A stretch of DNA of 64,000 nucleotides from Protonemura montana. Taxonomy: Eukaryota; Arthropoda; Insecta; Plecoptera; Nemouridae. A model generated the notes under the pieces. It did not search any database. It was not told the origin of the DNA and saw only the letters and a program-made list of their open reading frames with translations. Every line of letters begins with the position of its first letter. Position 1 is the stretch's first letter. Below, one piece after another: positions 1 to 64,000 of the stretch. Position numbers and translations under genes: made by a program. The stretch covers positions 16,977,701 through 17,041,700 of the forward strand of contig OX387607.1 in the NCBI GenBank assembly GCA_947568835.1. The letters are read 5' to 3'.

Positions 1-369
1 CCAGATAACTTATTTTAACATAAGACGTATATAATAATTGTATCAGATTAAAGGATGGTAAGGGGTTTGGGGTTGGTATGGCAGGTAGATGTTTTCAAAC
101 GTACATTCAAACCACAATATGATCCTTCATAATAAACAAGTATATGGGCTCTAATTTTAGAGCGGTCTCTAGCTGTCACTTAAAGGTTGCTTGTAGAATG
201 ATGTAGGTCTTCATGGGATCTTGTCTTCTCATTAATTTCACTGTTTTTCAACAAGTATTTCGGGCACATTCTGAATAATTCAGCGTCCGTAGTCTTCCTA
301 TACTAATCGTATATATACTACTATACTACTACTCTAATTCAGTACTAATTAATTCCGATTTCTCCGCAG
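1..369. other. Intron or upstream sequence of the BRD8-like gene
   Basis: No coding signal is seen. It ends in a pyrimidine-rich tract and the acceptor at 368-369, so it is best read as intron. Confidence 0.5.
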
Positions 370-3300
370 CCAATGAGCGATGACTCCTTGACCGACGTAA
401 AACCCCTGCCGTCGACGCCCACCTCCCCGTTCCTGACGTCGCTGTTAAAGAGTCCGTCTCCCGTGAAGATCGCTCCGACTTCTTCGATATTACACTCCGC
501 GATTACGTCCCAACGTTGCTCAACTCCTACGATCACGAGCTTGCTCAGCTCGTCCCCAGGCATTCCCCAGTCGCACCTAGCAAAGCAACAAGAAGAAGCC
601 GTCGCCGTCCCAACGCTGTCCATGCTGCTACAGCTGCCGTCGAACCTGCAACAAGACAGGGCTGCCAACATCCATCATCCGCAGCATCAACAGCTGCAGC
701 TAGTGAAAGGTTTGGAGACGGACGAGATCTTAGACGTTGTCGACGTAGATCAGGCGTTGGAAGTCGACGGGATGGAACCGATCGAGATCGGCGTAGAAGA
801 GATCATCGCAGACTTGGAGCAGTCGAGACCTGAAGACGAACTTCCGTCGAACGTGGACTCGTTCCACAAGATATTCGACGACTTCTACGCGAACGTCGTG
901 AAGCCGAAGCACTCGGCCGAGTTGCCGTCGGCGGAGACTTCCGGCGTCGTCACGGCGACGGACGTTGACAAGATCGGCGAAGTCCTCGGCTCCGAGGAGG
1001 TCGTCGAACTCGCCGAGAACGAGAAGCCGTTGCTGATCGACGGTCTGGTCGTCGCGATGAAGTCGGACGACGTCGAAGTTCCCGCCTTGCCGGAGATACA
1101 CGACGTCAGCAACGATTTGGATCTCCATGACAACGAGGAGCGAACGAGCGACAAGACGGAGGGAAGCCGAGGTCTCGACACGTCGCCGAAAGTTTACGAG
1201 AAGGACGTTTCCATCGAAGTCGAGTACGAAGACGTCGTCGCGGTTTCTACGAACGAAGACAAAGACGTGAAGATCGTTGAAGAGATCGTCTCTCAAGTCC
1301 CGGTGATCGAGGAGCTCAACGTAGCTACAGAAGAAGAAGTGAAGAAACCAGAAGATCTGAAGCAGGAGCCGGCGGAGGAAAGCGAAGTCGAAACGGAACC
1401 GAAGCGAGCTGAAGACGACGTAGATTCGACGACAGAAGCCGACAGCGAGGTCAACGACATCCAAGCTCGGAAGTCGTTGGAAGAAGTCGCAGAGGAGACG
1501 GACGAGAACTCGGAGGACAAGACGATGACGTCGGAACGAGATGATGACACGACCAATGACAGGGCAGACGACAGCGGCAAAGAAGAAGTCACGTCCGATG
1601 TGGACGATGAATCTTGTGAGACCAAGAAGGTGAACGAAGAGGAGGAGGTGAACGAAGAAGAAGAGGCAGAGAAAGCGATTGACAGAGAAAGTACGCGTAC
1701 TTCTGTTGATGAATCAGTAAAGGGGGAAGACAAAGTCACCGATGATTCTAACGACGACGCAATCGGAAGCCAAGAGGAGAGCATCGCTTCCGTCTCGGAA
1801 AACAGTCACGAGATCAAAGTTGAGTCACTGCTGCCGGAAACAAACACTCCGGTATCCAGGAGGTATGTGATATGCAATAATAATAATAATAATAATTTAT
1901 TGTTGGTTTTTGTCCCTAGGGACAAAAATATCTAACACAAATAGTTAGTTACATTTAAAATAAGATACACTGTTACAATGCATTTGTTTTAGAGGCAGAT
2001 GTTTTAGAGAAGCTGTTTTTTCAATCAGGCTGGCGTTTAGTGACTTGCTTCATTCATTAAGTTCTTGACTTGAGTTTTTCTCCGGTAACAAAAGAACCAA
2101 TGCGTGCGATTACATGAAATCTTATTTAATTGCAAACGCTTGCAATGCGCGGGGTATTTTATTATTAACAACACTATAACCGTTTGAAAAATTGTGTCCG
2201 CGTTTGGGCATCAATTTTTGAGATGTTTAGAGTGTTTCAAATAATAAAATACCCAATGGTTTTTAGCAAGGAAACTCTTGCGATCTTAAAACAAGTGGAA
2301 ATTTTCACAAAAATAAACTAAAGTGTAAATTATTCTCTTTCCTGTGCCTAATATATGTTCCTGCAAATTAGCAGGAACAAATATTATAACATATCTTACT
2401 TTCTCTTCGACTTCAATCCATTTCCCATCTCTCTCCTCCACATCATCATCTACTTTTTGTATCCATCTTCCCCTTCTCTCATATTCCAAGCTTAAAATCT
2501 TTCTTTGCAATCTTTCTTCCTCCATTCTCATCATTTTTCCAAACAATTTCAACCTTAATTTCTCAATATTGAAACCTAATCTTTATTTATCCGTGTTCTT
2601 GATATTATTCTGTTAATCCCATCCAAGTTTTCACCATGTGTATGTTTTTTGTTTTGTCTGCCGGTCAGGATGATGCGCCGGACAGGGACCCCAGCAATCG
2701 ACTCCTTGCCCGGCAGCCCGGCCAGCATCATCACTGACGAGGAGAGAGAATACCGAGCTTGGAAGAAAGCAATCATTCTCGTATGGAACAGTTTAGCTGC
2801 ACACAAATACGCTTCAATATTCTGCAAGCCAATCACTGACGAGGTCGCTCCTAACTACAGTCTTATTGTGGAAGGGTGAGTTCATTACATACCTAGGACA
2901 AGTAAAATACAGGGTCTTTACAAATGAATAATAATAATAATAATAGTTTTATTAGCAACGTAGGATTATACACAATAAGTGAATTTCACTGTTTTACAAT
3001 TTAACTATGTTTGGCAAGTTGATTGAATGACAGGTTGCTCCATAGCCTGGTTCCTCTCAATATCTTTCACTGCTAGTGGAGCAATCATATGCCTGGTTCA
3101 CTTTTTTTTTCTAAAGATCTTGTGGGTTCGTTTTACTTTTATCTCTGAAATCTTAACATTAAGATGATTGAGAAGTGAATTTTGATAAAGCAAGCCACCA
3201 ACTAATTGAACTAATAGATATTTAAAGGTTAGAATACCACACAAGGTCGCTGACGAATTGAAGAAGAGGAAAGAAGGAAAAGTAAATTATCGAAGAACTT

Positions 3301-4790
3301 TTACACCTCAATAAATTGTGTTCTTCTGTTTCTCTTATCCAATTCGCAGAGCACAATATTTTTCTTCCCTTGTAACTAATCAATTATTCTCTACTTGCAA
3401 CAATAATGCAGTTAATTTCTTGTCGTTTGTTCCCTGCTCAGTCCCATGGATCTTCCAACAATAAAACGCAACGTGGAAGCAGGTCAGACTCGTACGACGA
3501 ATGAGTTCCAACGCGATGTAATGCGGATGTTCATGAACGCCGTCATGTACAACAAAACAGGCGACGCTGTTTACAAGATGGCGCTTGCCATGCAAACTGA
3601 CAGCTTGCAACAAATACAAGTGAGCTTCCAACTTATACAAACATCATGTGCTATTATGATTGCTTTTAGACTCATGTCTACTTGATTTATCCTTAGCACT
3701 AGTTTTAAGAAAAACTATTGCAACTGGGTTTTGAATGCTAAGTAAAGGGCAACTAAAATTCCCTATGAATTTTACTAACTATGAATTTTAGTAGCCCTTT
3801 ACTTAGCATTCAAAACCCAGTTGAAATAGTTTTTCTAAAAACTAGTGCTATTTTGTATGTTTTCACTGCCTTAATGGTCAAAATTGCTTGAAAAACTGTA
3901 AATAAAAGGGACGTTGAAATCTAGGGACACCTTGGATAACGAGAGAGAAAACTATTTTAATTTATTTATTTTAATTTATTTATTAGAGTCTTAAAATGCT
4001 TATACGTAGGTAACCCTATACGTTCAGTGAAAGTCTAGCAAAAAGTGCCATCTGTTGATCGTGGTCTAAACTATTGTATTATGTAGGAGAGTGAACTTAA
4101 AACAATTTGCTGGGTCGTTCAGGGTCAAGATTTTATGATTAAACCATTCTTAAAACCTTCACCGAAACAACAAAGAGACAAAGAATCAAGAAATCTCTTT
4201 AAGATTATTATTTAATTATTATCATTGTGTTCAAATATGCAAAAAAAAATAACAAAAATTGTTTCAAATTTAAAGAGATTTCCCAATTGGGGGATAGAAT
4301 TTTATAAACAAATAATTTTGAAGAAAATTGAATGAGTAAATGAAACTTTATTAAATGCTTTGAATTTTTACAATTTTTTACAATTTAATCTCAGAATGAT
4401 TAATAATACTTAGGTCTAATTATTTCTAATATTCTAGTTCTAAATAATTTACATGATTTCAGATTCTCAAATGCCTTCTGAGGCAACTCATTCCACTCAG
4501 CTGTATTCTCTATCCACCAATAATGAGTCAATGTTTTTAACCTTTCTTCCAAGTCTTATCCTCATAATCTTATGACAGCGGTCATTCCTACTAAATATCG
4601 TAGTCTGCGTTCTATTCTGTATCTTGTGTTTGATTGGCAGGATTTCAAAGAAACACAGAAGGTGATTCAATCTCCAGACAGCGGCAAAATGCGGCGAGAA
4701 ACTCGGACCACGGACTCGACCAATCCCAACAAAAGAAGGAGGGACTCGGATATAATGAAGATCACGAAGAAAAGAAAGGTTTGCATTTAA
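370..4790 (+). CDS. BRD8: BRD8-like bromodomain protein, 3' part of gene
   Basis: BRD8 is an accessory subunit of the NuA4/TIP60 histone acetyltransferase complex in the nucleus; its bromodomain reads acetyl-lysine. Exons read here: 370-1862, 2669-2875, 3442-3619 and 4641-4790 (stop TAA), with phases 2, 2 and 0 that join cleanly. The first exon opens after a good acceptor (CTCCGCAG) with codon CCA directly before ATG 373, so it is probably internal and the N-terminal exons lie outside the window. It starts with a proline-rich motif (PLPSTPTSPFLTSLL) like that in vertebrate BRD8, followed by about 400 acidic, disordered residues. Exons 2 and 3 encode the bromodomain: WKKAIILVW helix, ITDEVAPNY ZA loop, PMDLPTIKRNV, and NAVMYN with the conserved acetyl-lysine-binding Asn. 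The last exon ends in a basic tail (NKRRRDSD, KKRK). A weak donor at 4779 could extend the gene, so the C-terminus is less certain than the domain call. Confidence 0.88.
2115..2252. mobile_element. Fold-back element family 1, copy in BRD8 intron
   Basis: This copy lies between BRD8 exons 1 and 2. The left arm carries the family signature (GCAAACGCTTGCAATGCGC, then TATTTTATTATTAACAACAC). The right arm reads TTTGGGCATCAATTTTTGAG back to AATAATAAAATACC. The tRNA-like core is almost completely deleted compared with the copies at 29118 and 59695. Confidence 0.7.
3654..3850. mobile_element. Fold-back element family 2, full hairpin copy
   Basis: A long imperfect palindrome lies in BRD8 intron 3. 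The left arm contains ACTCATGTCTACTTGAT, AACTGGGTTTTGAATGCTAA and GTAAAGGGCAACTAAA. The right arm is its reverse complement, through TTTACTTAGCATTCAAAACC. Copies of this family recur through the window. No coding capacity is seen. Confidence 0.75.
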
Positions 4791-5558
4791 ACGTTGACGT
4801 TGGTTTCACATTGCGTCGATTTCACCAACATCTCGCTGAACTTGGGTCCGTTCAAAACTCTAATTCATTTTCACAATTTTTTTTTAACGATCTAACAGAA
4901 TGTTTTTACTGAAATACTTAAAAGAAATATGGAAATTTAAATTCATATGTGGTATATTTTCAAGAAGGCAGTGATCTGTCACATTGAAAAAAAATCCATT
5001 TCAGCTTTCGCTTCTTCTTGTCTTTCGTTCTATCATTTTGTATTTTTGTATTTGTTTTTATTTAACATTTTGCTGTTCTATTAGATTACATTTGTGTATT
5101 ACGTTGCCTTACATTTCTACTAAATTCATTTACATTTCTACTCTTTCTCATGTTAATCATCGACTCAAATTTAAACCTAAACCAACGGAAATTTAAATTT
5201 TAAACCTCTCTTCGAGTCGAAAGAAAATCCCGCCATTTCTTTTCATTTTCTTTTTATCTGTTTACGAAGAAAATATATAAACACTCTGATAAAGCAAGAA
5301 TTCAGAAAGAAAAACTTAAAGCCGGTTTTACAATTCGTAAATTGGAATACGTCTCAACGGTTATACCAATTTAACAAATAGCAAACAGAAAACCATTTTC
5401 AAAATCTTCCCAAATCCCAGGTGCAAACTTTCTTAAGTTCTTTGTTTAAACATTTCCTTTCGTCGGCTAAATCTACTTCCTTTACGTGCACAAAGTGTCA
5501 TTAATTGAAAGAGTTTGAATTTGAACCAAGTTGATCTGGATGTCTGTGAAATCTACGA
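4791..5558. other. Intergenic, convergent BRD8-like and serine protease genes
   Basis: AT-rich sequence of 0.77 kb between two convergent stop codons. It should hold both 3' UTRs. No clear polyadenylation hexamer could be assigned to BRD8. A TTTATT near 5058 (AATAAA on the minus strand) may serve the protease. Confidence 0.5.
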
Positions 5559-8500
5559 CTAGATCATCGCAAGTGCGATCCAGTCTACGAATGAAGCAAC
5601 TCTTGTGAAGACGTCAGGGTAGACAGTGCTGCCACACGTTGGTGAAGCCCCAAAGCTCGTAATGCCCACAATACGATACAAGCCCCCGCCGTCTTCTACG
5701 ACCAACGGGCCTCCGCTGTCGCCCTGGTAACCACGAAATTCAAAGCATCCACCGTTAGCGCAATGCTTGCAATTTACAATGCGTCGTTTAGTTTCTTTTG
5801 ATGTCTTATTATGGATTTTCTTGAAATCTGGTTGTCCATTTTTGGAACATACCCCAAGTGTATTCAGTTTTTAGTATTTAATTTTATTTCAGGCTTGCAA
5901 AAGTAAAGCCGTTTACTTTTCCCCTGCGATTTTTGCTCTAATTTTACAGCTGCATTGTTGCATAAGAACCGAATAATACTTTCTTGTACGTGTTTTTTTT
6001 TTTTTCTAATTGTGTAGAATTTGTCAAGAAGAGCTTAATAGTTTATACATCTGAAAGAAAGACTTTAAATAAAAGTGTAAATATTTAAAATTTATATCGT
6101 GGAAGAGAAGGACGTAAAACCTTGGAAGTAATTCTTAGCTTTGTTCATTTCTGCCCGGCAAATAAAACCTGTCACGTCCTTGGAAACTAATGCCGTGATA
6201 CAATTGTTTCCAAACTCATGTCTACTTGATATAAACTTAGCACTAGTTTTGACAAAAACTATTTCAACTGGGTTTTGAATGCTAAGTAAAGAACAACTAA
6301 ATTTCCCAACGTTTCGTAACTTGTACCTGTTACTTTATCAAGGGTAAGAGCAGTTAGTACCCTGTTTACTCTTACCCTTGATAAAGTAACAGGTACAAGT
6401 TACGAAACGTAGGGAAATTAAGTTGTTCTTCACTTAGCATTCAAAACCCAGTTGAAATAGTTTTTGTTAAGATGCCGTGATATAATTTAACATGTCCTTG
6501 TCCATGTACCTACCTCGCATGTAGAACTTCCCGTCAATCCTGCACAAATTATAGAATCTGTGATTTCAACGTCCAATTGGTGCCAGACGTAGCGACAGTA
6601 GGAAGCGTTGACAAACGGAATCCGAGCGGAGAGCAAAACTTGTGAGCCGAGCGTTTGTATAGTTGATCCCCAGCCAGCGACAATTCCGAGCTCGTTGGAA
6701 CGATACAACTCATCTGCAAACATCAATGTTGATTTTATTGACAGATTTGTTTTCCAAATTTCGTTTAGCTCGGTTCTAGGTGACAGTGATGGGCGATGTT
6801 CATCTATTCCACGATCCTTTTGACAGCAAATAACTTTGATACTTTTCCGAAGGAAGGACGTTTTCATTTTAGCAGAGACGCAGACAAAGATTGGAACAAA
6901 CAACTCTTCATTTGCTTGCGTGGATATTTTCAGAGCCATGGTATTTATTTCGTGCCACATAAAGGAGTCAAGGTATTATGTTCAGATATGTTTTGCGGTT
7001 TTGCTCTGCGTTGAGGAGTTTTTTGGTCTTAATTACTCTTCAATTGATACACAAACTTGTCTTAGTGCAGTGTTTTCAGGTTAAAAACCACTAACCTAAC
7101 CATCCACCCACGAGTGCTAATAGTGTTCAGTGAATAGATCGCTTTTAAACAAGAAACTTCCATTCTAATCCTGAAAATATAAAAGTTGCTCAACATCTTT
7201 CCCTCCTTCGTAGCGAACAAGTATCCACCTGTCATTGTTTTTAGACTCGAGTCTACTTGATCTAAACTTAGCACTGGTTTTGACAAAAACCATTTCAACT
7301 GGGTTTTGAATGCCAAGTGAAGAACAACTAAATTTCCCTATTCTAGAAATTTAGTTGTTCTTTACTTAGCATTCAAAACCCAGTCCAAATAGTTTTTGTC
7401 AAGTATACCACCTGTTATTCCACCTTATGACATAAGTACCTGGTTGTGGCAAGCAGATAGGACGGACTGCACGGTTGTACGTCACTGATTCATTCATCTT
7501 GAGCAAAGCGATATCAAAGTGTACGCCTTCAAACTGCGGGTGTCGTACGATGTTTGTCAGATCTCTTAATATTCTTCCCGGCTCCTGGACCAGAGCTCGG
7601 TTGTGTACGCCAAGCGCTGCAGTATAATCTGTCATCGGTGGGGTTTGCACCGTCGATCTGTCAGGAATTCATTTCTTTTTAATGCAGATTCTAATTGTAA
7701 GTTTGTTGGCCAATTTACCAACGACTGGATTGGTTGATTTGGGAAAGGTGAAGTACGCAGAGTCTAGAAGGCTGAACGTAAGGAATTCACCTCGTTTACA
7801 TTCACCCTTCCAGTTCCCTTCCAGTTCCCTTCCAGTTCTAAGACTCGTTAAAACTGGCGTGAGGTGGATTTAATTGACGCACTGTCACAGTTTTGGTCGC
7901 CTAAAGCGTTGCATAACAGCCAATAATACCAAGAGCTGATTGGCATTATGATACGATATTAGTATTATGTGGTATTACCTGATCCAGTTCCCATTTACTG
8001 TGATATTTGCACATTTTACCACATTTCTGACCATTAATTTGAATGTTAAGCAGTAATTTACCTTACAACTTCAGTAAAGTGAAAAGGTGTTAGATAAGAT
8101 TCAATTTGATTTGCCTGCTTCTTATTCTTGTTCTGTTATTCTTTCATTTGAATTGCAATGACGATCTCTTGAATTCCCATTCTTCTCTAAACCTCCCCTC
8201 ATGATTATACCATGATAGTTTTTGTGATCTTTATAATTTGGGAAAGAGGAAAGAACTCTGGAATAGAAATGACCAATTGCTACAAAAGCCAAAACCTTGT
8301 AGTATCCTCGTTCATCTGTCCCAATCAACCATTTATCACTCAGTTTATTGTGATTCCTTTTCTCCATTTTCCCAATTAATTTACAAACTTTTTGGCACTT
8401 ATTTTGACTACAGGTATACTTGCTAATAGTTAAACATATTAATGTACATGTGATATCCAACTTCTGTAGGTAAACTCACGAAGATGTACAATGAGCTGCT

Positions 8501-9920
8501 GTAAGGATCCAGCGGTGATTAAGTAACGACCCCGTGCAGTGAAGCTCATTTTCCAAGAGAATCAAAACGATCCACGGAAATTCATTCGGTGAAGACGGCA
8601 AGCCGTTGATTATTTTCGGCAGTTGTTCTGTGTTGCTGCCTTCATAAAATGGTTGGATCAAACTTGTGTGCCAATAATAAGAACTTTTAATTTGAATTGC
8701 ATCGTGTGCTTCATTGTTTTCAGTCAGCCACCTGCTGTTTATTCTTTGTGATCTTGATGAATGAGTGAAATAATGTGCGTTGCGTCTGTTTCTGAAACCG
8801 CAAGCGTCTGAAACTGGAATATTGAAGCAACGGTGAGACAGGTCAGTTTATCAAACTATTAATTGCATGCTATTTTATCTTACATGACAATAGATCTTAT
8901 TCTTAAATCTTTATAAACATTTCTAGTGAACTGCCACGTGGTTGTTGCATGAACTTTATAGGTTAAAGGTGAGTAACTCTGTTAAATACATGCTTTAGAG
9001 CATCTACACTGCAGTATTATTAATTTATTTATAGTATCTGAACCTTACAGTGCATATCCCTGTATAGACTATGGGATGTGTAGTTTTATCATTGCAAAAT
9101 AAAGAATAGAATGAGAAATAATATACATGTGTTGTTGAAATGGATGTCAGCGAGATACATTTTATTTACTTTTGCCACTTAACAAAATAACTAATTGCAC
9201 CTTACCTTCCAGTTCCACAGATTCGCATTTAATTTGGGTTAAGCGGATATTCCATTTGGAACCCTGCTTTTGTAGTAAGACAAATATTTGAATCTTATCA
9301 TAGTCTTGAACTTTCAAAATTGCTGGAAAAAGAAAAGAAAGACTTTAAATTTGAAATTTGAACCAAACAATGCGCTATTGTACGCAGTAAATCATGATTT
9401 TAAAAATACTTGAGTATCCTTGTAAGTCTCCGCAGAATGGTGCGTTAAACGATTCACCGTTGCCGTGGCGTAGAATCATAATTATGTCTCGATAACAAAT
9501 CTTATTTATTGACGCAGCAGTTTGAGTGTCTAAAAAGTCGACCCTAATCACGAGAAAAATAAACAGGTTATTCTCTTAATTTACAAATTCAATCAGAATG
9601 CAACCAACGTACCGTAAGCCACAAGTTCCAGGCCCAACCTGCATTGTAAAAGAGCAGCTGATTGGCCCAATATCCACGGGAAGACTTTGAAACTCGTCCA
9701 AGTATTCGGTAGAAATTTGATTGCAGAATTCCTGCTTAACTTTTGCGTCGTCAAACGTGTGCCCAACAGTCTCGTACGTAACCTCTTGTTGCCAGTAATA
9801 TGTTGGGTTGCTGTACTCGGAGATTGTTGGGTTTGTTTCTATTTCTTGAAAACTGTACCTTACTACAGAAAGTACAGCAATAACTAATCTTGTCACCAAA
9901 CTTCTACACATAGCACACAT
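5559..9920 (-). CDS. Secreted CUB-domain trypsin-like serine protease
   Basis: Seven exons (9613-9920, 9410-9543, 9206-9322, 8480-8813, 7440-7657, 6514-6713, 5559-5765; phases 2,1,1,2,1,0) give about 505 residues. A signal peptide is followed by an N-terminal CUB-like region (roughly residues 60-180; motifs VGPGTCGLR, FCGDLQGYS, WNIRLTQIKC). Next come a linker with SDACG, the activation site LPK/IINGLPSSPNEFPW near residue 254, and the peptidase S1 domain. The triad is complete: TAAHC His about 294, FDIALL Asp about 345, GDSGGP Ser about 454. This CUB-plus-S1 layout matches insect CUB-serine proteases, which are extracellular or digestive enzymes. The S1 pocket is odd: the sequence before the catalytic Ser is FRGYQGDS, giving Arg at chymotrypsin position 189 and Tyr in place of Cys191. 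Introns carry fold-back elements. Start: ATG 9920, with a second ATG three codons later. Substrate unknown. Confidence 0.88.
6214..6474. mobile_element. Fold-back element family 2, full hairpin copy
   Basis: Palindromic element in the last intron of the serine protease, 40 bp downstream of exon 6 in gene orientation. Arms contain AACTGGGTTTTGAATGCTAA and its complement. The inner part carries the family core CCCAACGTTTCGTAACTTG and TACTTTATCAAGGGTAAGAG, also inverted. Confidence 0.75.
7241..7412. mobile_element. Fold-back element family 2, short hairpin copy
   Basis: A compact palindrome with arms of about 75 bp and almost no loop (AACTAAATTTCCCTATTC, then GAAATTTAGTTG). Its right edge lies about 27 bp from the splice donor of protease exon 5 (exon edge 7440). 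Confidence 0.75.
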
Positions 9921-10403
9921 TTCAACACCGAGAACAGGTACTTGAACGTTGAAGTGTTTATTGTCTTCCTCCTAGCCTCACTATGAATAAATTTTACTCA
10001 AACTGAATGAAGAGATATGCGTATTATTTACTTTCTCTTTTGATTTTTGATTTTTTCTTTAATGAATTAGAGAAAGTAAAATCATTTTCACCTATCAGAA
10101 GCGTACTGGAATCTTAACTTTACAATAGGGGCCTTATCTATTAATGAGCCTATTCTATCATAGCTTTTTTATCTTCTGAACTTGATTTGCATCCAAACAT
10201 CCAACGTTCGTTAGTATATGGATGCAGTTAAATGGGATTTACAGAATTAAGAAATGTCTGTTTTGAATCTGTGCTTTGTTTTGCCATCCAAATGTCCCTC
10301 GAAAATTCAAACGAGGACATCAATGTAGACCACGTGACGTCACGTGATGTCTTGAAGCCATCAGGTGCTACGCCCACCGAACAAGTCATATGATTGATCC
10401 AGG
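9921..10403. promoter_or_regulatory. Divergent promoter, serine protease and ATP6AP1
   Basis: A 483-bp gap separates two head-to-head start codons. Apart from the E-box palindrome listed separately, the sequence is AT-rich and unremarkable. No TATA box stands out. Co-regulation of the two genes is not implied by distance alone. Confidence 0.5.
10331..10346. promoter_or_regulatory. Double E-box / CRE palindrome upstream of ATP6AP1
   Basis: The sequence CACGTGACGTCACGTG is a perfect 16-bp palindrome: two CACGTG E-boxes overlapping a central TGACGTCA CRE. It ends 57 bp before the ATP6AP1 start codon. The second box in context (GTCACGTGAT) matches the CLEAR consensus GTCACGTGAC at 9 of 10 positions. 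CLEAR sites are bound by MITF/TFEB factors that control V-ATPase and lysosomal genes, so MITF-type control is a reasonable inference. Confidence 0.65.
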
Positions 10404-11675
10404 ATGGCTACTCTCAGGAACAGTCGCCGAGCATATTTATTGTGTTTAATTACCTTATTCGTGAGTATTAGTGCGAAAGAATACGTTCCTACCTTAATAT
10501 GGGAGTCAAGCAGTTCGGGGACTCAAGAAATTGACCCTGCATCTCTAGCTAAATTGAGTTCCGATGAATTCTCAGACTACTTGTCCCAAAAGTTAAGTTC
10601 TTTCAAAGAAAAACCACTAGTTGTTGTGTTTGCGGAGGAAAATCTCAGTGTCGAAGACTTCAGCTGGCAAGATGAATCTGAACAGGGTTCGTTTCCCCTA
10701 CTCGAAGGAATAACGAAGAAGTCGGCGCGTGTGAGTTTTCTACCATCTGTCTACGCTCCACTTCCGACGTTGGATGATGTCATGACTCAACATGGGTTCA
10801 TAGTCAAAACTATTGATCTTGCTAAAGAATCTCCAGAAGCTGTAACTGCTGAAGATGGATCTGCGCTTCTCATTAAGCTGGATGATGCGAGGGGTGAAGA
10901 AGATCGACCCAAACTTCTTAACCGACACGATGAAGTTATTTCCAGCATGTTCACATCTCTGCTTGCAAAACACCAGAACATAATCGCCATTTACACCGGT
11001 CGTTATTCATCTTTTACTGATGTAGAACCCGAATCTGTTCACAGAGTACGCCGTCTCCTGGCAAGCAACGATACAGCTGCAGATAGCGATAGATTGTGGA
11101 CAGATGCTGATAAAAAGATCTTTATGTACTTCTTTAAGTCCTTCCCTTTTTTACAAGATACAGAGAAAAATGATTCTAAAATTGAGCTGAGCACTCATGG
11201 TCCTATTTCGATCGATACGAGAGATACATTTCAAAGATTAATTGTGGTATTTTCTGTGCCACGTAAAATCACCTTGCGCTTTAAGTTTCCAGCTGGATCA
11301 CCTGGTTACTGGCTTCTTAATGTAGTAGAAATGGAAGACAGCACGTTGGGTAATCAGGTCTTAACAACAACTCAAGATATCGAAGTTGCCAACAGGTTTT
11401 CTTACCATTGCAGTAACTCCATTGTTTTCAGAAATGGCTCAGTAACATTAACGCTGACTGACGTTCAAATACAACCAAATATGACTTCAGGAAAGTTTTC
11501 TGATGCGTACGATTGCGCTACATTCTTTACTGCACCGATATGGACTGGTATTTTTGTTACGATACTTTTGGCTATGATCCTGACTTGGGGAATAACGATG
11601 ATAATGGATATTAAAACGATGGATAGATTCGACGATCCCAAGGGCAAGACTATTCAAATCGGAGCTCTAGATTAA
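10404..11675 (+). CDS. ATP6AP1: V-type proton ATPase accessory subunit S1 (Ac45)
   Basis: ATP6AP1 is a type I membrane protein that helps assemble and target the V-ATPase, which acidifies lysosomes and secretory vesicles. The gene is a single uninterrupted exon of 423 codons. Visible features: an N-terminal signal peptide (LLCLITLFVSISA), a luminal domain with VVVFAEENLSVEDF, a dibasic furin-type site (HRVRRLLA) near residue 220, several N-glycosylation sequons in the second luminal half, one membrane helix (TGIFVTILLAMILTWGITMI) and a short cytosolic tail ending in KTIQIGALD. The tail is typical of the family. Start: first ATG, GATGGCT context, 57 bp after a palindromic E-box. The absence of introns, unlike all its neighbours, could reflect an old retroposition, but no poly-A relic or flanking repeat is visible. 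A candidate AATAAA lies at 12029-12034. Confidence 0.92.
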   Translation: MATLRNSRRAYLLCLITLFVSISAKEYVPTLIWESSSSGTQEIDPASLAKLSSDEFSDYLSQKLSSFKEKPLVVVFAEENLSVEDFSWQDESEQGSFPLLEGITKKSARVSFLPSVYAPLPTLDDVMTQHGFIVKTIDLAKESPEAVTAEDGSALLIKLDDARGEEDRPKLLNRHDEVISSMFTSLLAKHQNIIAIYTGRYSSFTDVEPESVHRVRRLLASNDTAADSDRLWTDADKKIFMYFFKSFPFLQDTEKNDSKIELSTHGPISIDTRDTFQRLIVVFSVPRKITLRFKFPAGSPGYWLLNVVEMEDSTLGNQVLTTTQDIEVANRFSYHCSNSIVFRNGSVTLTLTDVQIQPNMTSGKFSDAYDCATFFTAPIWTGIFVTILLAMILTWGITMIMDIKTMDRFDDPKGKTIQIGALD

Positions 11676-12767
11676 ACTGTTATGAAATACCTTACAGATA
11701 TTAGAGAAAGTCTAAATATATTCATGAAATTGCAATAATTTATAATGATACGGTATTTTAATACTGAATCATATTTTTTTCGTCTAGATTTGTGGTGGTC
11801 AAAAGGTTTTCTGTTAGAATCAAGTCGATATTACGGTGGTCTAACAAAACTCACAATTTCAGAACATATCATATTGTAATAATATTACCTACCTAAATAA
11901 GATCTTACTAAAACTTCCTGGCTCGGAACATGATGAGGCTTATTCTGAACAAACGTTGAAAGAAATGGTCCAGGTCACTGATCAGTATTTTAACATTCCA
12001 GATTTATCTAATTCCAAATAATTCATAAAATAAACCATTTAATTAATCATACATAATGCAAACACAAAAACAACATCACTTGCGCTTTCTTAAATATCTA
12101 CCAAACTATCTCATTGTTGATTCTCATTAGTAGTAAATATTTTTGAAATGTTTTGGGTAAAAATGCATTCTTTTTCTAGCGCTTCTTTGCGAAGAACATT
12201 TAGTTTTGATTGGCTGGAAAAGGTCTCAATTGAAAGTTACGAGGTTGGTGTCTCATGTATTTTGGGGTAGCACTAGTTATAATTACATAGGACGGTAGGG
12301 TCTAGAGTTTGTAGAGGTGACCCGTGATGGATGTAGGCAGGAATCTCGATAAGTTAGTGACTAGCTTAGTTGGTTCAGAGAAATAAAAAAATGTACATTT
12401 TGTCAATATATTGAATATATTTTATTTATAAAAAGAAATATTGTAAAGGCACAAAATCAGTTACTTTGTACAATTATACAAGAAAACACAATGTTTATTA
12501 CATGTAAATTGCAGTGTTCAAGCTTTATGTGAATCTCTTCCCAAAAAAGTATTACGCAACTTTTGCTGGTATTTTTTAAATTTACATTTTGAAAATATCC
12601 CAAATTTTCACAACGAATTTGGACTTAAACTTCTTGTTGTGTAGACTAGCAATATGAAATAAAAATTATAAACCTCTGAGTTAAAAAAAAAAAAATACTT
12701 TGGCACAAAAGATCAGTCTAAATACCTTGAATCATATAGTTTCTGTATCAAACCCAATCCCACTCCA
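11676..12767. other. Intergenic, convergent ATP6AP1 and heparanase 3' ends
   Basis: About 1.1 kb of AT-rich sequence. Candidate polyadenylation signals are AATAAA at 12029-12034 on the plus strand and TTTATT at 12421-12426 (AATAAA on the minus strand, about 340 nt after the heparanase stop). No further coding or repeat signal was found. Confidence 0.5.
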
Positions 12768-15700
12768 CTACCAAAGTTTCTCCTCCCAGCAAACAGGTAC
12801 CGCAAAATCATGCAAAACAAAGAACGCTATCGACTCTGCTGGCATAATCATCTCATCAGCAAACACGATACGTGGCCGAAACGACGGCAAAGACCCGTCA
12901 GCATTTAGAGACAATTCTTGCCCGTTTAAAAGAGTAATCTTAGATAGGAGACCGTTACCACCCGTCAAGATATAGGCAAGGACTGTCATGTGAGGATTAT
13001 ATCTGATTGCTCCGTTCATTCGCATGATTATAGCCGATGGTTTCTTGGTCATGTTGATCCCGAATACTGTGATGGTCCCACCCGAGCCTGTGAGTGAATC
13101 CGGTGCCGTGCAGTGGCAGTAGACACGAACGGGCCCGTGACATTCTGTAGTCTTGATTACCTTCGGTCCAACCAACTTCTTGTAAATCACCGACACCCAC
13201 CAATCCTAAAACATCGATTACAACTCACACTAAATGTTTTAATTTATCTTAAAGTGCACCAATTATTTACTCCAGTAAGTTGTGCTAATTCTCTCTTTTC
13301 TTTTGAACTACAAAAAATAACAAGAATTTTTTTAGATCTTCCAATCAAATCAAATGAATCTAAAAAAAGTGTCCGCTTTTTTACAGGCCAATTTATAAAA
13401 GCAACAGCGTGATCAACCATAATTTCTATTGCATTTCTTATTTATCGCAAGGTAAGATTGCCAAAAGGCTGTTAAAATAACTAAAGACAGATTTTCGATG
13501 CATTAACAGCTGATTGCGAGAGATGAAGATTTCCGTTGCAAAGTGCACCTGACTTTTTATTTTGTACTTGGCCACTCGAACCTTAATGTATTGCATTTCC
13601 CTATTTACATTTCTCCAATTCATATAAAATAGTCAAAATAAACCTGAGCGAGAGGCTATATTCTGGTAAATTTAAACAGCGTACAATGTTTTGGTCCTGA
13701 TTTTGCGGCAACAAAGCCTGGAATGAACTTACGGGCAAAGGGTCCATGTCTGCGTCGAGTAATGCGTAGTAACCGTTGAACAGGGACTGACGGATGACGA
13801 CGTCCAGACCCATTTGAGCCGATATTCCCAGCTTATCAAGCCACAAGAAACCATCGACAAAGCTGTCTGAGAGGTTAGGAGCTCCTCCTCCGTATGCAGA
13901 CGCAGTTTCAGCTTAACATAATTTTAACAATGTTGGGGTTATGTTGGTTTTTAGACTTATGTCTACTTGATGTAAACTTAGCACTAGTTTTAACAAAAAC
14001 TATTTCAACTGGGTTTTGAATGCTAAGTGAAAAACAACTTTACTTTTCTTTACTTTGCATTTGTTAATGCGCGGGGTATTTAATTTAATTTATTTATTTT
14101 AAATTAAATTAAGTTAGTAAGTTAGTTTTTTCTAACTAACATTCAGCTCTTTATTCATCTTATGAGATGTAAATGCCTAAAACAATATCTCAAACTCTAG
14201 TTTTACTCCCATATTAAATTTTATCTGTGATTTTTTACCTTTTTATGCTAATATCACTTGAGAATATGTCTCTAGTTCAATGCTTTACAACGTTCTGCAC
14301 ACACAATTAATTCAAGTCAATGTTAAAAAAAAAGCCAGCGCTTCTTTCAAAAAACACTTCCAACAAAATCACACTTCTCCCTTGATTTGCACTCTGAGAG
14401 TAAAAGAGTATTAAACATAGACTTGCTTTTGAAAATACAAACTTGAAGTTTGTGACTTGACTTACCGAGCCACATCGGTGAAGTTATATTCAACGAATCT
14501 ACGACGGCTTTCATTGCGTCAATCTGTTTACGTAGAATATTGAATACCGCGGGGTCAATGAACTCCGCCAAGCTCGTAGCCCGACCGTTCAAATAGTAAC
14601 TGCATCGAAAGAAAATCAATGCATCAGAGAAAATTAGGAATATAAAAACTGTAAGTAAATTTAAGACTAAATTATTTGATAAATTTAAAGAAGACAAAGA
14701 GAAAAATATAATGTAACATTGTAGTTTTTTTTAATAGCTTAACAAGCTAAATAAAATCCATACAAACAAAAGTATTAAAACATTTAAGTTCCGATAGCGA
14801 TGTACTTACTGGTGCCAGGTGACAGCGTCGACCGAATCCACGCTCTTCAAGAAATCGGTCAAATATTTTGTCGAAGAATCGACGGGAAACTTCTTCGGTC
14901 TCGTAACGTCGGGACCGACCACCAGGGAATCGTTGGCGTAGCGAGGATATTTTCCCAGGATTTTCTTCAACGCGTTGAAATCTTGTCCGAGTTGTGTGCC
15001 GTTGATCGTGACGTTGAACACGTGGTGAAATGAATTCGGCTCTGAAAATCAATCGGGAGAATTTAATAGGGACCCAGGAAAACATAAGGAGACTACAGTT
15101 TCACTAGGATTTCATCTGAGTTTTTAATATCAATAATTCTCAGCAAGATCCAAGTAATATAAATGTATCCTGAAGTATTTGATTGATTTGTTGTGTTTAA
15201 CTTAGCACTGTTTTGACATCTGTCCATGCGGCACTGGTCTAATGGCGTCAGTGAATGAGTGGATGATGATGAACTTAACCTAGCCTAGAAGGGAGGAGGG
15301 GAAACCCGGTGCTGGCACGTAGCCTACTCCTGTCGAAGACCAAGGGGACCACCGGCTTAACGTCCCTTCCGAAGGACAGTACAACGCAAACAACAGGATT
15401 CCTCCACAAATCCATGCTGTCGAGAGGTTGATAAGCAAGGCGAGTGAAGTTGCTGTACTAACTTTCATCCCTCCAACCTCTCTCCCAAACAAAACTGATC
15501 ATGTGTATGATGGTCACCCATCCAATACCTGACCCAGCGCAATGTTGCTTAACTTTCATCCCTCCAATCTCTCTCCCAAACAGAACTGGTCATGTGTATG
15601 ATGGTCACCCATCCAATACCTGACCCAGCGCAGTGTTGCTTAACTTTCATCCCTCCAACCTCTCTCCCGAACAGAACTGGTCATGTGTATGATGGTCACA

Positions 15701-16964
15701 CATCCAATACCTGACCCAGCGCAGTGTTGCTTAACTTTCATCCCTCCATCTCTCTCCCAAACAGAACTGGTCATGTGTATGATGGTCACACATCCAATAC
15801 CTGACCCAGCGCAGTGTTGCTTAACTTTCATCCCTCCATCTCTCTCCCAAACAGAACTGGTCATGTGTATGATGGTCACCCATCCAATACCTGAATCAGC
15901 GCATTGTTGCTTAACTTTCATCCCTCCAACCTCTCTCCCAAACAGAACTGGTCATGTGTATGATGGTCACCCATCCAATACCTGACTCAGCGCAGTGTTG
16001 CTTAACTTTCATCCCTCCAACCTCTCTCCTGAACAGAACTGGTCATGTGTATGATGGTCACCTATCCAATACCTGACCCAGCGCAGTGTTGCTTAACTTT
16101 GGTGATCTAACGAGAACCGGTGTTTCCAACATGCCAAACAGTTTGGTATAGAATTTGGTTATAGATGTATTGTGTTGGTTACAAATCTGTAATTTTTTTT
16201 CGGTCGACCGCACTTACCGTTCCCCAATTGCCAATTGACATCGAAACCACTGTCGTTGGAGAATTTGATAAGTTCCTCGGCGTTGGAGCTGTCCCAATTG
16301 TCACCATCGCGCAGCAGAACATTGAGATCGAACAGAATGTTCAGACCTGCGATCTTTGCAAATCTATAAATACTTGTCCAATCGTCTCCTGTTCAAAATA
16401 GATAAATTGAAATATATGTAAGTCACGTCTAGAGGTAAATCAAGGATCTAGTTTCAGTGAAAATATTTTAAAAAGTGACTCACCTGTCAGAGTAAAATTG
16501 TCGTAGTTTCTGGTAATGTCTGGAAAATTGAAAGTGTAGCTCATTGGGTCCTCGCCTGCGCCGGTGATCAAGTCTGCCAACGATTCAATAACTCTTTCTT
16601 CTAGAAATCTAGCTTCTTCAGCATAGTCGAGTGGATGTAACTTGTTTTTTGGTTGTGTTACTGATTTGGCACTAAAGAGCAGCCTGTCCGAATCTGTTCC
16701 CCCGATTCGAATATATGCCGGCGATAAATGTCTTGCGGCCAGGACAAGTTTATTTGCCGTGTATCCGTGCCACTTTGCTTTGATCAGAGATGTATCCAGA
16801 CCAATACTCAGAAACTTGTCTGATGTTGTTCGTAGTATTTTATCCGTTTCAAAGTTTATTTCGATCGTTGTCAGCTCCATAATCAGGCTCATCAGCGCTG
16901 CCAGGATGAATATCATAGCGAAACAGCCGGTGAACACGAACAATCTTTTCATCAGAATCCTCAT
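12768..16964 (-). CDS. HPSE: Heparanase (glycoside hydrolase family 79)
   Basis: Heparanase is an endo-beta-glucuronidase that cuts heparan sulfate chains in lysosomes and extracellular matrix. Six exons (16484-16964, 16218-16388, 14810-15041, 14466-14599, 13733-13911, 12768-13205; phases 1,1,2,1,0) give about 544 residues, close to human HPSE (543). An N-terminal hydrophobic signal or anchor is followed by [39 protein letters not shown], and NEPNS with the proton-donor Glu near residue 218, its codon split by the exon 2/3 junction. Then come [14 protein letters not shown] and [15 protein letters not shown] with the nucleophile Glu near 341. The C-terminal beta-sandwich starts at [13 protein letters not shown]. 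Both catalytic residues are present, so an active enzyme is expected. Start: ATG 16964, just after an acceptor at about 16971, so a 5' UTR exon is likely upstream. Intron 2 is largely a SINE array; intron 5 holds half of a fold-back element. Confidence 0.93.
13950..14115. mobile_element. Fold-back family 2 half-copy beside a family 1 fragment
   Basis: In the heparanase intron between 13911 and 14466. The left part (13950-14045) has TTTTTAGACTTATGTCTACT through TTTTGAATGCTAAGTGAAAA with no inverted partner. It runs into a truncated family 1 piece (AATGCGCGGGGTATTTAATT). This looks like a nested or deleted insertion. Confidence 0.6.
15066..16145 (-). mobile_element. 5S-derived SINE copy A with 7 x 91-bp tandem head
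   Basis: Minus-strand copy in heparanase intron 2. The 5' head (about 16094-16145) resembles the start of 5S rRNA (AACACCGGTTCTCGTTAGAT). Seven 91-bp units (about 15460-16094) follow, each with AAGTTAAGC and GTATTGGATGGGTGACC. The body continues at 15280-15460 with the single 36-bp segment, then the 3' tail near 15180-15200 (ACACAACAAATCAATC). A further stretch to 15066 is shared with the copy at 36733. Open frames inside are accidental. Confidence 0.85.
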
Positions 16965-17298
16965 CTCAATACCTAAAACATAACATTTTAGAAGAGTTTG
17001 CAACATCATAGAATTTGGATCCAATATTCTAAATTCTATAATTCTATCACTTATGTTTGGTTAATGTTCAACTTACTAATCCGTGCGTCGCCTTTAAAAG
17101 TAGGTGGCGGTTGCAACAAGCAACTGTCTTCTCCAATACCTCTCTTAAAGGGGAGCATCTTCAGCACTTTTTTGAGAACGTTTTTATGGTACTTTGCTGT
17201 ATCTTCAAGATATTCACCAAATTATCAGTTTGATTAACCACAGCGAAGCATCCGGCGTAGGCTGCGTAGGCTACTCTAGCTGTCAAATAAGCGTGATA

Positions 17299-17312
17299 GT
17301 TTCTATGGTTAC
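17299..17312 (-). promoter_or_regulatory. Candidate RFX X-box
   Basis: On the minus strand this reads GTAACCATAGAAAC, matching the RFX consensus GTHNYYATRRNAAC at every position. RFX sites mark promoters of ciliary genes. It is about 80 bp upstream of the small-gene candidate starting at 17380. One such match in 64 kb could easily be chance. Confidence 0.35.
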
Positions 17313-17379
17313 CATTTAAAAACCAATTGTAAGGCAAAAACAATAACATTTTCCAATTCTTTATAGTATATTACAGATG

Positions 17380-17765
17380 GGCGTGCGTCAGGTTCTTGGA
17401 TTCGTGTTGCGACAACGTTCGATCCCGATTTATACATTTTGTTTCAGACTTCATATCTAGAATATTTATTTTTTATTTCGATGAGCTCGATACTATTTTT
17501 TTAAAAGAACATTACAGTTGCAAGACCAAAACAAAGAACATTGCTTGCACTCAGGACTTTGGCAGAAGAATTGGAAGTGTCTCATCCATATCTCGCTAGA
17601 GCTATTTTAGGCGCTTATCATCGAATTAATCAAATTCAAATAATTTCTGTAGAACTCAACCGTCGAATCGTTTCTGCCGCGTCTTCGAACGAGGCTGTAT
17701 ACTACACCACGGTAAATTATTTCGAGCCTCAATGGGAATTACAAGATTCATTCATTGCTATCTAG
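17380..17765 (+). CDS. Possible small gene, unrecognised
   Basis: Low-confidence model. After a pyrimidine-poor acceptor-like TTACAG there is an ATG (MGVRQVLGFVLRQ). A second open stretch starting at about 17518 after ATTACAG encodes a helix-rich segment (RTLAEELEVSHPYLARAI, AYHRINQIQIISVELNRR) and stops at 17763-17765. Joining the two needs a weak donor (CAAC/GTTCGA) with matching phase 1, giving about 95 residues. I recognise no family. A perfect X-box match about 80 bp upstream is the main reason to keep it. It could equally be non-coding. Confidence 0.22.
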
Positions 17766-18698
17766 CAATTCGACCACCCGTGAGTGAATCTCTATACTCT
17801 TCAGATGCCACCTCTATTGTAAGCCCCTCAACAAAGTGACAATAACCTATAAAATGACAATAAAGTTGACAACCCTCACTACAGGAGTCGTATCGAGTGA
17901 CCAAAACTACCAGATACTAGAAAGATTATTATTATTATACAGTTTTGATTCACAGAATTTGACGTCGATTTATCTATACTTGTCCGCGATGCAATGTGAC
18001 CATTTAGGGTTCATTTGTGGGAATTTTACCGCACGCATAGGAGGGGGGCAAGGTCGGAAGGTCACAGATATTTTTTATATCCACGCTTTTCAAAGAACAC
18101 GCCCTTTATTTTGTGACTGTTTTTGTTGAAGTCCGAATTTTTTGGTCAATGGCATTTTTTGCTTTGTTATTTTTTTATGTCCACCCCATACATGCTTGAC
18201 CATTTGTGTGACATTCCAAATCCAGTAAATGATGTTCATCACGTTGTGGTTTGTGTGCATGAGCATTTGAGTGTCTGTTTTTCACGTTGCAATGATTAAA
18301 ACGTAGGGGAAGGTAGTATCAAATGGTTCACGGTCTATAGTGAGCTATCAAACTTTTCTGCCACCTGACTGGAAAAAATTACAGTGTTTTTGTTGTTGAT
18401 CTAAGCTACATTCTTGTACAGTTTTTAAGTGGTGGTTGTAATAAAGAATTTTGAGATATTCAGTCCTGGCAAATATAATCTGCTATATGGTTGGTACATG
18501 GCAAGTCAAGTGGTATATTGTGGGTCACTTCAGGTATTTCAGCCACAAATGCTGGCATAATTCTAGAAAAAACATATCTTATTCTAATTACTGTAATGCA
18601 TGTATAATAAACATTTTCCTCCATTTACAGCTACTGTGAATGAGGAAACTAAAAAAAAACTAAAACCGACCAACTATATACCACCTTCCCTTACAATA

Positions 18699-20176
18699 AT
18701 TTACACAATACGCAGGTTAATACGCACAATACGCAGGTTAATACGCACAATACGCAGGTTAATACGCACAATACGCAGGTTAATACGCACAATACGCAGG
18801 TTAATACGCACTTTACGCAGGTTAATACGCACAATACGCAGGTTAATACGCACAATACGCAGGTTAATACGCACAATACGCAGGTTAATACGCACAATAT
18901 GCGGGTTAATACGCACAATACGCAGGTTAATACGCACAATACGCGGGTTAATACGCACAATACGCGGGTTAATACGCACAATACGCAGGTTAATACGCAC
19001 AATACGCAGGTTAATACGCACAATACGCAGGTTAATACGCACAATACGCAGGTTAATACGCACATTACCCAGGTTAATACGCACAATACGCAGGTTAATA
19101 CGCACAATACGCGGGTTAATACGCACAATACGCAGGTTAATACGCACAATACGCAGGTTAATACGCACAATACGCGGGTAAATACGCACAATACGCAGGT
19201 TAATACGCACAATACGCGGGTTAATACGCACAATACGCAGGTTAATACGCACAATACGCAGGTTAATACGCACAATACGCAGGTTAATACGCACAATACG
19301 CAGGTTAATACGCACAATACGCAGGTTAATACGCACAATACGCGGGTTAATACGCACAATACGCAGGTTAATACGCACAATACGCAGGTTAATACGCACA
19401 ATACGCGGGTTAATACGCACAATAAGCAGGTTAATACGCACAATACGCAGGTTAATACGCACAATATGCGGGTTAATACGCACAATACGCAGGTTAATAC
19501 GCACAATACGCGGGTTAATACGCACAATACGCAGGTTAATACGCACAATACGCAGGTTAATACGCACAATACGCAGGTTAATACGCACAATACGCAGGTT
19601 AATACGCACAATACACAGGTTAATACGCACAATACGCAGGTTAATACGCACAATACGCGGGTTAATACGCACAATAAGCAGGTTAATACGCACAATACGC
19701 AGGTTAATACGCACAATATGCGGGTTAATACGCACAATACGCGGGTTAATACGCACAATACGCAGGTTAATACGCACAATACGCGGGTTAATACGCACAA
19801 TATGCAGGTTAATACGCACAGTACGCAGGTTAATACGCACAATACGCAGGTTAATACGCACAATACGCAGGTTAATACGCACAATACGCGGGTTAATACG
19901 CACAATACGCAGGTTAATACGCACAATACGCAGGTTAATACGCACAATACGCAGGTTAATACGCACAATACGCAGGTTAATACGCACAATACGCAGGTTA
20001 ATACGCACAATACGCAGGTTAATACGCACAATACGCGGGTTAATACGCACAATACGCAGGTTAATACGCACAATACTCAGGTAAATACGCACAATACGCA
20101 GGTTAATACGCACAATACGCAGGTTAATACGCACAATACGCAGGTTAATACGCACAATACGTAGGTTAATACGCAC
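18699..20176. repeat. 21-bp minisatellite, about 70 copies
   Basis: The unit AATACGCACAATACGCAGG plus TT is itself a 9-bp and a 12-bp near-repeat of AATACGCA. The main variant is CAGG versus CGGG. Rare variants (AATAAGC, AATATGCGGG) recur together at 19421 and 19673, exactly 252 bp or 12 units apart, so blocks of the array have duplicated. The period is a multiple of three, so several frames stay open for the whole length; these are not genes. Confidence 0.97.
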
Positions 20177-20354
20177 AAAAGCGTACCTACCTCTGCGATG
20201 TCATAGGTTAGTCAATGTCATGAAGTTAGACAATCTGGAATCATTTGCTCGCCAGCATTTAATGCCGGAAAATATCTTCATTTTACAAACTTTTTAAAAC
20301 TCGCGCTGTGGAATAGCTAATACTTCCAAGCGATATCTAGACGTAATTAAGGTC

Positions 20355-20390
20355 GAAATTATTCGGCTAATTATTAATTAGCCGAATATT
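20355..20390. repeat. AT-rich perfect inverted repeat
   Basis: ATTCGGCTAATT and AATTAGCCGAAT are inverted around a three-base centre. Possibly a hairpin or a remnant of a small palindromic element. Nothing else supports a function. Confidence 0.5.
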
Positions 20391-20599
20391 TTTGATGGGA
20401 CATTCTTCCAATAAGAATATGGAGTCGAAGATTGATTTTGAAATAAGACACTTATAGGTTTGGTAACCAATTCGGGGCATCAAGGAAGAGAGATCATCTG
20501 GCTAACACTGCAATCGCATGTGCGAAAACATGCGCTGTCTTATTTTCCATCTAAATATCAACCGTGTGAATGATATAATTCACTTTCAGTTCAAAGTTT

Positions 20600-21310
20600 T
20601 AAAATGTGTACGAAATTTTTGAAATTGAAATTGCTTTTATTGTATCATTAAAGAACCATGTATACATAATGGCATATGACAAGTCAATATCTAAAATCTA
20701 TGTTCTATGTTATGTGTTTGAAATGTAAAAACTCTTTGACAGAATAAAAAGCATTTTTTAACAGGAATTTTTTTACATTGGTCTTAAAGGATAAAGTATT
20801 ATTTTTTTCAAAGGACAGCTTACAATCAGTTAATAGCTTATTATAAAAACATATACCATTTGTCATTGGGCTCCTATTATTAAATGATGAACAATGTTTA
20901 TCTAGTTTTAATGTAAAATTGTTTCTAGTGCAATAACTATGAATTTTATTTTGTTCAATTGTTTGATTTTTGTTGTCAATTACATAAAAAACTGCACTAT
21001 AAATGTACATGCATGGTAGCGTTAAAATATCAAACTCGATAAAAAGTGGTCTGCAGGAATCTTTAAAATATGTCCCAGCCGTACACGGATTAAAATTAGC
21101 GGAGGCAAGATATCGAACCGCTCTTTTTTGTAAAATAAAAAGTCTCTTTGTATAATTCGAATGTCCCCATAATAAAATACCATACGCAATTCTAGAATGA
21201 ACGTAGGAATGATACACTAACTTTGCTGTGTTAAAATTACAAATTTGCATTATGCGCTTTATTAGAAAGCAACCAGAAGCCATAATTTCATGAAAATGAC
21301 ATCGAAGTAG
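20600..21310 (-). mobile_element. 5'-truncated non-LTR retrotransposon, C-terminal RT part
   Basis: A minus-strand frame at 20705-21283 encodes 192 residues typical of the end of Jockey/CR1-type reverse transcriptases: YHSYVHSRIAYGILLWG, LQKRAVRYLA, CRPLFIEFDILTLPCMYIY and FYNKLLT near the end. Endonuclease and catalytic RT motifs (such as the YADD box) are missing, so it is a dead 5'-truncated insertion, the usual outcome of target-primed reverse transcription. The remaining frame has no stop or frameshift, which suggests it is fairly young. The 3' end lies in AT-rich sequence near 20,600. The exact clade was not determined. Confidence 0.82.
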
Positions 21311-21369
21311 GAATTTTAAACCGTGACATAGAATTCTGTATCAGCGGAATGTGAAGTTCTTCATTAGTC

Positions 21370-22625
21370 ACTGAAAAACTTAATTGATTTGTGGTGTTTA
21401 ACGACGCACTGTTTTGACATCTGGTCATGCGGCACTGATCTAATGGCGTCGGTGAATGAGTGGATGATGATGAACTTAACCTAGTCTAGAAGGGTGGAGG
21501 GGAAACCCGGTGCCGGCACGTAGCCTATTCCTGTCGAAGAGCACCAAGGGGACCACCGGCTTAACGTCCCTTCTGAAGGACGGTACAATGCGAACAACAG
21601 GATTCCTCCACAAATCCATGCTTTCGAGAGGTTGATAAGCAAGGCGAGTGAAGTTGCTGTACTAACTTTCATCCCCTCCAACCTCTCTCCCGAACAGAAC
21701 TGGTCATGTGTATGATGGTTATCCATCCAATACCTGACCCAGCGCAGTGTTGCTTAACTTTCATCCCTCCAACCTCTCTCCCGAACAGAACTGGTCATGC
21801 GTATGATGGTCACCCATACAATACCTGACCCAGCGCAGTGTTTCTTAACTTTCATCCCTCCAACCTCTCTCCCGAACAGAACTGGTCATGTGTATGATGG
21901 TCACCCATCCAATACCTGACCCAGCGCAGTGTTGCTTAACTTTCATCCCTCCAACCTCTCTCCCAAACAGAACTTGTCATGTGTATGATGGTCACCCATC
22001 CAATACCTGACCCAGCGATGTGTTGCTTAACTTTCATCCCTCCAACCTCTCTCCCGAACAGAACTGGTCATGTGTATGATGGTCACCCATCCAATACCTG
22101 ACCCAGCGCAGTGTTTCTTAACTTTCATCCCTCCAACCTCTCTCCCGAACAGAACTGGTAATGTGTATGATGGTCACCCATCCAATACCTGACCCAGCGC
22201 AGTGTTGCTTAACTTTCATCCCTCCAACCTCTCTCCCGAACAGAACTGGTCATGTGTATGATGGTCACCCATCCAATACCTGACCCAGCGCAGTGTTGCT
22301 TAACTTTCATCCCTCCAACCTCTCTCCCAAACAGAACTGGTCATGTGTATGATGGTCACCCATCCAATACCTGACCCAGCGCAGTGTTGCTTAACTTTCA
22401 TCCCTCCAACCTCTCTCCCGAACAGAACTGGTCATGTGTATGATGGTCACCCATCCAATACCTGACCCAGCGCAGTGTTGCTTAACTTTCATCCCTCCAA
22501 CCTCTCTCCCAAACAGAACTGGTCATGTATGATGGTCACCAATCCAATACCTGACCCAGCGCAGTGTTGCTTAACTTCAGTGATCTACGGAAAGCGATGT
22601 TTCCAACACGCCAAGCCATTCGGTT
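21370..22625 (-). mobile_element. 5S-derived SINE copy B with 10 x 91-bp tandem head
   Basis: The longest array of the family. The body (21480-21665) and tail resemble copies A and C. Ten 91-bp units run from about 21665 to 22575. The 5S-like head (AACATCGCTTTCCGTAGATC) ends near 22625. One unit has GATGTG for GCAGTG and the head-proximal unit lacks a few bases, but most units are nearly identical, indicating recent expansion or homogenisation. Its 3' flank differs from that of copies A and C. Confidence 0.85.
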
Positions 22626-23149
22626 CTGAAAAACTAAATCTAGGTCATTTGTGACGCATCGGACTTCAAAAATTAACAAAATCCCAAACGGGTTAAACTC
22701 TAATGACAAAATGCAAGCGACGATTCTTCAATTTGTAAGCGTTTGTAAGAAGCCCGATGAAGATCAATCTCCCAGCTGACGATGCTGTTTGGTCAAGATG
22801 TCGATGAAGTTGAATGACAATGACATTCTTTGCTCTTCGTTCTTTTTCTCCATCCATCTTCTTTTGAAGACAGCTGAATAATAGTTCTTTGTGCGGATTG
22901 CGCTACGTCGCGTCCATAGACTGGCCAATTCTTGATATCACCCCATTTAGAATTGATCAATCTTTTCCAACTTTATCATCGGTTTTTTTTTGTAAACGGT
23001 CGATAGACTGATGTTGAGAAATTGGATTTCGTTTTAGTCCGCTGTAGTATTTTAGTAGCAACATTGTAAAGAATTCAATGAGACTTATTGACTTGCTTGG
23101 AACAATTGAAATGAATTAGCAACTACTTGGTGGATTTGTGACTTTAAGA

Positions 23150-23622
23150 AAGAACACCCTTTCGGCGTGACTACGTCTTAATGTGCATTAAATAGGGAGG
23201 CATGTACGGATTTGCTCTTCAAAATAGCAAATGTGTAACAAGCCCTACAGCCTACAGGAAGCAAAGGACAGAATGTGATTTATTATCATTCAATAGTTCA
23301 GATAATTCTCTAGAGGTACTTTTTATTTTCGATAAACTAAATATTGGAGGCGTTAGAGGGGTTGGCGTTTTTAGCACTCGTCATTAGACTAATGCAAAAT
23401 AAAATATATATATCGCAAGATGACACTTCCATCCCAATCTGTAAAATCCTTCAGCTTGTAAATTAGATATGAAAACACAACCCAAATAAAGAGAGATGTA
23501 AAACTTGCATGTGAAGTGCGGTCAGTACTGTAGTTGACCTACGTGGCTACGCGGTAGTTGAACGTAGTCAAGCTTTAATATCGGCCGTATCAATAAGATA
23601 CAGCTACACCTGGGTTTTCATG
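23150..23622 (+). repeat. Left arm of about 470-bp inverted repeat
   Basis: The arm runs from GGCGTGACTACGTC through AGGGAGGCATGTACGGATTT and TTCGATAAACTAAATATTGG to AAGATACAGCTACACCTGGG. The same sequence appears in reverse orientation at 30418-30890 with scattered substitutions and small indels. Probably two insertions of one unnamed repeat family. No coding potential or clear terminal repeats. Confidence 0.8.
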
Positions 23623-23851
23623 AGTATTTGTTGGTGTAATTCGTCCAAAAAAGTCCATCGAGTTTAGAAAACAAATGTTCAAATGTACTTTTATATTTTA
23701 ATTTGTTTAATTAATTAATGAATATTTGTATATTTAAGATGCAATGATGCATGGCAAGATTCAAAATTACTTAGAAAAAAGAACTAATTTTTAAAGACAC
23801 ATTATATTAGGTCAGAAATAAATTCGTAAGTATATCTTTTAAAGATAAAAT

Positions 23852-23943
23852 AGTAGAAGTCAACGCTTCCTTGAAGTCAACGCTTCCTTGAAGTCAACGC
23901 TTCCTTGAAGTCAACGCTTCCTTGAAGTCGACGCTTCCTTGAT
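23852..23943. repeat. 17-bp tandem repeat, about 5 copies
   Basis: Unit GAAGTCAACGCTTCCTT, with one copy carrying GTCGACG. Simple minisatellite. Confidence 0.9.
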
Positions 23944-25592
23944 GTATGTTTTGTCCAGATAGTTGAAGAAATTGCTACCACGATTGAAAGTTGCAAAGAA
24001 TTGCAAGAAAGTTTGATATCTCTAACAATCCCCTGCCTTCGTGCTTTACAACATATCAAAGTCAAAGCCTTTTTAATTATCGTTGTTCAAATTAAAATCT
24101 GCACATTTTTTTCTGTATTTATCTCAAAATTTTAGTTCAAATCTTTCTAAATGTAAACGGGGAAAATGAATTTTTACCTAAAACCTCCCCATTAAACGCA
24201 GATTCAGCAAGATTTAAACAGCGTCGGTGAAATTAAGCAAACCTAGGATATAAGAAGTAATACGCACAACTTCAATCCCCCACCCACTTTATCAAAATAC
24301 AGTTTCTCCCTCCACAAGACTTGGATCCCGTTAAACAATCCCAGTTCGATAACTTCAAAGTACAAACACATGTTTCATTTCTTTCAGTGATTTCTGATGT
24401 TGTTTTACTCTGTATTTCTTTTCATTTTCTTCGATTAATGCAATTCCCAAGTTTCTTGGTCGAGTCCCGATAGACCAAGAGAATAAAGAATCATCTCCTA
24501 CCTCACGTATTTCCTCTGACCTCTCTTTCATCTCTCTCTTCCTTTTAAGTTCAAAGTTGAAAACAACAAACAGGAAACTTCTTTCTGGCCTCAGAGAATC
24601 TAATTCCTCTCGATTTCTTTCTCTCAACACTTCCTCTAAAATCTCAACTAAGCAAAGCAAAAGTGCGATCCTGTCCGCAATCCTGACCGCGATCCTGACC
24701 CATTCACCGAAAGTGTCGCATCACTTTCAGGAGGCTAAAATCTGTTCCTACGATTGCACCATTGAAACATCTTTTCAGAAATCTAAACTTTGTACCCAAA
24801 CACTGCGCTTGGTCCACACATGCAGCGATTGTCTTGCACGTCCCGTCGAGAACTCGGACTTGCAGTTCTATATCATGAAACTTGGTGACGCAACCCCCCG
24901 TAGTTTTGTTGTCATTGCAAATGGCGGGGTCCCGAAGCCAGGGGTTGATTTTAATAGATGACTAAACTATAGCCTCGTATTCTCGCATGGCTCTAGCATA
25001 CATGGCGACATCGACCCCCACCCCTAGGCATGTGCCCTATAACTTATACACCCCTAGCTTCAAGGCTCCCCCTTTTTGCGTTTGATTTGCATATCTCACT
25101 CGTGCAAGCTATTTTACTGCGGTCGTGGATTTGCAATTTAATGGCGGTCGGTTTGGTTTCAATGATGGCAAGAAATTTAATTTGTAATTGAAATGAGACT
25201 CATGTTTTTTTGTGATCTGGATGTGGGTTTGAATTCTTGATGTCGGTACAGCAATGTTTTGTGTTCTCCATTAATTTTAAACAACGTATCCTACATTGCT
25301 TTAAATCCTATTTTACTCTCATTGAAAATAACAACCACAACTTTTAAAATTCATTGAGAAAGATATTTATTTATTCCCAAAAATATACACCGATCAGAAA
25401 TGTTCACAATTCGTATAAAAAATATTCACTTTCTTGGTTTATACAAAATCTTTTTACAAAATCTTACATCACAATTATCTTATTTGAAATTGACACCATT
25501 AGTAACCTCTCGCCAGTCGCTTTTTCTACTAAAAATCAGTCTTTAATCCATGAGAAAATGTTCTCATAAGGCGTTCTCCAAGTCTAAGTCCA

Positions 25593-28457
25593 TCATATCC
25601 CGTACACATACGGGTAGGAGTGTCCCATGCCCGGCATGAACGGCACCAACATTGCCTGACGATGATATTGCGGCTGATGCGTACGTGCGTGCTTCTTAAG
25701 GTGATCTTTGCGGCCAAAGCGCTTGCCGCAAGACGCACATGCGTAGGGACGCAAGCCCGAGTGGATGCGTTTGTGACGGGTTAGTTCTTCATTGCGTGTG
25801 AAAGTCTTGCCACAGGAAGATTCCTCACACTTGAAGGGACGCTCACCTAAAGAAGAAGAAGAAGATGAAGTTGGTTAGCTTTGTCAAGAAGTTCAAATTG
25901 ATTGATTTATAGAGACACATATGGATAGATGGAGGCACATATGGAAAGATGATATGGGTTTATTGGATTATTTTCTTTAGGTAAACATATGAAAGGTCAT
26001 AAGTTAAAGTTGGTAATTAATGTTTCTAACAACACATCATCGATCGGGGTCGGTGGTTATTTAAAGTTGTTAAAGATGTTGTTTCCGTTGAGATTCACAA
26101 AGAGCCAGCAAACCGTGGTTTTGATTGAGTGTAATCATAGCTAACAGAAGCTTGTACTGCAAGAGTTAAACAAAATGTCCTATGATCGTGAAGAGAGAAG
26201 TCAGCGAATGTATTGTGAGAATGTCGACTTGCAGGTTGCACGGGCGACGTTGATTAAACTGATCTTAACTTGGTTGTTATTGTGGTAAATATCTGATTCC
26301 GTCGCAGAGGTCAGCGACTTCATTGTGATTCACGCAGAGACAATTCAAGGGTTAGAGAAGAGATTTTACTGACCACGTTTATCCTGGAACTTTACGGAAA
26401 ATAAGAAAAACTATTTTCTTTCATCTCATCCCTGATTTCAAAATAAATTATCATTTTTTCAGCGCACGGAAGCATGAAATTGAAGAAATTGAATCCAGAG
26501 ATTTCTAAGAAACAAGACCGAGGCGTGGTAGACTTTACAAAACCCACGTTTGCTAAGAAAGATTGGCGTTAATCAGCTGATCGAATCTAATTCATTTTAT
26601 AAAAACTATCTCATAAAATGAATTCTCGAGCTAGCACGATTGCTTCGTCTTTAATAACAAAAGAACTTCACATGACATTCAAGTACTAAATAGGAAATAA
26701 CAGACAAAGTCACACAAAATGGTTCCCGAAATAAATGAATTCTACCAAACTTTCCCTCCCACCTCCCTGCCAGTAAAAACAACGAAGCCATCGTAAATTA
26801 GGCAGCGTCCTTTAATCCAGTGTTTTACATAAGTTTGCATAATTGCCCGATTGTTTTCTAAAATCCTTGCCGAACAAAGTTTACAAGTTTAACATTGAAA
26901 TCTTTTCAACACGTTTTGGCAAGAATCTAAGACATCCGGGCGGGCGCCCAAAGCCTTGGACCAAGCGAGCAAATTCTAGCCTTGGCCTCCTGACCCTTTC
27001 ACTGTTCTTCTATAAAGAAGGACAAAGAAGGACAAAGAAGGACACAATTAAAGCTAGTGGTCTCACACATTCACTAAAACCCCCGACGCTTTTATGCAAA
27101 ATCAAGACCTAGCTTTATCAGCTACCCATTTCCATTTAACTACACTTTAACTTCATATTTATAAAAGATTAAACATAGTTTAATTATAAGAAAAATTATT
27201 TCAACTGGGTTTTGAATGCTAAGTAAAGGGCTACTAAATTTCCCAACGTTTCGTCACATATACTAGTTACTTCTTCAGAGGTAAGAGCAGTCCTGACAAT
27301 TTTCCAATAACTTGAAATTCAGTAGCCCTTTACTTAGCAATGAAAACCCAGTTGAAATAGTTTTTGTTAAAACTATTGCTAAGTTTATATCAAGTAGACA
27401 TGAGTCTAAAAACCATCATAGTTTAATTATATTTTTCGCGAGAACTAATGGCCAGGTCAAGTAAAAAAACAGCTCTAATCGCTCTACGCATCGTGTAGCT
27501 TTAACAGAAAGTAGCTCCATAAATTAAATCAGCCGCTTAAATTGAGTAACAAGCAAATAAAAAATATCTCTTGCAGGCGCTAAATTATTCTTTCCCGGGC
27601 AAAACCGTTAATTTAAATAACAATACGGTATTTGATATCTATAATTGTATTAAGCTTATGGTATTTAATATTTAGACCATAGTATTTAGCTCATAATTGT
27701 TACCTGTGTGAATGCGAATATGTCCTTTAAGCTGCCCGTTATTGCTGAACGCGACCTGGCAATGAGGACACCGATATTTCTTCGGTCTTTGCTTGCGACT
27801 GACGCCTCCTTTCATTGATTGTTCCTGAAGTTGTAGCAGTCTCCCGTATTCTTCCATCTGTGCCGGACTCGGCATAATCCCGTGCAACAATGCGCTTTCA
27901 AGAGCCAGCTCAGAGGCAAGCACATCATATGATTCGGGGTAACAATACCGGGACATGAAGTCGCCAGAAACACATCCAGGATTTATCCCTAGGGAATCAG
28001 CATGTAATCTCTCTAGAAGACCGATGTCCATGCTCGGGTTAGCGCACATTTCAGGCACTTGAATTCTTGAAGGGATCTTGACAGTGAACGCAGATGATGA
28101 CCCAGAACTAAAGTTGTCGGCGTTAAAATCTCCAGTAATTTCTTGTCTTATTTTTCTGTCTTCTTTGCTTGTTTTGCAACGTTTTTGATGACGCTCGAGC
28201 GTCTGCTTCGATTTCCTGCCGCGTGGTTTCTCTATCGGTTTCGCCGCGACGTTGGCGTCGGTTTTCACCGAGTGCGACGCCGCGATTTCGACGCCGATCG
28301 TCGGGTATGACGACGACGTCGTCGACACGGTGCAATCCTGGTCGATTTCGATTTTATTTTGACTGGAAAACGTTTTTAAAAGTATTTCTTGTTGCTTATT
28401 GTCTTCATTTTCTGCCGCCCACGGTCGAAACAAACTCGCCATTGAATTCGCACTCAT
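25593..28457 (-). CDS. hkb: Huckebein-like C2H2 zinc-finger repressor
   Basis: Huckebein is an Sp1/Egr-type three-finger factor that limits mesoderm and specifies terminal endoderm in insect embryos, repressing genes through Groucho. Two exons (27704-28457, 25593-25846, phase 1 junction inside the TG/ERPF finger linker) give 335 residues. The start codon ATG 28457 gives MSANSMASLFRPWAA. FRPW at residues 10-13 is the Groucho-binding motif described for Drosophila Huckebein. After a long, poorly structured region come finger 1 (YRCPHC to HIRIH, about 228-250), finger 2 (FKCEESSCGKTFTRNEELTR) and finger 3 (YACASCGKRFGRKDHLKKH). The protein ends 27 residues after finger 3. All Cys and His ligands are present. 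The call rests on FRPW plus finger number and C-terminal position; an unrelated Sp/Egr-like factor is less likely. Confidence 0.82.
27188..27418. mobile_element. Fold-back element family 2, full hairpin in hkb intron
   Basis: Arms TTTCAACTGGGTTTTGAATG and its complement. The inner core has CCCAACGTTTCGTCACATAT and ACTTCTTCAGAGGTAAGAGC. The right end reads ATCAAGTAGACATGAGTCTA. It lies 286 bp from the donor of hkb exon 1. Confidence 0.75.
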
Positions 28458-29117
28458 TTCGATAAAAAAAATATCAAACACTTTTCACTCTTCACGTCAA
28501 AAAGTTGACGCACTCAAATCTCAGTCTTTAAAAAGGCACTTCAGAAATACAAACACAACTAAACGTAGATGAAAACGAATGTAAAATGAATCTTTAGCCA
28601 AGCTTTGACACCTGACTTTGAAACGTTCTTACCCTAAATGCGGATTACTGGCAAATGTCAACGGTTCTCTATGAGCAAACTGCTTTATACTCAACAGCTC
28701 TAAGCAGCTCTTGACTTCGCCTTGTAATATACACTACCCTTAGCACTCAGTTAGCCATTTAGGGGCTGTGACGACGTCGGGAGGGGAGAGTGGGGGATGT
28801 ATAAACTGACGTCGGGTATAGAAACGATACCGAAACTAAATGGTACCTCCCTCTACTCGAAGCACCCCTGCATAAAGGCATAAAAGCTCTAGTATGGCTC
28901 GGCCATTCATTCATTGTTGCTCTAGTGGAGGATTTCTTTCATTGCGGTGATGGCAATGTGGTGAGATGTAAGGAGGACTCGGGAGTCAGTAGCGATGGAT
29001 TTGCAGAGAAATTGTGCATTTATTTTGAGTACTTTGATGCATTATGTGATGTTAGGTCATAATGCAATCCAGGCTTTGCCAGGCAATTCCATTATCTAAA
29101 CTAGAACGAAACATTAG
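28458..29117. other. Upstream region of the Huckebein-like gene
   Basis: AT-rich sequence upstream of the minus-strand gene. A GCATAAAAG motif at about 28874 faces the plus strand and has no supported gene behind it. No promoter element can be assigned firmly. Confidence 0.4.
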
Positions 29118-29301
29118 GATGAAATCTGATTTAAATTGCAAACGCTTGCAATGCGCGATGTATTTTATTATTATCAACACTATAACCGTCTCAAAAATTG
29201 ATGCCCAAATTCGGACACCTGCGAAAGGTGGAGATCGGGGTTCGAGTCCGCGTTTGGGCATCAATTTTTGAGACGGTTATAGTGTTGTTAATAATAAAAC
29301 A
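29118..29301. mobile_element. Fold-back family 1 copy with partial tRNA-like core
   Basis: Arms of about 45 bp (AACACTATAACCGTCTCAAA with TGATGCCCAAA, and the reverse complement) enclose a core with a perfect B-box-like GGTTCGAGTCC and the 3' half of a tRNA cloverleaf (CACCTGCGAAAGGTGG stem-loop). The 5' tRNA half with the A-box is missing. Compare the complete core at 59741-59812. Confidence 0.75.
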
Positions 29302-30417
29302 GAACTAAACTTATTTTCATTCATCATATAATCTTGCCAATTCTACAAATTAAATTGAAAACTGAATGCTAAAGACATTATGGTTAGTGCTAATCAGATA
29401 CCTCCATTTAGATCTTAACAGGGCGTTATTTATTAACCGGGCATCGTAAAACTGTACCTCAACTGGAGCTAATACAGGGTTTTTATGGCTTTATCAGCAT
29501 CCAAATTCAAAAAATGATTTTCAACAGAATTTTTCATATAATTTTCCATGGATTTTGCATTGAACTCAGACAAAGGTTAATTTTGATTGCAGTTTTATGC
29601 CGTTCTGGAAAATAATAATTATGGGCTAATCAACAATGCTTCCACTTGAAACGTTTGTATAAAGTGTTATGTAACGATCCCAGCATTGGCAGAGAAGTAT
29701 TTCTTTCATATGACGGGGGTGAGATCTTCGGGTGATGAATGTTAGGGGTTGTAAAGGAATGGGATTCTTGCAGCATCTTGAGATTTGCTTTGTCACCGCT
29801 GAGTGGGGGTTGGTTCAGTGATTTACATACTATTTCCCAGCTACCGTTGCTGGAGTGACCATCTCATTCATTCTGTAATCGGTGCTCATGAGAAAGATGG
29901 ACTCGAATACAAGGACTTGCTGATTTATTGACCACGCGTTGTTCAATTGCTGATTTAATTTCTGTTGCTTTTCGGAGGGTGAAACTTTCTGTAGGCAGGG
30001 TAGATTTTTTAATTGCAAAATTAAATTAAATTATTATATTATTGTGAGTCAGCGATGATTCAGGCTTTTTAAATTAAAATGGTTGTTTTCATCCAGATTC
30101 CTTGTTGGCTAAGGTTCGAAAAGTTTAAAATTGAAAATTTTTATCAATGCTACCAATATTTGCTAATATTTTACAAATATCCATATTATTTTTTTAATTA
30201 CAAGTTCCAAGTGTAACAATGCAATTAAAATACCCGACTTTTAAACCGTCAAACATTATTTTAATTCAAAATTCTTGGTTAGATATTTCATGAAAAATAT
30301 ATGTTTGAAGATAATTGAATCGTGAATTATTTTTAAAGTTTATGCACTTATTTCTTAGACGGGGATAAAAAGATGTACTCAAAAGTAAAATATTAAGTTC
30401 GCTTACAAACTCTAAAA
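29302..30417. other. Intergenic, no feature seen
   Basis: AT-rich sequence with no convincing coding frame, RNA gene or repeat. Confidence 0.5.
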
Positions 30418-30890
30418 AAAAACCGGGTGTAGCTGTATCTTATTGATACGGCCGATATTTATGCGTGACTACGTTCAACTACCGCGTAGCCACGTAGGTC
30501 AACTACAGTACTGACCAAACTTCACATGCAAGTTTTACATCTCTCTTTATTTGGGTTGTGTTTTCATATCTAATTTACACGCTGAAGGACTTTACAGATT
30601 GGGATGGAACTGTCATCTTGCGATATATATATTTTATTTTGCATTAGTCTAATGACGAGTGCTGAAAACGCCGCCTCCTCTAACGCCTCCAATATTTAGT
30701 TTATCGAAAATAAAAAAAAGTACTTCTAGAGAATTATCTGAACTATTGAATGATAATAAATCACATTCTGTCCTTTGTTTCCTGTAGCCTGTAGGGCAAT
30801 TGTTAAACATTGGCTATTTTGTAGAGCAAATCCGTACATACCTCCCTATATAATGCGCTTTAAGACTTAGTCACGCCAAAAACAACTATG
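30418..30890 (-). repeat. Right arm of about 470-bp inverted repeat
   Basis: Reverse-complement partner of 23150-23622, from CCGGGTGTAGCTGTATCTTA to AAGACTTAGTCACGCC. The arms have diverged by roughly a tenth by eye, with a few indels. The two arms bracket the Huckebein-like gene with about 6.8 kb between them. Confidence 0.8.
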
Positions 30891-30964
30891 CATCACCCAC
30901 ATAAAAGAGCACAAAATAATAAAAAATGTCTCGACGCTTTCCACAGATTCAACGTATCCTCATC

Positions 30965-31960
30965 CCAACACTTTCAAAATGTCAACCCTTTGCTCGGAGT
31001 AGCAACTTAAACCCACCGTATCATCATCCCAGCACTTTCAAAATGTCAACCCTTTGCTCGGAGTAGCAACTTAAACCCACCGTATCATCATCCCAGCACT
31101 TTCAAAATGTCAACCCTTTGCTCGGAGTAGCAACTTAAACCCACCGTATCATCATCCCAACCCTTTCAATATGTCAACCCTTTGCTCGGAGTAGCAACTT
31201 AAACCAACCGTATCATCATCCCAACCCTTTCAAAATGTCAACCCTTTGCTCGGAGTAGCAACTTAAACCCACCGTATCATCATCCCAGCACTTTCAAAAT
31301 GTCAACCCTTTGCTCGGAGTAGCAACTTAAACCCACCGTATCATCATCCCAACCCTTTCAAAATGTCAACCCTTTGCTCGGAGTAGCAACTTAAACCCAC
31401 CGTATCATCATCCCAGCACTTTCAAAATGTCAACCCTTTGCTCGGAGTAGCAACTTAAACCCACCGTATCATCATCCCAGCCCTTTCAAAATGTCAACCC
31501 TTTGCTCGGAGTAGCAACTTAAACCCACCGTATCATCATCCCAGCACTTTCAAAATGTCAACCCTTTGCTCGGAGTAGCAACTTAAACCCACCGTATCAT
31601 CATCCCAACCCTTTCAAAATGTCAACCCTTTGCTCGGAGTAGCAACTTAAACCAACCGTATCATCATCCCAACCCTTTCAAAATGTCAACCCTTTGTTCG
31701 GAGTAGCAACTTAAACCCACCGTATCATCATCCCAGCCCTTTCAAAATGTCAACCCTTTGCTCGGAGTAGCAACTTAAACCCACCGTATCATCATCCCAA
31801 CCCTTTCAAAATGTCAACCCTTTGCTCGGAGTAGCAACTTAAACCCACCGTATCATCATCCCAACCCTTTCAAAATGTCAACCCTTTGTTCGGAGTAGCA
31901 ACTTAAACCCACCGTATCATCATCCCAGCCCTTTCAAAATGTCAACCCTTTGCTCGGAGT
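30965..31960. repeat. 64-bp satellite array, about 15-16 copies
   Basis: Unit core TTTGCTCGGAGTAGCAAC, then CCACCGTATCATCATCCC. Units are nearly identical, differing mainly at AGCACTTTC, AACCCTTTC or AGCCCTTTC. The array begins 75 bp beyond the right inverted-repeat arm; the left arm has no matching array. The regular spacing is that of a satellite, with no unique spacers. Confidence 0.95.
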
Positions 31961-34288
31961 TTAAGTCGAACTTAAAGCCCACCTCGTTGTTGCGTTTTAG
32001 CTTCGGCTAATCGAGTGATCCATCATTTGACGGGCAAATCTTCCTTCAAAACAAGCTTCGTCCAGCGTCTTCAACAATTACTCGTCTCGGTGAAGGGTTG
32101 AGATTGATTTGCTTGGAGAGAAAAGAAGACCCCTCAACGTCTTGATGGATGGAACGAGGTCCAGGCTTTGTTTGATAAAAGGCTAGGGTTTAAATCGCTC
32201 TAAATTATAATTCTGTTGCCGGCTTCAACTTATTGTTGCTTCGTCTGAGTTCAATTTGTTCCTACTTAACATGCAAAGTTTGCTTAAGTCAAGTTGTTCA
32301 GTTTTTTATCATCTTTTTGTGTTTTTAGCTCAAGATTTTATCTTCTAGAGAAGAACAGAAGTAAAAGAGAACTGAAATCAAAGAGTTTTCAGTGAAATTG
32401 TAGAGAATTGATTGGAGTTCAAGCAAAAAATCCATGGATAAATGACTACTGGGAAATCAAGAAAAGTATATGCAGAAAATATGAGAAGAAGAAGAAACTT
32501 TTTATGATGAGAAAATGAATTCTGATATAAAATTGCAAAAATCTAAAGAACCTGGATAAGAAACGAAAGCATTCATTCTTTTTTAACCGAAGTTTGTATT
32601 TGAAATAAATTGATTTTATAAGTGTTTTGTTGAGTTAGTTTCATTTATGTTGTGTATTTGACAAACATTTCATTAGGATTCACTAATTTCCTGCTATTGT
32701 CAGCTTAATGCACAGTTGATCGATTAAAAGCCTTTCCTACTTCTACCCAATCAATCATAGACAACCAAAACCAACTCAATTTACATCCACACATTCAAAT
32801 AAACCCACAAAAATAACACATTTCACCCCGAAATTCAGACCACTTCACTGATCTTCACTGATCTCCACAACTTCATTGAAATCGAAAAATGACATCACGG
32901 GTTTTTGAAAAAACGTCAAGATTTTGATGCATCGGTTTCGCTCTGTCCAGCGCTAACGTATTGTTACGCAATGTGAGTGCGTTGGCTAGCGTGGTGAAGT
33001 GCGTAACGACCGATTGTGCGTAAGGGACGAAGAAGGGCGCATTGCTTTGAAAGTCTGGTGGTCTAAGAGTTGCATAATAGAGTCATGTCAGCCTCTCGAT
33101 CTGTTGCATGGAATGTATGTGCGGTCGATTTGAATGATATACGTTATCGTTTTATAAAGACTTTTCCTGTCACACATTGGTGTTTAAATCACGCTTATCT
33201 TTTATTGCATCTTTAGAGTAGAGATTGGTATTCTAGTTCCTCCTATACCTGGTCCTGTGGATTCTGCTATTTGCTATTTGCGGCTTTCTGCTGCTTTTGG
33301 CGTTCTTATAAAACTTATTCTTTTAAGTAATTTAGTAAATTAATGAAGTAGAGATCGGGACTTTGTTCTAAGACCGTGACTAGCTGTGTTCTTGAGTGAT
33401 TTAACATGCATTAAAAGCATTTTAAGAATGTCAAAAGAAATTGAAAAAAAAAGGTTTTTACTTGGTTTTTTAATGCCAAGTGAAGAACAACTAATTTACC
33501 CAAAGTTTTCCATATTTTGCCAGTTACTTTATCAAGGATGAAAGCTATGATAACAAAATAACCTCAAAAATACAAACATTACCTTGTCTATATATTGGTA
33601 TTCACGTGCTTTGCTTGTTTTTATAAAAACTAAGTTTATGTACAATCAAAAAACATTTTTTTGTTGGACTGAAATCAACTAAAATACCATGCAATGCGTG
33701 GAAACGTAGTTCCTATACACAATTTGAGTAGCACCGAACGTATCTTATTTTCTACATTATTAATTTATTTTTTTCCTTTTGCTCCGTTTGGTTTCTTTCT
33801 ATTAACAATGGTTTTCCCACAATTGTACCGAAAACATTTTGCATGACAAGCTAAGTCAGCAAAATTCTACAGAATTAACTTGACTGCATTTTTTGATGAC
33901 AATTTTGTTGGCAATTTTGATGCAAGTTTCGTTATTCTTGATTTAAAACAAAACCAGGCAACCGATTAATTCCAAATATGTAGAAGATCCAACATAAAAT
34001 ATTCTTCAAAGTCTTGCAAAACTTTATCTAAATCGATCCAACCGTTTAACTGGTGGACATCTCTAGATTCAGAGCTCGCCCACGAGTTTTGCAGAAAGAT
34101 AATCCAGTTACCTCCGAGCATTAAAATCCTAACTCGATAAAATCCTCGTTTTCCCCACTGAACAAGTTTCCCACGCCAAGTACCCGACCTAACCACACAT
34201 TTACACGAAATGTCGTACAGAGATTTCCCCGCTAGTAATTGCTCTGAGTCTCAGCCAAGTCATGCTCAAGCGTCATCGGTTAGAGCAA
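31961..34288. other. Intergenic with a degenerate fold-back fragment
   Basis: AT-rich, no gene supported. A degraded family 2 half-copy lies at 33445-33560 (TGGTTTTTTAATGCCAAGTG, then TTACTTTATCAAGG). Confidence 0.45.
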
Positions 34289-34385
34289 GGGGTGCCAGCC
34301 CAGTGCAGGGGGAGCCAGCCCAGGGTGAGGGGTGCCAGCCCGGGGCGAGGGATGCCAGTCCAGAGCGAAGGGTGCCAACCATCAC
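34289..34385. repeat. GC-rich 20-bp tandem repeat, about 5 copies
   Basis: Diverged units around GGGGTGCCAGCCCAGGGCGA. The GC content contrasts strongly with the surrounding AT-rich DNA. Confidence 0.75.
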
Positions 34386-34554
34386 CCAGCTCAGAGGGGA
34401 AAACCCCATGACAAGCACATGAGGGGAGGCACTAATCCAAGCACTGATATAATCAAATACAAGGATAACTCACGCCCATTGCGTTTCTAACCAATCGCAG
34501 AGCGACAATTTCAAATCGTTCAATATTTGGGAAGTGTAAAAATATCACAAAATT

Positions 34555-35450
34555 TGGATAAAAGGATTACATGGTTTTATCGAGCTGCTTATCAACCTCG
34601 CGACACCAACTTCACTCGTCTTGCTTAGCAACCTCTCGACAGCAACTTCACTCGTCTTGCTTATCAACCTCTCGACAGCAACTTCACTCGCCTTGCTTAT
34701 CAACCTCTCGACAGCAACTTCACTCGCCTTGCTTATCAACCTCTCGACAGCAACTTCACTCGCCTTGCTTATCAAACTCTCGACAGCAACTTCACTCGCC
34801 TTGCTTATCAACCTCTCGACACCAACTTCACTCGCCTTGCTTATCAACCTCTCGACATTAACTTCACTCGCCTTACTTATCAACCTCTAGACAGCAACTT
34901 CACTCGCCTTACTTATCAACCTCTAGACAGCAACTTCACTCGCCTTGCTTATCAACCTCTCGACAGCAACTTCACTCGGCTGGCTTATCAACCTCTCGAT
35001 AGCAACTTCACTCGCCTTGCTTATCAACCTCTCGACAGCAACTTCACTCGCCTTGCTTATCAACCTCTCGACAGCAACTTCACTCGGCTGGCTTATCAAC
35101 CTCTCGATAGCAACTTCACTCGGCTGGCTTATCAACCTCTCGATAGCAACTTCACTCGTCTTGCTTATCAACCTCTCGACAGCAACTGCACTCGCCTTGC
35201 TTATCAACCTCTCGACAGCAACTTCACTCGCCTTGCTTATCAACCTCTCGAAACCAACTTCACTCGCCTTGCTTATCAACCTCTCGACAGCATGGATTTG
35301 TGGAGGAATCCTGTTGTTCGCGTTGTACCGTCCTTCGGAAGAGACGTTAAGCCGGTGGTACCCAAGCTTATTGCCGCCATATTTGGGCCAAGTTGGGATA
35401 ATTATCATCTTCATAATCACCTCAATTAAACACAACAAATCAACCAATCA
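34555..35450 (+). mobile_element. SINE copy E with 36-bp segment expanded about 20-fold
   Basis: About 20 tandem units of 36 bp (core CTTGCTTATCAACCTCTCGA) lead into the SINE body (GCATGGATTTGTGGAGGAAT through GTTGTACCGTCCTTC) and the tail (ACACAACAAATCAACC). The 36-bp unit occurs once in SINE copies A to D, between body and head. Here it is multiplied and the 5S-like head is absent. Long open frames in the array are accidental. Confidence 0.85.
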
Positions 35451-36517
35451 ATCAGTCAAAAGAGACTTTAACTCGCTAAATTAAAATGAAAACAGACGAG
35501 ATGTTATGTTTATTTTAAAATGATTTGAAACCAACAGAATTCTTTTCACTGGGAATTTGAGATACTTTTGGTGAACTTTTTCCTAAGGATCGAAGTGATA
35601 TTCCTCTAGCTCGGCTTGCTCGGCGTTTTATAGACATTTATCTACCACAAGAAGCTCTTCAATTTTGATGTTTCATTCAGTTTTTTCAATTTTTCATTCA
35701 AAAATTTAAAATCACATTTCCCATGATACGGAAAATCATAGCCACGACCAATCAGAAATCCTGAGCCATAAAAAAAAACACATTTAAAACCATTCAAAAA
35801 ATTGTTCTCCAATTGACTTTACGACAGAAATAAACGCATAGAAATGAACCCAAACATGCAATAAAACATGTTTTTCTTTCGCAGTTTTCTCATAAAAATT
35901 CGCAGACACAAACGAAACAGCCGTTTAGCTTTAATTTCTTGTGCTCTCTTAAACATCTTTGATGGATTACGACCTAACCTACCAAAATCTTGGACACCCA
36001 CGCGGACATATTTGATATTTCCATTGATATTCGCATGCAATAGTTGGCTGTCACAATGCAACTCAAACCTTTACAATAGCTTTATCATGAAACCAATGCA
36101 AGTTTATAAAATGTCCTCTACACAGAAATAAAGGCTGGCCTAGCGAATTGCTGCGATTAGGTTCGGCTGTTAGATTTGGCTGTCAACTCTATGTTAGCTT
36201 TATCCTACCCTTGTTAAGGGTCACGCTGCTTTGCTAAACGTTGACTTTATAGAGAGAAGAGAATGAAATGGACTTCACATTCTGTACTCGAGCAAACCGT
36301 GAATAATCGCGGTGACATTTAATTGCTTTCCAAAGGTTTGTTGGAATAATCTGTTAGGAATTGAACCATTTCCTCAAAGCGATCTCTGGCGGCTTTAGAT
36401 GTGGAGTTACTTACATTCAACTTCTTTTAGATATCAAAGTTAACGCTCAAAGCATCGGAAATTGGCGGCTAAAGTTAAGACATTTCCGAGTGAATGTAGC
36501 AAAGAAAAGAGCTTTTA

Positions 36518-36645
36518 GATGAAATCTTATTTAAATTGCAAACGCTTGCAATGCGCGGGGTTTATTTTATTATTATGGACGTTATAACCGTCTAAAATAT
36601 TTTTGAGGCGGTTTTAGTGTTGATAATAATACAAAACGAGCATTT
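36518..36645. mobile_element. Fold-back family 1, short copy
   Basis: GATGAAATCTTATTTAAATT and GCAAACGCTTGCAATGCGCG lead into a short hairpin (GTTATAACCGTCTAAAATAT facing TTGAGGCGGTTTTAGTG). The tRNA-like core is deleted. It ends about 90 bp before SINE copy C. Confidence 0.7.
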
Positions 36646-36732
36646 GAATTGAATCTAGACTCGGGAAATATGTGATATAATTCTAGTGCCAAGTGAAGAG
36701 GTTAACTTCTTGGCTCTGTGCATTTTGTCAAT

Positions 36733-37720
36733 AGGGACTCAGGAAAACATAAGGAGACTACAGTTTCACTAGGATTTCATCTGAGTTTTTAATATTAATA
36801 ATTCTCAGCAAGATCCAAGTAATATAAATGTATCCTGAAGTATTTGATTGATTTGTTGTGTTTAACTTAGCACTGTTTTGACATCTGTCCATGCGGCACT
36901 GGTCTAATGGCGTCAGTGAATGAGTGGATGATGATGAACCTAACCTAGCCTAGAAGGGAGGAGGGGAAACCCGGTGCCGGCACGTAGCCTACTCCTGTCG
37001 AAGACCAAGGGTACCCCAGGCTTAACGTCCCTTCCGAAGGACGGTACAACGCGAACAACAGGATTCCTTCACAAATCCATGCTGTCGAGAGGTTGATAAG
37101 CAAGGCGAGTGAAGTTGCTGTACTAACTTTCATCCCTCCAACCTCTCTCCCTAACAGAACTGGCCATGTGTATGATGGTCACCCACCCAATACCTGACCC
37201 AGTGCAGTGTTGCTTAACTTTCATCCCTCTAACCTCTCTCCCGAACAGAACTGGTCATGTGTATGATGGTCATCCATCCAATACCCGATCCAGCGCAGTG
37301 TTGCCTAACTTTCATCCCTGCAACCTCTCTCCCGAACATAACTGGTCTTGTGTATGATGGTCACCCATCCAATACCTGACCCAGCGCAGTGTTGCTTAAC
37401 TTTCATCCCTCCAACCTCTCTCCCAAACAGAACTGGTCATGTGTATGATAGTCACCCATCCAATACCTGACCCAGCGCAGTGTTGCTTAACTTTTATCCC
37501 TCCAACCTCTCTCCCGAACAGAACTGGTCATGTGTATGATGGTCACCCATCCAATACCTGATTCAGCGCAGTGTTGCTTAACTTTCATCCCTCCAACCTC
37601 TCTCCCGAACAGAACTGGTCATGTGTATGATGGTCACCCATCCAATACCTGACCCAGCGCAGTGTTGCTTAACTTCGGTGATCTAACGAGAACCGGTGTT
37701 ACCAACACGGCAAACCGTTC
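36733..37720 (-). mobile_element. 5S-derived SINE copy C with 6 x 91-bp tandem head
   Basis: Same structure as copy A: the 3' flank shared with copy A (36733-36845), tail, body (36950-37125), six 91-bp units (37125-37672) and the 5S-like head to about 37720 (ACACCGGTTCTCGTTAGATC). Confidence 0.85.
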
Positions 37721-40079
37721 TTCTGAAGTATTTCTAACTCATATATTATGTATTATTATTATTGCACTTTCAATATTTATTGGCATGTATTCTATTTACG
37801 TGGTTTTTCTTCAATTTGTGCTTGAATAGCATGATAAGCATATTTAAAAAAAAAAATTTTACTTTAGTAATTTTACACTCGACGACCAGCCGATATTTTA
37901 ACTTTTTTTTATATAAAATACCATCTCATTAGAAGTGTTCTGCTAAATTTAACCATCGAAAAGTCTAAAACAAATTGGGTTGTCTCATTTCAGAACTTTA
38001 AATTTACTATCAAATCATCCAGGCAATCGTATCATATTTCTTCGGTGAAATCAGCAGATAAAATCCATAACTGAAGCTAGAAACTTATAATTCCGTAGCT
38101 TTATTAAGTTTCCGGTAGAAATTCGATCAAGTTTACACAGATTTCCACTTACCATTATTTCCATCAAACAAATCGTCTTCCTATCTCACTTCCACCCACT
38201 TTCCCATACATTTACCATCCCCTCGACCACGAAAACACATTTCCCCAGCTCACAGATCATTAAATCCCCTTCCCCCCACACACAGACACCGCAAAATAGC
38301 GGCCAAGATAGAATTTTGCCCTCCTGCCCAAGCCCTTCACTGCCCCAAAACCGCCCTATCTTCACCCAACGCTAACATACACCATCATCGATATAATATA
38401 TAACAACCATTTCCAAGCCACAGCTGTTGGAAAACTTGTGACATGTCACTATTTACAACGACCCATGATGGTCTAGGGTTTTGTCCTCATATGCATATGA
38501 GGTTGACTTTTATCAAAAGAGAAATCTTGTTATGTGGTGAAAGAGCCCGCCTATTTTTGGCCCCTTGAGCCTCAAGCGCGTGCTACCCATGCCCCCAACC
38601 CTTATCGAGGCGACCAATCACAGAGCTAGGTTTATAATAAATTATATTTTATATTATTGTTGTGTTGGCACCTTATTTCTGGTCCCCAATCTATGACATA
38701 AGGGAGGGTTCACAGTTTCGGTTCAGGATATTAATACGTTTTATGCTTGACTGTTCAACTGTAAGCATCACGTAGCTATTTTTTCTTCTAGGTATTACTT
38801 TGATCGTTATACCCTCGGTATGGTGGGATATTTGTTTCCTTTGTTCGTTTTAGCGTAGGTTAAATCATTTCAGAAGCTAATAGATGGAATGGAACGTCAA
38901 GGAACGAGTGCTTTTAGTTCTAATTGCGTTATCTAATTGTATCTCATGTAGTATAGGGGCAAAATAATTAACACAAGGCTAAGGTGAACAAGAGAAGAAA
39001 GAAAATTGAGTTTTCTGTGCTTTTCTGAGCTTTTCCCTGAGTAAAGACCGAAATTTTGTCATGTATACGAAGATTCCACGAAATTAAAGCGATTTTTTTT
39101 TTAATCTTTCAAGCAATCAGCAGGACTTGAATTAAAAAGCAAGATATTCATCAACCACGATATTATTCTCTAGCAGAAAATTCTGAAGCATAATTCGAAT
39201 ACCTCAAAATGACGAATGAAACCAGCGAATCTCTTTAACTTTCCTAACTTTGTTCATCTGAAAGTTTCAAGACCACTTTATTCCGCAGCTACGAGATAGC
39301 AATGAATTACTTGGCTTAACTCTGACTTATCGACCCACGATGCAATAAACCCGGCATATCATGAACTTCACTTCCATGAACTTCACTAAAGTTTTGCTAT
39401 AGATCTAAACTTTCGCCGATGTCCAGTCAATGACTTAATCTTAGCACACTTTTAGAATCAACTTTTACACGAGAAGCGACGAAATCTTCAAAGATTCGCC
39501 GCGAACAGAACGTAGTAGCAACGAGATACGGGTTCAAGTCTTTTCTTTGCAAGCGACATTTAAAAGGATCATTTCAAGTTGAATGGTTAACCACAATTGG
39601 TAGCAATTTCTCGAGTTTCATTCAAGAGTTAACAAAGCTTGGACCGCATGGGGTTGGGGTTTGGGCGATGGTAAGGGTGCTCGCCTAGAACCACTTGAAT
39701 GTTTGCACCCGATGCTACCATCGTACCTTTAGTCGAATTGCTAATGATTTAATGCGAGTGATTGTAAAGTCAAGTTATAAGGGACATGTGCTCAGAGAAT
39801 AGCCTGGGTTATTCAGAGTTTTTTGGCATTTTTTTTTAAATATGAGCCCTGAATCTACAGTCGTAAGGAGTTTATTTCAATTTATTGAAAAAAAAAACAA
39901 TTCTGACTTTTTTTTTCAAACACGGCTTGTGATTTTAATTAGACTTTAAGTTCAATTACACCAGCAAATTAATCACATGTGTACTTTAACTATGACGCTG
40001 TAATGTTTAGAGTTTGTAACTTTTCTACCCAAGACGTTACGTTGTTCTTTCATCTTGTGTTCTTACAAGTTTTCACGTT
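37721..40079. other. Intergenic, no gene seen
   Basis: AT-rich. The only structure noted is an 18-bp perfect palindrome at 38485-38502 (CCTCATATGCATATGAGG). No coding frame with protein-like composition. Confidence 0.45.
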
Positions 40080-40692
40080 CCCAGTCATAACGCCATAACC
40101 CAGTCATAACGCCATATCCCTGTCATAACGCCATAACCCAGTCATAACGCCATATCACAGTCATAACGCCATAACCCAGTCATAACGCCATAACCCAGTC
40201 ATAACGCCATAACCCAGTCATAACGCCATATCACAGTCATAACGCCATAACCCAGTCATAACGCCATAACCCAGTCATAACGCCATAACCCAGTCATAAC
40301 GCCATAACCCAGTCATAACGCCATAACCCAGTCATAACGCCATAACCCAGTCATAACGCCATAACCCAGTCATAACGCCATAACCCAGTCATAACGCCAT
40401 AACCCAGTCAAAACGCCATAACCCAGTCATAACGCCATAACCCAGTCATAACGCCATATCACAGTCATAACGCCATAACCCAGTCATAACGCCATATCAC
40501 AGTCATAACGCCATAACCCAGTCAAAACGCCATAACCCAGTCATAACGCCATAACCCAGTCATAACGCCATAACCCTGTCATAACGCCATATCACAGTCA
40601 TAACGCCATAACCCAGTCATAACGCCATACGCCAGTCATAACGCCATATCCCTGTCATAACGCCATAACCCAGTCATAACGCCATATCCCAG
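40080..40692. repeat. 19-bp minisatellite, about 32 copies
   Basis: Unit CATAACGCCATAACCCAGT. Variants ending in TATCACAGT and TATCCCTGT are interspersed, partly in a repeated order. Confidence 0.95.
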
Positions 40693-42244
40693 CGCTTTGA
40701 AAGAAGAGCTTTATGCGCTAAAGGTTGTGCATTACTGGGGTAAATTAGATATTCTAGGAGCCAATTTTCCTTCATTGCTTTCAACGAGTTTCTTTGTGTT
40801 TTCTTGAATTTTCCTGTACATAATCCGACAACTTTTGCTATTTTCTTGCCAGATTAGAGAGTTTATGGACCACCACATTCTCTTTATCAATTACCCGACA
40901 TATTTGAGAATCTATAATCTCTCAAAATATCATCTCCATTTGGGACATTTCAAGAAAATGGCGTTTAGAACATTGTTTTTTGATTTTATAACAAGGTTTT
41001 TTGTTGAATTCATTGAATATCAAGGATAGCATTCAAAAACAAATTGTGACATCTCCTGAAACGTTTATTTTACAAAAAGTGTCAACTTATCTCGATTCTT
41101 ACCCAAAAAATCGCATAAATGATTTAATTCCAAACTTGAATGAAGTTTCACCCGTGAGAGTTTCTCGAAGATGAACGAGAAATCATAAGTGAAAGAATTG
41201 CTCAACATTTCTTGGGTAGCAAGAAGCTAAGTTTGTGTGTATGAACTTAGGTACTGGCATTAGCTCCGATTCGTTCTCCTGGAAAGCAGCCAACAAATCG
41301 ACAGCATGATTCCTGACAGGTCAGTGTTACCAACTCACTGACGTCTTCCTACCTTCAAGTGTCGGTGTTTTTGTCATTTTAAAACCCGTGTCGGCTTCAC
41401 TTTGACAACTTGACTGTGTTTTGTACTCAAAATGCCGACCATTCTAAATCTTACTTTACCAACAAAAGCCGGTGGCAACAATAGGTTCGTGTTAGACTGT
41501 GACTGGGGTTTGGGGTGTTACTATGGGGTTTGGGGTAAGAGCAACCCTTTGATCTGTAAAGACGAACAATGGTCTGTTGGTCAGATGGTCAATGCCGGCA
41601 ATGCTTTGCTGTTGATTTCTGCCGCTTGGCTTTCACTTCTCTCAAATGAACATCACTTTGGTAGTCAATATACCAGCTTGGGCTGCGAGAGAATCTGTAA
41701 TCTGTCGCTGCTTATTTTCTGTTTTTTAAGTCTGCGTTTAATTTGAGATGGTTTTAAAAATGATACCTTTGTGATATTATAAATTTGCAGTGGCGTTTTT
41801 TGATGGATTTATAAAATAGCAGGTTTTGTTAGTTTTTAGCAAAGTTTGCGATTGCAAATTTAAAGCACAAAACTTTGAAAAAATGCAAAATGAAAAAAAA
41901 ATTCAGTTGACGTCGAATAGGAAATTTTCTCTCAATCAAAATTAAGCTACATACGTATTGTATTTCCTGATCGGTTTTTTTAATTCTGTTCGGTTGCTCT
42001 TCTATGTTTTAGATTAAAGTAAATCCGACTTCAAAAGTTTATTAATTTGCACGTTAATGTCATTTTTGTAGCTAAGAAAAATTCGCAAGCGAAATTTGAC
42101 ACATTATAACTTCTTTATGATGGATCTTTGTAAAAAGTTGAGACATTTAAAAGTAAAAACATGTTTGTTTTAAAATAATATAAAAAGTTTTTATTAGAAA
42201 TTTAGTAAAAGTGCTACACAAATGTCCTCCCCATGAAGCTCGAG
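40693..42244. other. Intergenic with one short ORF
   Basis: Apart from the ORF at 41432-41746 no feature is supported. TTTATT at 42190-42195 is the likely minus-strand polyadenylation signal of the next gene, 50 nt after its stop. Confidence 0.45.
41432..41746 (+). CDS. Hypothetical short ORF, 104 codons
   Basis: A good start context (CAAAATGCC) opens a 104-residue frame with one hydrophobic segment (NALLLISAAWLSLL) and another at the C-terminus (NLSLLIFCFLSLRLI). The N-terminal part is rich in Gly, Trp, Tyr and Cys (CDWGLGCYYGVWGKSN). A strong donor-like GGGGTAAGAG at about 41534 could make this only the first coding exon, but no matching acceptor was found. No family recognised. Confidence 0.28.
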   Translation: MPTILNLTLPTKAGGNNRFVLDCDWGLGCYYGVWGKSNPLICKDEQWSVGQMVNAGNALLLISAAWLSLLSNEHHFGSQYTSLGCERICNLSLLIFCFLSLRLI

Positions 42245-45200
42245 TCACTGATTGTTGTCGGCACTGTTTTGATCTTCGTTGTTAGATCGTTCCAAGACAG
42301 AAACCCGATCTTTCACGAACACATTCTCGACGGGCAACGGAAACTTCTTGAACATCGGGTTCGGGACACTCGAAGTTCCTTCGAATTTATCCACAAATTT
42401 GTGCGCTTTTTTCCTTAAATTACTGGACTCATTTTCAAAAGAATTCGAATCATTGGAAGCCACATCGGCCTTCGCGATAATTTCAACGTCAAACGCGTCT
42501 CGTTCGGCGTTGGTTTTGTTTTCATTTCCCGTCGCACTCGATTTATCTTCGTTAATTTCTTCCGCCGAATCTTCTTCGCAAACTCTCTTCCAGAACGTGA
42601 ACGTTTTTTTTATCTCTTCCGCGTCTCCTTCGTTAAACGCTTCGTTATTTTCACCGCCTTGTCGTTCGTTTAGCGACGTTGTGACGTCATCCGAGTCACT
42701 GACTGAACTCACCGCCTTCTTCTCACTACTGCTAAACAGTTTGATTAAGTTACCGACTTTAGGCAGCGGTGGTTTCTTCGTTGACTTCTTCTTTGTTTCC
42801 ACGGGCAAAACATTCGAGTTAATTTCTTCGCTTTTCTCTGGAATTACTTCGACAGCCTGGATTTCCATTTGCTTGTTTTCCCCAGAAAACTCCAGATGTG
42901 TCGGTTTCACGTCGTCTGGAAAGTCATTTTGTACTTCCGTCTCAACTGTCGTATCTTTCCACGAAACTAATCTTGTCGTAGAAGACTCATCTTCTTTTGA
43001 CCGAGGTCTGTTGATTTTCAAAATACTTCTCGGCGAGTGGTAAGAACTGCTTTCAAAACACACGTCGCCGATGTCCAAATCTTCGTCAGCTACGCCAATA
43101 ATTTCCACCGAGTCTTTGATCTTCAACAATCCCGATCTACTTTGATACGCGGCGTTGTCTTCAACTTCCTCTTCGTTGTTTAGGAACGACATTTTCTGGA
43201 CCATCATTGAGCTTCCCGAGTCGAATCTTTTCCCACACAAAAGTTCAACAGAGTCTCGATGTTTTCCTAAACTTGATGAACTTTTGTGTGCGAATCCGTA
43301 GCCGAGTCCGAAGTCCTCATCGTCTGTCTCCGTCTCGTCGTCGTCGTTCTTTGCTCGTATGATCTCAACTGAGTTATTATGTTTTACTAAACTGCATGCG
43401 CTTCTATTCTTTGAACTCTTTTTGTTTGGGATTCCAAAACTTTTTGAGTTGTGCAGTTCTTCGGGAACTTCTTGGTTTTCTAAATTCGATGATAAAACTT
43501 CGAGGGATTTGGTTGACAGCTGCGTCGGTGAATCGACGATTTTTAAAATAGTTTGTAAGTCGAGTGCGCCGTCGGTGATTTGCTGCTAAAAAATAAAACA
43601 TTCATAATTATTATCATGAAAACACTCACTGATTTTCTGTGCGCTTTTCCGATTGAATTTATAAAGTTGAAGATTTTAACTATGACATGTCTTTATATCC
43701 TAGATTTAGTTTTATTTGTATTTGAAAATCCTGAAAGTTTAAAAATTAATCTGATGTTCATGATTTTAATACGAGAAGAGGCAAAAATGACCGACAATCG
43801 AGAACAAGACTGGCAATCACAGAAAGAACACAATTAAGCGTAGGAGCAAAGATTTTTAACAATTTACCTGAGCAAATCAAATTCAGAAACTCCAATAGAC
43901 AAGCTTTTAAACGAGCGAACCATGCATTTTATACATGAGATGAATTCGAAGAATCACTTCATTGTATTTTTAACTAATGTAGATTTTATTGCTAGAATGG
44001 ATGTGACGATGATTTTAACTGAAAATACCAATGTATATAAATTTAAAATTTTATAATTTTTCTCCATGCTTTTACATAATATGTCATAAAATTTACTATG
44101 AATGTTTTCTTCGGAAAAATGGAAATAAAGGAAAAATACAATACAATACCAATATTTTATAGGAAATACAATGAAAGCTTGTAATGAATCAACCTCAGCT
44201 CGAAGCACAAATAAACTCGATGCCAAACTTTCTGACTTGAAATTTTGTTACTGACAAGAAATATTTATGCCACTCACCGAATCAGCGACATTTTCCGCCT
44301 CACTCGATGATTCGTCATCGCGATCAAACAACTTCGACAGACTTTTCATTCCGAGCCCAGCTTTTCCGTCCGCATTTTCTACGATTTTCTCGACCGGAAA
44401 ATCATTAATCGCCGCACTGGTGTTAAAGTCCCAAGTAAACTGAACGTTTTCAACAACACAGACATCGGTCTTCTCGGCGTCTTCCATGAACGGATGATTG
44501 ATTGCTTCGTGCATCTTAAACTCTTCTGTTCTCAAACGAACACCGGCCTGCGAATCACTTTCAATACTTTCACCGACCTTTCCCTCAACTTTCTCATCCT
44601 CTAACACCTCATCCTTTAAATCATTCACATTTCCCGAACCAGAATCCAAATTAGTTCCCACATTTTCAGTAGCAACGACCTGGTCAGAGCAACTCAACCT
44701 TCGGAAAAGAGCGACATCAGATTCTTGATTGTCGCAAATCTTTTCCCCGATTTCCTCTGTTGCTTTTATAACAAGCGAAATACTTCCTTTGCAATCTTCG
44801 AGTCTGAACTCTGATTCTTCTTCAACTAAATCCTGTTCTTGCCACTTGTCTTCCAGTCGTCCATCATTCGAGGCTCGGCATTCTTGAAGAAGTAAATCCA
44901 CGCCATGATCTTGACTGTATTTACCATCGAGGCTGTCATCAGATTGAATGTTGACAGCGAGGCTACTTGTTGAATTGCCAGGTTTTAAGCTTGGTCCGAT
45001 CTCAGGTTCGCTATTCACGCTTGTATTTTCCTCAGACTTTGGAGCCCACAGATTGTTGATTGAAACTCCGGTACGCGATTCATTAGACTGTAACTCAACA
45101 CCCACGCTTTGTTCGGTGTCAACGCTGAGATTAGCTTCTGATCTTGTGGCTATGGAGATGTCGGTTTGTACAGAGATTCCCGTCTCCGAGGCGTTGGACT

Positions 45201-45768
45201 GGAGCTCGAATGCTGCCCCAGCCGAAATTCCGTTGTCTGCAATCTTACCGGCGAGCGGTCCACGTGTTTTCACTGAAATGCCGCCGGAAAAATCTTCAGA
45301 TTGTCCATCGATGCCAACTCTAGAACCGTTTTCAATGCTGATTTCTACTCGGGTTAAATTTTCGGCCAGATCTCCAGTCTCAGATTCGTTTTGTTGTAAT
45401 ACTTCGTTTTCGTTTTCGTCATCTGATTTAACGCTTGAGACATGATTTTCAATACTTACTTCGTCTTCAGACTTTGTCGATAAATCGCTGAACGAATCGA
45501 CAGGTTCGTCAAGACCACAATAACTTGGCTGCGGTCCTTCAAAGTTTTTGGTCCACGAGGCTGTATTTGGGACGTCTTCGAAGATCTCTTCGTCGCCTTC
45601 CTCCTCATCTGTCCCGCTTTCAAGCAGTGAACCCAACAATCCTTCAGATTTCTTAGCCAAACCGTCGATATTCTCAAAGGTTTCTGTGTTTTTCTCGCGT
45701 TTTCTCTGAGTTTCGCTGCTGTCATCAGAATCAGAATTACTGGACAGAAGAAGATTATTATAGCTCAT
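42245..45768 (-). CDS. Large acidic, Ser-rich protein of unknown function
   Basis: Two exons (44278-45768 and 42245-43585, phase 0 junction) give about 943 residues. The start ATG at 45768 leads MSYNNLLLSSNSDSDDSSE. The whole chain is hydrophilic, rich in Ser, Glu, Asp and Asn, and probably disordered. No membrane segment, zinc ligand set or enzyme motif is visible. The second exon is more basic in places (TKKKSTKKPPLPKVGNLIKL). Short repeated phrases such as DSVEII and DSVELL occur in the exon 2 part. AATAAA (minus strand) lies about 50 nt after the stop. It is head-to-head with the gene at 46274, 505 bp apart. The reading frame of almost 2.9 kb over two exons with clean splice sites makes it a real gene, but I cannot assign a family. 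Confidence 0.72.
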
Positions 45769-46273
45769 TTTATCAAACAGGCTGTCGCCAGAAAATTATG
45801 GTATTTTTGTTCTTGCCCTCGGATTTGAGAACACTTTATGACGTGAGCTTGGCTGTGACAGTAGCCATGGTTTTATAAAAATAAATATGATAATAATATT
45901 TGTGAAATACATTATTAAGTTTGGGTATTTATTTTTGAGTGCTAAAGCTGTTTACTCAATAACTACTGCTGTTTTTTACTGACTTTCTGTTTCTCCTGCG
46001 CTAAAAATATTCAGAAAAAACTCCTTTTAAGTTATGATTCCGCTTGACTTTTTGTCATCGACTTTGGTACTAAATGTCATGATGAATGAAGGACGTGCCA
46101 AATAATTTACAAACAGAAGCAAAACATTCAGGAGGCGTGTTCTCTCATTTGTTTACCGTTTTCTTTTCAAAATCAACAAAACGTCATTTTAAAACATCTC
46201 TAGGCTCACTTTCTACTTTTAGTTAGAAAGACCACAAAATTATTAGTGATTCATTACATATTTAGCAACAAAA
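45769..46273. promoter_or_regulatory. Divergent promoter of two unrecognised genes
   Basis: A 505-bp AT-rich gap between two opposite start codons. No TATA box or known motif stands out. Short head-to-head spacing suggests shared regulation, which is inference. Confidence 0.45.
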
Positions 46274-49200
46274 ATGGCTTATTTGTTTTTGGGCGGACTT
46301 GCGGTTGTAGGAAGTGCATTCTACATGGCGAGGAAAATGTTGAGCTACCTAACTGTAAGTTTTCCTCTTTCCAATCTTGAGTATTCCTACAAATTGTTCA
46401 ACTCTGAGTGAAAATTAACTTTTTTTCGGTGCAGGATCCACGTGAAGCGGATGTCCGAGCAGAAACTTCATCAAATCCAACGGCACGAAGCGGGGTTTTG
46501 AACGAAACACTTCGAGGTAATAACGAAAGCGAAGTCGAACAAGCTCTCCGTTTAGAAAAACAACTTCATGAACTTAACACGACGTTAGCGACGTTAAAGT
46601 CACAATACAAACAAAAATACGGCGTCGAGCCAGCAGATTGCGGGGCTAACAAATATAAAACAGTTAAATCTTTTAATTCAAATAAGCACGCGAGAAAATC
46701 GAGCAAAAAGTTGTGCTTAACTTCTGAAAGTTCATCTGAAGGCTCAAGTAAAGCTTCTACAGTAATTCTAAAAAAACCAAAAGCTAGCTCTGCTGGCTCC
46801 AGTACTACATTCGCAGATGCTGAAAATTCACCGCTTAGCTACCGCTTTTCCGAGGAAGAGAAAAGCGTATATAAAGATCCTCTCGTTGGAAAAGCCGAAG
46901 TGGAACCGAAGGAAAAAGTGGAAAAGTGGCTGGAAACCAACACAGCAAACAACTTGCCGCATAGCAGTTCTGGAAAATATTCTAAGCCTAAATTTCCAAA
47001 AGCATTGACGATGACAATTCCAGCAAATGATCCGCCTAAGATGTGGCATTCTGTTGATAAAGATCCTTTCAATTCTTGCGAGACTTACATTGTGTCGTCT
47101 CCCAGGAGAGAGTCTCCGAAGAAAGGCGCTCCTCACCTGTATAAACGTCTTAATTTGAGAAAGAAATCTACTGTGAATGTGGATGAATCCAAAAAGTCCA
47201 AATCAAAGCCGCGAAAAGCGGAAGAAGACACTGAAAACACGCCGAGCTCAAACAAAGAAAAATCTAACGTCAACAAGAAAAGCTTTAGTTCTGAGCCAGA
47301 TTTGAGGAAGAAGAAAGATTCTGGGAAGAATGAGACCCACGAGTTGCAGGAAAACCACAACAACGATGAAGAACAGAACATCGATTACAAAAACCACAAG
47401 TCTATGCATTCAGATTCGGAACATTTCAGTGATTCAAACAACGAGTCTAGCGACGAATGCGCGGAAAACAGCGCACACAACAGGAATACTGCAGGGAAGT
47501 CTAACTACAGGAGTAGATCTGTTTCACCTTCAAAGAAATCTCTTCCTAAACAAACAGGAGAAGTGATGTTGGGAGAAACATCTTCGAAACGGAGCGGTTC
47601 GAAGTTAAAGCAGTCTCAGACTCAATTGAAAAGTAAAATCGACGAGGTTCTAGAAATGAAGGCTTTCGAGAAAAGAAAGTCATCTACAATTTTAAACAAA
47701 AAGAGCGAGCCGTCTATTAGTTTGGGCGAGACGAAAGATCGGTTTGGTTCCGGTTCCGGTTCCGATGAAGAGTTGATGTTGACCAAGATGGCCAAATCGC
47801 CTGCCAAGAAGAAAGGTTTTTCAAATGCCGTGCGAGAAACTTGTTCAAACCGGGAAAGATTGAATCCCATTGCATTCGATTCCTGCAGAGAGAAAGAAAA
47901 CGCTGGCAAGTCAAAGCTGACTGACACCAAGATTGCATTTGAAGCTAAAAACAACATGAAATTATCAGTTTCAAATCAGGAAAGACCGACGAAAAAGGGG
48001 ACAGAACAACTGGGTCGGAGAACGAATTCATTTGATATAAGAAAAGACACCGAAGATGAATTCCACGAGAAGGGATCTGGTTCGAAAGAGCGCCCAAAGA
48101 CTGCTGATAATATTGCTCTGATGTCTGCAAGAAAAATGAATGAAAAAAGCAAAGAATTTATTGCAAAGTTCCAGTTGAGGGACGTCTCGGGCAAAGAACG
48201 ACCAAAGTCTGCGGAAAAAGCAAACTCGTTTGACAAGAGGAAAGAATTTGAAGCCAAATTTCACATTAAAGAACTTCCTGGAAGTGACGATTCCAAGCCA
48301 GTAGAAAAGGTTCCCAAAACAAATCAATTTGAAAAGAGGAAGGAGTTCGAGAGCAAGTTCCACATTAAGGACTGCTCAAATGAAGACGCTCGAGGTCCTT
48401 CCGAAGAATCAGGTTTACCCACAAAAGTGAGCCCATTCGACAAAAGGAAAGAATTCAACGCCAAATATCACATGAAGAGTTTAAGTCCAGATCAGCCGCC
48501 CAAACCAGCGCAAACTGTCATTTTAAGCGTGCGCTCAGGATCTGAGCGGAGGAAAGAAGTTCTAGCCCAATACCAAAAGAAACCCCTTCTAGAGCGATCA
48601 AAAACACCTATAAACGGAGCAAAATCCTTGCAGATCAAACCTGAAAACAAGATTAAAGAACCGGCTAAATGTGTAACCTCGAAAATACAACCATCGCCGG
48701 GGAACGTGGCAATCGGGAAAGCGGAAAAGCTGAGTCCACTGCAGAGGAGAATGAGTTACGACGCAAAACACCGTATGAAGCCATTGAGTCAGAGCAAACG
48801 TAACCCCGCGAATAACCACGACCTGCAGGTAGAAAACACTTTGCTCGGAGTGAACGGCGCGGACTCAAACGCAGATCGTCTCTTAAACACAGAGAAATCA
48901 TTAACTCCTGCGACACAAGACGAAAGTAACTTGTTCAATCTGCCGAAGACATCGCCCACGATGAACAGACAGCCAAACGACGGTACAAGGAAGACATATC
49001 TCTTTGATTGGGAGAGCAAACGCTATGCTGTGGCCGATAAACAAGATATTGTCACCGGTATTTCCCAGGATAGAAAGCCAGGAAATCGTCGCGGATCTTC
49101 GATACCGCCGCGGAAAGCCAAGCCCTTGGCACCGCAAGACATTAAGAGACCTCTGTCAGCAGGTGGGAAGATGAACGAAGCTAAATCAACTGACTCTAAT

Positions 49201-49812
49201 TATCGCGGGAAACTTGCATCGGAGAAGAAGAAGAAATTTGGAACCGACTCCGATGACGAAAATAGCAGTGAAAACGACAGGTTTTTAGTTGGAAAGAGTA
49301 GCTCGGAATGGGGAAGTCAACCATCAGCAAACAGTTTCGATTTTGGATTTGATGCGAAAGGTCTAAACGACTCTAATTTTTCTAGCGCAGTTAGCAGTGA
49401 CGTGTCTGAAGAAACGATGGTGAAAGAGTTGAAGAATAAAGTCTCAGCTCGGCGATGTCCTGAAGATGATTCTGATGAAGAAAATGATGATGGAAATGTA
49501 AATGCAACGACTGGAGAAGTTCGTTTCTCTAGACGTTCATCTGATTGTGAACAAAATGAGATCGATGATCGATCAAGATTGAACAACTTAGATCTAGCCT
49601 CCAGTGTCAGTGGAATCAGCTTAAATAGCAATCGTTTGAATAGATCTGCTGCTAGAATGATTTTGGACGACGAAGATGATCCGTCCAGCCACGTATTTAC
49701 TGGTACCAGAGCTTTGAGAAAATCAAAGAAAAGTCTATTCACCAAAGGTTCTTGTGATGAGCTATCGGTTCTTACCAAAGGATTCAAACGAGTGGCAAAG
49801 GATGAGACATAG
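46274..49812 (+). CDS. Membrane-anchored Lys/Ser-rich repeat protein, unrecognised
   Basis: Exon 1 (46274-46354) encodes a short hydrophobic N-terminus, MAYLFLGGLAVVGSAFYM, likely a signal anchor. Exon 2 (46435-49812) adds 1125 residues; total about 1152. Residues 55-85 look like a short coiled coil (VEQALRLEKQLHELNTTLAT). The rest is charged and probably disordered. About residues 560-830 hold six or seven degenerate repeats of roughly 30-50 residues with the core FDKRKEFEAKFHIKEL and variants (KSKEFIAKFQLRD, FEKRKEFESKFHIKD, FDKRKEFNAKYHMKSLSP, MSYDAKHRMKPLS). These loosely resemble the SEYxxKFxxxSP repeats of the centriolar microtubule-binding protein MDM1, but MDM1 has no N-terminal membrane helix, so homology is only a suggestion. 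The C-terminus has a basic patch (RALRKSKKSLFTKG). Confidence 0.75.
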
Positions 49813-51266
49813 AACGACACCAGCAGAAAGAACATAGCAAAAGTGCAAATAATTTCAGCCATTCATGCAACTCTCTTTTATATCATTTAACTGTATTTGT
49901 TGAAAAAAAGAAATGTACACTTGAAACATCTATCCAGTTATTTACTATGTAACGCTATGTTTAAAACCACTGACTGCATATAAATGTTCTTTCCTTGCTT
50001 CATCGAAGTCAGGAAATAGTTGTTTCTTGATAGAAAATCATGCGTTTTGTAATCACATTGCCGTACGATGTAACACGCATTTGTGCCAGGTTTTTTAATC
50101 TTTTACAGTCTGGTAGTTTTATTGGAGTTTCTGAGTGACATTGAATTATTCATTGAGTTGCTTTACGCCAAGAATACTGTCCAGTGCTTGCGCACCGAAG
50201 TAGTTAGCGTCAAGTTAAATGTTGGTGAGTTCATAGTTATCATAAATTCAAGAAACTTGATGCTTTGGGATGATTAAATCCATTGCAAGCCTATTCCATT
50301 CGACAGAACTTCAATATACCAATAGACCAATTAATTTAAGTCTATCCACTGTATCGATCAAAGCAAAACAGCCAAAATTCACGAAATTAGGTCGAATATT
50401 TGTGAAAAAAAAATAGAAAGTAAACAGATACGGGATAAAAAACTGCGGAACATCTTTGCAAAGTGTGGTGAAAAAATATTAAGTACTTTTGGTAGTAGGT
50501 ACAACGCTCAAAATTGTATACAAAATCTAAAAATTTTCGTAAATTTGAAATATTTACAAAACGATATGTCCGATTTTTCTGAAAAAATGCATGGGTTCTA
50601 AGTTGATAACACAAAAATGTGCTCTGCAAATTTTGTCTAAATCGATGCAGATTTTTGGCCGCTAGAGCGCAAACAAACAAACAAGTCGTTTTGCTTCTCG
50701 GGTAAATGAAATTAAAGATTTCACTTCGCTTGCTTCACTCGCTCCGCTCGCTAAACCATCAAAAATTAAACCTGTTCACTACTAAATAACCACTGGCTGA
50801 GACGGGTTACCCAACCCAAGGACAGCAGATAAGAAGGAGAAGCAGAAGAATTAGCAGAAAGCGATTCCAACCGTTAGACCGAGAAGAGAAGGCGATCCGT
50901 ACCTTTCAATCGCTAGGACGTGTGCAGGATCTTGTTTTTATTAACCAACACAATAAAATACCGATAAAAGTAAATTGTGCATTGCAGCAAGTGATTCATG
51001 TGCAGGTACCTGGTCATATCAATTGTATTAGTAAACACATGTTACAGGTGAGATTGAGTGTCTATAGCCACTAGCCATTTAGCAAGAAGCACTTAGCAAG
51101 TCGAGTTCGCATACAGATCACTTTACTTCTGCAGTGAATTCAAATCATCTTAGTGCTACATCCACGCGCTATCTACAACGAACTTTCATTCTGTATTTTT
51201 ATTTAATTTAGTGCTAATTTCTCTGCATTGGTATCAACAAATAACGTGTGCTGTGTCAACTATTAG
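49813..51266. other. Intergenic upstream of the CRAL-TRIO gene
   Basis: AT-rich. It holds the 3' UTR of the preceding gene and a short pyrimidine-rich motif at about 50727-50754 (CACTTCGCTTGCTTCACTCG). No other feature seen. Confidence 0.45.
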
Positions 51267-54200
51267 ATGCATGCACCTGTCGTCATGACTCTCATTCCAC
51301 CAACTCTTGAGCAACTAAAGGTAATGAATCTTGAATTGTATCAAGATTCGGAAATCACAAAGAGAGATGTGATCTTGTTGAAAGAATGGCTGGAAAAACA
51401 ACCTCATTTGCCGAAAAACCTGGGTAAGACTGCTTTTTGATAACTGCTTAACTACATTCAATTTGCTGTCAGTAAATCATGAAAAAATCTGTTCTTCTGC
51501 TTTCATAAATTACATTTTAGTTTGAATTTCATTTGAAAATCTGTGCAAACTTTATAATAATTTATGCGCTGCTGGTGTTTTTGGTTTTAGATGATATCCG
51601 TCTTGAACGATTTATCTACGGTTGCAAGTTTAGTTTGGAAAGAACTAAGAAAATGCTCGACACGTATTACACAATTCGTGCAAATGTCCCCGAGTTCTTC
51701 ACAAATCGCGATGCTCTCCTTCCAGAATTACAAGAAAGTTTCAAGAATGTGTAAGTAACTGAACTTTACCTGGATTTAGGGAAAGAGAAAAACAGAGAAA
51801 ATACACATTTTTGGGCAAAGATAACCAAATTACTATCGAAGATAATTTTTTGGGGGAAAAATATTGAATTTGTCCCAAATCTGAGAGATAAAACTGGATC
51901 TTTCAGTTGCTAACACGAAGAATAAAGTAAAGGTCTTGTGCACAGGTGGATTTTAGTTGCATAACGGTAAGAAAATAGTAGGCTTTAACTTGAATCAAGT
52001 TTTAGACAGGTACACACAATAACACAGCTGTACCCTTGAAAAGCTGCCAACCAGTCTCCAATATACAGCCGATAAGAATTTCAGTTTCCATGGACAGGTA
52101 TACAAACCAAGATATGTCCATGATTTTTATAGCTACTTGCCGTGCACATGTGCATCTGAATTAGTATCGCTTCCTGCATCTCAATGCTATGATTTAGTCC
52201 CGTGCCATTACCATTCTTAAATTACCAATGACACTTGGCATTTGTTCAAAACAACTTTATTTTTATTTATTTATTTTCACGTTTTTAGTGCTTGTTTGTG
52301 TTTGCGTAATCATACTAAGATTTAATTGATCGCTAATAATGTATTTAATTGTGTTGGAAACACCGGTCCTCATGAGATCACCGAAGTTAAGCAACACTGC
52401 GCTGGGTCAGGTATTGGATGGGTGACCATCATGCATATGACCAGTTCTGTTTGGGAGAGAGGTTGGAGGGATGAAAGTTGAGCAACACTGCGCTGGGTCA
52501 GGTATTGGATGGGTGACCATCATACACATGACCAGTTCTGTTTGGGAGAGAGGTTGGATGGATGAAAGTTAAGCAACACTGCGCTGGGTCAGGTATTGGA
52601 TGGGTGACCATCATACACATGACCAGTTCTGTTCGGGAGAGAGGTTGGAAGGATACAAGTTAAGCAACACTGCGCTGGGTCAGGTATAGGATGGGTGACC
52701 ATCATACACATGACCAGTTCTGTTCGGGAGAGAGGTTGGAAGGATGAAAGTTAAGCAACACTGCGCTGAGTCAGGTATTGAATGGGTGACCATCATACAC
52801 ATGACCAGTTCTGTTCGGGAGAGAGGTTGGAAGGATGAAAGTTAAGCAACACTGCGCTGGGTCAGGTATTGGATGGGTGACCATCATACACATGACCAGT
52901 TCTGTTCGGGAGAGAGGTTGGAGGGATGAAAGTTAAGCAACACTGCGCTGAGTCAGGTATTGGATGGGTGACCATCATACACATGACCAGTTCTGTTCGG
53001 GAGAGAGGTTGGAGGGATGAAAGTTAGTACAGCCACTTCACTCGCCTTGTTTATCAACCTCTCGACAGCATGGATTTGTGGAGGAATCCTGTTGTTCGCG
53101 TTGTACCGTCCTTTTATCCTCGGCTAAGAAGATGCCGGCACCGGGTTTTCCCTGCTCCCTTATAGGATAGTTAATTTAAATGATTATCATCATCATAACG
53201 CACCCATGTTCACCAAACCAATGCCACAAGGTTTGTTTTCATCAATACTTTGGTTGTCATGGTGAATACCATAGTTTAAATGGGTAATTGAAAGTTGAGT
53301 AATTTACGAGTAATTTATGAGTAGTAATTTATGAGAGCAATTTAGAATTATGAGTAATTTAGATATTTAGAATAATTATGAGTTTTATGTTGAAATGTTT
53401 GAACAGGAAGATAAAAACTAAAAAAACTAAAATCATTGAAATCGTTTCATAATTTTACCTTAAAGCTGCCAACTCGAAACGACCCATTTAACTTTAAATT
53501 CTACAAAAACTGGAAATGTATATCCAATAAGTGTAGCGATCCTCCCTCGAAAGTAAACGTGTTATGATTGTGGAAATCCACCCTCCTTAGCAAAAGAGCC
53601 TCGTCTTATGTAATCATGTCTTTCAAATTTCTCAAGATTAATTTGAAAACCTTCATCTTTGTCCCCAGGAGCTACTTTATTCTGCCAGACCTCTCCAAGG
53701 AAGGCTATCGAGTGACAATCTTGAAACTAAATACCACAGACATTGACAAGTTCGACTTACAATCACTTGTTAAAAGAATTGTAATGTGCCTCGATGCTAG
53801 ATTACTTCAAGAAAAATGTCTTAACAACATAATGGTAATAGACTTATGGGGCTACTCGATGGCACATTACGCACAATGTATGCCCACTTTAGCCATTGTG
53901 CGTAACGCAATGCTCTCAATTCAAGACGCATTCCCATTGCGTCTTACCAGAGTACATTTCTTGAATGTACCGGTTTTTATCGACAAGGTTATCAACCTTT
54001 TTACGCCACTTCTCAAAGAAAAGCTGTTCCATAAGGTAAAGAAAAATTTTTGTGTTGAATTTTTTTTAAATTAGTTTATTTCTTGAAAGAATCACTTTAA
54101 TTGAAAATGGTTATTTCAGTTCGTTTTTCACACTGGCGGAGGCGAGTGTCTGCAAAAATACGTCTCCAAAGCAATTTTGCCTCTGGAATACGGCGGAGAT

Positions 54201-54465
54201 GCATCGTCTATCTATGATATGAATGGTAAATAATTTAGTGAGACCCAAACCAAGAGACAAATAATCCATCCAATTTGCATCACTAATAATGTCTATGTTC
54301 TTAGATTCTTGGAAACGAAGATTAGTAAGTTTAAGAAGTTGGTTCCTCGAAGAAGATCGATACAGCAAAGCTGACGAAGCGAAAAGACCGATCAAGAATC
54401 TTACATCAAAAGATGAACTGCTTTCAGGAGTGCCAGGATCTTTCAGACAACTCTCGATTGATTAA
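51267..54465 (+). CDS. CRAL-TRIO domain lipid-transfer protein
   Basis: CRAL-TRIO (Sec14-like) proteins bind small hydrophobic ligands such as retinoids, tocopherol or phosphoinositides in the cytosol and are often expanded in insects. Five exons (51267-51423, 51591-51750, 53669-54035, 54120-54225, 54305-54465; phases 1,2,0,1) give 316 residues. The N-terminal CRAL-TRIO-N helices contain LLKEWLEKQPHLPKNL and DDIRLERFIYGCKFSLERTK. The lipid-binding lobe has MVIDLWGYSMAHYAQCMP and VHFLNVPVFIDKVINLFTPL, followed by FHTGGGECLQKYVSKAILPL with EYGGD, the family hallmark at the end of the domain. The C-terminal helix WKRRLVSLRSWFLEEDRYS is also typical. An in-frame TAG directly before ATG 51267 fixes the 5' limit; an ATG six codons later is an alternative start. 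The ligand cannot be read from sequence. Intron 2 contains SINE copy D. Confidence 0.9.
52350..53210 (+). mobile_element. 5S-derived SINE copy D with 7 x 91-bp tandem head
   Basis: Sense-strand copy in CRAL-TRIO intron 2. The head GTTGGAAACACCGGTCCTCA and GATCACCGAAGTTAAGC match 5S rRNA. Seven 91-bp units (52386-53022) each contain GTATTGGATGGGTGACC (one has TATAGG). The body then follows (GCATGGATTTGTGGAGGAAT, GTTCGCGTTGTACCGTCC). The 3' part is rearranged and shortened, and the usual ACACAACAAATC tail is absent. This copy shows the family most readably because it is on the plus strand. Confidence 0.88.
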
Positions 54466-55006
54466 AAACTAGTATTTAAATTACATACATTAGTGTATTT
54501 TACGATTCACATGTGTGTAATTATCTCATGGCCTGCAACCAGGGCGTATTGTGAAACTTGCTCAATGACTTCTTGTTCTCCACTGGGTTTACCCAAAGCA
54601 GCTTTTTTTGACAATCAACTGTCAGGTGGAAAATTTTGGGTGAAAGTCACATTTAAGCAATATTTGTGCAATGAAGTTTTGTTGATTTTATTAGAAATTC
54701 GAACAAAGTGTCCATCGAATTTGGAGATGGATGTATATGTCGCGTTACGTATTAAATCATTTAATTAAATCTACTTACATTTCAACTATTTAAAAAAAAA
54801 ATTAACCCCGTATTCTACCCGTTAAGCTCCCAATGATGGCATTTTTCACGTTGCACAATTCCTAAATATCGCTACTCCCATCTCACAAAGCCAATGAAAA
54901 TGGATTAGCCAATCCCTAGTTTTAGCGCAGGTAAACTCAAACTAAAACTAAATTTAACTGAAAATTATAGAGGAAATATTAAAAAGGTCTTTTGACAAAA
55001 CACAGA
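54466..55006. other. 3' region of the CRAL-TRIO gene
   Basis: AT-rich. ATTAAA at about 54751 is a possible polyadenylation signal. The open frame 54493-54768 has no recognisable protein features. Confidence 0.4.
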
Positions 55007-55616
55007 TCGAGCACGTGAAAGTTGCACTGGGGCAGAATCACATGCCCAGTCGAACACGTGAAAGTTGCACTGGGAAGGAGTCACATGCTCAGTCGAACAC
55101 GTGAAAGTTGTACTGGGACAGAGTCACATGCCCAGTCGAACACGTGAAAGTTGCACTGGGACAGAGTCACATGCCCAGTCGAACACGTGAAAGTTGCACT
55201 GGGACAGAGTCACATGCCCAGTCGAACACGTGAAAGTTGCACTGGGGCAGAGTCACATGCCCAGTCGAACACGTGAAAGTTGCACTGGGACAGAGTCATA
55301 TGCCCAGTCGAACACGTGAAAGTTGCACTGGGGCAGAGTCACATGCCCAGTCGAGCACGTGAAAGTTGCACTGGGACAGAGTCATATGCCCAGTCGAACA
55401 CGTGAAAGTTGCACTGGGACAGAGTCATATGCCCAGTCGAACACGTGAAAGTTGCACTGGGGCAGAGTCACATGCCCAGTCGAACACGTGAAAGTTGCAC
55501 TGGGACAGAGTCATATGCCCAGTCGAACACGTGAAAGTTGCACTGGGGCAGAGTCACATGCCCAGTCGAGCACGTGAAAGTTGCACTGGGACAGAGTCAC
55601 ATGCCCAGTCGAACAC
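55007..55616. repeat. 43-bp satellite with E-box in every unit, 14 copies
   Basis: The unit has ACACGTGAAAGTTGCACTGG, then GACAGAGTCACATGCCCAGT, and repeats about 14 times. Each unit carries one CACGTG. The array ends about 45 bp beyond the AATAAA (minus strand, 55661-55666) of CFAP58, so it lies between two convergent genes. Confidence 0.95.
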
Positions 55617-55660
55617 GCAGATCGCCCCCAGTGCGTAAATAAGTATAAAGACTCGTGAAT

Positions 55661-55666
55661 TTTATT
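55661..55666 (-). terminator. Polyadenylation signal of CFAP58
   Basis: TTTATT on the plus strand is AATAAA for the minus-strand gene, 48 nt after the stop codon at 55714-55716. Confidence 0.55.
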
Positions 55667-55713
55667 GCACATTGTGATTGTTAATACACTTTGTAAATGT
55701 AATGAGTAGTTGG

Positions 55714-58700
55714 CTACGTCTTCGTCTCCGCGCTCGGTCTCCGGCCAGGATTCAAACTGAAACCTCCTCCAGTGAAACTGATCTTACTCTCACAAGACTG
55801 CGAGGGACTCATCGACGTCTTGCTCACTTCTACTTCTCTCATCCGGTTCTTCTGCTCTCTGCGTTTCTGCAAAGTTTAAATTAATTCAGTACATTGTCGC
55901 TGCATGACACTTAAATCGGCTGCTTTATGATAAAACAGTACATGATGTGAGTTTGTGGGGGAAACAGATGATAACGCACAAATTAAAATGTAATAGTTGT
56001 ATTGCCAAATTATCTAGATTTTTTTTTATGAAACCCGTCAGGTAATAATAATAATAATAATAATACTTTGTTCATTGTCACGTTTGACCATAAGCCATGA
56101 GACTTTTCAATGTATACACAGATTATGAGATGCATGGTACATTCGTGTCAACAGATAAAAATTGGTCAATTGAGTAAAATGCATTTACAATGAGAAAGTT
56201 TTTAAAAACATTTCTTAATTTATAGCCGTTTGAATCTTTGGTCTTAATGTTGCAATTAGCCAGTGCTTTGTTGTAAAGCTTGGTAGACTCAGGCACTCAG
56301 AGAAAAAAAACACAAAGCCAGCAATTTAAATTTCCCTCGTACCAACCCACCCTTAAGCGTGGGTTGGCGGAAAAACGCTGTGCACCCTTTGATGAACCCA
56401 CCCTTTAGTTCAGCATTATACTAATGATTCTTTCTTTTCATTTGGGCACCCTACAATCTTTCAGGGGGTAAGACGGGCTTCTAGTTGAAAATAATAACTG
56501 TTGGTTTGTTGGTTACCAGATCATAATACTTCTTCTTGAAGTCGTTGAGCTCTGCTTTGACACGTTCCATGTCTAACTTGTAGTCTGCCACCTGACTCTC
56601 AAACATGCTCAGCTCAGAAGCCATGCACTGCAACACACAAGACAAATAGCGGCTGAAAAATACACACAAGTTAATAATATCTTCTAAATTATAATCTTAC
56701 AAAATCAAGAGAAACACAAAAAATCATAACAAGTAGGTACCTATTGTGCTTTTGTTATTGGAAAATTGTCAGGACTGCTCTTACCTTTGATAAAGTAGGT
56801 AATAGGTACAAGTTACGAAACGTTGGGAAATTTAGTTCTTCTTCACTTGGCATTCAAAACCCAGTTGAAATAGCTTTTGTTAAAACTAGTGCTAAGTTTA
56901 CATCAAGTAGACATGAGTCTAAAAACTATCATGGCAACAAGATAAGGACAACTTTGATGACATAATAAAGCAATTATTTTTTTCTGACATCGACGTCGCA
57001 TCCCAATTGCAAATGGCCGCTACTGACCCTCATTTTCACGCCCCTTTCTTTGAGCGCTTGCTGAGTCTGGTTGAGCCGGATTGCCGTCTCTGGAGTCGGT
57101 TGTCTGGATAATATTTGCCTCATATTCTGGTAAAGTTGTTCTGTTTCTGCCAGTTGTTGCTCCCGAGTCAAAGCCTCGCTGGTCTGTGCTATCAGACGCT
57201 TCTGTAGGATCTGGATCTTCTGTATCAGGTCGTAAGCATTGGGATCTGAACCCTGAAGAATTAATGGAGAACACCATTCAGTAGGTTGCCAGCGTTTCAG
57301 TGAGGTAAACAAATTATATATAAAATTAGAAACTTAGAAATTGAAAAATATCTTACTAAAATATGCATCGACTTGAAGGCAAAGCATTCATTATTAAAAC
57401 TAGAAGTGCAATGCAAAATAATTGTTTTAGAAATACAGTTTATTGGATGAATTGAACAAAAATCTATTTTTAATATCTATTTTTTGAAAAAAAAAACTCT
57501 ATGAACCTACAGAAATGAAAAAATTATGTATTTGTTGGAAATTTTAAGCAGAAGCTCTGAGAACGGCCAAGGATCGTAGTTGTAGAAAATGTACTTATTG
57601 AAAATAGGCTATCAACTAATGAAAATATGTTCTTATTTCTATTATTATAAGTCAATACATTGGATTGTTTCCATGAGCTTACCTCCAGCTTCCTCCAACG
57701 ATGTATGTTGAGAGGGTTTTGCACTTCTTCTTCAAGCGCCCGGCACTTGAGACTCTCCCTGGTAAGATCTCGCTCGAGGTGAAGTATCTCCTGTCTTAGG
57801 TCGGCCGTGTTGGTCACATTCTTGCATAGCATCGCCTTCTCTTGTCTGTCCAACATGAGGAAACATGTTCTAGATGTTGGTACATACAAAGATAAACCAG
57901 GCACGAAGGCGTTTCATATGTCACGTTGAACCTTTGTGTATTCTTGTCATTTTACACGAGACTTTCCATGGGTTTCCAGTTACTTTTCCAATCATTTAGG
58001 TATTTCCAGCGATTTTCCAGCGATTTTTTTACAATTTCGCAATCTACAGTAATTTTCTAGTTGCTTTCCAAAGATGTTCAATCATTTTTGTGTGTTTTTT
58101 TTTTTAAACAGGAACTTTTCTAGGGACAAAGCAGTGGTTTCCAGTAAAATTTCAGATTTTTCGATGAAATCTGTATTTAAATTGCAAACGCTTGCAATGC
58201 GCGGGGTATTTTATTATTATCAACACTAAAACCGTTTCAAAAATTGATGCCCAAACGGGAACATCAATTTTTGAGACGGTTATAGTGTTCATGATAACAA
58301 AATACACTTCAGATTATTTTTAGTTATTTTCTAAAGGTTATCTTCAGTGATATTCAGGTGATTTTCCAAGAAAATATCCCCCAAAGGAATGTCCCCAAGT
58401 TTTATAAGTAATGACAATATTGCCTCGTCTATAACCTCAATCTTCTGATCTCAAGCTTTAGCAAGCGAATGTCTTCAGTCCGCTGCCCGTAAGCCGAGTC
58501 CCCCTGGTTCAAGGTCGTCTGTAAGATCCTGATCTTCTCGTAGAGCAGCGAAAGTTCATCGTTGCGTCTTACCAGTTGAGTGCCCAAGATGTCCCGTTCG
58601 TTCATCAGCTGCAAGCGAGTGGGGAAACCATGTTACTGGGCATGCGCCGTATCGCTCATCATTCAACGTGGGTTTGCGGTACATGCAGTGGTGTAGTCAA

Positions 58701-61700
58701 GGGTATACGAGGGTATACGCCGTATACCCAAAAAAAAATTTGACACCGAGCATATACCCAAAAAATATGTACAGGGTATACGCCCAATAAATACTCTTTG
58801 CAAAACTTTAAAACGCGTTTTGCAACGACAATTCTTAATCTCCCTACAACCTGCACTATAAAAACTCGAAAAGCAAAGTTTATTCTGAAAACTGAAAAGT
58901 GGGGCAGTCCGTGTATAGTAGCGGTTCGTATGATCTGGATGGGTATGCAATGGTTTTTCCAAGCAGTCAACGTACTCATTCAACCCACCCGAGGAAAGCG
59001 CGATTGCAGCTACCCCAACACCAAGTATTAGTTTTAGTGTTGATAGGAATTAACTATCTATGAACTATAACTAGTGAATAGACTTAAGGTAAAGAATTAG
59101 AAACATCCCGACCAAGTACCTAACCTAGAGATGACCACGACATTTGAAACTCACAGCCTGATAACCCAGCGTATACCCAAAAAAATGTAGGACTACACCA
59201 CTGACTACATGTGTGAATGGTCGACAATTTACTTTGAAAAAACTTTATGAAATTCTGGACAAAATGCTCAGAATAATGAATAATGTTTTAAGTTTCGTTG
59301 TGGTTTTCTTACCTGTTCCATATCTTTCTTCTGCCTTTCCTTATCTTCATCGGCCAACTTAATTAGTCGCTGCAGACTATCTTCTTCTGCTTGCATTGCT
59401 GCAATCGTTCGTCTGCATTCCTTTACCAACTGGTTCGTCTTCTGAAGTTCCACCTTCAACATCTCCTTATCTTTGTCTGCCTTTTGCAGCGCTGGAAAAA
59501 AATAATTCGGTCAAAACCACAGACTTAAGAAGAACTTTTTCAACTGGGTTTTGAATGCTAAGTGAATGGCTACTAAATTTCCCGACGTTTCGCAACATAT
59601 ACTAGTTACTTCTTCAGGGGTTGCTCAAACCTATCTACCAATCTACCAAAATACTCCCTGCACATATCGTAATTTGAACGTTACAACGTCTTACCAAATT
59701 TTGTATTATTAACAACACTTTAACCGTCTAAAAAATTGATGCCCAAACGCGGGCTCGAACCCCGATCTCCACCTGTCGCGGGTGTTGCTCTAACCAATTG
59801 AGCTACTTGGACCCCGATCTCCACCTGTCACGGGTGTTGCTCTAACCAATTGAGCTACTTGGACCCCGATCTCCACCTGTCGCGGGTGTTGCTCTAACCA
59901 ATTGAGCTACTTGGACCCCGATCTTCACCTGTCGCGGGTGTTGCTCTAACCAATAGAGCTACTTGGACCGCGATCTCCACCTGTCGCGGGTGTTGCTCTA
60001 ACCAATTGAGCTACTTGGACCCCGATCTTCACCTGTCGCGGGTGTTGCTTTAACCAATTGAGCTACTCGGACCCCGATCTCATCTGTCGCGGGTGTTGCT
60101 CTAACCAATTGAGCTACTTGGACCCCGATCTCCACCTGTCACGGGTGTTGCTCTAAACAATTGAGCTACTTGGACACTGGCTTTTTGAGATGATTTTAGT
60201 GTATTTGATGAGAATGACGGATCTCCAAGGAGTAGAACCAAGAGGCTGTGAATACTCACAGTCACTCTGATTCTAGTGACGCTATATCACGTCACAACCT
60301 GTCAAACTCCAGTAACGCTTGCAATGTGCGGGGTATTTTATTATTAACAACACTATAAACGTCTCAAAAATTGATTCCCAAAAATTAAATGCCCGCGCAT
60401 TGCAAGCGTTTGCAATTTAAATAAGATTTCATCCTAAGTCTTACCAAATTCTTCTTTAATGAGCTGCGTCTCTTTGGTCGTGATATCTTCTTTCAGTTGT
60501 TCCACTTGATGGTTCATCACTTTGATCTTCTGTTTCAAGTCTGAAATCTGATCCTGAGCTTCTAGCAGACTCTTGCTGAAGTTATTACGATCTGCACGGA
60601 CTTGCTCGAACAGGTTTTGTTGCATCCTATACTTGGTCTCGCACTCTGACAGACTTTTCTTGTATTCAAAGATCGACTGTTGTTTTAGCTTCACTTCTTC
60701 TACTGTGTCTTTGATTTGTTGTGTCAGGTCGATTGCTTCTTTGATGTATCTGTGAAGCAAGCGTTAAGAACAAAATAATCAGACAGAGAAATCTGGGTTT
60801 TCCATACACATAATTGGTTAGTTAGTAAAAAAACGCCAATTTGTTCGGGATTTTATTTCAGAAAATACAAAATACGTTAGTTTTTAAGTTATTGACCCTG
60901 ATTATTTTATTTAGATGCATTTAGGAAGATTGAACTTGGTAATTGTTATAATTTTATATGTTTTTTTTTGTTTTTGGAAAATTGTCAGGACTGCTCTTAC
61001 CCTTGATAAAGTAACAGGTACAAGTTACGAAACGTTGGGAAATTCAGTTGTTCTTCACTTAGCATTCAAACCCCAGTTGAAATAGTTTTTGTTAAATCTT
61101 GGTTTCTTTTTAAAGAAGTCAGAAAAGGAAATACGTACCGGTCACGATCTTTCTCTAAGCCTGACATTATTTGACGTTGCTTCTGAACTTGTTCACTGAA
61201 CGTATCGAGTTCTGACTCAAGTTTCTTCTTCAACAGTTCCTGCATCTTAATGCTCCTCGTGTGTTCTTCTAACTTAACTGCAGCAAAATACAGAGACAAT
61301 GTTGTGAACACATCATTTATTATTATCATTTTTTTTTTTTTTTGTTAGATTGGCTGTTATGATTAGTTGTTGTACAATTTTATTTTCATATTTTTGCTCT
61401 ACTGATGAGCCCAATGGGCTTTGTGGAAAACTATGTGAAGAAATTATGTATTTTTTTGTTGTTAACCAAATAAACATGTTTAATCAATCAATCAAAAAAA
61501 GAAAAAAAAAAGACAATTTGCTGTCAAATATTCTGCTCTAAAAATATTTGCCAGGCACGAAAACTTACGCTGTACTTTGGCGTTGTTTTTTGTGAGAACT
61601 TCTCTTTCTCTGTTCATTCCTTCTATCGTTCTAACGTCAGCCTCCTTTTGTCTTCTGTAGCCGTCAATCTCTGTTTTCATCTGCGATCGCATTGCTTTTT

Positions 61701-63410
61701 CTTCAGCTTTCTCAAGTTCGAGCTCGGCTTTTTGCAAAAGTAAGCGTTCGTATTTCTTTTCGCTGTTTTCGAACGATTTTTTGATTCTGGCAACGTCTCC
61801 AACCAACCTTTTCACTTCTTCCTCTTTGGCCTAAGAAAGGAAAATAATGCATGAACCTTATGGCTCAGTAAAGCAAGTAAAATCAACCTGAAACTTGGTA
61901 ATCTTAAAAAAAAAACTTAGTACCAACTTAAACACCAAGCAAAATTACTTACCTTGAAATCTTTGTCCTTTTCCATACTTTCAGTTATAAGTTTCTCAAT
62001 CATTTTAGTTTGATGTTCCATCTCCAAATTTACTTTCTCTATTCTCGCCTTCAAGCTTTCGTTATCGCGAAGAATTCTTTCGGATTTCATCTGAAATATT
62101 TCCCAAATTGTTCGATTAAATATCACGCCAAACTTTGGCTCTTTTTTAAATAAATTTTGCATTGATTTCCCAGCTTTAATTAAGGACGAAGCACCTTCGA
62201 TTCTCTAACAGCTCCTTCCAGTTTGGCGATATCTCTGTTCAGATCCAGAGCGTTTTGATTCAAGCGATCGATTTCATCTTGTTTTCCGTCCATCTCTGTT
62301 TGCGCACGACGCAGCTCAGTTTCCAGTCGCTCCTTCATCTTAGAAACTTTACCAGCTTCGACAATGATTATCTGTGAAAAATTACTTCAACTTAAACTGC
62401 AATCGCTTGCAAGATGTTTGAATCAGATACAGCTTTATTTTATAAAAAAAAATCTAATGCTGTAATTTACTAAATTTTGTTCCCTACATCTTTTTCCTGT
62501 TCCATCTCAGCGAATTTCAGATCAGTTGCCGACAGCTTCCTCTCCAACCCGTCTTTAGCTGCTGCTTCTTGTTTCAGTTTCTCTCTCATTTGAGCTGCTT
62601 CTGTAATCAAGCGTTCTCTCTCTCTTGCCAGAACCTCCTTGTTCTTACTGGCGGTACCAAATCTAAGACAAGAACATTCAGTTAGTTTAATTGGTTCTGA
62701 TAATCGTGAAAGAATTCCACGAAATATTCCGTGAGTGTGTATTTACTCTTCGGTGTGATCGCTGCTCTGTCTATTCTTGATTTCTATTTCAGCATTAAGT
62801 CGTACAATTTGATCTCGAAGATTCTCAATCGTTTCCAGAGCAAGTCTCTCCCGAGCATGAGCTGCATCTACCGTCTTCCAGCAGGTTTCCACTTCCTGGA
62901 AAATTAATTTAAAAAAGTATTTAGACAAGAACAAACAAACTCACTATTGTACCTTTAAAATATGGAATGATAAATTTGATTTCACCTGTTTTAACTGATC
63001 AATAGTGGCTTCATCGGCTTCTTGTATTTTCTTTGCGATAGCAATTTTGTTAGCATTATCTGCGAGCTCAGCGCGGTTTTCTTCACATTCTGACGCATAT
63101 TTTCTTTCGTTTCTGTGAGCTTCGTGATATGCTTCAAAAACGCGCGTAAAATCTTTAGAGATTTGGGAAAGTTCTTCATTCTCTGCTAATTCTGTAAGCA
63201 GGGATTCAAATTCACTCTGAAACGCTAAGAAACTTTCCGAATCTTCGATGATGGCCACCCCCGCTTCTTCAACAGATTCCGTTGATTCTGAGACTTCAAC
63301 CTGTGAAATTTTTTTGGTTCAAGATGTTATGGGAACATTTATGTTGGAAAATTCAGTAACTTAATAGATGCTAATATACAACATACGTCTGTCACGTCTT
63401 CAGAAGACAT
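55714..63410 (-). CDS. CFAP58: Cilia- and flagella-associated protein 58
   Basis: CFAP58 (CCDC147) is a coiled-coil axonemal protein required for sperm flagella and motile cilia. Fifteen exons were read: 63387-63410, 62986-63300, 62747-62895, 62488-62662, 62195-62371, 61953-62090, 61569-61830, 61139-61277, 60445-60749, 59313-59491, 58436-58608, 57683-57845, 57028-57252, 56517-56627, 55714-55866. All phases close, giving 895 residues against 872 in human. It is continuous coiled coil. Diagnostic stretches are MNERDILGTQLVRRNDELSL, ALEEEVQNPLNIHRWRKLE, GSDPNAYDLIQKIQILQKRL, RQPTPETA, and a C-terminal KRREQKN then SFTGGGFSLNP like the vertebrate end. Exon 11 uses a weak donor (GAG/GTTATA). Introns carry fold-back elements, one only about 10 bp from the exon 9 donor. 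The start ATG at 63410 lies behind a divergent promoter with an X-box. Confidence 0.95.
56760..56935. mobile_element. Fold-back element family 2, single-arm copy
   Basis: Reads TGTCAGGACTGCTCTTACC, GATAAAGTAGGTAATAGG, CGAAACGTTGGGAAATTTAG and CATTCAAAACCCAGTTGAAA to ATCAAGTAGACATGAGTCTA. Only the right half of the palindrome is present. In CFAP58 intron 13. Confidence 0.75.
58163..58306. mobile_element. Fold-back family 1, hairpin copy in CFAP58 intron 11
   Basis: GCAAACGCTTGCAATGCGCG and TATTATCAACACTAAAACCG lead to ATTGATGCCCAAACGGG, followed by the inverted arm (CATCAATTTTTGAGACGGTT). The core is almost entirely lost. Confidence 0.75.
58686..59203. mobile_element. hAT-like non-autonomous DNA transposon
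   Basis: Terminal inverted repeats CAGTGGTGTAGTC and GACTACACCACTG bound a 518-bp element in CFAP58 intron 10. Subterminal GTATACCC or GGGTATACG motifs occur several times near both ends. The flanking octamers GGTACATG and ACTACATG share six of eight bases, consistent with a decayed 8-bp hAT target-site duplication. No transposase is encoded. Confidence 0.75.
59525..59625. mobile_element. Fold-back element family 2, half-copy
   Basis: TTTTCAACTGGGTTTTGAAT, CTAAATTTCCCGACGTTTCG and TACTTCTTCAGGGG. It lies within about 35 bp of the acceptor of CFAP58 exon 10 (exon edge 59491). Confidence 0.7.
59741..59812 (-). pseudogene. tRNA-like cloverleaf inside the fold-back element
   Basis: On the minus strand 72 nt fold as a cloverleaf: acceptor GTCCAAG pairs with TTTGGGC (with wobbles), D-stem GCTC/GAGC, anticodon stem CACC/GGTG with loop CGCGACA, and T-stem CGGGG/CCGCG with loop TTCGAGC. 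The nominal anticodon is CGA, but position 33 is G instead of U and stems contain mismatches, so it is probably a tRNA-derived relic and not a working tRNA. Confidence 0.6.
59759..60173. repeat. 52-bp tandem array of the tRNA-like A-box half, 8 copies
   Basis: Unit ACCCCGATCTCCACCTGTCG, then GGGTGTTGCTCTAACCAATT and GAGCTACTTGG. Eight units, one shorter by a base. It lies wholly inside the family 1 element at 59695-60205. Confidence 0.95.
60315..60433. mobile_element. Fold-back family 1 copy abutting the CFAP58 exon 9 donor
   Basis: The complete right terminus is present: GCATTGCAAGCGTTTGCAAT then AAATAAGATTTCATC, the inverse of the GATGAAATCTTATTTAAATT start. The element ends about 10 bp from the donor GT of CFAP58 exon 9 (exon edge 60445). 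Confidence 0.75.
60972..61100. mobile_element. Fold-back element family 2, single-arm copy
   Basis: TTGTCAGGACTGCTCTTACC, TTGATAAAGTAACAGGTACA, CGAAACGTTGGGAAATTCAG and CATTCAAACCCCAGTTGAAA. It ends about 40 bp from the donor of CFAP58 exon 8 (exon edge 61139). Confidence 0.75.
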
Positions 63411-63778
63411 TCTTGATTATTTTGATTTTATGTTTTTGGAATGTCCATACTCAATATACCTGGCTGGTCCACAACAGGGTGAGCTCCCAGCTGTCAAAAC
63501 TATAAACCGGTTAAAATTAAATTAGCTGTGCTTTGGCTGTGCTTAAAAAGATTTCATACAAGTGACAAATCTTTGAGCATTTGGTTATACCAGTGACTAC
63601 AAGTTTGTTGGCCCCGTTGCCTGAGAAACGTTAAATCAATTGTTTACACCTGTCGGTGTGAGGTTAGATTTCAGTGTCGAAGCAGTGTTTTTAGTTTATT
63701 TTCAGAAATTAAGTTAACATTTCGAAAAAAAAGTGTGGGTTAGCATTGTTTAAGTGATATTTTCCAATATTTCTTATT
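63411..63778. promoter_or_regulatory. Divergent promoter of CFAP58 and the edge gene
   Basis: 368 bp between two opposite start codons. It contains the X-box-like site at 63616-63629, roughly central. No TATA box seen. Confidence 0.6.
63616..63629 (+). promoter_or_regulatory. RFX X-box-like motif
   Basis: GTTGCCTGAGAAAC has both RFX half-sites (GTTGCC and GAAAC). It differs from GTHNYYATRRNAAC only at the two central bases, the least constrained part of the motif. It lies 206 bp upstream of the CFAP58 start, the usual distance for ciliary RFX targets. Position beside a true ciliary gene makes it more credible than the sequence alone would. Confidence 0.6.
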
Positions 63779-64000
63779 ATGGATGAATCACTAGTCATCA
63801 ATCTAGTTCGGCAAGAAATCGTCAACCACAACTTGCTTGTAAAAGCATTGATACAGGTACCTACTTATGTTTATAACATTGTTAAAATATTTTGTTGCAT
63901 CTAATCCTACTGCTTATTAGCTTAAAGTTCATCCCTTGATCATTTCTGATAAATCACTGGGCTTAATAGCATTGCAGGACTGGAAAGAATTGTTGAAAAG
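63779..64000 (+). CDS. 5' end of an unrecognised gene, cut by the window edge
   Basis: Exon 1 (63779-63856) encodes MDESLVINLVRQEIVNHN and LLVKALIQ, then a donor GTACCT. Exon 2 starts at 63978 after ATTGCAG in the same phase with DWKELLK and runs off the window. Thirty-odd residues are too few to name a family. It is head-to-head with CFAP58 and shares an X-box-bearing promoter, so a ciliary or centrosomal role is a fair guess. Confidence 0.6.

Follow-up and report, generated by a model that had tools for sequence, protein, structure and literature searches.

The window (the whole stretch of DNA analysed, 64 kb at C5:16977701-17041700 of a 258 Mb genome in 34 contigs) contains four tandem arrays of a 91-bp unit (Table 1). 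Genes that include one for a CRAL-TRIO protein and one for a V-ATPase accessory subunit point to an animal genome. TRF, run on the 64-kb window, placed these arrays at 15459-16100, 21663-22577, 37124-37675 and 52384-53026, with 93-96% matches, and unit parsing gave 7, 10, 6 and 7 units, respectively (W15k, W21k, W37k and the 52-kb copy, L001), confirming the positions and copy numbers of the initial annotation. The Rfam 5S_rRNA model (RF00001) matched the head and first unit above its gathering score in 4/4 window copies, with scores of 41.5-54.6 bits and E-values of 3.4e-5 to 1.2e-8. The 5S-like head described initially is thus significant in every window copy, which disposes of the concern that it would give no 5S alignment. 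All four arrays are flanked by this head and by a common body start, AAAGTTAGTACAGC, supporting the proposal of a SINE derived from 5S rRNA whose promoter region is internally repeated. The further claim that head and body are the same at all four arrays holds for their presence; however, in the 52-kb copy the head is missing its first ~15 nt, and the 3' part is rearranged.

Table 1. Features of the SINE copies and further tandem arrays in the window.
Feature	Position	Strand	Basis
5S-like head of 52-kb copy, without first ~15 nt	52351..52383	+	Rfam RF00001 43.7 bits, head alignment
7 tandem 91-bp units, 52-kb copy	52384..53020	+	TRF, unit parsing
SINE body and rearranged 3' part, 52-kb copy	53021..53199	+	sequence, alignment
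5S-like head, 37-kb copy	37675..37722	-	Rfam 54.6 bits
6 tandem 91-bp units, 37-kb copy	37129..37674	-	TRF, unit parsing
SINE body and 3' end, 37-kb copy	36844..37128	-	alignment
5S-like head, 21-kb copy	22577..22624	-	Rfam 41.5 bits
10 tandem 91-bp units, 21-kb copy	21669..22576	-	TRF, unit parsing
SINE body and 3' end, 21-kb copy	21380..21668	-	alignment
5S-like head, 15-kb copy	16102..16147	-	Rfam 52.6 bits
7 tandem 91-bp units, 15-kb copy	15465..16101	-	TRF, unit parsing
SINE body and 3' end, 15-kb copy	15179..15464	-	alignment
Further tandem array, 21 bp	18704-20178		TRF
Further tandem array, 64 bp	30953-31960		TRF
Further tandem array, 19 bp	40080-40692		TRF
Further tandem array, 43 bp	55007-55617		TRF

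Each unit consists of an A box (AAGTTAAGC), an IE region, a C-box core (GGATGGGTGACC) at unit nt 33-44 and a 47-nt spacer; we assign these box names from the 5S alignment of the 52-kb copy and from the usual layout of 5S promoters. Between the common 5' end (ACCGAACGG) and the A box, the leader was counted in the sequence as 48 nt, similar to the spacing in 5S genes. The unit opens with the word AAGTTA, which belongs to the 5S A box, and a second AAGTTA opens the body. Most aligned loci have common 5' and 3' ends, and in many copies the 3' end is GTGCGTCGTTAAACACCACAAATC with a short A/T-rich tail. Within the window, a repeat resembling a target-site duplication (TSD) of 12 bp with 1 mismatch surrounds the 37-kb copy, and one of 15 bp with 2 mismatches the 21-kb copy; comparison of the flanks of the 15-kb copy revealed no convincing TSD. 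The 15-kb (15065-15460) and 37-kb (36730-37125) copies have their body and ~110 bp of 3' flank in common, at 97.5% over 396 bp, and differ in their 5' flanks. This shared 3' side points to duplication or exchange, the breakpoint lying inside the element.

Two other arrays in the window were noted. At 34586..35292 (+), a further copy of this SINE body, without the 5S head, contains, from TRF and the sequence, a different segment, 36 bp of the body, about 20 times between ACAGCA words; this array then continues into the normal body and 3' end. On the minus strand, at 59740-60175, a tRNA-Ser-like sequence has a 52-bp stretch with an A-box-like part about 8 times, and a B-box-like part once at its end. 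This is a second, putative array of promoter parts, of different origin.

We counted the junctions of the element across the genome, allowing up to 2 mismatches. There are 9,105 unit-body junctions, 10,092 head-unit junctions (a figure that takes in the repeated heads of a 92-bp array type described below) and 26,121 unit-unit junctions; reversed control patterns gave 0 matches for each junction type, including the 92-bp joint, and the comparison of 26,121 with 0 rules out a chance origin of the arrays. That all joints share one register was rejected as an argument, since the register is set by the pattern used in the search. The family is interspersed and of high copy number, with about 9,000-10,000 detectable copies that hold from one to about twenty units each.

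The number of units per copy was scored at 100 exact unit-body sites among the matches listed, which span 0.43-29.42 Mb of contig C1. In this sample, 61/100 copies have one unit (k=1), 21/100 have k>=2, and 18/100 have no unit; multi-unit copies among these matches hold from 2 to at least 16 units. Unit-unit joints number 2.9 per body junction in the genome and 0.8 in the C1 sample (among the matches listed), so one-unit copies are perhaps over-represented in the sample, which consists of well-kept junctions on one chromosome and under-represents arrays. A complementary count starts from 100 exact unit-unit joints among the matches listed on C1. These form 30 arrays, and 26 of them lead into the SINE body: for 9 an exact body junction is among the matches listed, and of the 18 opened later 17 reach the body. 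The remaining arrays among these matches are L132, with the body start only, and L131, L135 and L144, without a body. Since 26/30 arrays enter the body, the 91-bp arrays lie mostly inside SINEs, and the possibility left by the initial annotation that they are mostly satellites without the SINE body is ruled out among the matches listed on C1. In L131, L132, L135 and L144 the body has been lost or replaced (by other sequence or an ATTT repeat); a few arrays outlive their body.

We next consider how multi-unit copies came to lie where they are. TSD-like repeats were found at 23/43 elements with an intact tail, compared with 29/1,806 mispaired flanks. By unit number, the frequencies were 7/11 for k=1, 2/4 for k=2-4 and 14/28 for k>=5; long arrays were enriched in this analysis, as in those of units, subtype and unit nt 22, by the choice of a 7-unit query. 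TSDs alone could be older than the expansion of an array. Two headless arrays begin within a unit: L032 starts at nt 53 and has 7 further whole units, with an exact 14-bp TSD at the cut, and L029 starts at nt 76 and has 8 further whole units, with an exact 11-bp TSD at the cut. Because one cut unit alone leaves no whole unit to amplify, the RNAs that gave rise to L029 and L032 held at least one partial and one whole unit. At these two sites the inserted RNA therefore carried more than one unit; the evidence sets a minimum only, with one partial unit and one or more whole units preceding the body. Among the remaining headless arrays, the repeat at the cut of L046 is imperfect, and no TSD was found at the cut of L016 (which lies at a unit border) or L020. 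L025, which has a short tail and falls outside the TSD scoring, has no repeat at its cut, and L130, the seventh headless array, is without a 3' flank.

Changes of unit number in DNA can be followed at one duplicated locus. L006, L023 and L024 lie in duplicated stretches near the ends of C4, C12 and C5, with 8, 10 and 10 units, respectively. Both flanks of L006 are ~98% alike with those of L023 and L024, indicating that the three are one insertion in segmental duplicates. Beyond units 1-2, L006 has almost no variants in common with L023 and L024. One insertion thus has 8 or 10 units, mostly without common variants, indicating that the arrays turn over in DNA, and this duplicated locus shows that unit number changes after insertion. 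Comparisons of units within and between loci, from which L048 (the same locus as L012) and L006 and L024 (the same insertion as L023) were left out, gave the following. The nearest neighbour of a unit lies in its own locus for 89/350 units, compared with 7 expected; 17/70 locus-private variants occur in more than one unit; and adjacent units are more alike than non-adjacent ones in 26/44 loci (Wilcoxon p 0.0025). Position-matched units in different loci are not more alike than others (0.055 vs 0.052). As to the repeated independent expansion suggested in the initial annotation, change of unit number after insertion is real, as between L006 and L023/L024, but is probably not the sole route, given that L029 and L032 were inserted with more than one unit.

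Three positions in the body separate multi-unit from one-unit copies, and we refer to the two states as M-type and S-type. Among the C1 matches listed with k>=1, 18/33 M-type copies have k>=2, compared with 2/48 S-type copies, with the M sites first chosen on the same data. When the sites were re-chosen on random halves, the remaining halves still showed the link (median p 0.001; <0.05 in 96% of 200 splits). In 17 arrays that were opened later and not used for defining the sites, 14/17 are M-type, compared with 15/61 one-unit copies (p 2.4e-5). Flanks are common within L072/L076/L107/L111, L080/L087 and L093/L126, so these rows are not independent; without three flank-sharing rows the subtype test gave p 5e-7. 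L151/L153 and L155/L157 look alike and are possible duplicates. On a body tree, for which rows L075, L047, L056, L116 and L035 were named for removal, the unit-number label changes 19 times, compared with 36.5 times for shuffled labels (0/500 shuffles as low). The tree is weak, with 2/107 inner branches starred, and a single clade of all multi-unit copies was not found on it.

Median body divergence is 0.027 for multi-unit copies (n=51) and 0.054 for one-unit copies (n=61), with 31/51 of the multi-unit bodies coming from a similarity-ranked search or the window, outside the C1 sample; the subtype and divergence analysis took in 99/100 C1 sites. Judged by body divergence, the M-type, carried by most multi-unit copies, is apparently the younger body subtype. 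The units themselves vary at nt 22, where a G/A variant is mixed within 41/50 multi-unit loci, and one-unit copies comprise 42 with A and 15 with G. In-place growth from one unit is hard to reconcile with the mixture of this variant within 41/50 loci. L035, which was badly parsed, was left out of the nt-22, conservation and body-tree analyses and counted as k>=2 in the subtype, location and C1 counts.

Among the matches listed on C1, 18/21 multi-unit copies lie in the outer 15% of the contig, compared with 13/61 one-unit copies; this location analysis took in 82/100 C1 sites. The outer 15% of contigs also contains 34/39 long-array places, which were picked by similarity to the 7-unit query, and 53/64 loci of the 92-bp type (C1-C5, exact joints). 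The distal skew is milder for the 30 C1 arrays among the matches listed, with 17 below 2.3 Mb, 2 at 2.3-19 Mb and 11 at 19-27.5 Mb. Within the M-type C1 copies (among the matches listed), k>=2 was found for 13/15 copies below 2.4 Mb, compared with 5/18 elsewhere, and this effect of place within one subtype fits expansion in place. Expansion, persistence or insertion bias could each be the cause of the distal skew.

A second tandem type has a 92-bp unit that runs from +1 of the head to the C box (+1 to +92), with a blunt joint to the next +1; there are 2,000 such joints in the genome. We opened eight of these loci (L133-L140), and 2/8 reach a full body and 3' end: L134 has six 92-bp units, then five 91-bp units, the body and 3' end, and L139 has five 92-bp units followed by a one-unit SINE with body and 3' end. 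In L138, the 92-bp array is followed by a body remnant without a unit. The SINE body is absent at 5/8 opened loci, and the 92-bp arrays may mostly be satellites without a body. No clear TSD was seen when the flanks of L134 and L139 were read by eye. A boxes are spaced at 91-92 bp in both array types. Among truncated copies without a unit start, 6/9 independent ones begin at +87 to +96 (L093 and L126 were counted once, and 8 further copies have internal deletions instead); the binomial p for this cluster is 0.001 after allowing for the choice of interval, which was picked post hoc. None of 6 headless arrays starts at +87 to +96. An RNA cut or pause near +92 would explain both the 92-bp unit spacing and the starts of the truncated copies. 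The 92-bp type, the uneven chromosomal distribution and the prevalence of one-unit copies in the C1 sample all lay beyond the reach of the initial annotation.

We consider it likely that this is a 5S-headed SINE with a one-promoter older form and a promoter array in a younger lineage, whose multi-unit copies result from retroposition of multi-unit RNAs together with change in DNA. A single promoter would have been present in the older, commonest form. The 91-bp unit may have arisen in a younger source lineage through one slip that duplicated the promoter segment between two AAGTTA words, as the sequence suggests. RNAs with more than one unit would then have been reverse transcribed and inserted as such, as at L029 and L032, and unit number would have changed further in DNA after insertion, as at the duplicated locus, and perhaps also in source loci or during reverse transcription. 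The joint of +92 to +1 would have produced arrays of leader and promoter, some of them upstream of a complete SINE, and we see its likeliest cause in a reverse transcriptase that jumped end to end between templates. Like the monomers of mouse L1, tandem promoters may increase initiation, in this case by Pol III, and TFIIIA/TFIIIC could in principle bind each unit, as the initial annotation proposes. The retroposition of already multimeric transcripts, offered as an alternative in the initial annotation, is favoured by the exact TSDs of L029 and L032, the link to body subtype and the mixed nt-22 variant.

These same three observations weigh against expansion in place only, in which one-unit SINEs insert and slippage or unequal exchange then multiplies the AAGTTA-bounded segment locus by locus, more so in some chromosome regions: a TSD at a cut within a unit requires an RNA that held more than one unit, and neither the subtype linkage nor the mixture at nt 22 in 41/50 loci favours it. 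Amplification in place is what the available text of a study of SINE-derived satellites proposes (PMC10702118), and it would fit the distal excess of multi-unit C1 copies (18/21 vs 13/61 one-unit copies in the outer 15%, among the matches listed), the single insertion with 8 or 10 units, the within-locus excess of nearest neighbours and the likeness of adjacent units in 26/44 loci, as well as the amplification of a different segment between short repeats in another body copy. We regard expansion in place only as unlikely. We also consider it quite unlikely that gene conversion or ectopic recombination, with units exchanged between loci, carried the array and M-type body into older one-unit insertions. 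Such homogenisation across loci would fit the mostly different unit variants within the one insertion of L006, L023 and L024, the uneven chromosomal distribution, and the common 3' flanks and different 5' flanks of the 15-kb and 37-kb copies; however, it is disfavoured by the exact TSDs at truncated arrays and the lower divergence of multi-unit bodies, and body sites as far as ~85 bp beyond the array would have to be converted as well.

Compatible with the likely reading, of multi-unit retroposition plus change in DNA, is selection for tandem promoters, in which several 5S-type regions raise a weak type 1 promoter and multi-unit sources outcompete others. The younger subtype is the multi-unit one, and in mouse L1, too, monomer number is reported to fall with age (PMC9022269) and the activity of monomers to add up (PMC6454616); a retroposed 5S promoter has been proposed, in the part of the HaSE3 report available, to be weak for want of upstream signals (PMC3272025). 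Against selection, conservation of the promoter half of the unit does not exceed that of the spacer, whether in first, second, middle or last units (L015 was left out of this test). We hold selection to be possible, with some doubt. By analogy with mouse L1 monomers and with the proposed weakness of retroposed 5S promoters, we infer that the array may strengthen transcription. A more extended proposal, which we consider rather unlikely, is that the type 1 promoter has become a variable inherited array under selection, in which each upstream unit would give the next its missing upstream context, and that an RNA cut or pause near +92 and template jumps onto a 92-nt 5S-like RNA would build the 92-bp type.

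Earlier work has described SINEs with a 5S head, tandem repeats derived from SINEs, and SINEs that are mobile in dimeric form (PMC8010984, PMC3272025, PMC10702118). The 5S rRNA-derived SINEs (SINE3; HaSE3 of Helicoverpa, PMC3272025; PxSE4/PxSE5 of Plutella, PMC8010984) likewise have a 5S-like head with A box, IE and C box, a body of their own and TSDs. In contrast to the several promoter regions here, the available descriptions of HaSE3 and PxSE4/PxSE5 give one, and the word 'tandem' occurs 0 times in the main texts of PMC3272025 and PMC8010984. No SINE with tandem 5S promoters was found in openly licensed PMC literature. We regard this SINE family, with its multiplied putative Pol III promoter and with multi-unit copies that were retroposed, as a variant of the 5S-derived SINEs that is new relative to that literature.

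The closest known case appears to be that of squamate SINE-derived satellites, with mouse L1 monomers close by analogy. The squamate satellites (PMC10702118, in the text available) are likewise partial-SINE tandems with the SINE end kept, a subtelomeric preference and variable unit number, and are discussed as products of recombination in DNA; by contrast, most arrays here keep head and body, the unit holds a putative Pol III promoter, and two were inserted with more than one unit. Also described there are dimeric SINEs that amplify in this form, Dip elements arranged full length in tandems of up to eight, and internal duplications of ~30 nt within SINEs. In the available parts of two reports, the 5' UTR monomers of mouse L1 (PMC9022269, PMC6454616) are likewise a tandem internal promoter of variable number, with more monomers in younger subfamilies and truncation within the array; L1 is, however, an autonomous LINE with a Pol II promoter, whereas the element here is a SINE with a 5S-type, putatively Pol III promoter. 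SVA/LAVA VNTR composites, as far as the available text goes (PMC4432496), are also non-autonomous, with a variable internal array that changed in DNA, there through microhomology, and the array change after insertion here resembles that report; they are unrelated elements, and their VNTR is not a 5S-type promoter. In plants, Cassandra forms tandem arrays of a retroelement with a 5S promoter, but is an LTR element in which, in the accessible account, whole LTRs and the internal domain are repeated (PMC7215508). Mouse L1, with its Pol II promoter, is a known case of variable tandem promoters; here they are found in a small, putatively Pol III element with thousands of copies, which ties interspersed SINEs to tandem repeats. 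The family makes it possible to test whether repetition rescues a weak type 1 promoter, and how the promoter arrays of retrotransposons arise and change length, a question called unclear for mouse L1 in the available text of PMC6454616.
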